From: Isoetes taiwanensis | Lineage: Eukaryota; Streptophyta; Lycopodiopsida; Isoetales; Isoetaceae | NCBI GenBank assembly: GCA_021234155.1 | Contig: JAJEKV010000004.1 | Coordinates: 2,435,248-2,499,247 of the forward strand | DNA length: 64,000 nucleotides | Direction of reading: 5' to 3' | Part shown: positions 1 through 64,000 of the stretch, piece after piece | How positions within the stretch are numbered: position 1 is the stretch's first letter | Layout: every line of letters starts with the position of its first letter | Position numbers and translations under genes: made by a program | Notes under the pieces: model-generated | What the model saw: only the letters and a program-made list of their open reading frames with translations | What the model was told of the DNA's origin: nothing | The model's database searches: none

Positions 1-450
1 TCAAGCTGCAGATGGCTTCATCAAGCGAAGGACAAGCAGCTTCAATGCCACGAAACAACTTCTTCATATAATCCACAACAGCAGCGCCAGTCCTTATTAG
101 GGGTGTTAGATGTATTAGATGACTATACACAGTTTGCACTGCTGACTCAGCATACCTGCCACTTGTTGCTGATGTGTCCTACACGGGCAGGGTACATTGT
201 AGTTACATTTCCTTGATGCTTCATAGCAATCGTACTTAAAGTAGGCATCCCATTCTTCATTAGGTATCTATTCCTGACTATTTAGATTTCATAGCTATCA
301 TCAGACCATTTCTTTAACAAAGCAAGTCTTTTACATATGAAGAATGCGCCGCAAATGAAGCAACAACTTACACTAGCCATACAATACATCATACCTCTTT
401 CAATACAAAAGCAATAAAACATATTATAAGCATAAGCTATTGATACACAC
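1..450 (-). other. Part of BOP1 intron 8
   Basis: The exon 8 donor is at 450-449 and no later WD40 exon can be recognised before the window edge. A short open stretch at 1-90 on the minus strand (VVDYMKKLFRGIEAAC) does not match BOP1 and may be old transposon sequence. Confidence 0.6.
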
Positions 451-2821
451 CTGAAGCAAGCCATTGTCCAGTGGATTCCACGGATATTGAGCTTACAGAA
501 TCAGTGTGCCCCCGGTACTCTAAAAAGCAGGTTGTTGGATAAGGTTTCAAATCTTGTGGCTTTGGAAGCTTTGGCACAAGAGTTTCTGGATCGATGTTAA
601 TCTGTACAGATTGCACCACAGTTTCAAAATGTAGTACGTATATGTAGCGTCGTTGCAAAACAATATAAACTTTACCCTCTTCTTCCTTGTTCGTGGGCAG
701 AGGTATAGATCTAAGCAACGCTCAAATCTTTCATTGATGAATTTAGCATATGCAGGGACTTGACGAAGCGATTCAAACCTACAGACATAAACCTCACGGA
801 AAGAAATACTCTAAAAAGGTTTAATCATCAATGAAGTTGTACCTTCGAGGAATAAATGCTGGTCTATCTTCTTCATAAATAAGCTCATAAGAATTCAATT
901 CTTCTTGTGTTGGTACATATTCCTCTGGTGGATTGTAAGACTCCTCGTGACCTGCATTAAGTTATGAAACGACACTTGAGCTCGTAATCCTTTTATTTTC
1001 ACATATTAAATGCTCAGGATAACATATACCAGGAAGCTTGAGCTTAGGAGCAGGGATATATGCAAGACCGTTGGCCGTCTTTTCTGAAGTTTGTAAATCA
1101 TCGCCCCACAGCATGTAGACGCGGGGTTTCTCCTTCGGTTTTTCCAGTTTTAGCCATCCATTCCGGAGAGCACGAACGAGTTTAACAACCTAAGTGCCAG
1201 TGACAAGTTAAGGCAAGAATTCACCTTTTCTCATAAAAGAAAAAATTGCAACAAAGATCTACCTTTTTGGCTTCCCATTTTGATGGTATGAAACGGCGTT
1301 TTGGTTCAGGTGCATTGGACAGTGGATGCCCTTTGCCATCCCAATCAAACCAGTCAACATATGGCTATTGATTGGAGAAAGGTTTATTAGTACATTAAGT
1401 AACAAAATATGCATAATCCTGTTCAAGCACTTGCCTGGTAAGGATTAACCTCAGCATGAGGTACTTTTCCCGATCGTATTCTCTTTATCATGTCAATTTC
1501 CTCTCTAGTCAGCTCGACCATTTCGTCGTTATATTCATCATATACTTTCCGCCTGTAATATGTCGAAAAAGTTTGGTTTCTCTGTTTCTCATCACCCATA
1601 GATAAATACTTCCGCCATATGTTTCTAGGCAAAATGTTCATCACATAAAACTCACATACTTCTACATTTATCGCGCCCATGAAGCCCTTTTATGCATCAA
1701 ATTTGCCATGTTACATATTTATGGCATCTTAATTAAACCAAAATATGACTGTGCAGTCCAGGGGGATAATTTCCTGGAGTTTGATGGAACTTTGAGAATA
1801 AAACAATTCAAACTGGAAGAAGGGGAGGGCATAATGCTACCACAAATTTTAAAATTTCTTTGGCATGCAATAGTGTTAAGACTTAACCAATATTAACCAA
1901 AAATGCTGTTTACCTTACCAGTCTCTAGAATTATCTGATTGTGCAAGAAACGTATCAAGCTGATCCTTCTGTGCTTGCTTCTTCAGTTTTCTTCCAGAAA
2001 CATCATAACCTATATGCTCCTCGTCTTTATACCACTTCAATGGGACATCGCCTATGGTATTCCGAGGTTCCACCTTAAGATATGACGAAAAACATTATAA
2101 TGCTACTCTAGAAAGCATAATTCAAATAAAAGTGCAAATGTGTAAAGAAGGATTCTGCTTGAAATGGAAATTTTGCCACTTCTCTTAGTCAAATAGGAAG
2201 GCCTGGACAATTTACAGCTAGAAGAATCACATAAAGTTGACCTTATTTTTCATAAGATTGTACCCGGCACCATGGATTCTGTTCTATTCACAGATGCTGA
2301 AAGCTTAAACGTAAAAACCTTTAAACCGGACTTTTAGATGCAGAAAATCTTAAAAAAACAGAAAGACTAACCTCGTCTTCTGAGGAATCACTTTCGGGCA
2401 CTGTGGGTTCCTCGTTGCCCTCATTGTCAGAATCATCTTCAGACCTCTGTCCAGCTTCATAATCCCCATCTCCGTCTTCGTCATAAACCCCATCTCCATC
2501 TTCGGAATGAAGCAAGTAATCCCGGAAAGCCTGTTCAACTTCCTTCATCCCATCAGCATAATCAGCATCATTGCCGATATCATCATCATCATCATTTTCT
2601 TGATCTTCATCTTCATCCTCCAAGTCAGAATCCACCACATCAAAACCTTCCTCACTTCCAGATTCTGGGTCATAATCTGTATCATCATCGTCTTCATCGA
2701 CATCATTATCTTCTATTTTGTTGTTTCCATTTGACGGAATCAAGAGCTCCTCCTCCTCGTGCTTTTGCTCCTCTTTGGAAATGGGTAAGGTGCTACGCTT
2801 GCGCTTTGGGGCGAGGACCAT
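451..2821 (-). CDS. BOP1: Ribosome biogenesis protein BOP1/ERB1, 5' eight exons (partial)
   Basis: Homologue of BOP1/ERB1, the scaffold of the nucleolar PeBoW complex (with PES1 and WDR12) needed for 27S pre-rRNA processing and 60S maturation. Exons read on the minus strand: 2821-2372, 2073-1919, 1552-1435, 1364-1263, 1189-1030, 951-843, 778-676 and 601-451; phases agree at every junction and give about 449 residues. The start is the ATG at 2821 (MVLAPKRKR), chosen because the acidic Asp/Glu-rich N-terminus follows it; the frame is open further upstream but unlike the family. The BOP1NT domain is clear ([47 protein letters not shown]). Exon 8 enters the WD40 domain ([21 protein letters not shown]). 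The remaining WD40 exons lie beyond the left edge. The intron after exon 3 uses a GC donor. Identity is very secure. Confidence 0.95.
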
Positions 2822-2838
2822 GGCTGCTTGGTTGAAAC

Positions 2839-2855
2839 TAGGGTTTAGGGTTTTA
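2839..2855 (-). promoter_or_regulatory. Double telo-box in the BOP1 5' leader
   Basis: Minus-strand sequence AAACCCTAAACCCTAG lies about 20 bp upstream of the BOP1 ATG. Telo-boxes (AAACCCTA) are established elements of plant ribosome-biogenesis and translation genes, so the site fits this gene. Whether it is in promoter or leader depends on the transcription start, which is not visible. Confidence 0.6.
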
Positions 2856-4280
2856 TCAAGGGTCTGTTTTGTGCTAAATCGCGGAGACCGGATTGTTACC
2901 AAGTAAACCTCCAATGTTTGAGTTTCGTATTGTTTGAGGAGCTTCTCGCAGTGGTGTGGACTATGATTCCTCGGACGTATTGTATCCAAAATCGTATATT
3001 TTGCCATGCTTGAGGAGCTTAATTTTATTTAGAAGTCACGTTTTCGATTTTGTTTTTTTGTTTGAATGGATTTTTTTGGCATGGTTAGAAAGAAGGAAGG
3101 TATTTTACGTTTTTTTTTTAGTCAGACTAGGGCATGGATAAGATGTGACACTGCTTTCTATTTGCAGCCTGGGTTTTGGCTGTGAATTCAAATGGGTCTT
3201 CTGAGTGCCTTCAATATGTCGGTTTCGGCCATTTTTCTCTTTAATCCGTGGTTTGCAGCTTCTAGCTTGGCCATTGAATCCTTGATCTTCGCTTCAGTTT
3301 TTTGCTTGCAAGATTAGGCTTCGCAGGTTTTTTCGAATCTTGAAATCTTGCATGATTCTTGCAATCCTCATCTTTAGTTTTCTCGCTTGCATCAAAAATT
3401 ATGCTTTCTGATGAGACTAGGCTGTTGAAGCAAGCTATGGCTATGGCTGTGGTTTCTGACAAGGTTAGGTATGGCAATTTGATGCGGATTTACTTGAGCT
3501 TTTTCTAGCCAAATATTTGGAGAAGCAACAGAAGTAAATGCCAGAAGATATTTGTGTTCTTTATGAAAGCGTGCATTAACAGAGTAGGACAGGACAGAAT
3601 ATGGTGCTGCAAGATTATATTTGCAATCGAAAGAATGGTTTCGAGCTAAATGTTGTAAGAATTGCTTGTATTGTAGCTTTAAGACATGGAAATATGTTGT
3701 GTGATAATTCTGTGCTTTTCTTTCAAGGATAATTGGTCAAAAAGACGAAGAAATACTCTGCAAGGTTAAAGATAGTGGAAGGATCAGAACTAAACAAAGA
3801 TGAAGATGGTTTTAACATAAAGTTATATTGTAATCTGACGAAGTTTAGGAACTACAGATTCAAAATTCTTTCTCATATACTGGTCTAGAAGCTGCGTTTT
3901 ATTGCTGGTTAAATTCGTTCTAATCTTTCATTTTACGCCTATAATCCAGTTTTGAAGCCTATAACCTAGTTTTAGAGCCTATATAATCTATGAATTTTAT
4001 GAGGGCTTATACATCCACAGGCTCAGAATTTGCTTATGAGGCCTTCATATTTCATTTCTTTCTTTGATTGCACGGTTCAGTTTAGTTTGTTCCCTTTTGT
4101 TTTTGGCTCAGGTGACTTTGATTAAGCTGCCCAGGAAGCTCTCTTGCCTATTTGCCATGCTATTACAACTTGCACGGTGTGCCCACGACCTAGAAATTAT
4201 GAAATTGGGTCATCTAGCCATAAATGGGGCCTCAGAAGCATGAAAGCAAACCTCTGGAAAACTCTGTTCCGCTCATGGGT

Positions 4281-4590
4281 CTCTAAATTCGAGTGGTAAT
4301 CCGCAAATCCGGCATGGTAATTGCGAAACTGGGTCGCCCTTAGCTGGCTCGCTGCCTACAATCACCTGCAGACCATTTTCGCTGCCTTCAAACACCTATA
4401 TGGGCAATTTCAATTCTCTGAACTCTTCTCTGCTTGATGGATCTCTAAATTCGAGTGACAATCCTTAAATCTGGCTTGATAATAGCCAAATTGGGTTGGC
4501 TTTAGCTTGCTCGCTGCGTATGCAAACCATTTTCGTGTCTTCAAACAACAGCACAACCAATTTCAGTTCAGGGAAGTATGTAGCAGAGGA
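4281..4590. repeat. Diverged tandem duplication, about 162-bp period
   Basis: CTCTAAATTCGAGTG begins at 4281 and again at 4443. The two copies share further blocks (GGCTCGCTGC or GCTTGCTCGCTGC, CCATTTTCG, CTTCAAACA, CAATTTCA) in the same order, with many substitutions, so the duplication is old. Confidence 0.6.
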
Positions 4591-4987
4591 GTTGCTTTTG
4601 GGTAAACAATCTGAGCCATCGAAGTCAGACGGGCAATCTTAGCCATCTATTGGAGAACAGAAAAACATTATGTTGCCGATGATTGCAGTCCCAGCCTGTG
4701 TATTCATTCCGGCAGTTTGTATTTTTTTTTTTTTTTGTGTCACTATGTAATGGTGATGTACAGAGGTTTTGATATGAATATGATGATGATGTGCACGGGT
4801 TTGGAATTTAATGAATGCTGAAATTTCATGTTCATATGTTTGAAAGTGACCTTAGAAAGTGGCAAAGCATTATTTTGGCAAAAATATGTTAGCCATTGAT
4901 TTGGCATCATGCCCGGAATAGGCTGGACATCAATGATTCATATTGGATCCTAAAAACAAAACCCATAATACTTGAATACAGATAAAA

Positions 4988-5055
4988 CCCAATAGTGGTA
5001 GCCACATGCAGATTAGGGAGGTCTACCAATAGTGGACCGGCCCCCAATAGTGGAC
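4988..5055. repeat. ACCAATAGTGGACC repeat, copy 1
   Basis: Contains GTAGCCACAT, GGTCTACCAATAGTGGACC and CCCCAATAGTGG in this order. A second copy in the same orientation lies at 6985-7062. The pair could mark the ends of an old element of about 2 kb or two independent insertions. Confidence 0.5.
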
Positions 5056-6984
5056 CAGCTCGCGAACCATTTTTCCTTTAATTACCTTCCCTATAACTTA
5101 AATTGGACCTTCAAGTAATGTAATATGAACTTTAAGGCTCAATCTGGACCGTCTATCTTTTAGGAATAACATCTTAACCGAAAAAGCTCAACAATTAACC
5201 TTGAATCTGTGGCATTCTTTTATGCTAGACAGCGCATACATCCGGGGCAGCTTTATCACCACCTTTTAACTGGAAAGGGGCATAAAGGCATTAGGTTCGG
5301 GTTTACGGCTAAGTCTGGCACCAACTAAGAAGTTGTGAAGATCTGAATTTCTGAACGCAAGGTTGTGTAGTTCTTTTTACATTGGATGGTTTGTCAAAAA
5401 ATTATTCTCTTTATACAATCTTCTTATTCTTACATATTTGGGGTGCAGCTCGCGTCAGGAATTTGAAAAAATGAGGCTTCACTAATATACATAACGCTTA
5501 TGTGAAAATCGAGCAACAATGAATGTTTTGAGATTGGATGGTGATCCTATAACCAAGCATTTGACAGAAACAAAAACTCTAGCATCTATTCATCCGGAAC
5601 TTTAAAGGTATTTCGTGATGAAATGGAGATGCATTTTTATGCATTTTTAGCTTGTTTTGAGCCTCTATTTTATCCATCTTGTTGTAGTATTGTTGTTTTA
5701 TGCTTATTCGCACTCGTCACACCCAACACCCCATGCAGCCGTCGGATTTGCCCATCCTACGGGTCCCGAATGTCCAGCGTGCGACCAGTGCGAATACGCT
5801 TATAAATGATTATTTGTAATCAAATACCCTATGATTTGCAATGATTGCCAATCCCATCGATAAACCTCCATAAAAGAAGAGCAAAATCTTTTTGAGGAAT
5901 CTTCTAACCTGGGGGGATGCACTTATACATGAGGGGGGTATGGCATCTGCGTTCGGAGGGTAGCAAAAAACCCCCCTTGTATACGCAATTTTAAAAGGCA
6001 ATTTGACCCCTCTGTGTATAGGTATTGCTCCAAAATAGTGCCTAAAAACACCCCTAACCCCTAAGTATACGTACGCAAATGGTCCAAAAAACACCCCTTC
6101 GTTGAACTCTCATGGGTTATAGGTGAATCCCCTGGGCTTCTAACCAATACTCCCTAATACCTCTATGTGCTTGAGAAGGGGGACATTTTCCTACCCTTTT
6201 TTCATGATCCTGCTCCTTTTAGACATCGGTGCCATGGGACTATCCCACCGTATTCATTTCCCCCCTAAACCCCCCCAATCATTTCTATGCTTATTAGACA
6301 CAGACTGAAGTTCGTTGCATATTACTTTGTCAACAGTCATGCTAAACATGGATTTGTTTCAAACAAATGGACGGTAACGTGTTTGAATGCAAGGTTGAGT
6401 CTGTTGGATGTTCTTCTTGTTGCGTGCGGGAGAATGATGTCTAATGTACTTTGTTGTTGAACCAAAATTTTGCAGGAACATTTAAGAAGCTTGAAAACTT
6501 CATTAAGTGAGAATATCTAATCTAATACCTATTGTTTATGTATGCGATAGCAAGCCATGCATTTCTAACGAATTTTTGTCATGCTCCTTAAATGTTTTGT
6601 GCATGCTCTCTGATTGATAAGTTTGATAATGTGGCTTCATTTAAGCATTATAATCATATTTCTTTTATCCCATTGATGCATGTTTGTATATCAGAATATC
6701 ATTGGTTCCATTGACATGTTTTTAATGAATCGTGTCTGGTTTGATGTGAACAATTTGAACTTTGTTTTACATTACAAGTTCTGTTGCATTTTTCTAGTTT
6801 GAATTCAGCTGCTAAAAGGCCTTCTTATCCAGCTAAGTTGGCTACATAAGGTCTTCTTGTAGGTTGGGTGTAGTTTGGATTGCTTTGTATATTTCGTTCT
6901 ACATATTGCATACATAAAAGAGCAAGGCAGGATGATGAAGACTTTTAAGCAACGATCTATTTGGAGGTATGTATCCAGGAAAGC

Positions 6985-7062
6985 ATTGGTAGCCACATTG
7001 GTAGCTACTATTGGAAGGGGGGTCTACCAATAGTGGACCAGCCCCTAATAGTGGCTCGCCGG
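6985..7062. repeat. ACCAATAGTGGACC repeat, copy 2
   Basis: Same block order as 4988-5055 (GTAGCCACAT, then GGTCTACCAATAGTGGACC, then CCCCTAATAGTGG), direct orientation, about 2 kb away. An inverted motif (CTACTATTGG) just before the block gives it some hairpin potential. Confidence 0.5.
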
Positions 7063-7867
7063 AAGATGCGCTTTAAAAAGTCTCAAATTTGGCCCACATA
7101 ACTATACAAGAGCAAGCAAAGATTGTGTTCTCTTCAGATTTGTTGTGGAGATCTTATCAATTTGTTACAATACCTGAGCCTACGTATAGTTACAACATTT
7201 CAACCAAGCTATTGGTCACCAAAATGTCAAACATAATAAACCATTGATGACAATGCTCTACACATGTTTTGGACTCCATTTTCTTTGCTTATGGTTATGG
7301 CCTATACTTCTTACATTCGAATCCCTTGAGAAGCTTTACCATTCAAGATCATGCAAACTAATATGGACACCAGCGCGCATCATACAATCTAGCAATAATC
7401 ATGAGATTCAAAAATGTGACATAAAATCCATACAATGAATTTGCCTAAATTTGACAAACTAAGATACTAACCAACAATGTAAATTTCACAAATTTGCCTA
7501 AATTTCACAAATTGCAATATTAACAACAATAAATGCTTTTCCAATTTAGGACACTAGCAACAATCTTTGCCCTTCACGATTTTCAACTTCTGCACCATCT
7601 TTATAACCTTTTGAATCTAGGCTTGACGAAAAGCTTAGCAACATTGAATATTGGGCACATTTTCTATTTATAATATAATAAGATGAGAATCTAATTCTAA
7701 ACCTCAGCTTTGATTGTCCCCAAACCGCACCTAGTTCTTTGCCCCAACCCTGCCCTACCAGTGGTTGTAATGTTTTTTAAGTTCAACGGGCTGGTTAAAC
7801 TTTTGACTTTTAGAAGTACAACATCTATCGAGGACTCTTATGAGATTAATATAAGGTGGTGGGTTTT

Positions 7868-9909
7868 CTAGTCTTGGTAATCCATGTTAGAATAGGGAGA
7901 GAATAACTCTTGCAACCAAGATCCCTTGCGATAAGGATTCCACCCAATATCCCTACAAAGTTGATCAGTGTGCCAGATCCTAATTGCTGCAACACACGCC
8001 CTTCTATAGAATGGAGTAGATTGTTTCATGTAACGGATCCAACATTGGACGTCTTTTTCCATCTTTGCAATGTTAGGAAGATGAAAACTACCATTTAAGA
8101 AATAAGCCACCCATCGAGCTGCCATGTCAGATGCTCTCACATTTGATAGTTCTTCTTGGTACCCTATGAAGGCCATGTGAGGGATCCTTGGATGAATTAT
8201 GCCCCTGCAAAAAAAAATGGTCGAAGTCAACAGTTGGTCAACACTTGACCCAACACATCAAGGAACACTAAGCCTTCTTCCAAACTTAGTCAATATTTGA
8301 CCCAATCAGAACCCCTTGTCAACTAGACACAAACACACAAAATTTGCCATGCCAAACTAACCTTTTAAATGACCTAGTCAACATTATGAAAGTGTTTAAA
8401 GTCAAACAATTTGATAAACCAGGATAAAATTAATTACTAAAGGATTACCTGTAGAGGGGCACTACTCCACTTGCGTCTTGAAGATTCTGAGCAAATTCCT
8501 CATGGAAAATGGACCTCAGCTTGCTTTCCCCATTGTACCCAGTACAAAGCATGATTACATCAGCTTCGATTTCGGTTCCATCATCTAGTAATATCCCTTT
8601 GTTGGAGTATTTCCAATGAGGGGACTTTCTCAATCTTATTTGGCCGTGCTCTATCTTTTCAAAGAAATTGTTTGGTAGGATGGATGTTAGACACGAGGAT
8701 AATTGTTCGTGGAAAGAATGAGTTGGTACAATATTATATTTGGATAGAGGAAAGTTAAGCTTCAGATAAAGCTCCACAAACTTCGACACTGCCCATTTCT
8801 GCAGCAAAAACAGACTGAATTTAATCAGTTTGTGTCTGTACAAAATTATGAGTTGTGAGATTACCCATGGAAACAACAAAATGGAGAGCATGTCCAAAGG
8901 CCAACCTTGGTTTGGTTTGTGATTGGCTAGCTCCCAAAATCGCGTCCCGCATAACAACATGAGATTGATTCCACAAGGATGAGAATGGGGCATGATCCAA
9001 TGAGGATTCCTAAGCACAAGTGTGCAAGGATGTCCTAGAACTCCTATTGTATCATCTTCACATAAGTAGAAAGGCTATACGAGACATAAAAGACATTGAT
9101 AGATCAAAATAAAACCTAGCAAAAGAAACCAAGGGCAAACCTTCATTAGCATCAGCCACTTCTGCAGCTAAATCCAGTGCAGATTTTTGGAAACCTACAA
9201 CTACGACCCTTTTGCCAGAAACAAGTTCCTTAGCTTCTTCTGCTCCCAAAGCGGAGTATTCCATGGAATGCATCACTTTGCCTTTGTAATCCTCCGGTGG
9301 ATTGAAAGCAGGCAGATTTGGGACATCTCCAAACCTCCCAACACACATAACAACAAAATCAAAATACAGAACCTGTCAGCAAACAAACTCGAATCAGAAA
9401 TAGACCATAAGCAAACGCAGTCCATAGGAAAGCAAAAAATAGCATCGAAAACCCTAAGTATGAACCTTTTCTGTGATTTCTTGGCCCTTCTTTTCTTGTA
9501 TTATAACTTGCCAGATGTCGTCATCATGGGGATGAAATGCGCCACTGTTATAACCCCAGATACCAGGATTTGAGGAATTTACAGAGCCCAAGAAGGAGAT
9601 TTTGGAGACTTTGCATCCAAATCTGATCCTAGGGAGAACATCAAACTTAACAGCATAGTTATAAAAATAATCCATGACCTGATCCCGGGAGGCAAATTCA
9701 GGAGTGTTCTGAGGCCAAGGAAAGTCGGAGAACTGGTAAGCAAGGCTAGGGGTCTGCAGCTTGGTTGTGGAAAATGTGCGGCGCCAAACCCCTCCGATCT
9801 CGTCTTGGGCTTCCAAAACCACCGGATCTAAACCATGGCCAAGCAGATGCTTGCAGGCGCACAGTCCACTCATTCCTGCTCCAACGATGCAAATTTTTTT
9901 TGGCCCCAT
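7868..9909 (-). CDS. Flavin-containing monooxygenase, plant type, five exons
   Basis: Complete FMO of 517 residues that would use FAD and NADPH to oxygenate soft nucleophilic substrates. Exons: 9909-9466, 9372-9141, 9055-8865, 8798-8449, 8204-7868; all junctions are GT-AG and in phase. The start MGPKKICIVGAGMSG puts the FAD-binding GAGMSG motif at residues 10-15, normal for the family. The second Rossmann motif VVVVGFQKSALD is near residues 204-215, a HSMEY segment near 183-187, and the conserved C-terminal motif LCTGYN near 373-378. The end (DIGWNPYRKG, then LFSPYSNMDYQD) matches the plant FMO C-terminus. Length fits plant FMOs (about 510-530). The substrate cannot be told: plant FMOs include N-hydroxypipecolate (FMO1) and glucosinolate S-oxygenating types. 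No break is visible. Confidence 0.93.
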
Positions 9910-10480
9910 AACAGCTCGAGCTCCAGAGTACCGTAATGGTTCCTCTTTATTTCTCTTTAGGCTAACCGGCAGGCTTTTGGATCAAGGCATTCTTGGCCCT
10001 TGAGCCCTGCCCTGGCCGTTGATTGATAGGGCATAATTGAATTCTGGCCGTTGATTCCCATGTGATAGGGAACAGCCCATGAAGCGCCCACTGAAAACAA
10101 ATGTTATTATGGTGGACTAATTTTTGGGTTGTCGGGCAGACTTTTGCTCATGGGTTTTTGGCATATTTCAGGTATATGCTGGCATATGCCTAGAAGATGT
10201 CAAAAACCGCTCCAAACTAGCTATTGCCAGTGAACTTCAAGGGACCATCTACGGAGCCATTGGAGGCCAATTAGTTGATGAGAGAAGATGTTTTCTTGGA
10301 TCAGACATATGCTACGTATCTTATTGCTTGCTGGAGGAAAGTCTGAGGGTACCTGAGATGCTAAGACTTGAAAGGTGACACTGAGCATATGAGCATCACT
10401 CAATAGGGCTCAGGGTTTGCATAACCCGAGTCTCCAAATATTTTACGTGTCTTTTTTTTTTTCAGCAATGGTGTGATGAA
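9910..10480. other. FMO upstream region, no gene seen
   Basis: Contains the FMO promoter by position. I see no clear TATA box, no coding exon and no structured repeat. Confidence 0.4.
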
Positions 10481-12960
10481 GTTGGTTTACTGATTGCATT
10501 GCAGGACAAGCTTGAGAGGGTGAGGTGCTAGAAGAAGCAACCTGCAACTTGAGGGTCTCCAACTCAGCATCTACATAGATCTTTTATTTTGCAGCCTATT
10601 GAAGTTCGTCCTCAAGGGCCTTGATCCTGGTGTGAGCTTCTACCTGCATGGCTTCCAAATGTGCAATGTATGCAAGGTGTGTGACATTGGTATGTGCCTA
10701 AGCGCACTGAGTTCATTCTTGAGAGTTTGAATTTTTTTTTGTGTTGTGATCTACAGTTGATCTTTGGCCCTATCACTAGTAGTGAAGCACTTTACCTCAG
10801 GCATAAGGGTGGCATGAAGACATTGTAAGACAAACCATCCTTCTCGTTATTGCTGAAATTTCTCTTTAAAATCAGTAATAGTAGCATTATGTTGCAGACA
10901 AGCATTGCGAAAGCGTGATTCAAGGTCATAATTGGCAGTGTGAAGCCAATCATTTTCACTATAAAGTTCATCTGTGGAATCAAGCTAAAGGTAAACAACA
11001 TTTATAAGTTCCTCTTCAAATCTTTTAAGCGGCTTTGGACATTTTGTTAGTATTCATATAGGGCTTGGCATGGATGTTGAGGCGTGGTTGGCTTCGAGAA
11101 GATGTGGGGCGTAAATAATGATGCCGAACAATATTAGAGGAAGTAACAATAATGCCAATAAAGTTAGGTTGAGGTGGAGGAAGTGGGACTTGTCGAGGAG
11201 GAGATTTAAGAACGTCCTCCATATGTGTAGTTTGTTAAGGTATTTGAATTTTATTTGGAGATATACCCTTTAAGATATTGATGACCTGAGGGTTTTGACT
11301 ATCTGAAACTCTTGAAGATTAAGTTCTAGAAGGTCGTGCGGAGAAGGAACTAGGATCAATTGGTGATGAGCAATGATAAACAATGGTCTAGAAGTCGGCC
11401 ATTATGACCGGCTCTTATGATCGAAGCATGACCTTTAGTTTTGGGTTCTTTCCGAAGACATACAGGTTTTGCCAGGAAATGGTGAAATATGAGGTCGGCC
11501 AATCAATGTTGACTTCTACATAGATGGCAGCAAGCACAGTAGTGTCAAAATACTTGTTATATTCTTCGTAGGATGGCCTAAGAATTTGCGCCTTAAAACT
11601 TGACAAAAACATCATAGGTTTTATCAACTGACACAAGCCTGATTTTTGTATATAAGACATTTTGCCATATGAGAAAATATCACAATCCTGCAAATTACAA
11701 TAAGCCAAAGGTTTTGTTCCCCATGGAAGGTGAAATACCTGAATGTGTGTGTGAGAGGAATTGCAACAACCAATGTCTTGTATTGAAATTCATTCCGGAC
11801 CAAATTTGTGATGAACTGCACCATATGTTTTAAGTTGGGAGAAGGCAATTCCTGATCTAGAAAAACTTCAAGACATGTTTTTTATTGATATGGCAATCAT
11901 GTTCAGTGATAGGGGCATCAAAGCTAGCAGCCATGTTTTTTGTTGGACAAGTAAAATTTCTGTCCACAAAAGGTATTGCCTAACTGTGTGCAGTGCAAAA
12001 GAAGATGAACGGTCTGATGTGGCACATAAGCAAGTACGAGTTATAATTTGACATTGCCGTAAAAGAATATTGCAGTTCGGCATATTTAAGAGTGGTGATT
12101 CGAGGAAGCAATGGTCATTATAAAAGATATAGTAGTCCGTACTGGCAAAGATACGTTTTTAACGGATGCAAACTATGCAGTTTGATACGGAAATGTCTTC
12201 GCATCTATCTTTTACTACAATATCAGACGCTCAACTTTGGACAGGATGTGAGAAATTTATCCGTGTCAGCCTAATTTTCGAGAAGGAGCTGTCGATTGGA
12301 CTATAAAAACAAACACCAGGAGTGCAAGAACACACAACAGCTGTGCCACAGAGATGAACAATACCATGCCGTCATAATGCCTAGAATGGATCACTTGCCA
12401 TATGAACCACATGAATATTTGAAAGCTGAAGAATCGTGTGATACTTCTCGATGGCTCGTTGATGGGTTGCCGAGAATCCCAACCTCACTTTGATTATCTT
12501 GACATTATTCTGCCTCTGCGCTAGACACAATATGAAAGCTACATGATCCTACGAGCATATGCAGCTCTAAATCCAGAATAGGAGCTGGAGTACTATAGTA
12601 GTAGCAGTAGTTATGTAAAAATATCTTTTCGTAAAATTTTTTTGCAAATATAATGAAAGATATAGTTGATTTGGCCTTTTGGTAATTTTGTGTGTCTGGA
12701 TTTGCATTGGTGTAGAACTTTTTGAGTTTAAACCCATTAACCAAGGAAGATAAAATGGTGTCATCCAATTTTGCTAACTGAAAAAGATGTGGCTATACCA
12801 CTTGTACATTTTCATAAGGTCATAGTCATTAAAGCTTTAATTTTTCGGGATGTATTCTTTAACGGGCTTTATGAACGAAGTCCCCAGGTTTTAGATGGGC
12901 TGTTGCCCTTGCATGTGCCGTCCCATAACCCGTTGGGTTCCCGTGGACGTAAAAAATCAT

Positions 12961-12985
12961 CTTATCTTATCTTATCTTATCTTAT
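12961..12985. repeat. (CTTAT)5 microsatellite
   Basis: Five perfect CTTAT units. Confidence 0.9.
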
Positions 12986-13049
12986 TGAAATGTTTTTGTT
13001 TTGATTTTGTTGTCATGCCATGATATTCGCAATTGATTTTCCCGCTAAT

Positions 13050-13800
13050 ACCCTGCCACAAACATCACATCGAATCTCATCAAGTTCCTAGAGTTGATAA
13101 ACTCTATTCTGAAGAACATCAGGTGGATTGTGGACTGTCACAAGTTGGAATCGAAGAGATGGCATAATGTATTCAAAGAGCATCAAGGATGCTTGACCAT
13201 GAACTAACTTGAATGGAGTCTATCCAATAGCAATTATATATGTTGTATTGTAAGCCCATAAGCTCGTAGGAAGTTTTTCATGCCAATCTTTCCTTGAATC
13301 GTCATAATTTTTCTTCAAAATGTTTATCACATTCTTATTTGTACTCTCAGCTAAGCCATTGCCTTGAGGTAATAAGGCGTACTTTTTTTTATGGTGGATA
13401 TGCAGATAGTCTATGAGTTCTTTAATGGTGGATTCACAACGTGAACTCCATGATCACTAACTATTTTGGTGGATAGGTGAACGTATGATGATGTATGTGA
13501 TTAGCATTTGCGCCGTGCTCGCCGCCATGTTATCGACCAGGGCACAGACTTCAACCCACTTAGGAGCGTAATCCACGAGAACTAAGATGTAACGAGCACG
13601 TGCATTTCGAGTGAGAGAATCAATAGGGCCAACAATGTCCATGCCCCATTTACTGAAAGGAAATGGTGTGGCAATGGGGTTAAGGAAAGAGCATCACGGG
13701 CTGTGGGTCGGCCTACATACCACAAATGCAGGCATGTGCATGAGTATCTTTGAGCAATATGGACCAAAAATATCATGCCAAGATGATTTTTCAAGTCATG
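13050..13800 (-). pseudogene. Integrase remnant (Ty3/gypsy)
   Basis: The minus strand reads MDIVGPIDSLTRNARARY, LVLVDYAPKWVEV and, after frameshifts, YPQGNGLAESTNKNV, LKKNYDDSRKDWHEKLP, LWAYNTTY and TPFKLVHGQ. These are the catalytic-core D and E blocks of a gypsy integrase. Internal stops are present. Confidence 0.8.
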
Positions 13801-14229
13801 TTATCACCACTGAAATGATCTCTTCAAGGCGTTCATGAGTTTGACGAACAATGTCTGGTATTTCATGCGAAAACGGCATAAAATCATGTCCTTATGTCGT
13901 ATATAAAGATGTCTTACAACCATGCTATATTCACAGGCTTTACAGAGAAGTTTGTTGATGGCGTGCTCGGAGTTTCTCAAGAGACATAGTGGTGTCTTCT
14001 GGAGGAAAAGTGCTAGAGAGTAAATATTGTTGGTAGGCACGGAACCAGTGTGGCATAGCCGTGATCTAAAAGAGTTGAGCATCTGGAAAACTGTCAGAGA
14101 CTTCTGAAGAAGGATCATTGGCGTGTATATGCGAAAGATAATCTGGGACAGTATGAAACTTGCCCAGTTTATGAATGATCTCAAAAAAGGCAAATTCTTG
14201 CAACAGAAGGACCTAATGAGCAATTTTTT

Positions 14230-15330
14230 CCCATGGGCATGGCCTTTTTGATAAATATATGAGCACTTGATGATCCACATATAGCTTAATTTGGCTACTT
14301 AGAAGATAATATCAGAATATTGAACACAGAAGATGAGATTCAAGACCTCATGCTTCGTGGCAGATTAATTCTTTTTAGCAAGATTTAACTTTCGATTGGC
14401 AAAAATGTATAGGTTTGTCCTAGTGCGACATGTGTTCTTGAGACAAAACAACATCAACGGCAAAGGCAGATATATTAATATGGATGCAAAATGGTTTGTC
14501 TCATTGAGGAGGAACAAGAATTGGGGCTTGCATGAGCGGTACCCTTAACTCCTGAAAAGTGGCTTCGGCTTGGGGATTCCAAGCTCAAGTAGATTCATGA
14601 CCTATAAGTTTGTGAATAGGAGTTGTGAATGGGAGCAGTTGCTGACCCTTGGAATGAAAGTGGAATAATAATTGACTTTGCCAAGAAAGGGCCTGCTTTC
14701 CTTGAAGTTGGTGGGCGTCTGAGTTTTAAGCACAAAACTGATTTTGGCTGGATTTATAATGATGCCACGATGACTGAAGGGGACACCAGGAGTGACACAA
14801 GAAGTACACTTCTCAAGCCTTAAACTGATGCCAGAATTATCATATTTTTGAAAGACAAGTTACAGTTTAGATAGATAGTTAGAGAGACGATCATTCATGG
14901 AACTATAAGCAGAAAAATCATCTTAAAAAACTTAGAGAAAGGCATTTTTTGTTCCATGTAATCCTAAAAAATAGAAAGCAGAATGCGTTGAAAAGTAAAA
15001 GGAGAGTTGGATAAACCAAGAGGGCTACTTTGTAGGCAAAAGTGCCCCATGGCATGGTAAAAGTTATTTTAAGCTGAAGTTTCGGTCTAACGTAGATCTG
15101 ATTGTATTATCAAAATCCATCTATAAAGGAGTACATTTCATGGCCATCAACCTCTTCAAGAACTTGATCCATGAAGGATAGGAAAAAATGGTCTCTTTCT
15201 GTGGCTTTATTGAGTTTCTGCTAGTCTATGCAAATGCGAATCTTGCCATCATATTTTAACGATGACTATAGGGCTCATCCACTTGAATATTTGACTTCAT
15301 AAATGGGGCCGGCTGCAAGAAGCCTGTCAA
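14230..15330 (-). pseudogene. Reverse transcriptase and RNase H remnant (Ty3/gypsy)
   Basis: Broken frames on the minus strand read conserved RT blocks: SPIVIV, DGKIRICID, QKLNKATERDHF, DQVLEEVDGHEMYSFIDGF, YNQIYV and TMPWGTFAYKV, then a FDDF version of the catalytic DD box. RNase H-like sequence follows (VLSQEHM, LYVDHQVLIYL). Several stops and frameshifts make it non-functional. Confidence 0.75.
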
Positions 15331-16362
15331 TCTTGGCCGTGGCACATCATGGTAGTTGGGGTTGAGCCTGGGGCATGAATTAGGTTTAGTAGGAATGGTT
15401 AGATCCCAATTCTTTCTTAATGCCTCTTAAATCTTTGTAGCTCCAAGCAAAGATATGCTTGAACTATTGAACAAGTTTGATGGCACGACTTTGATATTAA
15501 GAAGGAAGATTAGCAACAAGACGAATAGGCTGATTTATGTCAAGATCAATGATCTCAATTGCAAGAGTTTGAATATGAGGAATCACATCCACATCCATGG
15601 CAGTATGAATTGCCAGCGGAAACAAGGGTGGAGGTTCAGCACTAGCAGTTATGAAAAATGAAGGTGGTTGATCTATGTCAACTATGAGCCGTCAAAAAGA
15701 TATGGGAGCATCCTTCGACTTAGAACTCAAAGTAGTGTCCTCATCAGATTGATGAACAAGCTAGACTAAATGGCAAGATGCTAAATAGGGTTCAAGTAGT
15801 GTGGCAATAACATTACACGGGCCATACCATTTCAGATATAGAGGCCTATAAAAGAATCAGACGTCAAATGGCAAAGGAAGATCCACTGTCGGTTGAAAAC
15901 TTCATAGTACTTCAAGAGTGGATGGAATTAGGAGCAAAATGATAAGTGCACTCTACGATCGTCTACAACAGCAACTAGACATCAGGGAACAATGAACCCG
16001 ACAAGCTTTGGGCCACTCTGACGAGACTATGAAGATTTCATGATAGTGCACTTGGATGAATATGCATATCTGCTTCTTGATCTTCTCTTAAAAAGTCTTA
16101 GGCATCTCAGTTGATGAAGTCATCTAGGTTGTCCTGTTGTGTAGAAGTGATAAAAGCTTAGCAACTCTATATCCCCGCTCTTTGCATTCAGAAGGTTCTT
16201 GATGTCATTTAGGAAAAGATATTCCTAATGGGGGATAGGCTTATGATACCTATCCCTATTGAACCAGCTATCAGAGTGTTTGTTAGTCCTTGCTAAAGCA
16301 TTCAATCTCCTCCTCTGCTTCTTCTTGTTCCTCTTCGACAGATCTATCTCAATTAGGTCTTG

Positions 16363-16443
16363 GTCTTGCTCTTCTTCTTCTTCTTATTCTTCTTCTTCTT
16401 CTTCGTGTTCTTTCGGCATAGAGCAAGGATCTTCTTCTTCTTC
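16363..16443. repeat. CTT trinucleotide-rich tract
   Basis: Imperfect CTT repeats in two blocks. The apparent acidic (minus) and serine-rich (plus) ORFs across it come from the repeat. Confidence 0.8.
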
Positions 16444-17829
16444 TAACTGAGGGGCAACCGAAGGTTCCTGAACTTGATAAGTGCTGTGAACATTGCTGGA
16501 GTCACTACTAACTGAGAGACAAGGCTCTGCATTTTCAACCGAGATGAGTTTGTCCATTTTCAAATCCATCGTGTCTACTGGCCTTAACCCTCTGGTACAA
16601 TAGTCAAATTACATTAGTCTAGTCTCATGCCAAAAGCACGACAACAAAAAACGTTTTCTCATACCTCCTATTTACATGGTCGCCATCATTCCACAGGAAA
16701 AACCAAATAAATCGGTTTATTTTGAAGCAGATTCAGAGACTGTTATGCCTCATGTCACGTCCCAACATCATCAATGACTACTCCATCTTATGCAAGCTGG
16801 CGAAGGACGTATACTTGCTAATGTTGATGCCACCACACATGCTCAACAACAGTCAGCTCCACCACCACCGTCTCTATCTCCTTCACACAGTCAACTTTAT
16901 TTAAATATTGTTGCTGGAGTCAAACTACTCATGAAGTCTTTGAATCATTATGCAAGGATTCTGCTCCATTGGACCATGCGAATTCCCTGGATATAATTTC
17001 CTTGGAACTCCAAGAAGAACTTGCAAAAATCAAAATTCCTCCTAGTTTGGCTACTATTCTAAAATTTTGTCCTGAACTTCGTGACCAAATTTAGTTGGCG
17101 CCATTGCAACTTCCACGCCAGCTGTTCATGCTATTGTGGACATTCATCAAGTTAATCATATGAAAATTGATGGTGGAAGTGCAATAAACCTCGTCACGGA
17201 CATGTTACACCATCAGCTTGGCTCAAATAGTTTCTTATGATATCAAATTGACCAATAGTCATATCACGCGACCCTCAAGTATTAGAGCTCATGATCCGCA
17301 TAGGTTATCTCAATTTTCCTCTAGAATTTAGTGTCTAGAAAGCAGGTTAAGATCATGACGACTATGATATGCTTGTTGGGTGTCATTTCCTTCGAAGAGC
17401 CACAAGTATTCACGAAAAATCTTTTCCTAGGCCTGTTGGTCTAAGGGAACTTGAACAGGACCTTGAGTCAGTTGCTGAGGTTGTGGAGCTCGCGGAGGAT
17501 AGCGCATGTTAGGACGTGAGGCTTTTCTTACCAGTAGCAACCCAAAGCTAATAGGCCATGAGACTTGCCAAAATGGTTTGGTTTGCACCTAGGATTTGTA
17601 CTTGAGCTTGAGGTAGTTGAGAGCACATCGCAATAGTGTAACCCCATTCATGACAATGCTAACATTGAGTTTTGGACAGATCAAAGGGAGCTCGTGAAGA
17701 TTGATGTTGTTGGTCCTGTTGTTGAGATGGATAGTATGAAGTCAGAGCTGACAATGAGGTAGGCATGATTTGTACATGGAAAACCAATTGATGAAAGAGC
17801 ATGGGATTTGCAGGGATGCATTCTCCCGT

Positions 17830-18600
17830 GGCATGATTGCACAGCTGTAATGTTTATAACGAGGAGGACCATTGGATGAGCTGTATTCAATTACCAAATG
17901 TCCTTGATATTTACAAATGTAGCACCATATTTGCTACGTTGAGATGGTGCAGACTGCGAGATTTCGTGAAATTCTGTGGAAGAAGTATCGACTGCATGAG
18001 AGGAAGATTCGTGAGTGGAACACCACGGGAGGACACATTGACTGAATGATTGGCCAGTTCAATGGCCTGTTCTAAGGACATAGGTCTTAAGTACTCAGTC
18101 ATGAAACGAATGGCCGGTGGGAGACCTTGTAAAAACCAAACCAGAATTTGACGCCTGGTGGGATATTCCTTAAGCTTGCTGACAGTAATAAGTAGAAGGT
18201 CAGCAAAATCACGTGTAAACTCTGTAGTTTGTTGTTGCATATCATTGAGTTGCTTCAGAAGTTGTTGACAATCAGAAGAATAACCAAAGCGGGTCAAAAA
18301 GGTTGTATTCATTTCTCGCCATCTTTGTTTCCAATGGCTTTTATTGGTCATAAGCCATTGATGTGGAGCACCCCGCAGGGTGGTTGAGAAAATGTACAAT
18401 TTAACATGTGGATGTGAGTGTCCATTAAGAACTATAATAGCCTCAAATTCTCCAATATGAGCTTGAATACTCAAATGTGGAATAGGTTTGCCCTTAGCAA
18501 TGCCAGATATGAGAATTTGAGATTGAGATCTGTGACTGTAACAAAGGTTCGCGCAGGATTTTTGAGGACATGAGTAGCAGCAGATAGAATTGGTGCAGAA
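17830..18600 (-). pseudogene. Retrotransposon gag remnant
   Basis: The minus-strand frame reads a retrotransposon gag core: LRGAPHQWLM, WREMNTTFLTRFGY, QQLLKQLNDMQQ, EFTRDFADLL and ILVWFLQGLPPAIRF, the usual spacing of the helical gag domain. The frame is open across the core but has no recognisable start or zinc knuckle in register, so it is treated as a remnant. Confidence 0.75.
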
Positions 18601-19545
18601 CGAGAAAAAATGGGTAATGTTTCCATAATTGAAAAAGGTATGGCCAGTAATAGCAACTGTAGAAGCTGCAGGTGGCAATTAACAAAAAAAAGCATTTGTA
18701 TTGAACCCAGAGGGTGCAGAGAAAGATGGTGCATGAACATCTGGATTCTCGACGCCAGGGTTATTATCCTCTTCTAGTCCCATATGATAGACATTAATGG
18801 GAGTTGGACCAAAGGTGGAAGGCTGATACTCATTGACCTATGTAGGCCCAAAAGGGACTTGCAGATAATCGAGACCATATCATGACGACGAAGGTTGAGA
18901 ATAATGAGGAGAATGCAAAGATGGAATGTGAATATAAGTTCTCTTGGGAGTTTGAGAGTACTATTGGAGAAGGGCAATGAATTGGCATTTGATGAGCAAA
19001 ATTTTGTAGGGGGCGCGAAGGGGACTGCGAACTAGTGCAAAAATGTGCGGTGATCGTGGATGAGAGAGAATACGAGGGGTGGGAGATGTAGAATGAGCAC
19101 GAGATCAATATCTCCCAAGCAAAAGTCGCAGTTAGCCTCCCTCTATTGCTGGCATTCAAGGCGAGCAACAATTTGTTGGAGGATATCCTTCTGAGTGAGG
19201 TGCGATAAGACATAATGAACCGAATGAGAAAAAAACTGAGACCCGATAGCGGCAGCATTGTTTGATTTTGGGTCCTGTTCTAGATAGCATGCAAGACAGT
19301 CCTTTGTGGGGACCCTTGAATCTAACAGACAAATCCTAAGCATAAGATGTCACGCGAGATTTTGCAAAAGAACTTAAAAACAAGGAACAAGAAAGAAAAC
19401 AAGAGAAACATCAATGACAAAATTGAGAATCTCTTGACATGAGAAAACAGAGACTACAAGGATCTTGTTGCAGAGATCAGGAAACAAGAAAATACTACGT
19501 CTTGTCCAGTTTCTAAGTCTAAGCTTCTGAGCTACATAGTATAAT

Positions 19546-19561
19546 GGCCTTGAGCCCATAA
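19546..19561 (-). other. Primer-binding-like site, half-tRNA type
   Basis: Minus strand TTATGGGCTCAAGGCC follows the LTR-terminal CA without a gap. TTATGGGC matches the complement of the anticodon-loop region of initiator tRNA-Met (GCCCATAA), as in retroelements primed by a half tRNA, rather than the usual TGGTATCAGAGC complement of the 3' end. The match is short, so this is tentative. Confidence 0.35.
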
Positions 19562-19938
19562 TGTAAACTACCGATAGGTGAAACGTCTATATGCTCCCCA
19601 AAATCTCTGCTAAAAAGTCGGTAAAAATCTCTGTGGCAGTAGGGCGGCCTTGAGTAGGGTCATGCTGGAAAGATCGTAGCCTGTTTGAGCAAAATAGACG
19701 TGCCATTATTATGTGACTTGTGCAGCTTAGATTGTCATGTCTTGAAGGCCGTGATAATCTGTCTCAGAGGACTCAAGCCTAAAGGGTCGTGATGTCCTCA
19801 TGCTAGAGTCTGTCTTTGTATTTTCGTGCATACTTTTGGTGATTTTGTGGCAGAGGCAAATATTGTTGTACCCTTCTCCCGGCTCCTTCTCGTTCCCATA
19901 TCTCAGAAATAGTCCTGTGACTTTGGACACGGGACTAA
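19562..19938 (-). repeat. Probable 5' LTR of the gypsy element
   Basis: On the minus strand the segment starts TGTTAGTCCC and ends GGTAGTTTACA, giving TG...CA ends typical of LTRs, directly before the primer-site-like sequence. No second copy was found in the window, so the call rests on ends and position. Confidence 0.5.
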
Positions 19939-21960
19939 CACATATTTTCGCACCTATTTGCCGAGCAAGATCTTACCCTCCAAATGGTAATGGAAAATGG
20001 CATTAAAGTAGAGGTCCTCCACATCCTTTTTATTTTAAAAATTGGAAAAATGTGTCTGCCCCCTTTAAAACAAGTAATGTGGTCAGGTCTAATGTCCATT
20101 TTGGAGTCCGGGGAAAAGAGGAGGGGTGATAATGTCTATTGGTCAACACATAAGCACCAATGTTATCTGAATAGATTACTTAATCACTCTATAGCTAAAT
20201 CTGAGCTTCTAGAAAGCAGAGTATGCCTAGGATCAATTTTTCGAACCACAGGATTGAAAATCCTAGAACTAAAATAGGAAAGGCATAAGTATACGTCCAA
20301 AACATAAAGGAGAAAATGCCAAATACATAAAAGTTAAAAACAACTTCATAGAATTGAACATGGATTTAACCCATAAGGCATGAAGCGGGGCTTGAGGAAA
20401 AGCCATCTATATTCTTGTGCCATAAGAGATCATAGTTGCCATATTTATGGCAGAGTCAATCTAAGAATTCAATGCCTATATCCATACTGCATGCACCTTA
20501 TTCTTCATGATGTATGGAATTTGTTAGGAATAGTCCATACTGGAGGGAGGGAAAATGCCATGTACTAATCATTCGAGTTACAACATAAACAAGGTCAAAA
20601 CTCAACTTTTTCATGAGATGATAGTTCCTATGTCTCTCATGATCAGGTGTTTATAATCGAGAATAACATTCTTCTTTACCTCGCTTGCTCCTTACATGGT
20701 ATACAAGCACTTCCTTTGCAACAAATATGGAACACATGGGTATGATGCGGCTTACCCACATCTTCCAAACAATAACCAATCATTCTTTATAAGTAGTGCA
20801 GCTTAGAATCCTTTAGGGATTTACAAATCACCATGTATCCGGTTGACTTGCTCTCCCTCAATTAAAGAATTCTTTCAACGTTATATTGACAAAGGTAGCA
20901 TTAGGTGCTACAACTCCAAGGATTGGAGGTGTAAAATATTGATCTCTGAACCACGCTTAAGCCTAACACAACTTGCTAAACATTTGAGCTTTAAGAATTT
21001 TGGTGCCTTCCCATATCATTGTCTTTCCCATTGAGCTCACGAAGGCTAACATCCAAGATTCTACCATCCCAAGGTATGAATAATCTACCATTCCCCTTCT
21101 TCCTTCTATGCCTCGACCTAATATTGCTAAAAGCATTTTTGATGCTTCCCTCATTATAATGCCCAACAAGGAGAAAACAAAAGTATACATGAAGAACCAA
21201 GTCAATCATTGTTGAAAGCTCCAGCATTTGCAAAACCTCCATGATATGCTAAAGCTAACCAAAGTAGAGAACCAAAACTACTTGCAAGAAATCACCTACA
21301 AGAAGGCAGGATTTGCACAAAAGAGTCCAAATTAGAAAAACTAAGATACCACAAGCCAACATCTCAAGCCTTCTGTCAGGCCATCGCACCAACATCTCAA
21401 GGCTTCTGCCATGCCATCACGTGACCATCGCCATCAGGAACCAGAGAAAATCGAGTAAGAAAATCTAGCCCCAAAAACACTCCAATGACATGATTTTTCG
21501 AATTGAAGTTATAGATAATACTTTTTACGTCATACCTCAACCAGATGGCAGCATCCCGTAGGGACATATGACGGTCTCTTAAATGTCCCAAGAGAAACTT
21601 GAACACGATATCTTGTAATTGCTAACCCAAAAGGTTAGCCACCAAACCACATGGAGAGGACCGTATGTATTTGCCTATACAATTGGGACCGAATTTCTAG
21701 GGGTCTTGTTTGCAAAATGCAGGCGAAAAACAAACTAAAATACGGGTACAAAAAAATGATTTCCGGCGCCACGTCCGCATACTCCCGATTAGAACTAGAT
21801 AGTTTAACTCGCTTTTCATACCGGCCTGCTTATGAACACAAGAAATAGAGCGGTTTCCAGGTTACTGCATTCTGTGCCCCACTTTTCCCGGTTACGCTTT
21901 ATCCCTTTTTACCAGCTGCTGATGCGCAGCAGTCATTTTTTTTGTCCATAGGCTAGTTGC
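19939..21960. other. Spacer, no gene seen
   Basis: Several short ORFs on both strands resemble nothing I recognise and do not chain into a gene. The last few hundred bases should contain the TRF-like gene promoter. Confidence 0.45.
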
Positions 21961-21984
21961 ATTTTTCTGACCCATTTCGCCTGA

Positions 21985-21995
21985 ATTAGGGTTTC
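21985..21995 (+). promoter_or_regulatory. Telo-box-like motif upstream of the TRF-like gene
   Basis: TTAGGGTTT, the complement of the AAACCCTAA telo-box, lies about 20 bp before the first upstream ATG. Its presence in front of a predicted telomere-repeat-binding protein is notable but unproven as a binding site. Confidence 0.45.
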
Positions 21996-22008
21996 TCAGC
22001 CTCAGAAT

Positions 22009-22339
22009 ATGCTACACATTCTTGCCTTATCGATCATGGGAGCTGATTTGCTTCTTGTCGCCTCCATCCGCTGGTAAGTCTGATAGCTTTTGTTATTGTT
22101 TAGTTTTATAGCATAGTTAGCTGATCACTGTATATATATTCCTTTTTTTAATTCTGTTAATGTCGAGCTATGGCTTTGTTTCAATCATCCTCATTGCTAA
22201 ATGGCTCTTCCCGTATTGGCACGATTTTATCAATCAAATTAAGAACTAAAAAGAGTTAATTTTACATGTATATCTTGTCAAGGACTAACTAGGAATTTTC
22301 ATTTTCAGTAGTTTCATAACCAAGCATTTTGGGAACTGA
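22009..22339 (+). other. Spliced upstream ORF in the TRF-like 5' leader
   Basis: ATG at 22009, reading through a predicted 5'-UTR exon whose donor is CTG|GTAAGTC at 22074. Joined to the acceptor TTTTCAG at 22308, the frame continues to TGA at 22337-22339. It would encode 31 residues and stop 16 nt before the main ATG at 22356. A second in-frame ATG is at 22036. It needs the transcript to start before 22009. Confidence 0.45.
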
Positions 22340-22355
22340 AATTGGTCTTTGCATA

Positions 22356-25300
22356 ATGCTGGACGAGGTTCAAACAAGAGACAACGATCATGGAAACTCA
22401 TCTCCGTTTCTGGGATCATCATCTTTTTTAGAAGATGAGACAGATAATACAAATCGGCTTGTTTATAAGCTCGTCCGGGTATGTCAATGCATGGCTGTTT
22501 TAATTATGTTATTTTACCATGCACCACACTGCAATTGGAGCGTTGTGAAATATCTTTGGAGTGAAGATGAATTTATTCATATCGACCTATGACAATCTTA
22601 AACACATAGAAAATGCGTGGAGGATGTAAATGATGGTTTTGTGACCTGAGACCTTACAATGATAGGTCGTCATTTGTGCAATCATCTACTTATGGTTGTC
22701 CACGTTATCTTGTTCCCTTCAACGGCTTGTGTGCGATTGGAAAAAGTAAAGATTAATATGGAGATTGCTTGTTTGGGATGAAGAATCTTGGTTTAGTTTT
22801 ATTATCAACATATTCACAGGCTGACTGGGGGGTTTGATTGGGCAGGTTGGTGATGATGGAACTGTTTTGCCAGCAACTGAGGAAGATCTTATGCAGGTGG
22901 AGTCCTATGTTGAGGGTGGTTTTTCTTCCGATGAAGATGATAGTGATGCCAATGTAGAGAATGAAGATGAAATTAGTGGAGATGAGCAAAAATATGTTCC
23001 AATAAAAGATGGTATGCTACTGCTTGCTTCAAGTACAAGGGTTAGTTGCATATGCATGCCTGCTTTGGCACAACAAATTCTTTAAGGCATTACCTAAAAG
23101 ATAATTTTTTGTTCATTTATTTGGACATCAGTTTATATCGCTGGGCTATGGGATCTGGACGATAATTGTGAATTGTGTCTGACTATATATAAAACACACC
23201 TCCATCTGGTCTGTAATGAATTGATAGTTTTTCAGGTGTTACAGAGGCCGAAGACCTTGAGGCAGAGCGGAGAAAATTACTTGCTCGCCTTAAAGTAAGC
23301 AGTTTCATTTCAAGGATCTGAATGTACAATACTTCTAATTAAATTAAGTGCTGCAGGTTTTAGATGCTATGCTTCTAAAGGTTAAGGCTGAAGAGCAGCA
23401 AAGGGAGCACCTTGAGGGTTTGGTGGATAAGGAAAAGAGTGAGCAACCACATTTCTTATCAGATGCTAATCAGGAAGGCAAGATGAGAAACTTGAGCTTT
23501 CAAAGCAGTGGCCATGAGATTGGTTTGCATTCACCATCTCATGCATCCCACTCTTCTGGTTGCGAGCTTCCATATGAATCAGATTTGGGTGAACAATGGC
23601 CATGGCAGAATTCCGACTTTGTTCATGGGAGTGTTGAGGGCCGAGGTTCTGAGCAGGCAACAGCTAATTATGAATCTGAGGATTTTGCTGTTGTGGGAAA
23701 TGCTGGTAAAGGGCCAAAATCTGTACCTATATCTTTGGATAATTTGTCTATTCGGGAACTTCATGAAGCCTATCGAACAACTTTTGGTCGAGAAACGTCT
23801 GTTAAAGATAAACATTGGTTGAAGCGTCAAATATCGCATGGTTTAAGTGGTGTTGGTAATGATTCAGCAGTGGAAATGACCACAAGGTTGTCAGCTTTAC
23901 AAGCGAGACTTAAAGTTCAGCCATCTGCTGAGCAACCTCTAAATCTCAAGGAACCATTAGAGGAGACAGGTCTAGCCAGCAGCCCTGAAAAGGTTGTCAT
24001 TTCTAATGGGAAACGGTCTCATAGAAAAGTATCCAATCTAGAGAAAAAGATGGAAGATGGACCACTTGATGAGTTTTCCAATGGATGTAATGATGATTTT
24101 CAACCGCAAAGTGTTGATGGGAAAAGGCAAAGAAAACCGAATCGGCGCTACTTAGAAGATGATGAGGATGGAGTCCCTGTAGTATCAAACATGCCAGTGA
24201 ATGAGCAGAAACATCCTAAAGAAGGCAATAAGATTCCTATGAAAGTGGACTCAGATGGTATCCCTGATGGTGATGAAGACAGCACTTTGGCCACCGTTGG
24301 GATGAACACATTCTCTCGCACTGCTGTACCTCAGGGTCGACGCACTAAAGTCGGAAGCAATGCTATGGTACCTAGAAGATAAAAGAGTTTAAAATGCTTT
24401 TCTTTTTTCTTTCAAGTTCACGTTGTTTACTCAGGATTGTTCATAGACAAAGGCTCAATTTTGTGACCAATTTAAATGGTTAATAATATGGAGAATTCTG
24501 AGGTTTTAGCTAAAACATTGACAAGTTACATAAGCTAAAGGCAACTCCTACTTATCCCCTCTTATCTGTTTAATTTCTAAATTGCACTATATTAGAAACG
24601 CAAAGCTGAGCAAAGGGCTGCTAAGCTAGTGAGGATGGCTCGTTCATCCCGTGCGATTCAGCACAGTGCTGACAGTCACAGAGAGCAATCTAAACTGACT
24701 ATGGAACAAGGAAAGGTACTCTTGTTTTCTTCCATTTTATATGATTACTGCTCTCTTAGGAAAGACAATCCCAGATCTCTACATAGTCCATTGTGTGTTT
24801 AATGGTGTCAACATATTCTTGAATTGTCTGGCACTCAAACGCCTGGATGCACTTCACTTCATTCTCTAAACTGCATTCTGATCAAATATTTTAGAGGTTC
24901 AGCATGGCTGTCTTCTTTGAGTTTTGTGATGGGAGTTGGCACTTAATGACTGTCACAAAACAAAGGAATTATGAATCCTGTGCATATTATCAAAGGGATT
25001 CAACTTTATTCTAAACCTGCACTCGCTTAAAACTTCCACAGATTACCATGAACAATGATGCGTTTTGCAAAGCCAAGTCCAGATCAAAATCCTCAGAAAT
25101 GTTCTAACAGTAGTTGAAAATTTGTGGGGCTATTAATGATGGATTAACTTGATGCATGAATTCATGCTCTTGGTAATTATGCAATTAGATGTCATAAGAA
25201 AGATAATATTGATGCAATTATTTCCAGAACCATTTAATATGTTGTTACTGGCCTGCAAAAGGGCAATGCTCAATGTTGTTTTATATAAATGTTCTGTAAT

Positions 25301-26183
25301 GAGGAGTTGGGCACATTTTTTAGTTGGCACTGAGAACCTAATTATGTCCTGTGTCTGGCCTTTTAGGCTGACTTGTATGAGGGGACTACAGATCAGAGTT
25401 TATTCCAAGAAGATCTTACAGATGGCGAACCTTCAGAAACCATTCAGACACCACATGGAGGATCAAGGAGAAAGCATCATCGCCCCTGGACGCTTCGCGA
25501 AGTCATGATATTAATAGATGGTGTTGAGCGGTGTGGTGGAGGCAAGTGGGCTGACATAAAAAAACTCGAGTTTTCTTCTGTTACTCATCGTACTGCAGTT
25601 GACTTAAAGGTTGTGAATTTTAAAAGTTTTGAAATTCAGACACGCATATATCTTGAAGTTTAATGGTATATGTTTTATACAGGATAAGTGGCGGAATCTG
25701 TTGAGAGCTAGCCGCATTCAAGCTCATGCAAGACAGGTCTGATTTCTTTCCATGGGGGATTCCATAGTGGTTGCCTTTTTGTGTGCTATGTTTTTATAGA
25801 CTTTAGGCAGTATTGGCAACTCTCAAATAATTGTTAATAGAAACTGTAGAAATTAGGAATATTAACAAATGCTTAAGAGATGGTCACATGTTTAAACTTT
25901 CTTTAAAAATGAACTACCGTGAAAAAATTGGCAAGAATTCCGAGTTTATAACATCATATGTCTGCTAAGATTCGGAATTTACATGGCTTCTAAACTTTTG
26001 AGCAGTCCTTATTGGAGTTGGGTTTGTGGACAGGGTGATAACCGGAAGAAGCATTTTGCTGTTGCAATACCTGCAGCAATATTAGCTCGGGTTCGAGAGT
26101 TGGCAACTCTGCACAAAGAGACATCAAATGTGGTTCCTGTTGGTAGAACAAGTCGTAGTGGTCGACCCGTGCATAGAAGGTAG
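22356..26183 (+). CDS. TRF-like (TRFL) Myb/SANT telomere-repeat-binding protein, eight coding exons
   Basis: Predicted nuclear protein of 641 residues. Exons: 22356-22478, 22846-23011, 23236-23294, 23357-24367, 24596-24715, 25367-25609, 25683-25736, 26034-26183; all phases agree. The C-terminal single Myb domain (about residues 530-590) has the three helix tryptophans (near 534, 554, 577). It also has the telobox signature VDLKDKWRNLLRAS, split by an intron between K and D, which in plant TRFL proteins contacts the TTTAGGG repeat. The N-terminal half has acidic patches, a conserved-looking LSIRELHEAYRTTFGRETS segment, and KRQRKPNRRY, a likely nuclear signal. The exon 4 end is set at ATG|GTACCT because the frame then joins KRKAEQRAAK. 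It resembles the long Arabidopsis TRFL3/6-type proteins; which paralogue is not decidable. A 5'-UTR intron precedes it. Confidence 0.88.
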
Positions 26184-28880
26184 CATGCCTCATGCTTTGT
26201 CATATCTGTAGATATGTGATATACCTATATAATTTTTGTACAGGATGTATGGATCACCTTAAGCTCATGAGATTTGTGATCATATGCGTAACTTAGGGTA
26301 TTATAATGTTCAAATGAGGCAGTCCGATGCAATAGAATATCTTCTGAAGCTACAGAATAAGGTTGGTGGGTACTGCCAATCTTTCCTTTGCATTTTCATG
26401 GATTGTAAATTTGAGTTGGCAGCACTGCTAAGACATTAAATTATATTCCCATTGTACTTATTTCATAATAAAAGTCAGATGTTCCGTTGTACTTATTCCA
26501 TAATAATCAATGAGATGTGTCTTGGTTATGATTATTCTTTCTAGCTCTCGTTCCAGGATATTTATATTATGATATGCTGGGTGCCAGAAGTTTTATTGAA
26601 ACTAGTTAACTACCTTCTAATGTCCATATATAGGTGCAAAGCATGGCATACTGGATCTGTCTGCAATTCCTAAACTTTGTACATTAAACCAATTCCTCCA
26701 CGAGGAGACTTGTACATTAAAGTAATAATTTCATTTGTGTAATTGAGCTAAAAAATTTATAAATCTTTTTAATGTGTTATATATTCTTTGAAGTGCAGGG
26801 TCAGGCTCCTTAGATCCAGATATACATATACATACTGAGCAAAGCCAAGACTTTGAAGCTATAGTTGCCAAATATTCAGGGGAACAGCTCCCGTATATGA
26901 AGACGCCAATAGTTACACGACACCACATTTGTTTCCTTTCTTGGGTAGTATACGACTAAGTCCATAAAAATCTTATCTCTTGACATAAAGTTGGTTGCCG
27001 TGATAAAGAGGTCACCCATGTGCAAAATTAGTTGCTATAGAAGATTTATGCACTAGGTAATTTTTGTGGGAAGTTGAGACGGCGTTGCTAGACGAGGCAT
27101 TATTAGTGGGGGAGCCATAAGTGATGCCTCGTCAGTGCCGTTAAAACTTTTCAACCGCCACTTGTGCACCGAGGTTTTTAAAGTAAAAATTACAAAGCGT
27201 AATGCCATGTTTGAGCTGAAATTGCGTTTCATGGCTACTATCTTGTCAATGCCACCTTGTTATAATGATTGACACCTTGTTATAATGGTAGAAAAAGAAA
27301 ATCATCTGAGCCATTCACGAGAGACTTGGACCTTTTATTTGGAATCTTTGTCTCTTCATCTACCCTTGCTTCACAAGGGAATTCTACATTTCCTTTGAGG
27401 AAAATTGTTTTGATAAAATGACTCGCCTTTCTTGGCCCGTTATTCTCCAATTATGGGCAAACATTGGTTAATACAACCTAATGACTCCACCTTTTTTTGG
27501 TGCCATTCAGAGGCTTTTAATTCAAATAGTAATGTATCGCTATTAAATTCTATTGGATACCATGGGACGAAACCGTTAGTTGATTTTTCGGATGTCAACA
27601 CGGTGCCTCCACACTATGGGTTGCCCACACAGTGCCCACACTATGGGTGTCTTCATGATACAATCGTGGACACTCTTAAACTAGTCATAGAAATATGAAA
27701 GAAAATTTGGTCCTGTAAGTAGATCAATGAGAAGAAAGAAGGCGGCATTCACAATCGCAAACATACTTATGAATGTGATTTTTCCACATTGTTTCTTTGA
27801 TTACAATAGTGTCTCTGATGCAGTTTACTCTCCAACTCTTTTGGTGCCTCACCCAATCATTATTCCATTGTGATATAAGATCTCATGCCACAATTGTTAT
27901 TCGTATTTTACTTCCCCTGGCATTGTTGAAAAATTTGCACAAACAGAATTACGTAGTTGGTCACCTAATGCAATAAAGGGTCCCACTCTAGTCTCCGTTC
28001 TGAGTGATGCCATGTGTTCCTATGATAGCGAGATGCCCCACTCCATTCGAGTACCCGACCAATGTTTTGATTGCTATTACCTCTGTAGGAGCCATGCCGT
28101 CGCTCCCCACATCAACCACTAGAATATCACAAAGCGTTTTGAAGAATGTCATAACTCATCCAACTCGTAGTCAATAAGGCTATATGATCTTCGCTCATTT
28201 TTGGACTCAATGAAATTGAATTCTCCCTAAAGATGCGGAGTACCAACGGCTAGAAGGTAAGATCCCATGCACTTTTACCATAGTTTTGCAGTGACAACCT
28301 TGATTGAATGTTCAGGACACGTTGGAGGTGTCAGCTTAATCACTTCCTTTTCCACTAAGTGATAGTTTGGGGACCTTAGTGTATTATCTTGTACTTATGG
28401 TTGGCTTGTATTCGGAGTTTCCTTGGAGTTGGTCAAGCTTGGAGCTACCATAGCCCACTGAGTGCTCAAGCCATCATTGTATATACACTCTACCTGAATA
28501 GATTTCACGGAAAACCAGGTACATCCGATCTTGATTGGCTTTTCACCCCTAACCTCAAGTCGTCCCCATATTCAACAGTATACGTGGGCTCGGTCCTCGA
28601 AGGCCCGTTATAAATCTCTTCTTTCTATAGAATACGAGGGGATCCCTTAGCAGCTAAGAGTTTGTTTAGTCTTTCCTCTTGGAAAATAGGTGATCTTTGC
28701 CTGACTTTTTCTCATTCCTAGTCCTTTTTCTTCTTCTCTTTTACTGATTTATTATTTTTCTAGGCAACATAACTTTCTTAGCGTTTTGCTATCACATGAG
28801 TAATGCATTTCGTTATTCATGGTGGGATTGAGAAAATCCAGAGCAAACCCATATGGGATGTATAAATATAATACCTTGCT
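26184..28880. other. TRFL 3' region and spacer, no gene seen
   Basis: The first part is presumably 3' UTR. A short inverted pair near 27.1 kb (GACGAGGCAT and ATGCCTCGTC) flanks about 30 bp. No coding exon is recognised. Confidence 0.45.
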
Positions 28881-28889
28881 TATGCATCC

Positions 28890-29210
28890 TCTTGGTGGAG
28901 AGCCCGGACGACATATCTAGATGAGAGATCCCACCTGAGGTCACGGGTTCAAACCTGGCCAATATCAGTCTAGTAATTGGGACCTTAAATCCATTGGCCT
29001 CAGGTCACGGGTTCAAGTATGATCAACCGGCCCTATGTAGAGACATAGAACCTGCCCAGTGCTCGATAATCACATGCAAAGCAGCTCCTGGCATATCGCA
29101 CCTAGGTAATGATTGGCTTCCATGTGATATGTAGAATAAAGTGATGTAGAATGTACTCATGATGTGATGATGAATAGAATGACGTCCTTCAATAAAAAAA
29201 AAAAAAAAAA
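28890..29210 (+). mobile_element. Probable tRNA-derived SINE
   Basis: A box A-like TGGTGGAGAGCCCGG near 28893 is followed by a perfect box B GGTTCAAACC at 28946-28955, at the usual pol III spacing. A related GGTCACGGGTTCAAG repeat is near 29002, and the unit ends in a run of 17 A at 29194-29210. Box A, box B and an A tail make a SINE likely; the two box-B-like blocks suggest a duplicated or dimeric head. Target-site duplications were not established. Confidence 0.6.
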
Positions 29211-31245
29211 CAACCACTTGTAGATATGCCATGTTGTATCTCAGATTATTCAGATGCTTATGCAGAACGGAATGCCTTGAGTTTTGGCCTATACGTTCCT
29301 TTCATAGGATAATAGATTCAGTGGTTCCTTCTACTTGAATAAGTTCGAATAAGTGTGCTCTGGGTCGCCAGAGTTGAAGAAGGGCCAAGCGAAATTACCA
29401 CATACAAATGCTACAAGGCCCTCCAACATTTTATACCTTCTCATCCGAAGTACCAGCTATTAAAGAAACAATTTGCTTCCACTACGCCCCCTCTAGCTAG
29501 CCAAGGTGGAGCTCCAGTATGTGTCTTATTCTTCTATCAGATAGACGTCACCTATAGCGGATTGTTGTGCATGTTGTCCTATATCATCAATCATTCCTCA
29601 AGGTGGAGAAACGCTGTTGTCCTATCTATGGTTGAATATAGAGATATATAGAAGCTAATTGAACCACTGCTGGGGTCAAAGGCTTCGAAACTTTGTATGT
29701 CGGTATCAAAAACTGATTTTTCATCCCACTTGGCTGTACTTCATGAATTCATCGAGGCTATATGGCTCCATCAATATGCGCTATGTTAATGAATAAAAAA
29801 AACCCAGTATACAGACAAACATGATTCTCAAATAACCTCTATTTCCTACACTTAACCTCAACAACGTCAGAAGGGCCTCCTTCAAGCTGAGAATATCCCC
29901 AGGATTTGGGTCACTAGGGATATCTATAGAACAGTTCTATCACATATTAGAACCACGACATTGTCTCAGTGCCACAATGAGAAATCCCCATTCTCTAACA
30001 TCGTAAAAGGTTGTTGCATCCATGTAGCAGAGCAACTATCTTCCAATTTATCCTGGAGCCATTCGAGCCCAAAGACATGGCATGAGGGCAAGGAGCGAAG
30101 AAGCTAGATTTTGGTATAACTTTTGCACTCACTCTCTATTTTTCACGTTCTTTGACAGGTTGGAAAGTTTGTCTGACACTCTTTCCAACCATGTAGGCCA
30201 AATTTTCCATCTTTAGAGAAATCTTCAGATCACTCCAACTCTTCTACATCTATGAAAGCCAAGCAAACTTCACCTGATAGGACTGCTACTTCCCAGAGGG
30301 TTTCTTCCAGGTTTGATGCTCCTTGAGCCCCAGGGGATCTACCTTCTTGATAAGGAACCTGTCATCTGCGTGTATAAGATGGCAAAAAAACCCCTATGTA
30401 CAACATTCTTCAAATGTAAAACCCCTAACATACAGTATTTGAATGTTGCTTCAAACATAACCCCTCCCAATTTTATACCTCATTTGATCGTTTCAAAATC
30501 CCTCCATACAATCTCATAAAAACATTATTTTTACATATTCACCAAGTGTTTACATAACATCAATTGTAGAATGATGCAACAGATCAGATGCCTTCTTCCA
30601 TGTTCTCAACTGCAATGCACAAAATCATCCATGTATCTTCATATACAATTCATACATTTGATCCTATATGTCAAAGTAGAAAGCTTACCTTAAATTCCTC
30701 TTTATATATTTAAATCTCAGTATAGCTAGACTGCCAAAGAAGTTTTAACTCTTCATATCATACAGTTCGAATCCCCGCCAACTATGCAATCCTTCCACTT
30801 GTGTACAAAGAAATATTAAGAGAAAATTAATATTTTTTTCCTTTATGTATACACATGTGGAACCCTCTAGGTTCTTGCACACGGCTTTGGGATGGGCTTA
30901 TAGGTGATTCCTGCTTGCCTCGAGCTTGCTAAGGTTCAGATTTTGTATAGACAATCTCCCGAGTATCCTTCTTTGATTGGATTCCTAAAGATGCTTGTTG
31001 TTCTACGCGGCTAGCTCGGGCTGATGCTGCTCTTGAGACTTTATCTTCTACAAGTAAGGAAGTGTTGTCTTCTATTCTAGAGGTGCTTAAGACAAAGCAA
31101 CATCAACTTGGTTCACAAGTTCCCCTAGATGCGGTATTCTACAAGATATTGTAGTTCTTATATTATACGCTCACCCCAAGTTGAGATAAACCACGAATTC
31201 CATGTTAAATGCACTATGTTATTGGTTTATTTGTGACATTCCAAG
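29211..31245. other. Spacer, no gene seen
   Basis: Short ORFs only, with no recognisable domain. An isolated box-B-like AGTTCGAATCCCC at about 30.77 kb has no tRNA context. Confidence 0.4.
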
Positions 31246-31449
31246 TATGCTGTTTTGGGTATAAATACATGACATGTCACTATGAATAATTAATGGTGCA
31301 TTAATTATTCATAATCAAAGTTAGCTATGTTAATTCATTAATTGTTTATATGCTGTTTTGGGTATAAATACATGACATGTCACTATGAATAATTAATGGT
31401 GCATTAATTATTCATAATCAAAGTTAGCTATGTTAATTCATTAATTGTT
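31246..31449. repeat. 103-bp near-identical tandem duplication
   Basis: The unit beginning TATGCTGTTTTGGGTATAAA at 31246 is repeated from 31349 with almost no changes, so it is recent. Each unit contains a local inverted repeat (GAATAATTAATG with CATTAATTATTC). Confidence 0.9.
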
Positions 31450-32810
31450 AAGGGGAGAAACTTAACCCTAAACCCTAATTCGAAGTTAGGGCATAACCTA
31501 ATTTAATTAATAAATAAAAGCAAGATTAGCATTTGCCACTTGCCCCAAATCAATCGGGAAAAGAGAAACTGCTAATTAGGATCAATTCAAATTGGGGATT
31601 CAACCCCAATTTGCTCCAATTCAATTTGGGGGAATTAAGAGAAGGAGTTGCTTATTCAATCGGAGGATTATGGAGACCCTTCGAGATAACAGATCTAGCG
31701 AAGATACCGATTAGTAGGCTACATAGCTTGGATTTCTAGTTAGAAATTAACCCCTGGTTGTTTAGATGAATGATTAGATCTTATGTTGTTGCTCATTTGA
31801 GGTTATGAATGGATTAATGGTAGTTCTTTGCTGCACCTCTTGTGCTTGTCGGATAAGGGAGGGTAGAGACCTAAAAGGCTATTAGGACTATAGATGCTTC
31901 TAGCTAGAACCCCATAAATCCCAGTAATTGCGGCCTATGCACAAGAGCCCTCCTAGCTGGGGATGGTAGGCTGTGGTTGAGCACCATACAACGGATAGGA
32001 TGGTGAAGTGGAGGTGGAACCTTGTCTAGCGTGGCTATAAGGCTCCTATAATGTGCTAGGCTTATAGCCGATCATTGCGTGTGGGCCGGGTATGGATTTG
32101 ACACCCCTTGGGTCGCAGGATAGTGCCTATAGGGACGTCCTAGACTGTCGGCCTATGGATTTTGGGGGGTAAGTCAAATACGGATATGTGGGTGCCAGTA
32201 GTGCCACGATTCTCTAGCCACCCATGGAACCATCATGCTCGAGGACGGGATTCATCCCTTTCCTGCCTCATCGGACGTGAGAAATGCAACCTGGAGTAGT
32301 CTCATAGGGTGATTCCATGGGATTACAACTCTGGAAGGCTACAACCCTGCCATATCATGTTCCAGCCTATCTGCAAAGTGTGCACAGAAGGGGCGGATGG
32401 AGTGGACTACCATGCCAGCCAATGCTAATATCATGCTTTCATCTGTTGTTATCCGAAGGCCTTGACCGTCAGTTGACCCCCTTGAGTCTGAACCCCTGAT
32501 TAGAACCTTCATTTTTGATGCATTTGTTATGTATATTGTATGTGATGTCGTCTTGCTGATGGATGGGCCATCCTTCGTGGTGGCATATTATTTTATGTAT
32601 ATTGTTGCTAGGTGCTAACATATATGTATGCTTCCCCTATATAGGATTTTCCATAGAAGGCGTGGGAAGAATGACTTCACCCGGACACTTGCCCATCATA
32701 AGTGGTCCGAGTCAGACGGAGGGCCTTTCCGTGGTGATTGAGTTGCCATGGGAGGGGAATTTCCCGTATTTATATGAAGGGAGCATCATACAGTTCGGGG
32801 AGCATCACAA
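31450..32810 (+). mobile_element. Probable long LTR of a second retrotransposon
   Basis: Non-coding, ending immediately before a tRNA-Met primer site, so it is best read as a 5' LTR. The start could be near 31.25 kb, which would put the 103-bp duplication inside it. No matching 3' LTR or coding region was recognised downstream. Confidence 0.45.
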
Positions 32811-32826
32811 TGGTATCAAAGCCATG
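32811..32826 (+). other. Primer-binding site for initiator tRNA-Met
   Basis: TGGTATCAAAGCCATG differs by one base within the TGGTATCAGAGCC that pairs with the 3' end of plant initiator tRNA-Met. It is the common primer site of plant LTR retrotransposons. Confidence 0.75.
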
Positions 32827-33926
32827 ATCTTGGTAGACTAAATCATAACATTGGGCTCGCACCACCCTAAATCTGTAGGTAGTATGCTAGATAGCCTAAG
32901 AGTGTGAAGGATGAGTTAACTAGAAAGAGAATTGTAGGACAAAAAAGTGAGGCCCTGTTGAGTTTTTTTGGCAGAAAGAAGTCACTTGCTCTCGGAGGCC
33001 ATAACTTTCTGTAGGAAGCTCGGTTGAAGGCAATTTTTGCATTATTGCATCGAGAACATTCGAATTTGCTAAAACTCCCTAAAAGCCCTATCAGAAGAGG
33101 CTCCAAATGAGATATTTTTAGGATTATGTTAAAGGTGGTGCCAACGGAGAAAAGTGAGTATAGCATTCAATTTATAGAAACCCCCTGAGCATCGCTTTAT
33201 ACGTGCGGTATAAAAAATGTCATATATAAAAAATATTTCTTGCATTGTGCAAGATCCTTCTTCAATATACTTGTGTCGGGGATCTCCTCTTTAATATGCC
33301 TGGATTCTATTCACTCTGGTTGCACTGTGGCCCGAGAGTAACAATCCTTGTTTATATGCTTTATTATACCTTTTGCGCCTTTTGTTATATCCGGCTAAGC
33401 AAACTGGATCATCGACATCTAGTCTGGCTAGAAAAGCCAGAGCTACCAGCTGATGATGTCCGATACCCTGACCCAGGCTCGAAATTAATCTGGAAGTTTT
33501 CTGCAACTCCAGTTGTGTGCGTCTAGCAACATAAACTTCTACATGCGAATGCAAAACCTTTGGTCTTATCCCATGTTCTTTCCACATGTACTTCCGTGTC
33601 ACCTAATATTATTCCAACATTGCTTTTCACAGTGTAGAGTAAACCCTATATAAAGGGCTATTATAAACTAAATTGGGTTCATCTATTGCTCGATATATGT
33701 AATTACGTTCCTTATACACTTCAAGCAGTATCCAGCCAAAGTACATAACCACATGCTAGTAGAGGCTACTTTCCCAAGTCATGCAACTCATTCAAAAGCT
33801 ATGAAGTTGACAACCTTTTCAGTTCCAGGCCACCTAAAAGTATTGTATGATCATAATCCACGTTTCTTTAATATGTTCTCTACAACTATGATCTATCCCC
33901 TTTAAACTAATCAGTGAAGGGTGTTC
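32827..33926. other. Decayed retrotransposon interior or spacer
   Basis: No gag or pol motif was recognised downstream of the primer site. An open minus-strand frame at 33291-33602 is unrecognised. Confidence 0.4.
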
Positions 33927-34009
33927 TTTTACTACGCTCATTATTGTTCAATAGCTGTACACTTGGTGCATACTATTAAAGCTATTGAACAATAATGAGC
34001 GTAGTAAAA
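33927..34009. repeat. Perfect 30-bp inverted repeat with 23-bp loop
   Basis: Left arm 33927-33956 (starts TTTTACTACGCTCATTATTG) and right arm 33980-34009 are exact reverse complements. It lies just left of the palindrome-rich block and is followed by ATTACAGATA repeats. It could be a foldback element, a precursor of small RNA, or an element end. Confidence 0.9.
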
Positions 34010-34300
34010 TTACAGATAATGAAATTACAGATAGTAAAATTACAGTAAAAGACTATCTTGTTTAATGGGATGTCATCTTGTTGTAATCAGACTGTAATCA
34101 TCTATGAGATAAAGTATTAGTACAACTTGTCTTCTATATGTGCAACTTGTCCAACATGTCCCGTGAAATTGGGCGCCCGCCCACTTTGCCCTAGAATGGT
34201 TCCCCTTGAATGCGCATAGTGAATGGTACGCGAAATTGGGCACGGTCAATACTGGCGCTAGAATGTACGCCAATAATTGACATCAATAAATTTTCACCAC

Positions 34301-34308
34301 TATAAAAG
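34301..34308 (+). promoter_or_regulatory. TATA box of the 34.3-kb small gene
   Basis: TATAAAAG about 31 bp before the ATG at 34332, with CCAATAATTG about 30 bp further upstream. The implied leader is very short. Confidence 0.55.
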
Positions 34309-34331
34309 CAGCTCCACTGCATTCATCTCTC

Positions 34332-34574
34332 ATGGCTTCCTTGCCGGATCGTCCGGAGAACATCCGATCCTTCAAGTGCTACTTGAGCTACAACGATATT
34401 AACCAGTGCTATATGAATGGTGTTAGTCTTGATCCATGGCTCCAGTCCAAAGCAGATGGACCTGCGAGTGCTTGCAGGAAGCTCACTCGTGTTGTGGTCC
34501 ACCTGTATTGGCTTCCTGATCAGCAGATCTTTGAGCTGAATGGCATCGCCTTGGCAGGCGTTGACGACGAGTGA
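34332..34574 (+). CDS. Small unrecognised protein, 80 aa
   Basis: ORF from ATG at 34332 to TGA at 34572-34574, starting MASLPDRPENIRSFKCYLSY. It is not recognised. Support is a well-placed TATA box and CAAT-like sequence, and a palindrome at 34166-34187 with a half site at about 34233 in the upstream region. No signal peptide or membrane segment is evident. It may be the first exon of a larger gene. Confidence 0.4.
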   Translation: MASLPDRPENIRSFKCYLSYNDINQCYMNGVSLDPWLQSKADGPASACRKLTRVVVHLYWLPDQQIFELNGIALAGVDDE

Positions 34575-34998
34575 ATCGTTGTAGACTACTGTACCTGACA
34601 AGGATATAATAATGTTGTAAGGATGTAATAAGCATAGTCAATATTATATAATGTAACGTACCTGAGTAATTCCTGAGGGTCTGCTCTTTGATCTCCACTG
34701 TTTCTGCACCTCCACTTCACTTCACGTTTGATGACGTTTCCTCTGCTAGTAAATTGGGCGCCCGCCCAATTTCTGGCTGAGGATAGCGAAGGTCTCAAGT
34801 TAACAGCAACAAGATTGGTCGTGAAATAAATTAAATTAAAGGTTTTAATTTCTACGGGTAACCAACCGCCCAATTTGATTAGCAAAGTAAACTAGAGAAT
34901 TTGAAGACAAAGAAATGAGTGCAACATTATCATTTCTGAAAAAGAAGTAATTACAAATGTTCATAATATATTTCCCATATTTTGAAATCATAAATCGC

Positions 34999-36420
34999 TC
35001 ATTCGTCTGGAGGCACCTCTTCTAAATGATCCTTGCTGGGTTCTTCATGCTGGGGCGGAGATTGTTGTGCTGCCTCTTTGATCTTTTCCATTCTTTGCCT
35101 AAAATCTTCGGACCCCAGTTCCTCATTCTCCTCATCTGCACCCTGATTGTCTTCTGTGTTCGCGACCTCTTCCTCTACATCTTGACTGTTCAATGTGTTG
35201 GGGACCACATCCTCTCCATCCTGATTGTCCCCTTCCTATGTTTCCATGACAACGACAGACTCAGGATCCCTAGCAACCTCTTCCTCGAACTTTGAGGTCG
35301 CCTCAATTATGTCCTGAGTATTCACCAGTGCCGTCCCTGCCAGTGCGTTGATGTTCTACTTTCTTCTCCTAAATAGTTCCAAATCCTGAGAGCTAAGGGC
35401 CGTTGCCTTTTTGAGCTCTAGCTGAATCGAGCTCTTGTCCTGTCTCAGAATGGATTGCACTTCGTTTATGGTTGTAGCGGAGAACGGACAAGGTGTCTCA
35501 GGAGCAGGAAGCTGAGGCTGAGGAACATTTTTGGAAGTAGAGGGCTTCTTCTTTCTAGTGCCCGAGCTCTTGATTTTTTCTCGTCTAACATGACATCGAG
35601 TTGCTCGAATATCTGTACAAGCTTAATTTCCAAGCTTCTCGTCTGTCTCAAAAGACAATGTTTTATAGCCCTCGCACACTGCAACTCGGCTAAAAGCACC
35701 ACCAGAAAAGAAATCGAGAACAGTGCAACCTTCCAACATCAACTTCTGTACTAGATAGGTGCACGTCCTACTTTCCAACTGATTCTGCACGAGTACTCCT
35801 CCCCACCTTTGACCCTTTGTCGCACCAAGGACGATACAGCCAATAAGCTGCAGGGAAAACAAATGTTAGAAACATTCATAGTCAACAACAAAATTGGGCG
35901 GGCGCCCAATTTGAAATGCATACCTGCTCACACTCATGATCAGGCAAATTCTTTTCGATGTCCTGTTGGGAAACTTAGCATATTGCTTAGGATGGTCGGA
36001 ATTGGCGAAGCAAATATTTATTTCCTGCACAGATGGCGGAGCCGCTGCGTCTCTGGCAACATACATTAGCAGGACAAGACATTGCAACTCTCGAACTCTA
36101 GAGGTAGAAGCAGCTTCGCGGGGGTCCCGGTAGGAACCAACCCAAACACGCCGCCACCACCGTCTATTGTCTTCATGGCGGATAGGCACTCATTGAGGCG
36201 GTCCGGGGTAATAAATATAGCTATCCAGTAAAGCTGCTGGTCCGTCATCGTGCTAAGCTGGTCAAGGAATTTTTCATAATCTTCCTTTGGCCATTTCTTT
36301 GTATATCTGAAGTCGCATCCAATGAAGCGGGCAGAAGTGTTTACCACGTCCACGCACAAACCTCGCGGACTAACGTGGAAACACTTGAACGGTTTGCCAC
36401 CCTCTTCAACTGGCCCAAGA
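34999..36420 (-). pseudogene. DNA-methyltransferase-like gene, decayed
   Basis: Minus-strand coding pieces: HVSPRGLCVDVVNTSARFIG, then YTKKWPKEDYEKFLDQLSTM and YWIAIFITPDRLNECLSAM, then PPSVQEINICFANSD. A 70-90 bp intron (donor SR|GTATGC, acceptor CCCTGCAG) with a palindrome inside follows. The next piece holds TVLDFFSGGAFSRVAVCEGY, FETDEK. The last resembles motif I (FxGxG, SAM-binding) of DNA amino-methyltransferases, and its position after the rest of the domain would fit a permuted type. A DPPY-type motif is not clear. An acidic C-terminal tail (NQGADEENEELGSEDF) ends at 34999. At least two frameshifts and two stops in the tail show decay, unless extra introns explain them. The methyltransferase call is an inference from the motif. 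Confidence 0.45.
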
Positions 36421-37926
36421 AGATATTAGCTACTTTCTTTGTAGAGGGACTCGAAAAGCTTTCCTTCTCCATCTCTTTAAGTCCTTCGCCCATCCACTCG
36501 ATACTACTTGGTGAACATAAGCATCAGATTCTCTCGTGAATATGGGATGAGCTTGCCTCAAGGTAGCCATGTCTTGAAAAGGAAGTTTCTTCACTTCCTT
36601 CATGTATCCGGACAAGGGCCCGCTCCATTGTTCCAATCTTCTTCAGCTCTAAGGCTCTGACTTTCATGGTACGTCTCCCAGTATAATCCTTGCTTCCCTT
36701 CAGGAATGTGGTGCCATCCTTGATCTCCTTCATCAGCCTTTGTAGATCTAGAGGATGCATGGACTTTAATGGGCTTACGTGAATTGTTGGTGAAAAGTCT
36801 AAGCCTATTTTTCACTTCAATTCTTTCTCCCCCTCTCGTCCCTTCAACCGGTCTTAGTAAAATAACTGGGCAACTTCTTTGCACATTGACCACGATTATT
36901 CGCTATCAAGATATACAAAGTAGTCGAGTAGTCACGCATAGTTGACTTTTTAATCGCTTGCGGCGCTCATGACTTTCCAATCTGCATGACACGTAGGCAT
37001 TAGAGAAGGCCCATACACATCATCTTAATTTGCGTGCACTAGCGGTCCCAAATTGAAGCCCCACCCAATTTCCGACCATCGACAGCGAATTGGCGGGGCA
37101 TTTTTTCGAACGGTCCCAAATAGGGCGGGCGCCCAATTTGCACTGTTTTCAGGGAAATTGGAAATTCCCAATTTGAAAAGAGTGTCAATCATCTGAAATT
37201 GGGCTGGCTTCAATTTGGCACCGGTGGATAGCACCTGGCTGCAAAAATAATGGTGGTAGTGCACTCACGGGGAATAAGCTCCACCAACGGAGTGCCCGTT
37301 TGCCCTTCTTAGGCTTCAGAATGCCCACCGGTTTTGAAGCTGCTGAATTTCTTGAAGAATACTTCTTCGTGTATAGTCTTCTTTGTTATATCATTATTCT
37401 CCCGGCCGACTTTAACGTGCTTTCGATTCTTTGTGAGATTTCCTACCAGGACTCGGCATTTCCTTTTTGGCATAGAAAAAGAATATCGGTTACGCCAAGT
37501 GCTTCCTTTCAGAGGCCATGCCAAAGCTTGTGTGACAAGCGGTTGAGCAACCGTGGTCGTATGGTTGCCATTTACAATCCAAAATTACGCATTTTTGTGG
37601 GTCCTCCGCCTTCTTCCACTTAATTGCTCGCATGCGTGGATCGAATCGGCCTGACATCAAAGACATGGAGGGTGCATCTGATGGCTGATAAACGATTCGT
37701 AGAGAGTGTCCAAGTGCTCTGGACTTATGACCCTACAAGTCATATTTGCCGGGGCTTTATGCATCTTGAACACATCGACTTCAATCTCGAAGCCCACCCC
37801 CAGAGGGTAGATTCTCTCCCTGTGCTTGATGCTTGCAATGGCGCTCTGTGACAACTCATGTCTGCTCTCCTGTGTGACGTCGCCACCAGATGGAGTGAAC
37901 TTCACGATCTGCCGGCTAGTCTCCCG
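36421..37926 (-). other. Minus-strand coding remnants between the methyltransferase-like and H3-mimic ORFs
   Basis: Open pieces with protein-like composition: SGGDVTQESRHELSQSAIAS with YPLGVGFEIEVDVFKMHKAP (37905-37657), KRKCRVLVGNLTKNRKHVKV (about 37.45 kb), FLKGSKDYTGRRTMKVRALE (about 36.68 kb) and FTRESDAYVHQVVSSGWAKD (about 36.52 kb). None is recognised. They may be exons that join the flanking ORFs into one large gene. A palindrome (37118-37139) and degenerate half sites lie within 37.05-37.21 kb. Confidence 0.4.
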
Positions 37927-38865
37927 TTATTCAGATGAAGAAGCGGACAAAGACTCCCTCTCCGAACTATTTGGGCTCTGTGGTGAGATGTCCCGCTTGC
38001 GCCTCTTGGACGGACCAGCTAAATGTTTTCCTCTGCGCTTAGAGGGTTCCTCTTCAGATGACTGTTCCTCTTCTGCACTCACCTGGGGCGACCTTGCTGT
38101 TCTCGACATTCCACCCAATACAAGTTTAGGGGCAGCTCTACGGGGAATAGCTGTAGCAGGTGTCCTCGCCTTCTTTGCTGCTGTCTCGGTCTCCATGGGC
38201 GCTGGCGCCTGCGCTTGTGCTGTCTCACTCTTCTTGTATCTAGACTTAAGCCACTTAGTATCGTATACTTTAGGTTGGTTTTTGCCTTGATACTCCGTGA
38301 ACAGTGCTTTCGACCTGTTCTGTTTGTGTTCTAATATCCACTGCCTGACAGCGTAGTAGCCGTCCAAGATATCAGTTCTTGATTTGATGCCCGAGCGCTC
38401 TAAACTTTCATATGAGTCTAGCGCCCATCCTTTATGAGCGCAAGATTGTGGGCTTTCCTTTATACTTGCGTTCATCATACATGGCTCGTAGCTAGAAAGT
38501 GGAACTTTATAATGGACGAAAGCCCGATCTACGGTGTCTTCAACATCGATGAGGAAGTCATGATTGTTCTCAGGTGAGACCTCCATGTCGATGACGATAC
38601 CCGCCGAGTTCATTTTTCCTGTCCCTCTCTTGCCAAAGAAAAGCAAAAGATCCTTGAGGTGGTTTGTCTGGGACCCAGGATGAATATTCCCTATCTCTAT
38701 GCACCAGTACCATTCCTCAGCAACCGTCAAAACTTCATGGGGCACTACCTGGATGCCAGCAAACAGCTCTTTCTCTTCTTCTGTTCTTGCATCCTCTCTT
38801 GCAATAGCCTCTGCAAATTTGGGTGCGGGACCAGGAACCCGAGCAGTCTGCTTTGTTCGCGCCAT
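37927..38865 (-). CDS. Protein with exact histone H3 N-terminal tail, 312 aa
   Basis: Intact ORF from ATG at 38865. Residues 1-9 are MARTKQTAR, identical to the start of histone H3 (R2, K4, R8 included); residue 10 is V where H3 has K9, then PGPAPKFAEA. No histone fold follows. Residues 20-120 are unrecognised and acidic in part, 140-210 are mixed (DILDGYYAVRQWILEH, then YDTKWLKSRYKKSE), and 220-312 are low complexity with basic clusters (AKKAR, SKRRGK, SKRRKR) and acidic serine runs, suggesting a nuclear protein. The start is favoured because a good acceptor (TTTCCGTTCTGCAG) lies 8 bp before the ATG, so an upstream non-coding exon is likely. Three palindromes lie 79-214 bp upstream. It could be a decoy for H3K4 readers or writers, or a capsid or transposition protein. 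Function is unknown. Confidence 0.6.
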   Translation of the reverse strand: MARTKQTARVPGPAPKFAEAIAREDARTEEEKELFAGIQVVPHEVLTVAEEWYWCIEIGNIHPGSQTNHLKDLLLFFGKRGTGKMNSAGIVIDMEVSPENNHDFLIDVEDTVDRAFVHYKVPLSSYEPCMMNASIKESPQSCAHKGWALDSYESLERSGIKSRTDILDGYYAVRQWILEHKQNRSKALFTEYQGKNQPKVYDTKWLKSRYKKSETAQAQAPAPMETETAAKKARTPATAIPRRAAPKLVLGGMSRTARSPQVSAEEEQSSEEEPSKRRGKHLAGPSKRRKRDISPQSPNSSERESLSASSSE

Positions 38866-38943
38866 AATAATTCCTGCAGAACGGAAAGTAGTGTTAGTAC
38901 TTGGGAGACTTGGGGCTGAAGAGACGGTTGCATCATAGAGGCC

Positions 38944-39079
38944 AAATTGGGCGCCCGCCCAATTTGGCCGGATCCCTACGCACACCAAATTGGGCGCCCG
39001 CCCAATTTACTCCTGCTCAAATCTACCATCCAAGGAAGTCGTGCTGTCCTTAAGAGTAAATTGGGCGTCCGCCCAATTT
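38944..39079 (-). promoter_or_regulatory. Triple palindrome upstream of the H3-mimic ORF
   Basis: Three full copies (38944-38965, 38987-39008, 39058-39079) in 136 bp, the densest group. The first extends to a 30-bp palindrome (38940-38969) flanked by GGCC. If the acceptor at about 38874 is used, they lie in the 5' intron or promoter. Confidence 0.6.
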
Positions 39080-40261
39080 GGTGTGAAGGAGAAGTTCGTT
39101 CTATTGCCCATGAGCGTAGTGAAGATACCCCTCGTGATAGAAGGGTAGCCTACCGGAGAAAAAGGCCAATGTTGTGCAAAATGAAAGCCCCTCAGAGAAG
39201 CAATTGGGTGCCCTATGAAGTTCTGCACACAGGTATGCATTTGCGGGGACCAGTGAGGCATCTAGAAGATGTTAATTTGTCAGCCACAGCCCAATTTCCT
39301 CAAAGCAAAAGTGGGATACCCCGAGGTTTATGATATGGCATACTCAATCAGGCAGGCGCTCAAGTTTATATTAAGATAAGATAGTAGTCCAGCTTACCTT
39401 TGCCTCCTGTGGTGGGGCGAGATGCCATCAACTGCTAAGATTCCTTGGTGTACAGGGGTTCCCAGGCGATAGGACAATGAACAGAGGAAGGCGCCAACAG
39501 GATGGCGACAAGCGGCCGAGAAACACAAGGCGCCAAGTGCTCGATCCGAAGCCGACAGCTGGTTCGGGAGTATGGTGCGGCGACAGGATAGGGATGAGAA
39601 TGACTTTCGTGGGTAAAAAATATGAAGGCGACAGTGTTAAGCGGAGCAGAAAGCGCCAAAGAAGCACAGAATTTTCTAAAACTGCAGTCGAGGAGAATGA
39701 GGGGCTTTTAAAGGGTTATGGACCTTTCATGAGCGGAAGACAAGTGTCGTGCATGTAAGAGTTTGGCCTTTTCAAATAAAAATGGACCGTTGATGGGTTC
39801 GAGTGTGAGGAATTAATTGTGGACCTTATTAATAAATGCACGGAGATTTTAAATTTCAAATCCGTCATTTAAAGCCTGCCCAAATTTAATTCGAGTCATG
39901 CACGTGTCGCACGTGTTTTAGGCAGGAAGTTGTGTTTAAAAGTTCGGGGCCGGACATATTACTTCGAAATTAGGGGGGACATTTAACTTTCAAAATAGGG
40001 GGGAAATTACATTCAAATTTTGGGGGGAATTTGTGTTTAAATGTAAATGCGCTTCAAACCTATTGTTTTTCCTTTGTATTGCTCTGTTTGGCTACTATCT
40101 TCTCTTCAAGACGCAAACATCTTCAGCGCTTCATACTCATGGCCACGAAATCTCCAAAGGTTTGTGCTGCTCCTCAGTTTTATTCGCCATAGCTCGATGT
40201 ATAATTACTGCAAATCTAATCTGAAGGGATGTAATCATTCACGCCTTTCCATTCACGGATG
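39080..40261. other. Spacer within the palindrome-rich block
   Basis: A small basic open frame (39477-39758, MNRGRRQQDGDKRPRNTRR) is unrecognised and has no promoter signals I can see. Runs such as TTAGGGGGGACATT and AAATTTTGGGGGGAA at 39.97-40.03 kb form a short imperfect repeat. Confidence 0.4.
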
Positions 40262-40345
40262 TTCATTCACACCTCTTCAAGCACGCCTGTTCATTCACAC
40301 CTCTTCATTCACGCCTGTTCATTCACACCTCTTCATTCACGCCTT
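40262..40345. repeat. 14-bp minisatellite TTCATTCACRCCTS, six units
   Basis: Units alternate TTCATTCACACCTC and TTCATTCACGCCTG, giving a 28-bp higher-order period. One unit has AAGCAC in place of ATTCAC. Partial units precede it. Confidence 0.85.
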
Positions 40346-40701
40346 TTCGATGGCGCCTGTTGATTTGCTCCTCATCATTCACCGGGGTGGTAGTTCGGTC
40401 ACATTTTTGAAGTTTGGACTTTGACATCTACTGTCACATTTACATAAACTCTAAGTTTCGATGCAGTCCTTCCTTTTCCTGAAATTGGTGTGCAGAAATT
40501 GTGTGCCTGCTCTTTTCTCCATGCTCGTTTGTTTGTCCCCAAGAACTACCCTGATAAGTCCACCCTTGTTTGTAGTCAGGCCCTTCCAATGCTCGATTGT
40601 ATTTGTTTTGGTAGCTCAATGATAATTCCACTTAGGTGTGCAGTCCAACCCTCCCCCCTTCAATCGAAGGGGGTTCTTTTAGTGTCTGCCTCGTTCAGTT
40701 A

Positions 40702-40757
40702 CATCTACAGAAAGGGACAAATTGGGCGGCCGCCCAGTTTGTCCCTTTGTGTAGATG
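40702..40757. repeat. 56-bp near-perfect palindrome containing one 22-bp site
   Basis: Arms of 28 bp (starting CATCTACAGAAAGGGACAAA) match at 26 of 28 positions with no loop. The centre is GGCGGCCGCC. It is the longest extension of the palindrome family here and could extrude as a cruciform. Confidence 0.9.
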
Positions 40758-41015
40758 ACCAGATAGGTGAAATTGGCCGGGTGGGCAAACTGTATCTCAA
40801 GTTGTGCCTATTGTGCCTTTTCTCAAGTTGTCACTCGAATGTGTTTTCTTTGTGGCAGCTAAATTGGGCGGGCGCCGAGTCTCTGCCTTCTTTACAGTTC
40901 TTCTACAACCACGACCAAATTGGGCGGGCGCCCAATTTGTCCGCGGTCATGGCCTGTTCAGAGCGAGAACCCTTTTTTGTACCCATTGTGAGACTGACTG
41001 CATCAATACTAACCT

Positions 41016-41023
41016 TATATAAG
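41016..41023 (+). promoter_or_regulatory. TATA-like box before the DUF7869-like gene
   Basis: TATATAAG, with the palindrome 41039-41060 centred about 33 bp after its start, where transcription would be expected to begin. The pairing of TATA box and palindrome is by position only. Confidence 0.35.
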
Positions 41024-41058
41024 CGCCTCATTCGGTTCAAATTGGGCGGCCGCCCAAT

Positions 41059-44000
41059 TTGCAACAAGGGGAATCTAAAGACCTCATATGTAAAAAAGGG
41101 CACCCGCCCAATTTCATTGTCCGTGTAACCATTGAATGGCCATCCCCCCATGTCCTTTGCATTGCTTTCTCGTCTTCCTTACTCGATTTTAACACTACTG
41201 AAATCCTTGTGCAGGTTGTGTATCTCTTTCTTAATGAACATCTAGTAGCAAAGGGAGTTGTGGGGCAAATGACACAATGCCACTTCAAGGAAATATCGAA
41301 TGGAGTAGTGAGCGTAGGTGTGGAGGAAGTGTTCGAAGGCCACCATACCCTTCCTTGGCCAACTCCAGATGCAAACACAATAGCAGAAGCCAGGGGCTCA
41401 TTCGTTCTCTGGAGAAGTGAAGATGCTCGTGAGTCGCCGCTAATGACGCCCCCAAAGAAAAGACAAATGGACAGAGGTGGGAAAGGAGACACAACCGCTG
41501 ACAAGATATACCCTTCTTGAAAAGGATTGTGAGATATGGCACTCCTGCGACTCCATTATCGCCGGAAAGGGATTCATATCTTTCACTGGCCCCGATGATG
41601 CAGTTTGTGACCAGTTTCTGGGTTTCAAGTTTGTGGGAGTATCTCAGAATCGAAGATTTCCCTCTCCTTTCTCGAAGTGAACATCCGTTGCGGGGGTTTG
41701 CTTGCACCGCGAAACCAAGGATGCTCGTGAGATGGAACAATGACCTCGTCCGTGTTGATGGAGTAAAGGTCTCGGACATATTGACCGCAAAGATCGCAAC
41801 AGAAGCGAGATATTGTGTCCAGCCGGGGAGCTCGAGCATCGGCAGCACCCAAATTATGAGAAACGACATTACACTTTTCATTCCCGACAGCCCAGGAAGG
41901 TTGTAAGGCCACCAAAGCTTGCTCGTCTCATCACTCAGAATGCTATCCTCAGTTACAGGAGGACCTTGTGTTGCAAGAATAGGTGTTGCGTCAAGTTCTC
42001 TACGAATCAAGTTGTTAACATGCGAAAGGAATTCCTTGCCATGAAATCAAGTGATAGGGTTACTTTTGTTTATGACATCTTCGCCAACAACATGAAAGGT
42101 CGAAGAGTGGGACGACTAGTGCTGCAAGGGAATCTCGTTTGCGAAAGGGCATGGTACCTTGGTCTCGGGATCTCAAAGTCGGCATATCTGAAATGGAAGG
42201 CCCAATTTCTTGAGGGTGCACGCAAGGCCGAACATGGTAACTGTGGCACCTTGAAGCCTCGCTCCTCGACGCTGGCATGTGAGGCCGTGTTTTCCATGTT
42301 TGTGAGGGAGAACGGTGAATCCTTGCCCCACCGCAGTAGGAGAAACGAGGAGGGGATAAGAGAGTACGTCAGGAAGTTGCCTGCAATGTTTACGAAGTCC
42401 AGCATTCTAGAAGAGGTTAATGCAGAGGTTGTGGCATTGACTGGCAAGAAGGTATCACCGACAGGTTTTCATAGAACGTGGAGGCGGAGCTTCCGGGATG
42501 TCAGTATCGCAAAGAAAATTGCATTCTCCAAATGCGATACATGTGAGGTGATCCGTACAAAGTTACTGAAGACCAAAGATGAAGGAGAGAGGAGGATGCT
42601 GCATGATGAAAGAAGAGCGCATAGACTGGAGCAGGCCTCGTGTCGCACACAGTACTGGTCGTGGAGATTATACTCCCACAGGTATCCCGGCCAATATCTT
42701 TGTATTATTCACGACAAAATGGATCAAGCGAAAACAATGATTCCAAAATTGCAACAATCTGTGAAGTCTCTCTGGAGACTTGACAAGCTCAAAACTACAT
42801 TGACTAGTGCATTGACTCATGGCCATGGAAATGGATCCTATGGAAACTTTGCCTTGGACTTATGGCCAGATGACTCTAACTTCCATGTAGGTTCTTTGAA
42901 TAGCATCTTGAAGAGATTAGAGATGGGGCACGCAGTATGCGGGGAGGCCACCCGCCGATTCCCCTAATCATCTGCTCCAAAATGGGTGTCCTCCTTACGA
43001 GACACCACGGCCTTGGGGTCAAAGTTGTCACTATCCAATAACAGCATACCTGCTAATTTGCCACAGGCTGAGGGATCATCATTGAAGCCTCTGCCCAAGA
43101 TACTTTATTTGCAAACCGGACAATGCATCCGACGTAACAAGAATAGGTATGTCTTCTCCTATCTTTCTTACCTAGTATATCTTGGTGTGTTTGAAGAGAG
43201 ATTGAGCTAGGGTTCCCGATGCCCTACCATACACATGATGATATCGATGCCTTGTTTGGTAACTTCTCTACATCTTTAAAGAAGGCCGAGGTGCTCACAA
43301 TGCCGAACCACCGTATGAATTCCACAAATGCAACTTGAATACACCGTGTCCTATGTTGTTGACAAAGTTCCGGATTGGAAGGGTTTTATAGAAGGCTACA
43401 TACCGGATGGGGATGATAGATTGACAGTCATACCACCCCTCTAACTTTCAGATTCGCTATGAATGGTGATTGGCCATCATGTATTACAAAAACTCGACCC
43501 ACTTACTTGGATTGGTTGCCCGGGTTGGTGGAATAAAGATGTGGAAAGAAAAAGAGGACGGGAAGCCCATGATGCCGTTGGATATCCTAAGTCTTCCTCC
43601 CAAGAAATCGGTGAAGGACCTTGGCTCTTTTTGAAACAAGATCCACAAGCATATATTGCATTGGGTTGCTTGTTCAACTAGTAACAAGGTGCTCCGCAAA
43701 TAGCCAAGTACTCTGGCACGCTTCACGCCCACGATTCAATATTGGATGAAACTCTTGCAAGAACTTCGGGAACATCGCCAGGACGAAGGCACTTATAATG
43801 ACTTCGCGCCACGTACTAGGCAAGCGCCAGCTCCACCTCATGTAGTCAGTAGTGGTGGAGCCAATTGCTACTACCACTCCTCCTTATGTCGCCCCCGAAG
43901 GACAAACTGTCTTAGGATTCAACCCATACAAAGATTTGAAGAAAGGTATGTTTATTATGGCACGCCCTGATGATGTGCTGTGCCCAACTTGGGTGGGCCT

Positions 44001-44280
44001 AGCTACTGAGGACCCACAAATGGATGATAAGAAGGAGAACTTTGAGACTATTCTTGTGACTTGGTGGGAGCCAATCCCAGTGAGGAACCAAGTCTACCCA
44101 GCTAATTATGCCAATTGCTGGAAGAAGAGATGGAGGCCAACGACTGCAAGTGACCGCATAGAACTGGAGACTATCGACTACGCTTGGGAGCCATCAAACA
44201 AGAAGAAGATACCTAATACTATTAAGATACCCGTGCATGCTGCTGAGGCATATGCAGCACTCGCAGGGGATGTCAACTAG
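41059..44280 (+). pseudogene. DUF7869-like putative transposase gene, decayed
   Basis: Plus-strand pieces in order. A DUF8039-like segment comes first (VAKGVVGQM, SVGVEEVFEGHHTLPWPTPD, EARGSFVLW, 41240-41430). The longest frame, 41813-42967, holds CCKNRCCVKF, MRKEFLAM, a Cys-rich CDTCEVIRTKLLKT segment, YLCIIHDKMDQAKTMIPKLQ and THGHGNGSYGNFALDLWPDD. Then come NKNRYVFSYLSYLVYLGVFE (about 43.14 kb) and HTHDDIDALFGNFSTSLKKA (about 43.23 kb). A C-terminal module at 43852-44280 (FNPYKDLKKGMFIMARPDD, TWVGLATEDP, FETILVTWWEP) ends at 44280. The acidic blocks HDKMD, the segment before NKNRY and HTHDDID suggest a DDE-like nuclease core; that reading is inference and the family name is from memory. Frame changes and stops between pieces indicate decay or unmarked introns. 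Confidence 0.6.
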
Positions 44281-46134
44281 TGTATGAAAATGAGTCATTC
44301 ATGCAAGTGTACTAAAAAATGGTCCATAAATTCAGGTATTGTCCATAATTAATGAAATTGTGCTTGATAACACAAAAGCTTGTCTCTTGGAACCCGTACA
44401 TATGCCAATATGCTCGTATACTAGCATATCGTTATGCTCGTTTTCTAAACATTGTCAAGGACAATTTTGCTCTTGTTTCATGAATGTCGTGGGTATATTC
44501 ATGCATGTCTAATTAGTATAAACTGCATATTGAAGTCAACAACTTTGATGTCACCATTAGTGTGGTATTTTAAGCTACCATATGTTTCCAATAGTGGTGC
44601 GCGATACTTTGTTGTTATGGGGTGAATAAGAACAAGTGTGCGCCACTCGAAAGTCTAAAATCATATATGATTGCTTGACATAGCCACATAGCTATGTTCA
44701 TATTTCCAACCTATATCATAGGATCCCAAAGACCCACAAGTATAATACGTGCTTTGCCATGTATAATCTTGTTATGACATGTAATCATAATCCATTTACG
44801 TGTCATAATCTAGTGGATGATGTTATCCACAAGAACTTTCAATTCTTGTTAACTAGTCCGCATAGGCAAACTCTAGTTCGAAGTGCCCATACCCTAGGGA
44901 GCAATTTCTAGAAGGAGGGGCACAAACCCAAATTGCTAGTACAAGTGTGTATAAAGCACAACTTAGGAACTCAAACGCACTTTCCCCCCATATGCCATAC
45001 GACTGTGAATTGAGGGTTCTATCATCTTCCTTTCTTCCTTTCTTTCTTTCTTTCATGCTTCGTGATTTTACAATTTGTTGAAATCCTTGGACCAACATAA
45101 CTCAGGAATTAATTCTTGTCAGCAAGGATAAATTCTATATCGAGCACCCCCTCCGAGACAAGGCGGGAGAGAACCTCCTCCGCACACTGCAACATGGATG
45201 TTGCTTTTGGAGGATACAAATGAGGAAATGCTTCTCGATATGGAGGACCACATTAGCGAACTATCTAGAGCAATGGACACTTTGTTTGATCTCTTAATAG
45301 TGAGCCCTACCATATATTGAGTCAAGCTTTGTATATATGATATATTGTTATCAATAATCTACATTCTATGTGAATAAATTAGTATCAGCTAGTTCCTACT
45401 AGCAATGCTAGTTATTATTGTTCCATATGATCATAAACCACCATCCAGTCCTGGCGCTTGTTCCAAACAAGTTATCATTCATAAAGGAATTTCATACTCC
45501 AAGAAAAGTAATTTTCGACCTAACACATTCGGAATCTCTTCGAGATTCTTACTCTTGTAACCCTAATAGGAAATGTAATCTCTCATTTCTAGCCTCCCAC
45601 ATGCGTTATTGTTTGGGGTTCAACTTCCATGGCTAATGCATTATTTAATTGCCATTTTTCTTAAACAATTGCTCCATATACTAGCAATTGTCTTCTTCCT
45701 TCACTCAAAGTCATGTAGCCATGTCTTCCTATTGGATGTTAGTTAGCCCAAATAGAAGATAAGACACACACCATTTCATGTTTGGTTACCACACATGTTG
45801 AGCATGTAGTTGACCAAGATCACTAAGTGTATCCGGGGTAACTATTTCCTAGGGACCCGCCTAATATTACAATGTCAACCTTTTACTTCCACATGAATCG
45901 TTCTTGATTCTACTTGTAATAGACATAAAACATAGGATCAACATTCTCTATTTTGACTATCATTATTAGAAACCTACACTACTAAAGTGATATCCTTTTC
46001 ATAAGCTCAATATTTATAATCTAGTTTGTACACTACTACACTGCCTACCTAACATGTTCTATGAATGTAATCATTATCCACTTGCCCTCAAACACATGGT
46101 GCTATATATGGTACCATGATAGCTACATGGTAGT
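44281..46134. other. Spacer, no gene seen
   Basis: AT-rich, with a short CTTT-type tract near 45.03 kb. No coding exon recognised. Confidence 0.45.
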
Positions 46135-46675
46135 TATATATAGAGTTTTTTTGCATCGAGTATTTATACACAGTGTATTTATACATTGTGTATTTATACA
46201 TATCATATTTATACATAGAGCGGTTAAATATAGAGTAATTAGACATAGAGTATTTATGCATAGAGTATTTGTACATAGAGTAGTTATACATAGAGTATCT
46301 GTACATATAGAGTTTTTATGCATCGAGTATTTATACAACAGTGTATTTATACGTTGTGTATTTATACATATCATATTTATACATAGAGCGGTTAAATATA
46401 GAGTAATTAGACATAGAGTTTTTATGCATAGAGTATTTATACGTAGTATATTTATACATACAATATGTATACATAGAAAATTTATACATAGAGTATTTAT
46501 ACATAGAGTATTTATACATAGAGTATTTGTACATAGAATATTTGTACATAGAGTGGTTGTACATAGAGTAATTAAACATAGAGTTATTATGTATAGAGTA
46601 TCTATATATAGTGTATTTATACAAAGTACCATAGAGAATTTATACAGAGTATACAGAGTATATAGAGTACATAGA
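46135..46675. repeat. 15-bp minisatellite TATTTATACATAGAG with 167-bp higher-order repeat
   Basis: About 35 variant units. A block beginning AGAGTTTTT at 46142 is repeated from 46309 with the same order of variants (a GCGGTTAAATATAGAG unit, then a GTAATTAGACATAGAG unit), so the array grew partly by duplication of a 167-bp block. The long Tyr/Ile/Met-rich ORFs on both strands are artefacts of the 15-bp period. Confidence 0.9.
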
Positions 46676-46689
46676 GAATTCTATTTTCC

Positions 46690-49174
46690 AACACATCTTG
46701 ATGCCCCAAGGCATTTCCAATTTCATTTCTAATTGTATTTCCCAACACATCTAGGCAAGGTGTTCTCCAATTCCTTCCAACCACTTTTCCTTTTCTTTGC
46801 CTGCCTCTTCCTCTTTCCAAGAGTGGCTTGACCCTAGCAAGACTCGTGCCATAGATCTCCTCTTCCTTCAACTCTGGCAAAGATGTTATGATTGTGTCAT
46901 TGACCTCCTCCTCATTCATCCTTTCAAGTCTAGTGTCAAGCTGTCTCATCATCAGTTCCGTGGCTATGAGGAGGGTGGGATCCTTTGAGGCCCATTCCAT
47001 AACCCTAGCAACACAACATTCCAAAGATGCCCTAGCATCTTCCACTGTCAAGCCAACTTTTGGCGTGGGTTTAATGTCATCCTCTAGACTAATTATGTCC
47101 ATCTCAATCCCTTCAGGGATATCAACATGGGTGTCCCCAGATCTACATGAGCACAAAAGCTCCATGCCACCACATGCATTTCCATGTTGGGACCCTAGAA
47201 CTCTAAGGAGGTCCCGATCCCCTGTACTGTCCTTGGTTGGATAACCTTCACTGGTGTTTGCAAACGCGTTTCCCTTGGCACTCCATGGGCAATCAGAACT
47301 TGCCCAATTCCTATGTGCCCCATTCAAAAAGTAGGGTTGGCGGTTCAGATCAAGAGTTTGGATATATGCCTCTTCTCCACTGGGGTCGACGAATGTGGTA
47401 CGCATCATCCGAAATTCGCCTAGCTCCTCGAATAGCCGACTCTATAATTTGCTCTTGTGATGTGTTTATTACAAAACCAAAGATCCTTCATCCCCACGTT
47501 GGCAAGCAAAAATACACTATGGAGTGTTAGTGCATACAAAAGGAGGCAAATTTTAGTCACTTCTACTAATTACCTAGAGTATGCCATGTAGGTCTTCACA
47601 TCATGAACACGCATGTGAAGCAGCCAATCTATCCTCCTGCCTTTTAGTTGGGACTTGGAAATCCCAAGGTGCAATTTTAGTGCCTTGTGCCAAGCTTCTA
47701 TTGCAGCGTTGGTTTCTTGATTGGAATGGGGAAAGATTCCTGTGGCCAAGACCCAATCACAAATGTTGTGAGTCCACTCTTGACTCATGTAGGAGGCCAA
47801 CTTTGGATATTGTGGGTACTTTCTCTTTAAGGTCTCTAACATCCTTGTGGCCTCTTGTCTAACAGCCTCATTGTAATCATCCCCTTTAGTCATTGTTACC
47901 TGGGGGACACTTTGTTCCATACATGATCTCGCCTAACTCCTTAAACATTTGGTTTCTCAAATCCTTGTTCTTCACATGCTTTGTCAACCACTTCAACCAA
48001 TCTCTTCTCACATGCCAAATGCAAAGATGGACACGTACGCTAGGGAAAAACTACGGTGGAGAAAGTTAACACATGGTCAAAATGGACACAAAACAAATTA
48101 AAACTCAAATGAAGATATCTAGGGAAACATTATTACCTTTTTTATTGCATGTATTTCGGCGTCACAAGAATCGGTGATAAAACATGAGGGCTTCCATGTT
48201 GAATCATGAAGTTCGACCCACACTTTAATCCATTGAGAGTGAAGAGGTAATACCTTCAATGTAAATAGAAACACGCTTTAGCAAACTTAATTTCCAAGGA
48301 ACATCAAAACGAGCAACCAAACCTCTTCTCGTTTGTCTTGTAGGTAGAGTCGAGGCATATAGCCCTATCCTTTCCAAATCTCAATAAGGTATCCCTTTGA
48401 ATGGGCGTCATGACCCCAAGTTGAAAGATGCCACCTTGCTCGTAATAAAAGACACTATCTTGGTGTTGTTGCATCCATATATGGATGCTTGTTGCTTGGT
48501 CTTCATGCAACTTCCAAACAGTTCGAGCCACTAACTTGTCAATGTTGTAGATTTCATGCATCTTCACCATGTCGTCTCTGCAAAGCCCATCCAACCCAAC
48601 TAGCTCCTTCTTCAAGTTCACCCTCTCCTGGTGGATGTTCATCACCATTCTAGGTGAATGCACTAGCTTCTATTTGATCCATTCTTTCTTTTCAGCCGTG
48701 AGCCATGGTGCTAGCCTATACCTCAACCCTTTCTCAATAGGTAGTGCTTTATCGTGGCAGATTGCACCTTCCTGGTTCACATGATCCCATTTGTGGTAGG
48801 TAATTTGAGTGCAATCAGGAAGAAGGTAGAGCTGTTTCAAAGTAAAATGACAACCCGTGAGGTGGGAATGTGGCACTCTCACACCAATTGAGTACCTTCC
48901 CCTTGCGGATCAGGACCCTGGTGCTCTAACATGATCCAGGGTAGTCGACTGTGGTCAAAATGCCCTTTTGCAGGGTCTGTTTGCCAAATGCCTGCTTGCA
49001 GCTGCCACTAGAAATGATGTCAGAGCTTGCACCACTGCAAGGAGATGGATTTGAGTTGTTCCAGGCACTTACACCCTCAATCTTCTCGTCCAGGTCCATG
49101 CCAAACTCCCCGTCGCCGTCATCAAACTGAGACAGGGCAAAACAAAAGCAGGTGATTCTATGGGATGGTATCAC
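46690..49174 (-). pseudogene. MULE/MuDR-type transposase gene, near-intact core
   Basis: Minus-strand exons: N-terminal part (49174-48926, then YSIGVRVPHSHLTGCHFTL, ITYHKWDHVNQEGAICHDKA, LPIEKGLRYRLAPWLTAEKK); middle part to about 48318 with RAICLDSTYKTN (first D); 48253-48137 with CFITDSCDAEIHAI (second D); about 48045-47930 with VHLCIWHVRRDWLKWL; 47920-47570 with NQETNAAIEAWHKALKLHLG (E) and LKGRRIDWLL; and a C-terminal part to about 46.7 kb. The order matches plant MULE transposases, which cut and paste DNA. A TAG stop at 48670-48672 interrupts the frame after EWIK, and the frame is identical on both sides. The SWIM zinc finger is degenerate (SSDCPWSAKGNAFANT lacks the CxC and CxH ligands). 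A small frame slip lies near 47.92 kb. Probably inactive. Confidence 0.75.
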
Positions 49175-49344
49175 CGTACATGGGCTGAGAATTAATAAAA
49201 TTCCAGCGGAGTGGACTCACGACGATGCAATGGCCATCGATCTGGTCCTACGTCTGTGGTCCCGATATTGTCACGTGTCGGGCATGCAAGTGAGTAGCTG
49301 GAGTGATTCCACCTTGCGGAATTACAAAGACGTCCGAAGCAATT

Positions 49345-49800
49345 AAAATCGGGCGATTCGCCTCGGCGGAATTGTCCACCGGGCGAGTTGTAACGGGGTG
49401 ATTCTCACGGCGAATTACATTGGAGTGATTCCGCGCGTAATTGGTTCGGGTGATTCCGCCGCGCTAAGTGTAATGGGTGATTTTACCGCGGCGATATCGC
49501 CGACAGGATTCCATCTCGTAGAATCGCCACGGGTGATTTCGCGGGATGAATGCTAGAACGCGATTCCATTCGGTGGTATCAAGGAGTGTGATTCCGTCCG
49601 CTACGGAATAAAGAAGCGGTGATTCCGTTCGGTGGTATTATATCGTGGTGATTCTGCGGGGAGATATAGAACAGACGGCCAGGATGCACCCTGTAGAGAG
49701 AGGGCTACGATACATCAAAGGGTACCTGACTCTGTCAGGTACAGAAAACGGAAGCTCCGGAACAGATCCTGTTCTCAGAGGGTCTGTGATTCCGCGGGAG
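49345..49800. repeat. Degenerate array of GTGATTCC motifs beside the MULE
   Basis: About a dozen copies of a GGTGATTCCGC-like motif, each followed by CG-rich sequence, at roughly 30-45 bp spacing, in GC-richer DNA than its surroundings. Location just upstream of the transposase gene suggests subterminal transposase-binding repeats. Confidence 0.65.
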
Positions 49801-50879
49801 AGTATTCACCGCGATGGAATCACCAAAACCAAGGTAAAGCTATTTTCACCCTGCTTTGAAAGTAGAATGATGAGCATTTGCAGTAACATACACATTTGTA
49901 GGCTCCCCAATGATGGCTACCAGTAGTATGTGCCAAGCAATCATGATTTAGATGGTCAAAACCATGTTAAAATCTTATATAATGGTTTTAACAAGCCATT
50001 AATAAAGCACTATGTATGCATGAATATGTGGAATTTGTCTCACAAACCACAATTGGTTTTAAAATACCATTGTACAACATTGATAACAACATCAATAACC
50101 ACTATAAGTTTGGACAAACCACTATAACATGTGGTTTTCTTCTACTAAATTAATTTATGCATAAAGAACCACATATATGATGGTTTTTGCATGATATGAT
50201 ACTAGTTAAATATAGTTGTTCTTTTTTGCACTCCTTGTGTAACAGTTCTAAACAGGAATCTTCTCTAGGTAGGATGTTGCACCAATGAATGTTGTAGATG
50301 TTCTTAGGTTCGGCATATCTTTATCTACCCACTTGTGACTAGTATGATGCATGCAAATGAAACAAAGACCAAAGTTTGAATCTGCTTGTTGGCATCTTTG
50401 GTGCTTTGCGAAAATGCTTTTCAACAACAAGAAAGACAGGGAAGGCCCTCCAACTGATGTTCATTGCTGTTGGACTGATGTTAGAACCCTGAAAGTAATG
50501 TGAATGGACATGTCCACTTTGCGAGGTGGGCAATGTCCTCTCAAACTCATCGATCAGGTTTTTGGTGCTATTTATCTAGGCCCTTATGAAAGACCAGGTC
50601 TTCGTGTTGATGACTTGGAAGAGTGACTTTCCAATGGAGGCTTTGTTCATTGAACAAGACCGTTGTCTTTGTCTGGCTGACTGCATGAGCGAGCCATCAG
50701 ATACATTGAATGTTATGTCTGAATGACTGCACGAGCTATCTAGTAGGCTGCATGCTTTGATAGTTGTTTCTTATTCATTAGTTGATTCTGAGGTAAATTT
50801 GTCAGTGTGTTGTTGTTTCTACCAACCAGATTGTCGAGGTATAACAAACATCTTTATCTGACCTCATCCTATGAAATCT
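49801..50879. other. Spacer, no gene seen
   Basis: Contains repeated ACCATTG and AACCAC motifs around 49.95-50.2 kb. No coding exon recognised. Confidence 0.4.
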
Positions 50880-51234
50880 GGAGCATCCGTATATCTAAGG
50901 AAGAAGCGGTTTATCCAGATACAAAATGGTGGTTTACCCAAAAAACCACCATTTTCTATCCGGATAGACCACGAGCAAATTGAACGGTGTTGATGTTCCG
51001 GGGACATATCATCTTTGGATTGATCATAGATTCGGTTCAAAAACCTTCTACATTGCCTTGCCTTTCTCTAAAACATCGATTGATAAAGAGAGGAAGAGAT
51101 TTGGGCAAGAGCCAAGCGGGATCAAAGAAAAGCAGTACAAGAAACTTATGATTCAAGCTTGAAATCAGGAGCATTTGGATAAACCACTTTTGTGTCCGGA
51201 TAAACCACTTTCAGCTATAGATATACGGACGCCT
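50880..51234. mobile_element. MITE-like element with about 40-bp inverted ends
   Basis: Left end 50880-50920 (GGAGCATCCGTATATCTA, later GGTTTATCCAGAT) matches the reverse complement of 51196-51234 (GGCGTCCGTATATCTATAG, later GGTTTATCCGGA) with small indels. Inside lies a 22-bp inverted pair (50914-50935 and 50943-50964, AAAATGGTGGTTT). The small ORF inside (50980-51162) is unrecognised. Target duplication not clear. Confidence 0.65.
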
Positions 51235-51343
51235 ATCCCGTTGTAGATATCTGGCGTCCTACATTTGTCCTTTTAGGGCAACCCAAAGAAAAGCATTACA
51301 TTGGGTGGCCCATATGAATGATTCATGCCCTTTATCTCCATAA

Positions 51344-51711
51344 GGGACGCCTCACATGTAGCGTCTCCTGCGCCTCCCCAATGTGAACGTCCCCGGCAAG
51401 AATTTTGGGGCGTTCACATGTTGGACATCGCCGTCGCTACACCATCACCGGTTTTTGCTACACCAGCACCGGTTTTTGCTACTCGGTCACTGTTTTTGCA
51501 CCACAACTTCAAGATTGCTTCAAGATTTTACCTATTGTTGCAGGTGAAGACCGAAATTTACTGGAAACGGAGGTCAAGACGTCCAAACGCTGAAGCAGCC
51601 GGTCGATCAGGAACTGCTGGAGCAGTTTGACGTCCAACGGTTTGAACGTTGAGCCGCCCGGCAAAAAAACTTAACATGTGAATATCTTTTTTGTTACATG
51701 TGAAGCGTCCC
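51344..51711. mobile_element. Harbinger-like MITE with TAA target duplication
   Basis: Inverted ends GGGACGCCTCACATGTA (51344-51360) and TACATGTGAAGCGTCCC (51695-51711) differ at one base and are flanked by TAA at 51341-51343 and 51712-51714. A 3-bp TWA duplication is typical of PIF/Harbinger elements. Internal short repeats (ACACCAGCACCGGTTTTTGC) occur near 51.45 kb. It ends 229 bp before the ARL5 ATG, so it may contribute promoter sequence. Confidence 0.75.
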
Positions 51712-51940
51712 TAACGCATCTCTACGTGGACGGTGACGCGGCAAAAAATAGGAAAAAGGGGCCGCGTATGAGAAATTGTTGTTCAAAATATGCACCATAG
51801 CCGGCCCTCTGCCCTGTTGCGCACTATCCATCGATTATTGCCCTACTTCCCATCTTCAATTCCGGTCTCACTCCCACCTGCAGGATCCAGAAGCATGTAA
51901 GTGCCTTATTATTCCTCTGAAGTTTTTTGGGTGTTGTAGG

Positions 51941-52856
51941 ATGGGAGCTTTCATGTCCAGGATTTGGTTTATGCTGTTTCCGGCAAAGGAATATAAAATA
52001 GTCGTAGTTGGCCTTGATAATGCTGGCAAGACAACTACACTCTATAAGCTTCATCTTGGCGAAGTAGTGGTCACACAACCTACTGTTGGAAGCAATGTCG
52101 AAGAAATTGTGTACAAGAATATCAGATTTGAGGTATGGTCTGTTGGAAATTGTTTAGGCCTGTTTTATTCTTGAGGATTTTGCTAGAATAGTTTTAGCGC
52201 TGATGGTGTAGTCAGATTTCTTCTATAAGTTGTTTCCCAAACGCTGTTACTCTTCTATCACATAACATAGATAATTGTCTGAACTTGGAAGCTTTGATCT
52301 AACTAATAACATTAATATTTGCTACCACCAATAGACCTTCTTTCCAGGCTTACTGATAGTTTTAAAACTTAACTAAGAAGTGCAACACTTTTTGATAATT
52401 CAGTCGGGATTTCTAGTTCATGTGCCTTCCTCTTAGTTTTCTCTACTGTTTAGGTTTTTTATGTCCATATGCCTTCTTCTTAGTCTTTCTACTGTTTAGG
52501 TATGGGATTTAGGTGGCCAAGAACGATTGCGGATGTCATGGGCAACATATTTTAGAGGGACCCATGCTGTGATATTAGTTGTTGATAGTACAGACCGTGC
52601 AAGGGTTGCAGTAATCAAGGATGAACTCTTTAGGCTCTTGCAACATGAAGATCTTCAGCAAGCAGTGGTTCTAGTATTTGCAAATAAGCAAGATTTGAAG
52701 GATGCAATGACACCAGCAGAAATCAGTGATGCGTTGTCACTGCATGCGATCAAGAATCATGATTGGCACATCCAGGCCTGCTGTGCTTTGACAGGAGAAG
52801 GGTTGTTTGATGGTTTAGGATGGATTGCACAACATGTTACTGGGAATAAAGCTTGA
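51941..52856 (+). CDS. ARL5: ADP-ribosylation factor-like GTPase ARL5, two exons
   Basis: Small Golgi-associated GTPase of 182 residues; ARL5 proteins act at the trans-Golgi in endosome-to-Golgi traffic. Exons 51941-52132 and 52500-52856, GT-AG, phase 0 at E|VWDLGG. The start MGAFMSRIW gives Gly2 for N-myristoylation and matches the family; a longer upstream frame exists but is not ARF-like. G1 is GLDNAGKT (residues 24-31), G2 T48, G3 DLGGQ (67-71), G4 NKQD (126-129) and G5 CAL (159-161); all are intact. Long identical runs to animal and plant ARL5 ([48 protein letters not shown]) make identity secure. A 5' leader intron ending in GTTGTAG|G before the ATG is possible. Confidence 0.95.
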
Positions 52857-55267
52857 GCTTGGACATACATTTAATGGTATCTTTGGCTCGCTCATTCGAA
52901 TATATCTGTCTGGTATGCTCTGCAGTTTGGAATATTGCTAGGTTATGTTTAGCCTAAATAATGCATGCCTGTTTTACATTTGAGGGCAAGGTCGAACACA
53001 TGATACAATCAAAAGAGGGCTGAAGGAAAATTGCTGGTAGACATAATGCTTACCCTAGGTGGAGGTAAAATATGAGCAGATAAAGAAGACATTTTAGATT
53101 CGATAAGATGTCTTCTAACCATAATTTGGGAGATTTTAAGCAATTCCCGTAGTTTGTTAAAATAGGTGTTTTCTTCTGGTAAGAGGAAGGGTAAAATGGG
53201 CTAAATTAAGCTGCCTTGGTCTTTCAATAGCTAGTGCGTTCATAGTCAGTGAGAGTCTTCAAAAGTCAAATCCATCATATGCATTCCTGCATTAAGCAGC
53301 ATCTTTTTGGCTTCGTATCTAAGGAAGTAGACTTTGAGTTATGAATTTAGAAAATTATTTTCCATCTAATTCAGATTGCTTGTTAATATCGAATGGCTGT
53401 CAATCTTGGTTCAAGGGTTAAAAAAGTGTTCAGACCCATTCCCTTCCAGCTTGGAAAGCTTAGTATCAAGTGCTTGTTGATGTGCTGTTTAAACTCGTAC
53501 TCATTGGTTCTTGAAAGATGCTCAAAAATTTGCAGATGGATAAAACAAAAATTGAATTTGCACAAATGGTCAAAGTCTTCTATTTTCCCTGCTCTCATGG
53601 GTCAAGTCTAAATGCAGAAGCTATGCCTGTGGACTTCATGTACAATACTACAAAGTGCTTATAATATTACCTGAACAATTAGTGATGCCTTATTGTAAAT
53701 ATTACAAGAATTTGTCGCGACGACATTCGTTGCTACTGCTTTGTGCTTTTTAGTTTGCATGTTGTAAATATGAATGTAATATGATGTTGACAATAACATA
53801 GGCATATACAACATGGAATGATTTACACCTTCTAGTAAAATTTTAAATGGCTTTGAAGCTAGTGTATTTGTTCAATAAAGATTTGTATCTAGCATCCTTT
53901 GCTTCTTCCTATTCATGTATTCATTTTGCATGACGACGAGGCAAAATATTGAAGGTGCCATATATTGCCTTTTGCACTATAGCCAAACATGTGTTTTGCT
54001 TGTTCATTGGAGATGGAGACCCAAGCCTCCACTTGAATTCACTCCGATCCAAATTGTCCAAGCATTGTTCTACTCTTCGTTGAATTACTTTTGCAGCTGC
54101 TCTTTACATGAAACACCTCTACAGTATATTGCGACTTCCCATCTCCAATATATCTGAAATTAGAGAAGTCCATGAAACGGTGTTCATCTAATTTGCAGCT
54201 GCTAGTTCTAATTTGTTGCATTTCTTAAGGCACGTGTGCCACATATATAGGGCATATATACCTTACAACCTGCAAGCACATAATATCGGATGAATTGTTT
54301 TTCCCTTGAAAATAACCACCTATTTAGAATCACATTCTACCATGCTTCTAATGCTAAACAGACCTCTAGTATTATTCATATTGGCAATTATCCAGCATGG
54401 CAGAATTTCAAGCCTAGTACTATGGTTTGTATATCTCTATGTTGATGAGGAAAAAAAGCTAGCTCTAGAGGAGCAGAGGAAGGACAGTACACAAATTACT
54501 ATGCATTTAGGGGTCTCACATATTCACTATTTAGTAAGGGCCTGCAGAGTGAAGGCAAGTCTAGCAAAAACACCATTCAATGGTGTAGTATCCAGTTATG
54601 TTGTGCTATGTGTCTTCAAAACTTTATCTCTTTCAAGGTGTTTTCCTCTACATTGCTTTATGCTGAGCATCCTGTCTTTCCTCTCACGTTGTAGCAGTAG
54701 TAGCACTTGGAAGACATGTATAACGTTATGAAAATATAAGCATCATATGTTTAGATGATGAATCCACATATGTTAGTCCCCTGGGATGTTCAATGATCCT
54801 CTAGCTTCTTTCTGCCATATTTGCTTCATCTATATCCATATTTGCTCCATCACGAAAATGGATGGCCATTGGAAAGATTATGTTGTAATTACACATTCAA
54901 TAGCAGAATCGTTGGTACTCTAACTTGGCTACTCATGTAAGTGTTAGAAAGGAAGTTATTGATACGCTCTTAGAGACAAGTTCAGAAGCAAGACTGAGAC
55001 TAAAAAGGTCTTGTTTCGCGATGCCGGCTTTACTTTGTGCTTTTAATTTTCATTTTGTTAAGTGCTTTGTGTTTTTTATTTGCATTTTTTGAAGATGGAT
55101 GCATATCTACATATTTCATCATAACTTAAGATGATTTTGAGCTAGATATTTTGTCCAATAAGATTTGCATTATGTCGATTGCTTCTTCTTATTCATTATT
55201 CAGTCTATGCATGTAAAACATTAAAAGTTGGTGTTAGTGCACTTTTGAAAATTCACGGAGTTCGTTG

Positions 55268-55341
55268 GAGCAATAGGTGTCGGGTTACCCAAGTAATTGC
55301 ACTTGAGCAATAGGTGATGGGTTACCCGAGTAATTGCACTT
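55268..55341. repeat. 37-bp tandem duplication
   Basis: GAGCAATAGGTGTCGGGTTA... at 55268 is repeated at 55305 with three changes. Confidence 0.85.
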
Positions 55342-56806
55342 GGTTTATAGATGCTACAATGTGATGTTGCATTTGTTGGACGATGTTTTTATTTATTACT
55401 TTATGTCAATGTAGTAAGTCGAAGGTAGAATGCAAACCCTTGTTCATATTCAATGCAAACCCTTTGATTTATAGATTGCAATGATAAACAATCAAGAACA
55501 AAGTAGGGAGAGTGTTTACAATGTTTGCAAAGTATGATAGCATATAGTTGAAGGGAGAGACCTACAAAATTAGTTACTCATTGTTTGCAAATGTCTAAGT
55601 GTGATATGCCAACAAATTGTGTGCATCTCGAATTCCACGACTTATGTCTTTGCGCTTAGAGCCACCGGTATTGCCAACATTGCCACAACCTCAAACAGAA
55701 TGTTAAGAGAAGGCCTACTACTTGGATTAATTCTTAAGAAACAGGCCAATTTTTTTGAATTGCCCACATAGAGAGAAGTAAGCCAGTTTTTTTAAATTGC
55801 CCACGTAGCCAGAAGTAAGATTATATCTTATGCATTTGGGGATCGATGATTTGTGCTTTTATCTTGATACTACCTCTTTGAACACTCAGCTAGGGAGCTC
55901 GCTGCTAAAACTGTCCTCTCATTGAATGTTTTAAAAAAAAAGCGAATCTGGAGCTAGATTTTTCTGACAAATCAAGTTGCAGTTATGTAGCAAAAGGATT
56001 GACAACACCTCGATTAAGTTAGTCGGCCCATAATTCAAGCACAAACAAAGTATTCCGTTGTATGAGTCACGTTGTCCCTATCTCAAACTCTTCGCTTATG
56101 ACAGCAAGCAAGGCGGTGGATTAATATTTCTGTTTCTATGCGTACAGAAGAAAAGACTAAGTAAATCAATGCACTGCCTCAAATCCTGAACTCGTTCAGT
56201 AGTTTAATTTGTTCCTATGGACGCCAGTATGGACTCGCATGTGGACACTGGGTTGGATTGCTGTAAACTGTTGCCAATGGGCATAAAGCCGAAATAATCC
56301 ATTGCTTCAAATTTCAAGTTCCGGCTTCTTTAACAGATCTGATCAAATCGGATCTTTACGATGCTTCTGAAACTAACAAAAAATGCTCCATCTCTCGATT
56401 AACTTAATTCATCTAAGATCTAAACGGAGCCAGATTATGCTTTCTGCCCTCTTTCCTCTTCTAATTTCCAAACAAAATACAGATGTAATATAAAAGCCTA
56501 CATAATTCCTATGCTTTTGAAGGATCGTTGCCAATGGTTTCTTGACAAAAAAGAAAGAATGGCTTAAGCCACATCCAACTCAAATTATCTTGTGATGTCG
56601 GAACTATGATCTTAAATTAAGGCTAAATAGAGCTACGATAAACAGGAGCTAAGAACCCTGATTTTTTACCTTGGTGGAACATCATAAGACGAGGATCCAT
56701 ACCTTTGTGGAGCATCTTCTGCTCTCATTTTCTTTCGCGCTTGTGTGCCCTGCAAATCTAACCTGGACACATGCATGCCTTCCACAGTAGATAAACTTCG
56801 ATGTTA

Positions 56807-56901
56807 GATCTGGCTTTGCTCTCCTTTCAGCGACCTCTTCTCGGCTTCTTTAGCTTGGATCTGGCTTTGCTCTCCTTTCCGCAACCTCTTCTTGGCTTCT
56901 C
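56807..56901. repeat. 51-bp tandem duplication
   Basis: GATCTGGCTTTGCTCTCCTT starts at 56807 and 56858; the copies differ at a few sites. The repetitive minus-strand ORF here is an artefact. Confidence 0.85.
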
Positions 56902-57043
56902 CTTGCATTGATCCGAGTACCTGACCTTTGCCCTTTATATATAACGCCAAACAATAGGCTAGAAACTTGCAGAAAATCGGTGAAAGCTTCACACACATAT
57001 TCGAAACTTCCAGAGGAAACTAGCTCCTTCCAAACTTTTTGTT

Positions 57044-57117
57044 AGGGGTAATGTTCGGGTGCCGGGCGAGCCAGTGGCCGCACCCCGCATAATGGCCTGC
57101 ACCCGAACATTCCCCCT
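57044..57117. repeat. 19-bp inverted repeat at the left edge of the Crypton-like element
   Basis: AGGGGTAATGTTCGGGTGC (57044-57062) pairs with 57099-57117 with one mismatch around a 36-bp GC-rich loop. It ends two bases before the palindromic boundary site at 57119. Confidence 0.85.
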
Positions 57118-57118
57118 C

Positions 57119-57144
57119 GAAATGTTAGGGCTAGGCCACATTTC
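57119..57144 (+). repeat. Left palindromic boundary site
   Basis: 7-bp arms GAAATGT and ACATTTC around TAGGGCTAGGCC. Confidence 0.85.
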
Positions 57145-57913
57145 GCACGTGTAGCCACATTTCGCACATTTTGGACCTCAGTCTTCACATTTCTGGCGAG
57201 CTTAGCGAGGTCGGCTATGGCGGTCCATTAGCCGCTTGCCTTCCTTGTCCACTTTTTTGCTTGCTCCAGTCGTCTTTTTTGTGTTGCGGTGTTTTGGCGT
57301 TGATTTTGGCGCTGGCGCCTCGATTTTGTGATTTTCAGTGGCGCCTGCATCTTTGGTCTTGATTCAGCATTATATGACAGCATTTTCACAGGTTTAGCAT
57401 GATTATTTTTTGTAAACTGAATGTTTGATGATTATCTTTCGTATTTGGCATGATTTTCTTGAAATGCATGTGTCCTAACATGTTTTTCTTGCAGATTTCG
57501 TCGGCTGGAGGTACATGCAACAGTGGAGCATCATTTTTTGCAGAAGATCTTGATATCTTGGCGACATCTTCAGGTAAAATGACGAGTTCTTGTTATTTTT
57601 GCATGTTTGTACGAAAATATGACTGATCCATGTGCTTTTTTTGCAGTTGTGTCGGCTGGAGTAACATGCAAGCCTATCCCGACCTTCCTTGCTTGCTTCC
57701 GTGCTTTCTTGCAAGCCTATCCCGACCTTTCTTATGCAGATCAATTTGCTATGCAGATTAGTGTGTACCGTGCAAAACTTTATGCTTATAACTTGAGCTA
57801 TTTGCGTTACCCTAAGGTCTGTGATGGCTAAATACCTTGTTTTTATGGCCTTTTTATTTTGCTTTGTGAACATTATTGCTTATAAGGTTCTGTTCTTTGT
57901 CTGGCCTGTAAAG

Positions 57914-59748
57914 ATGGATGTTTCTATAGATCAGATAGGTGCTATAGATTATCAGAGTGCCATAGATGATCAGATAGCTGCTGAGACGTGGCATTCCTTT
58001 GCCATGCTTTCTGGTGTTGATGAGGAGGAAGTTACTGAAGATGTTGATAAGTTTTTGGAAGCCTTTCCTTCTGATAAGATTGATGAGTTTGCTGCTGAAG
58101 TAAAGGACAATGATTGGTATAATGTAGACAATAAGGATAAGGATGAGTTTTTAGCCTTGGATGATGAACTGATGAAGGAATCAGAATCTGGTGGTCTTCT
58201 TTAAGTGAAAAAGAAGAATGGAGATCTGTATCCCGCTGGCTGGTAGTTTTTTATGCAATTCTTTTAATTTGTTTTTATGCTGACTGTTTGTGTCTACAAC
58301 CTTAGCGTTTTATACAGGGCTATTGGAAGAATGATCAGGAAAAATCAAGACAAAAGGATTGGAGAGACAGGAAATCAGGAAGTCAGGTTCAATATAATTA
58401 CTAATGAAATTTTCACTAGAGCTACCTATGCTTTTGTGTTAGCTGCCAGGAGGTCTAGTGTGCAAGGTGTTGGCACTAAGGCTGTTAGGGCACCTTCTAT
58501 CAGATTCAATTTAGAAAGGGACCTGTTAGCAGATGTGGATCATCACATGACATTTAATCGGGGCTGTCAGAAGCGTCTGTGCTTTACCTTTGTTCAAGTT
58601 TTGGGATTAGGGCAGGCGTGACGAACTTTATAATTTCTTTGGATCTTGATCTTTCTATTGGCAATGATGACTGTGGTGAGTTTATAGAATACAGTGAGAG
58701 GGAGAGTAAGAATTATCAGGTAACTGTAACAAGATATGATAGCAGTCATTTTAGGGAGCCTGTTCGCACGCATGAGGCAGATTTTGTCATCACTTTTAAG
58801 CAATATGGTAGGCATATGCCTGCCAAAGATAATGATGAACCTAGGAGTTTGTTTCTGACTTCTATTAACAGGCCTGCTGGAAATGTAAGTAGTTTGACCT
58901 TTTTTATCTTATTTCTTAGCTTGAGATTACTGATTGTTCCTTTTTAGGTTTGGTATTCCACCAATAAAGTTGGACTGAAGATGGTAAAATCTTGGCTTAA
59001 GACAATGGGTCTTTAATTGATCATGGGGAGATCTCGAATAAATCTGGACGCGTTGCAAGTGTTACACGATTGGCGATGGCAGGTGTTCCAGCTGAGGTCG
59101 GTATGAGAATCACAGGGCATCGATCACTTGAAGCGTATGAAAAGTAAGTGGTTGTAATTTCTGGTTGTAAAATGTTGTTATAATTTGTATTGATAATTTC
59201 TGTTTCTTAGGTATGACAGGACGAAGGATATTCAGATGCGTGCTGCTATGTCTATTATCTCCGATCCAGTTACTGAAACTGGTGCTCCCAGGACTTATGA
59301 ATCAGTGTTAGCTGCTGAAATTGAGAAGAAACAAATGAATGATTGCGTTGGTTCATCCTCTGCTCCATCTCATGTTTTAGTTGCAGTTGATCCAAATGAG
59401 AGTGTTGGCCAGCAAGTATCTGTGAAGGAGTCAGATTCTGTTAAGGGGAAGGAAATTGTGATCCCAATTTGTGTTTCTAAGGCTCCAAGTTCTGGGAATG
59501 ACAAAGAAAATGCTAGTACTCAGTTTAGTCTCTATGAGGGTATTTCTGATGAAGCTTTATTGGATTTGAAAATTCCATCGTCGAAAACTCTTGTCAGTGG
59601 TAATTCTCTGCAGCACGTTTCTAGTTTCTCCTTTTTAGGAAGTGTGAGCAATTGTTTCTTCATCCAATGCACTGATCCCAGTCAGATCAAAGACGCACTA
59701 CAGAAATATCATGGAGAATCTTGTAATTCTGATAAGTCTACCATCTGA
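57914..59748 (+). pseudogene. Tyrosine recombinase (DUF3504/Crypton type), decayed
   Basis: Plus-strand pieces. The acidic N-terminal segment 57914-58204 (MDVSIDQIGAIDYQ, FLEAFPSDKIDEFAAEVKDN) comes first. Core part 1 follows to 58620 (RAIGRMIRKNQDKRIGETGN, GVGTKAVRAPS). Core part 2 holds FGIRAGVTNF (box I Arg), EFIEYSERESKNYQ, PRSLFLTSINRPAGN, then WYSTNKVGLKMVKSWLKTMG after an intron at 58885-58947. Box II SNKSGRVASVTRLAMAGVP and GHRSLEAYEK follow, and after an intron at 59154-59210 YDRTKDIQMRAAMS supplies the Tyr. The C-terminal tail ends at 59748. One frameshift lies near 58.61 kb and another near 59.015 kb, and the box II His is Lys (NKSGR for NHSGR). It is therefore probably inactive. 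Family assignment rests on the block order. Confidence 0.65.
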
Positions 59749-60053
59749 TAAAACTTGTTGAATGCCTGTAATGGCAAATGAAACTGCTTTTGAATGAAAC
59801 TTTTGTAATGAATTGCAGATTGCTTGAAGCACTGCAAATTTTGAATGGAAACTGATATAAAATTTTGGTGTATTCTATTGGTGAATTGTATTGTGAATTT
59901 GAATTTGAATTTGAATGTATTATGAATTATAATATATAGCTGGCACAAGCACTGCCAGATGGCACTAGCTAGGACAGCTGGCACTAGCACCCTGCCAGGT
60001 AGGACAGAAAGTCATAGGAAAATTATAGGATGTAAGAATGGTGATAATAAGGA

Positions 60054-60078
60054 GAAATGTGGCCTACCCTAACATTTC
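60054..60078 (-). repeat. Right palindromic boundary site, inverted
   Basis: Reverse complement of the left site with an 11-bp spacer. It is followed within 45 bp by an imperfect inverted repeat AGGGGCGCTAGC/GCTAGCCCCT (60120-60147). Confidence 0.85.
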
Positions 60079-61130
60079 GTATGTATATACGTGTACAATT
60101 CAAATCATAATTTTCCATTAGGGGCGCTAGCGCTTAAGCTAGCCCCTTATCTTCCTTATTACAATTATATATTAGAGATAAAAATACAAGTTAAAATGCC
60201 GCAAGTTTCAAGCTTATGGGTATGTGAAAATCAACAATTTAATAGTGAAATTAGAAGAATTTGGTTCTTGGGGTAGTTGATTATGACCATAAAGCGGACC
60301 TCGAGAAATGAAATTGTCTACTTTGCAATGGTTCGCGAATTATATGGATTTGAAAGTTGCTATTTATGGGTTTTATGGATTGGAAACCATTGTCTATTTG
60401 GATGCAAAAGTTAGGTTATTTTTGTACAGTTGGTATTCTGGATGGATAGGGAGCGATTTTGTGGGAATTTTTTATGGTAGCACAGCATCCTCTGGCGTGG
60501 TCATGACAAGCAGCAGCCAAGTTCTGGAGTTTCTAACCTCAGCTTGCCTTATACCTTGTGTGTTTTGCAAGAGCACAGTTTTTTGGTAAGGTTATGAAAT
60601 ATCAACGGCCATTAGTGCAGCCATCGATATCTTCATCTTTGTTAGCTTTGAAACATGCTTTATTCTCGAGTTGGTGGATTTGGCCATAGTGCAAGATTTA
60701 GTCATACTGCATAGATTCTTTTATATACGAGCATGTATTTAATAGCGAAGTTACACCAATTTGTCCTTGGAGTAGTTGATTAAATGTCTTCGGATATCCT
60801 ACACTAGGCAATTCAAATTATTGCTAGCCCTTGGATTTGTGGATTTGCAATGATAGTTTGATACCAAGGGTCTTAGATGTGTACACGTGGCAGCCATTCC
60901 AAGAACCTTCCCCCACCATCTAAAATTGTGGCAGGAGAATTTGAAAAACACCCGAGCCTCTACATGTGCGAGCGTCTTACATATCATGTTTGAACCAAAT
61001 AAAATACACGGTGTTTTCGTGGACACAGCGAGTTTTTTTGTGTTGCCATGTTAAAACCAAAGCGAAGGAAAAAACACACGCGGATTTTTCAAATTTTACG
61101 CTGGTTCAAACATGACAGTGGATGATAATT

Positions 61131-61223
61131 ACACGTGAGGTAAGCCACGTTGAATGATGGATGTATATCCCACCCGAGCCTCTACACGTGAGATAAGCCA
61201 CGTTGAAGGATGGATGTATGTCC
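61131..61223. repeat. Duplicated 40-bp block, 53-bp period
   Basis: ACACGTGAGGTAAGCCACGT at 61131 recurs at 61184 with three changes. The link sequence CACCCGAGCCTCTACA also occurs near 60.95 kb. Confidence 0.85.
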
Positions 61224-61241
61224 AATCTCTGCAATACCCAG

Positions 61242-61346
61242 TGCTATGCCCTAGTTTATAGAGATATTGTCTAGAAAGGATTGCTATGCCCTAGTTTATA
61301 GTGTCTAGAAAGGATTGCTATGCCCTAGTTTATAGAGATATTGTCT
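61242..61346. repeat. Three tandem copies of a GCTATGCCCTAGTTTATAG unit
   Basis: Units start at 61242, 61282 and 61316; the middle one lacks AGATAT. Confidence 0.88.
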
Positions 61347-62580
61347 GAGTCTTGGGTCTTGAGTCTTGGGTCTTTCTGAAGACAAGAGAACTAAAGACTA
61401 GTTGGCATGGTAGATGCAAATTGGCTAGGGTTCCACTTCTCTCTATCCCTCTCTCAAGCCTTGTCAGGATAGGATAAACCGTAGACTTCGAAGATTGGAC
61501 CTTGAGCTTGAACACCACAAAACTTGTAATAGAGCCCATTGCCTCAAATAGTCCAGGAACTCCTCGATGACCCAATGAGTAGAGGGAACTATGGATCGAT
61601 ACCAATGGAACTGAACTCTAGACACAATTTCTAAGTGTCGGAGGGTGATAACCTCCATAACTCTCCTCATCAAAGGAACATACCTCCATGCCTTCATAGC
61701 ATCCCCCAACTGGTGAGCCAGTCTTGTCGATGTTCAGTTGAACTAAATCTTGCTTGTGGTGCTACTCAGCTTATGGCAATCCAATGAAGATGTAGCAGAC
61801 CCATGGAAGACCACTTGAGTATCTTGGTATGGTGTTTCTGGCCATCGCCATAAGAGGTGGGATGGATTTCCTATAAATATCCAGATGTTTTGGCCAGTTG
61901 GTTGTGTCAGGGTAGTTCAGGAACATTATATTTGGTACGGAAGCAGGGCTCGAGTTCGAGTCTCCATGAAGACATGTATGACTTGGTACCGTTGGACGAT
62001 ATGGTCTTGGCTTGGTCTTGGATACCATAGATGGTGTGATCGATGCTCGAGGACGAGCATAGTTCTAGTAAGAGAGATTATAACGGACCAATAAGAGGTA
62101 GATCTTGCCGGGGTAGTTAAGGAATATTACATATCACATGTGGACTGTCGAATGAGCTCAGGAGAACTAGGAGCAAATGCATGACTATTCCTTTATATCA
62201 AGATCATACATCAAGACTCCAGAACATTAGTCCAGATACCCACAATTGGACTCTTAGGCTAGTAAAGCACCAAATGGGGAAGGTCCATTTATCTTCTAGC
62301 ATCCATAGCTAGGAGCTTGGTAGTAGAATACTGGTGAGTGGCTGGAGCTCCACTAGATAAAACTTAATGACTTACACAATGGTTAAGAAAAACAACATAA
62401 TCTGAACTTGTACTATCCACTTGAATTAATTACGCTTCTCAAGGCTTCTTCCGCCTACTAAATAGGTAACTCACAAACACATGATTTAGGGTTCATTGTA
62501 GACACAAAGCCCTCATCTCTTCAAATAACCTTTTTAAAATATCTATTTAAGTGCGCGAGACATGGCAACCCTACCATAAT

Positions 62581-62714
62581 GATCTAGAAAGCTTGGAATG
62601 CATAGGCTGCTAGAGTTGAGCATGTCATCATGCATGTCATCAACTTACTTGTCCACAACTTATTGTAACGATCTAGAAAGTTGGAATGCATAGGCTGCTA
62701 GAGTTGATCATGTG
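62581..62714. repeat. 45-bp direct repeat, 89-bp period
   Basis: GATCTAGAAAGCTTGGAATG at 62581 recurs at about 62670 with one base deleted, followed by the shared CATAGGCTGCTAGAGTTGA. Confidence 0.85.
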
Positions 62715-63506
62715 TCGTCAAGTATGCATAAAGTATGCATAAGCCGCCACCCCCTTCCAATGTCCTAAAATTAGAGAACATTTTCACAAATAACAACAAA
62801 TATTAACTAGGGGGGTAATTAGCTTCGTGAAAAATAATTTTTTATTTTTGTATATCACACATACTTTTTTTATACAAGATGACTTTTGAACATGGACCTG
62901 ATGATATAGATATCTAGACCATTCAGTTTGAAAATATTCTCATGTCAACAAATGAGATGATTCTAGGATGGATATTCCATCAAGTCTATTGTCTCAGCCA
63001 TCCTCCAAACAAGGGATATCGAGCTTATGAACATAACAGTGTCAAGTGAAATTATGTGTAGCAAAATTGGCATAGATATCTTTGGGTGACTAAACACCAT
63101 ACCACTGAAGCTTCACGGAGAATATACAAAGATCGTGAAGAGGGCTAATAGTTATTCTTATAATTTAACAAAAGTAACGATGCCATGTTATTCTATTGAT
63201 AAGGCCTCTTCCAAATAAACTTCCAAACCAAGGTAGCAGCAATATAGACCATGTACCTGTAACATAATCTCCTATTCTGGTTGTGAATGGAGGGACAAAA
63301 TAGGAGGCACTTTCATTTTTTTTCTGTGGCTACTCCAACTGCAACATTGCTTACCTGCAAAAGCCAATGAAATGCAATTTGTACAAATGGAGCAAAATAA
63401 GACAAATTTTGTTACACAAAGAAAGTCTAATTCTTGGCCAGCAAAGCTGTAACAATACTACTCCACAGACCACAAGGCCCTGGTACCATAATAATCCATC
63501 TTATAG

Positions 63507-63776
63507 GGGGCTGGTAGGATTGCAAGATCTGCTTTTGAATCTAAGCATGTTCAACACCATGCTGAAGTATGCAATGAATTAAGAGGATTTGCTGCACTGG
63601 CTGTTGCAAATGGATCCCTTGAATTGGAACTCAACTCTAATGCAACTCCCATAGCACAAACTACAATACTTGCAAAAATGTTCACACAGCAAGGTGATGA
63701 ACCTTTAGGAGCTCTTAATGTAAGATCTGTCCAGAAGCACAGGGCTATGTTTGGGACTATGCCATGCTTATATTAA
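63507..63776 (+). other. Unrecognised open frame, possible exon
   Basis: Open from after a TAG at 63504 to a TAA near 63776. Reads HAEVCNELRGFAALAVANGS and TTILAKMFTQQGDEPLGALN, which looks like real protein. A donor-like AAT|GTAAGA at 63720 would end an exon there. No ATG starts the frame; the family is not recognised. Confidence 0.35.
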
Positions 63777-64000
63777 GGTGCCTGGGTATCCTGAAAGAGA
63801 ACCTAATCAGAGATTCCATCCTTCGGAGATGTGCTCCAAAAAGTAGGATTGGTTGGCTGCAAGAGCATAAGATTGAAAAGCCAATTTGCACTTGAATCAG
63901 TCATCTCAGACAAGGTCAAACAGAAAATGAAAGAAGTGCATAATGCAGCAACGTTTTACACCAAGAGGCTTCTAAAGATTCTGACAAATCTGATCTAGGT

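Follow-up and report, generated by a model that had tools for sequence, protein, structure and literature searches.

In a 64 kb stretch of Isoetes taiwanensis DNA (the window), a frame that opens with residues 1-8 of the histone H3 tail, ARTKQTAR, is by its sequence part of an accessory gene carried by a terminal-inverted-repeat (TIR) DNA transposon of about 12 kb (F1), which bears a DUF7869 transposase on the opposite strand. Codon comparisons among copies within this one genome indicate that the peptide is kept by selection while the rest of the predicted accessory protein has diverged. We put the probability at roughly 55% that this represents selected mimicry of H3 by a peptide which lies mainly inside the accessory protein. 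The relevant features of the window are listed below, G1, G2 and G3 being three subfamilies according to our own grouping.

34071-44365, no strand assigned: F1 copy; left end absent from 34071, right end a TIR (blastn against copies C1034, C1040 and C1030).
44341-44365, minus strand: right TIR, AAGCACAATTTCATTAATTATGGAC, identical in C1034 and C1040.
42104-43739, plus strand: decayed transposase gene with DUF7869 (tblastn 98.6% and 71% to C1034).
39398-39428, minus strand: exon 1 of the accessory gene; ATG, 10 codons plus 1 nt (MASRPTTGGK+G), then donor gtaagc; place and phase shared by G1, G2 and G3 copies.
37271-38873, minus strand: exon 2, decayed; acceptor CTGCAG before 38873, open from 38865 to 37930, remains to about 37271.
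38839-38862, minus strand: ARTKQTAR codons (H3 residues 1-8); V replaces K9.
35930-36975, minus strand: remains of exon 3 with stops and frameshifts (tblastn with C1040 exon 3).
35281-35848, minus strand: remains of exon 4 (tblastn), including the stretch VLDFFSGGAFSR, which looks like methyltransferase motif I.
34164-41114, no strand assigned: 24-nt mostly palindromic repeat of the type CAAATTGGGCG[GC]CGCCCAATTTG; 13 copies, 75-100% to the reference copy.

The frame runs for 312 codons on the minus strand (ATG 38865-38863, stop 37929-37927) and opens with MARTKQTARVPGPAPKF; an AG acceptor stands 8 nt 5' of the ATG at 38865. The preliminary description of this DNA had reported a MARTKQTAR start with R2, K4 and R8 present and K9 replaced by V, and the window sequence bears this out, with identity to H3 residues 1-8 at 8/8 positions, or 9/9 with the Met counted. 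The degenerate pattern for ARTKQTAR would arise by chance with p = 2.3e-10 per position if an even base composition is assumed, corresponding to an expectation of 3e-5 in 64 kb with both strands counted and 0.8 per genome; given the values per position and per window, its presence in the window is not attributed to chance. The further claim that the tail sits on a non-histone protein was upheld, as no H3 fold was found in the F1 protein, H3 and F1 exon 2 aligned usefully over the first 14 residues only, and a Pfam search of exons 2, 3 and 4 of copy C907 returned no Histone domain. With respect to the 312-codon frame as a protein, the earlier claim held only in part. The frame exists, but it represents the open remnant of a decayed exon 2 and not a whole protein, because its stop at 37929-37927 is specific to the window copy, with C1040, C919, C907 and C1070 reading through, and because decayed sequence from the later part of exon 2, from exon 3 and from exon 4 is present at 37887-35281.

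The location of this frame in a mobile element, also proposed earlier, was supported by TIRs, dispersed copies and the DUF7869 transposase. The genome searched (G000) comprised 1,658,258,908 bases (1.658 Gb) in 1,110 contigs. A protein search gave 2,410 first-look candidates, of which 127 were scored to yield 130 matched stretches, a few of these being pieces of one copy. By blastn, C1034 and C1040 continue leftward for ~2.0 and ~1.9 kb beyond the point matching window position 34071; the two copies span 11,951 and 12,484 bp and both end in inverted repeats (AAGCAYAATTTCATTAATTRTGGAC), giving TIRs at both ends in 2/2 copies spanned. Their left repeats differ from the right TIR at 2/25 positions. 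A TIR with 3/25 and 2/25 differences was present at one end each of the G2 copy C907 and the G3 copy C1070, and a TIR match was also found at one end of the G1 copy C919. The 4-bp flanks of the element, candidates for a target-site duplication, were identical in C1040 (CAAG/CAAG) and equal at 3/4 positions in C1034 (TGTT/GGTT). DUF7869 (PF25273) was matched at E 6.1e-43 in copy C1034 and at 0.011 in the window frame, and in the C1034 match and its TIRs F1 is like DUF7869 transposons. The transposase was also present in a G3 copy (79-87%) and was not found in the 19.8 kb examined of a G2 copy. The 24-nt mostly palindromic repeat is possibly a binding site for a protein of the element. By eye, this repeat was also seen in copies from G2 and G3, where it lies 5' of exon 2.

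Other features of the window were also observed. A retrotransposon gag frame is present at 17914-18678 on the minus strand (Retrotrans_gag E 1.5e-8, Ty3_capsid 9.6e-7), degenerate 15-bp tandem repeats that are open in several frames on both strands occupy 46100-46688, and a plus-strand frame at about 51900-52174 resembles, by eye, a small GTPase of the ARF type at its beginning.

The full accessory gene, including exon 1, is predicted to comprise 4 exons and about 1,200 codons. In copy C907 exon 2 has 540 codons from the Met, exon 3 has 356 and exon 4 has about 295; a single stop interrupts exon 3 close to its end. The end of exon 2 might be ParB-like, and a stretch of exon 4, VLDFFSGG-FSRA-CEGYK, is one which we take to resemble DNA methyltransferase motif I. 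For this motif-I-like stretch in other copies, PHROG gave weak DNA methyltransferase matches (E 0.0033 in G2, 0.34 in a G1 composite), and neither ParB nor methyltransferase families were matched in Pfam or NCBIfam. Pfam returned no match for the 312-codon frame and none at E up to 1 for C907 exons 2 and 3, while C907 exon 4 matched AF1548-like_C only (E 0.046). NCBIfam gave nothing useful for the accessory protein, and exon 2 had no match among solved structures. ClpB-like matches of exons 3-4 among solved structures (E 0.05-0.35) were taken as chance. No related locus was confirmed for the F1 accessory protein in viral contigs, and the best result from phages was one match each at E = 3.

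To assess conservation of the peptide we used 105 copies, namely 100 fetched of the 130 matches together with 5 more starting within the first 15 residues; 24 matches starting later and one fragment were excluded. MARTKQTAR was exact in 53/105 copies, decayed copies included, and in 33/51 copies with 200 or more open codons, and was specified by 12 codings. Among the 53 exact copies the residue after R8 was V in 43, M in 7, L in 2 and A in 1, and K in 0. The G2 and G3 proteins share 46-57% identity with the window protein, and G2 rows share 57-67% with one G3 row. Between subfamilies, codons 1-9 showed a pN of 0.034 (median 0.285) at a pS of 0.89 in the 42 in-frame rows, ranking 1/202 codon windows for low pN; with all 51 rows, 9 of which were judged to have lost the frame before codon 10, pN was 0.182 and the rank 46/202. 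The preliminary description had raised the conservation of the start while the rest diverges as a point to be checked, and this pattern was found, most clearly in the in-frame rows. In a hand-picked set of 33 rows, codons 1-9 had a pN of 0.029 (rank 1/212) and codons 10-34 a pN of 0.34-0.45. This alignment consisted of 30/51 open frames plus the longer versions L112, L113 and L115, and the 21 rows dropped from it include decayed starts, which biases it towards conservation; for this reason the counts were repeated with 51 and 42 rows. The transposase, compared between the window and one G3 copy, gave pN of 0.07 and 0.12 at pS of 0.73 and 0.78, and by this comparison of pN and pS the peptide is at least as constrained as the transposase.

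Natural variants were observed among the copies: ARTKSTAR (Q5S) in L076 and L083, and ARTRQTAR (K4R) in L086. The decayed copies L019, L020, L024, L037, L066 and L067, along with others, have odd start changes in common, for example GCTTGAACAAAGCGG for GCGCGAACAAAGCAG. These are small insertions and swaps, which reflect either decay or assembly error.

The preliminary description placed the H3 residues exactly at the initiator Met. This Met is indeed conserved, but its role as initiator is doubtful, since a conserved upstream coding exon would put the peptide inside the product. In the window, exon 1 (39428-39398, then gtaagc) joined to exon 2 reads in frame as MASRPTTGGKGIIMARTKQTAR. The G1 exon 1 is 31 nt in length (ATG GCA TCT CGC CCC ACC ACA GGA GGC AAA G, then gtaagc); its equivalents are MESRPTKEGK+G followed by gtaatg in G2, and MEKRPLKEGK+G or MEHRPSKAGN+G followed by gtactg in G3, with the place, the phase and the pattern M..RP...GK common to all three subfamilies. 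Of 21 copies examined for exon 1, 15 keep the 31 nt, two have in-frame deletions of 3 and 9 nt (L033 and C907), two are frameshifted (L022 and L074) and two have no match (L035 and L048). The joint between exons 1 and 2 is in frame in 11/13 copies matched by pattern, a change in the acceptor shifting it in L052 and L062, and no spliced retrocopy of the joint was found among 40 scored matches. From the conservation of exon 1, the likeliest product begins with M..RP...GK and carries ARTKQTAR internally from residue 14 or 15.

A product that starts at the Met of MARTKQTAR, loses this Met and exposes Ala1 as in H3, where readers of the free end would bind it, was the version put forward in the preliminary description, and we consider it unlikely in the face of an upstream coding exon conserved across three subfamilies. 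All 33 hand-picked rows have the Met in front of ARTKQTAR, as would be expected of a start codon, and the sequence context of the two ATGs can be read in either direction. At the second ATG, position -3 is A in G1 and G or C in G2, and at the exon 1 ATG it is T in the inspected copies of G1, G3 and L088, so that leaky scanning would be permitted in G1; however, -3 of the exon 1 ATG is G in C907 and C in L074, and -3 of the second ATG is C in G3. In L074 exon 1 is out of frame yet exon 2 is open, with a TATA-like stretch 80 nt before the second ATG, and such stretches also occur in the intron of six of seven G1 copies and of L080 as well as L074 (-80). In the H3-fold repeats described below, a TATA box precedes MARTKQTAR by about 105 nt in 7/8 loci. 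Against this, 2/3 G2 copies have a TATA pattern ~120-130 nt before the exon 1 ATG, with no ATG between by eye; in G1 none was found there by pattern. Some H3 readers need a free Ala1 amine, and readers of this kind would bind the F1 protein only with a start at the second ATG or after removal of the leader.

Under the reading that we prefer, selected mimicry with a mainly internal peptide, most of the product would start at exon 1, and ARTKQTAR, beginning at residue 14 or 15, would lie in a tail that is probably flexible. The peptide could then serve as a bait or docking site for host readers and writers of the H3 tail which act around R2-T3-K4-T6-R8. PHD, WDR5-like, methyltransferase or demethylase proteins, the putative partners named in the preliminary description, may be among those that bind. 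Through docking the element would either gain an activity associated with active chromatin or remodelling, or titrate a factor involved in silencing. At position 9 the hydrophobic residue would keep the peptide from being a substrate for H3K9 methylation, so that no silencing mark would be placed on it. Initiation at the second ATG would yield a lesser product with Ala1 exposed, as it is in H3.

The peptide might instead be kept for a reason unrelated to histones, such as nuclear import or contact of a basic tail with DNA or RNA, in which case the identity to H3 would be convergence. Basic tails are common in DNA-binding proteins, and both the lack of an H3 fold in the F1 protein and the loss of H3 residues from K9 onward would fit such an explanation. 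However, K/R, T/S and Q changes, which a generic basic tail would be expected to tolerate, are few among the F1 copies; moreover the match to the H3 start extends to 9/9 residues including the Met, and in other repeats of the genome this tail is combined with an H3 fold. We therefore regard convergence as improbable. Recent capture of an H3 fragment too young to have decayed, with which one might associate the many decayed copies and the 52/105 that are no longer exact, is very improbable indeed and was rejected as neutral capture on the codon data, since pS is near 0.9 between subfamilies at a pN of 0.03 and there are 12 codings.

The H3 tail is also present in other repeats of this genome. 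A search with the pattern ARTKQTA(R/S), which ignores the last base and thereby admits ARTKQTAS (as in L136), gave 927 + 1,007 = 1,934 places, compared with 0 + 0 for the reversed control. Eight loci (L132-L139; contigs C1, C2, C3 and C4), the first in contig order and not a random sample, were read. The tail followed an ATG in 8/8, K came next in 6/8, and a TATA box was located about 105 nt before the ATG in 7/8. A match to the H3 fold lay 0.7-1.3 kb downstream, with E from 1.8e-30 to 1.3e-8 in seven loci and a weak 0.009 in L136, and a charged linker separated tail and fold; the Pfam Histone domain was matched at E 6.8e-23 in L139 and 1.2e-13 in L137. These loci look like a repeat encoding H3 with a giant insert in its tail.

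Searching the genome with H3.1 as query produced 9,022 first-look candidates, a rough class. Among the matches listed, 15 were full-length at 96-98% and were taken as H3 genes, and 135 more, at 71-86% and mostly from residue 25-36 on, lay in frames open for as many as 567 codons. An H4 query gave 69 first-look candidates; of its 43 matches, 16 covered the full length at 99-100%. Between the two histones, thousands of first-look candidates were thus seen for H3 only (9,022 vs 69). One frame (L010:4934-5842, in the region C1034:3918534-3920581) ends in an H3 fold, with Histone at E 2.6e-40 and 86% identity to H3.1 residues 37-134, and is followed after 149 nt by a second frame (L010:5992-6981) for which 6,201 first-look candidates were obtained and 121 scored. 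Among the best places listed, the two frames formed 37 pairs within 15 kb, compared with 0.3 expected. Membership of the H3-fold repeats in the DUF7869 group was considered and found unsupported, with 0 co-located pairs between 135 and 150 listed best places, a small sample. Their number, together with the loci read, suggests that mobile repeats make up most of the 1,934 tail and 9,022 fold places.

We tentatively suggest, as a reading that may well prove incorrect, that mobile elements of I. taiwanensis took up H3 in pieces more than once, as tail only, as tail with linker and fold, and as fold behind another domain, and that they encode H3-like proteins and tail baits which would steer or enter host chromatin, F1 being readable at K4 and not silenced at K9. 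The forms observed that bear on this suggestion are the tail only, without K9, in F1, and the tail, mostly with K9, followed by a long charged linker and the fold (eight places read of 1,934). A third form, the H3 fold behind another domain and adjoining a second gene, apparently exists in thousands of copies.

Should the peptide have the function to which its conservation points, F1 would be a transposon with a selected handle on the H3-tail machinery of its host, in which K4 is kept and K9 lost. As repeats of the host also encode H3 folds, this would provide a natural and testable system for mobile DNA that steers silencing, with tail peptides with and without K9 available for comparison.

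Proteins with H3-like N-termini are reportedly the subject of work by Chen et al., going by its title. A transposon-encoded H3 tail was not found in the part of the literature searched. Neither of the words 'transposon' and 'histone' appears in the main text of the I. taiwanensis genome paper (PMC8566536), and 'histone' is absent from the I. sinensis paper (PMC10541799). NS1 of influenza A H3N2 carries an ARSK tail, an H3 mimic that engages PAF1C and CHD1 (PMC10208167), and is like F1 in that a genetic parasite encodes a non-histone protein bearing a short peptide that resembles the H3 tail. In NS1, however, the likeness comprises four residues at the C-terminus of an RNA virus protein, whereas F1 has 8/8 H3 residues near the N-terminus of a protein from a DNA transposon in a plant, preserved despite saturated divergence. 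Histone-like motifs proposed to draw or disturb chromatin factors have also been described for SARS-CoV-2 ORF8 (ARKS), HDV S-HDAg and adenovirus protein VII (PMC10208167), the claim for ORF8 being disputed (PMC10833455); these are other motifs, whereas F1 keeps the K4 region and is without K9. Viral histones, such as bracovirus H4 and the doublet histones of marseillevirus (PMC10208167 Table 1), are like the H3-fold repeats of I. taiwanensis in that parasitic DNA encodes histones, whereas F1 itself has no histone fold. Viral proteins with H3-tail motifs have been described (PMC10208167); within the literature searched, what is new here is that the complete H3 1-8 peptide is kept under selection in a protein of a transposon.
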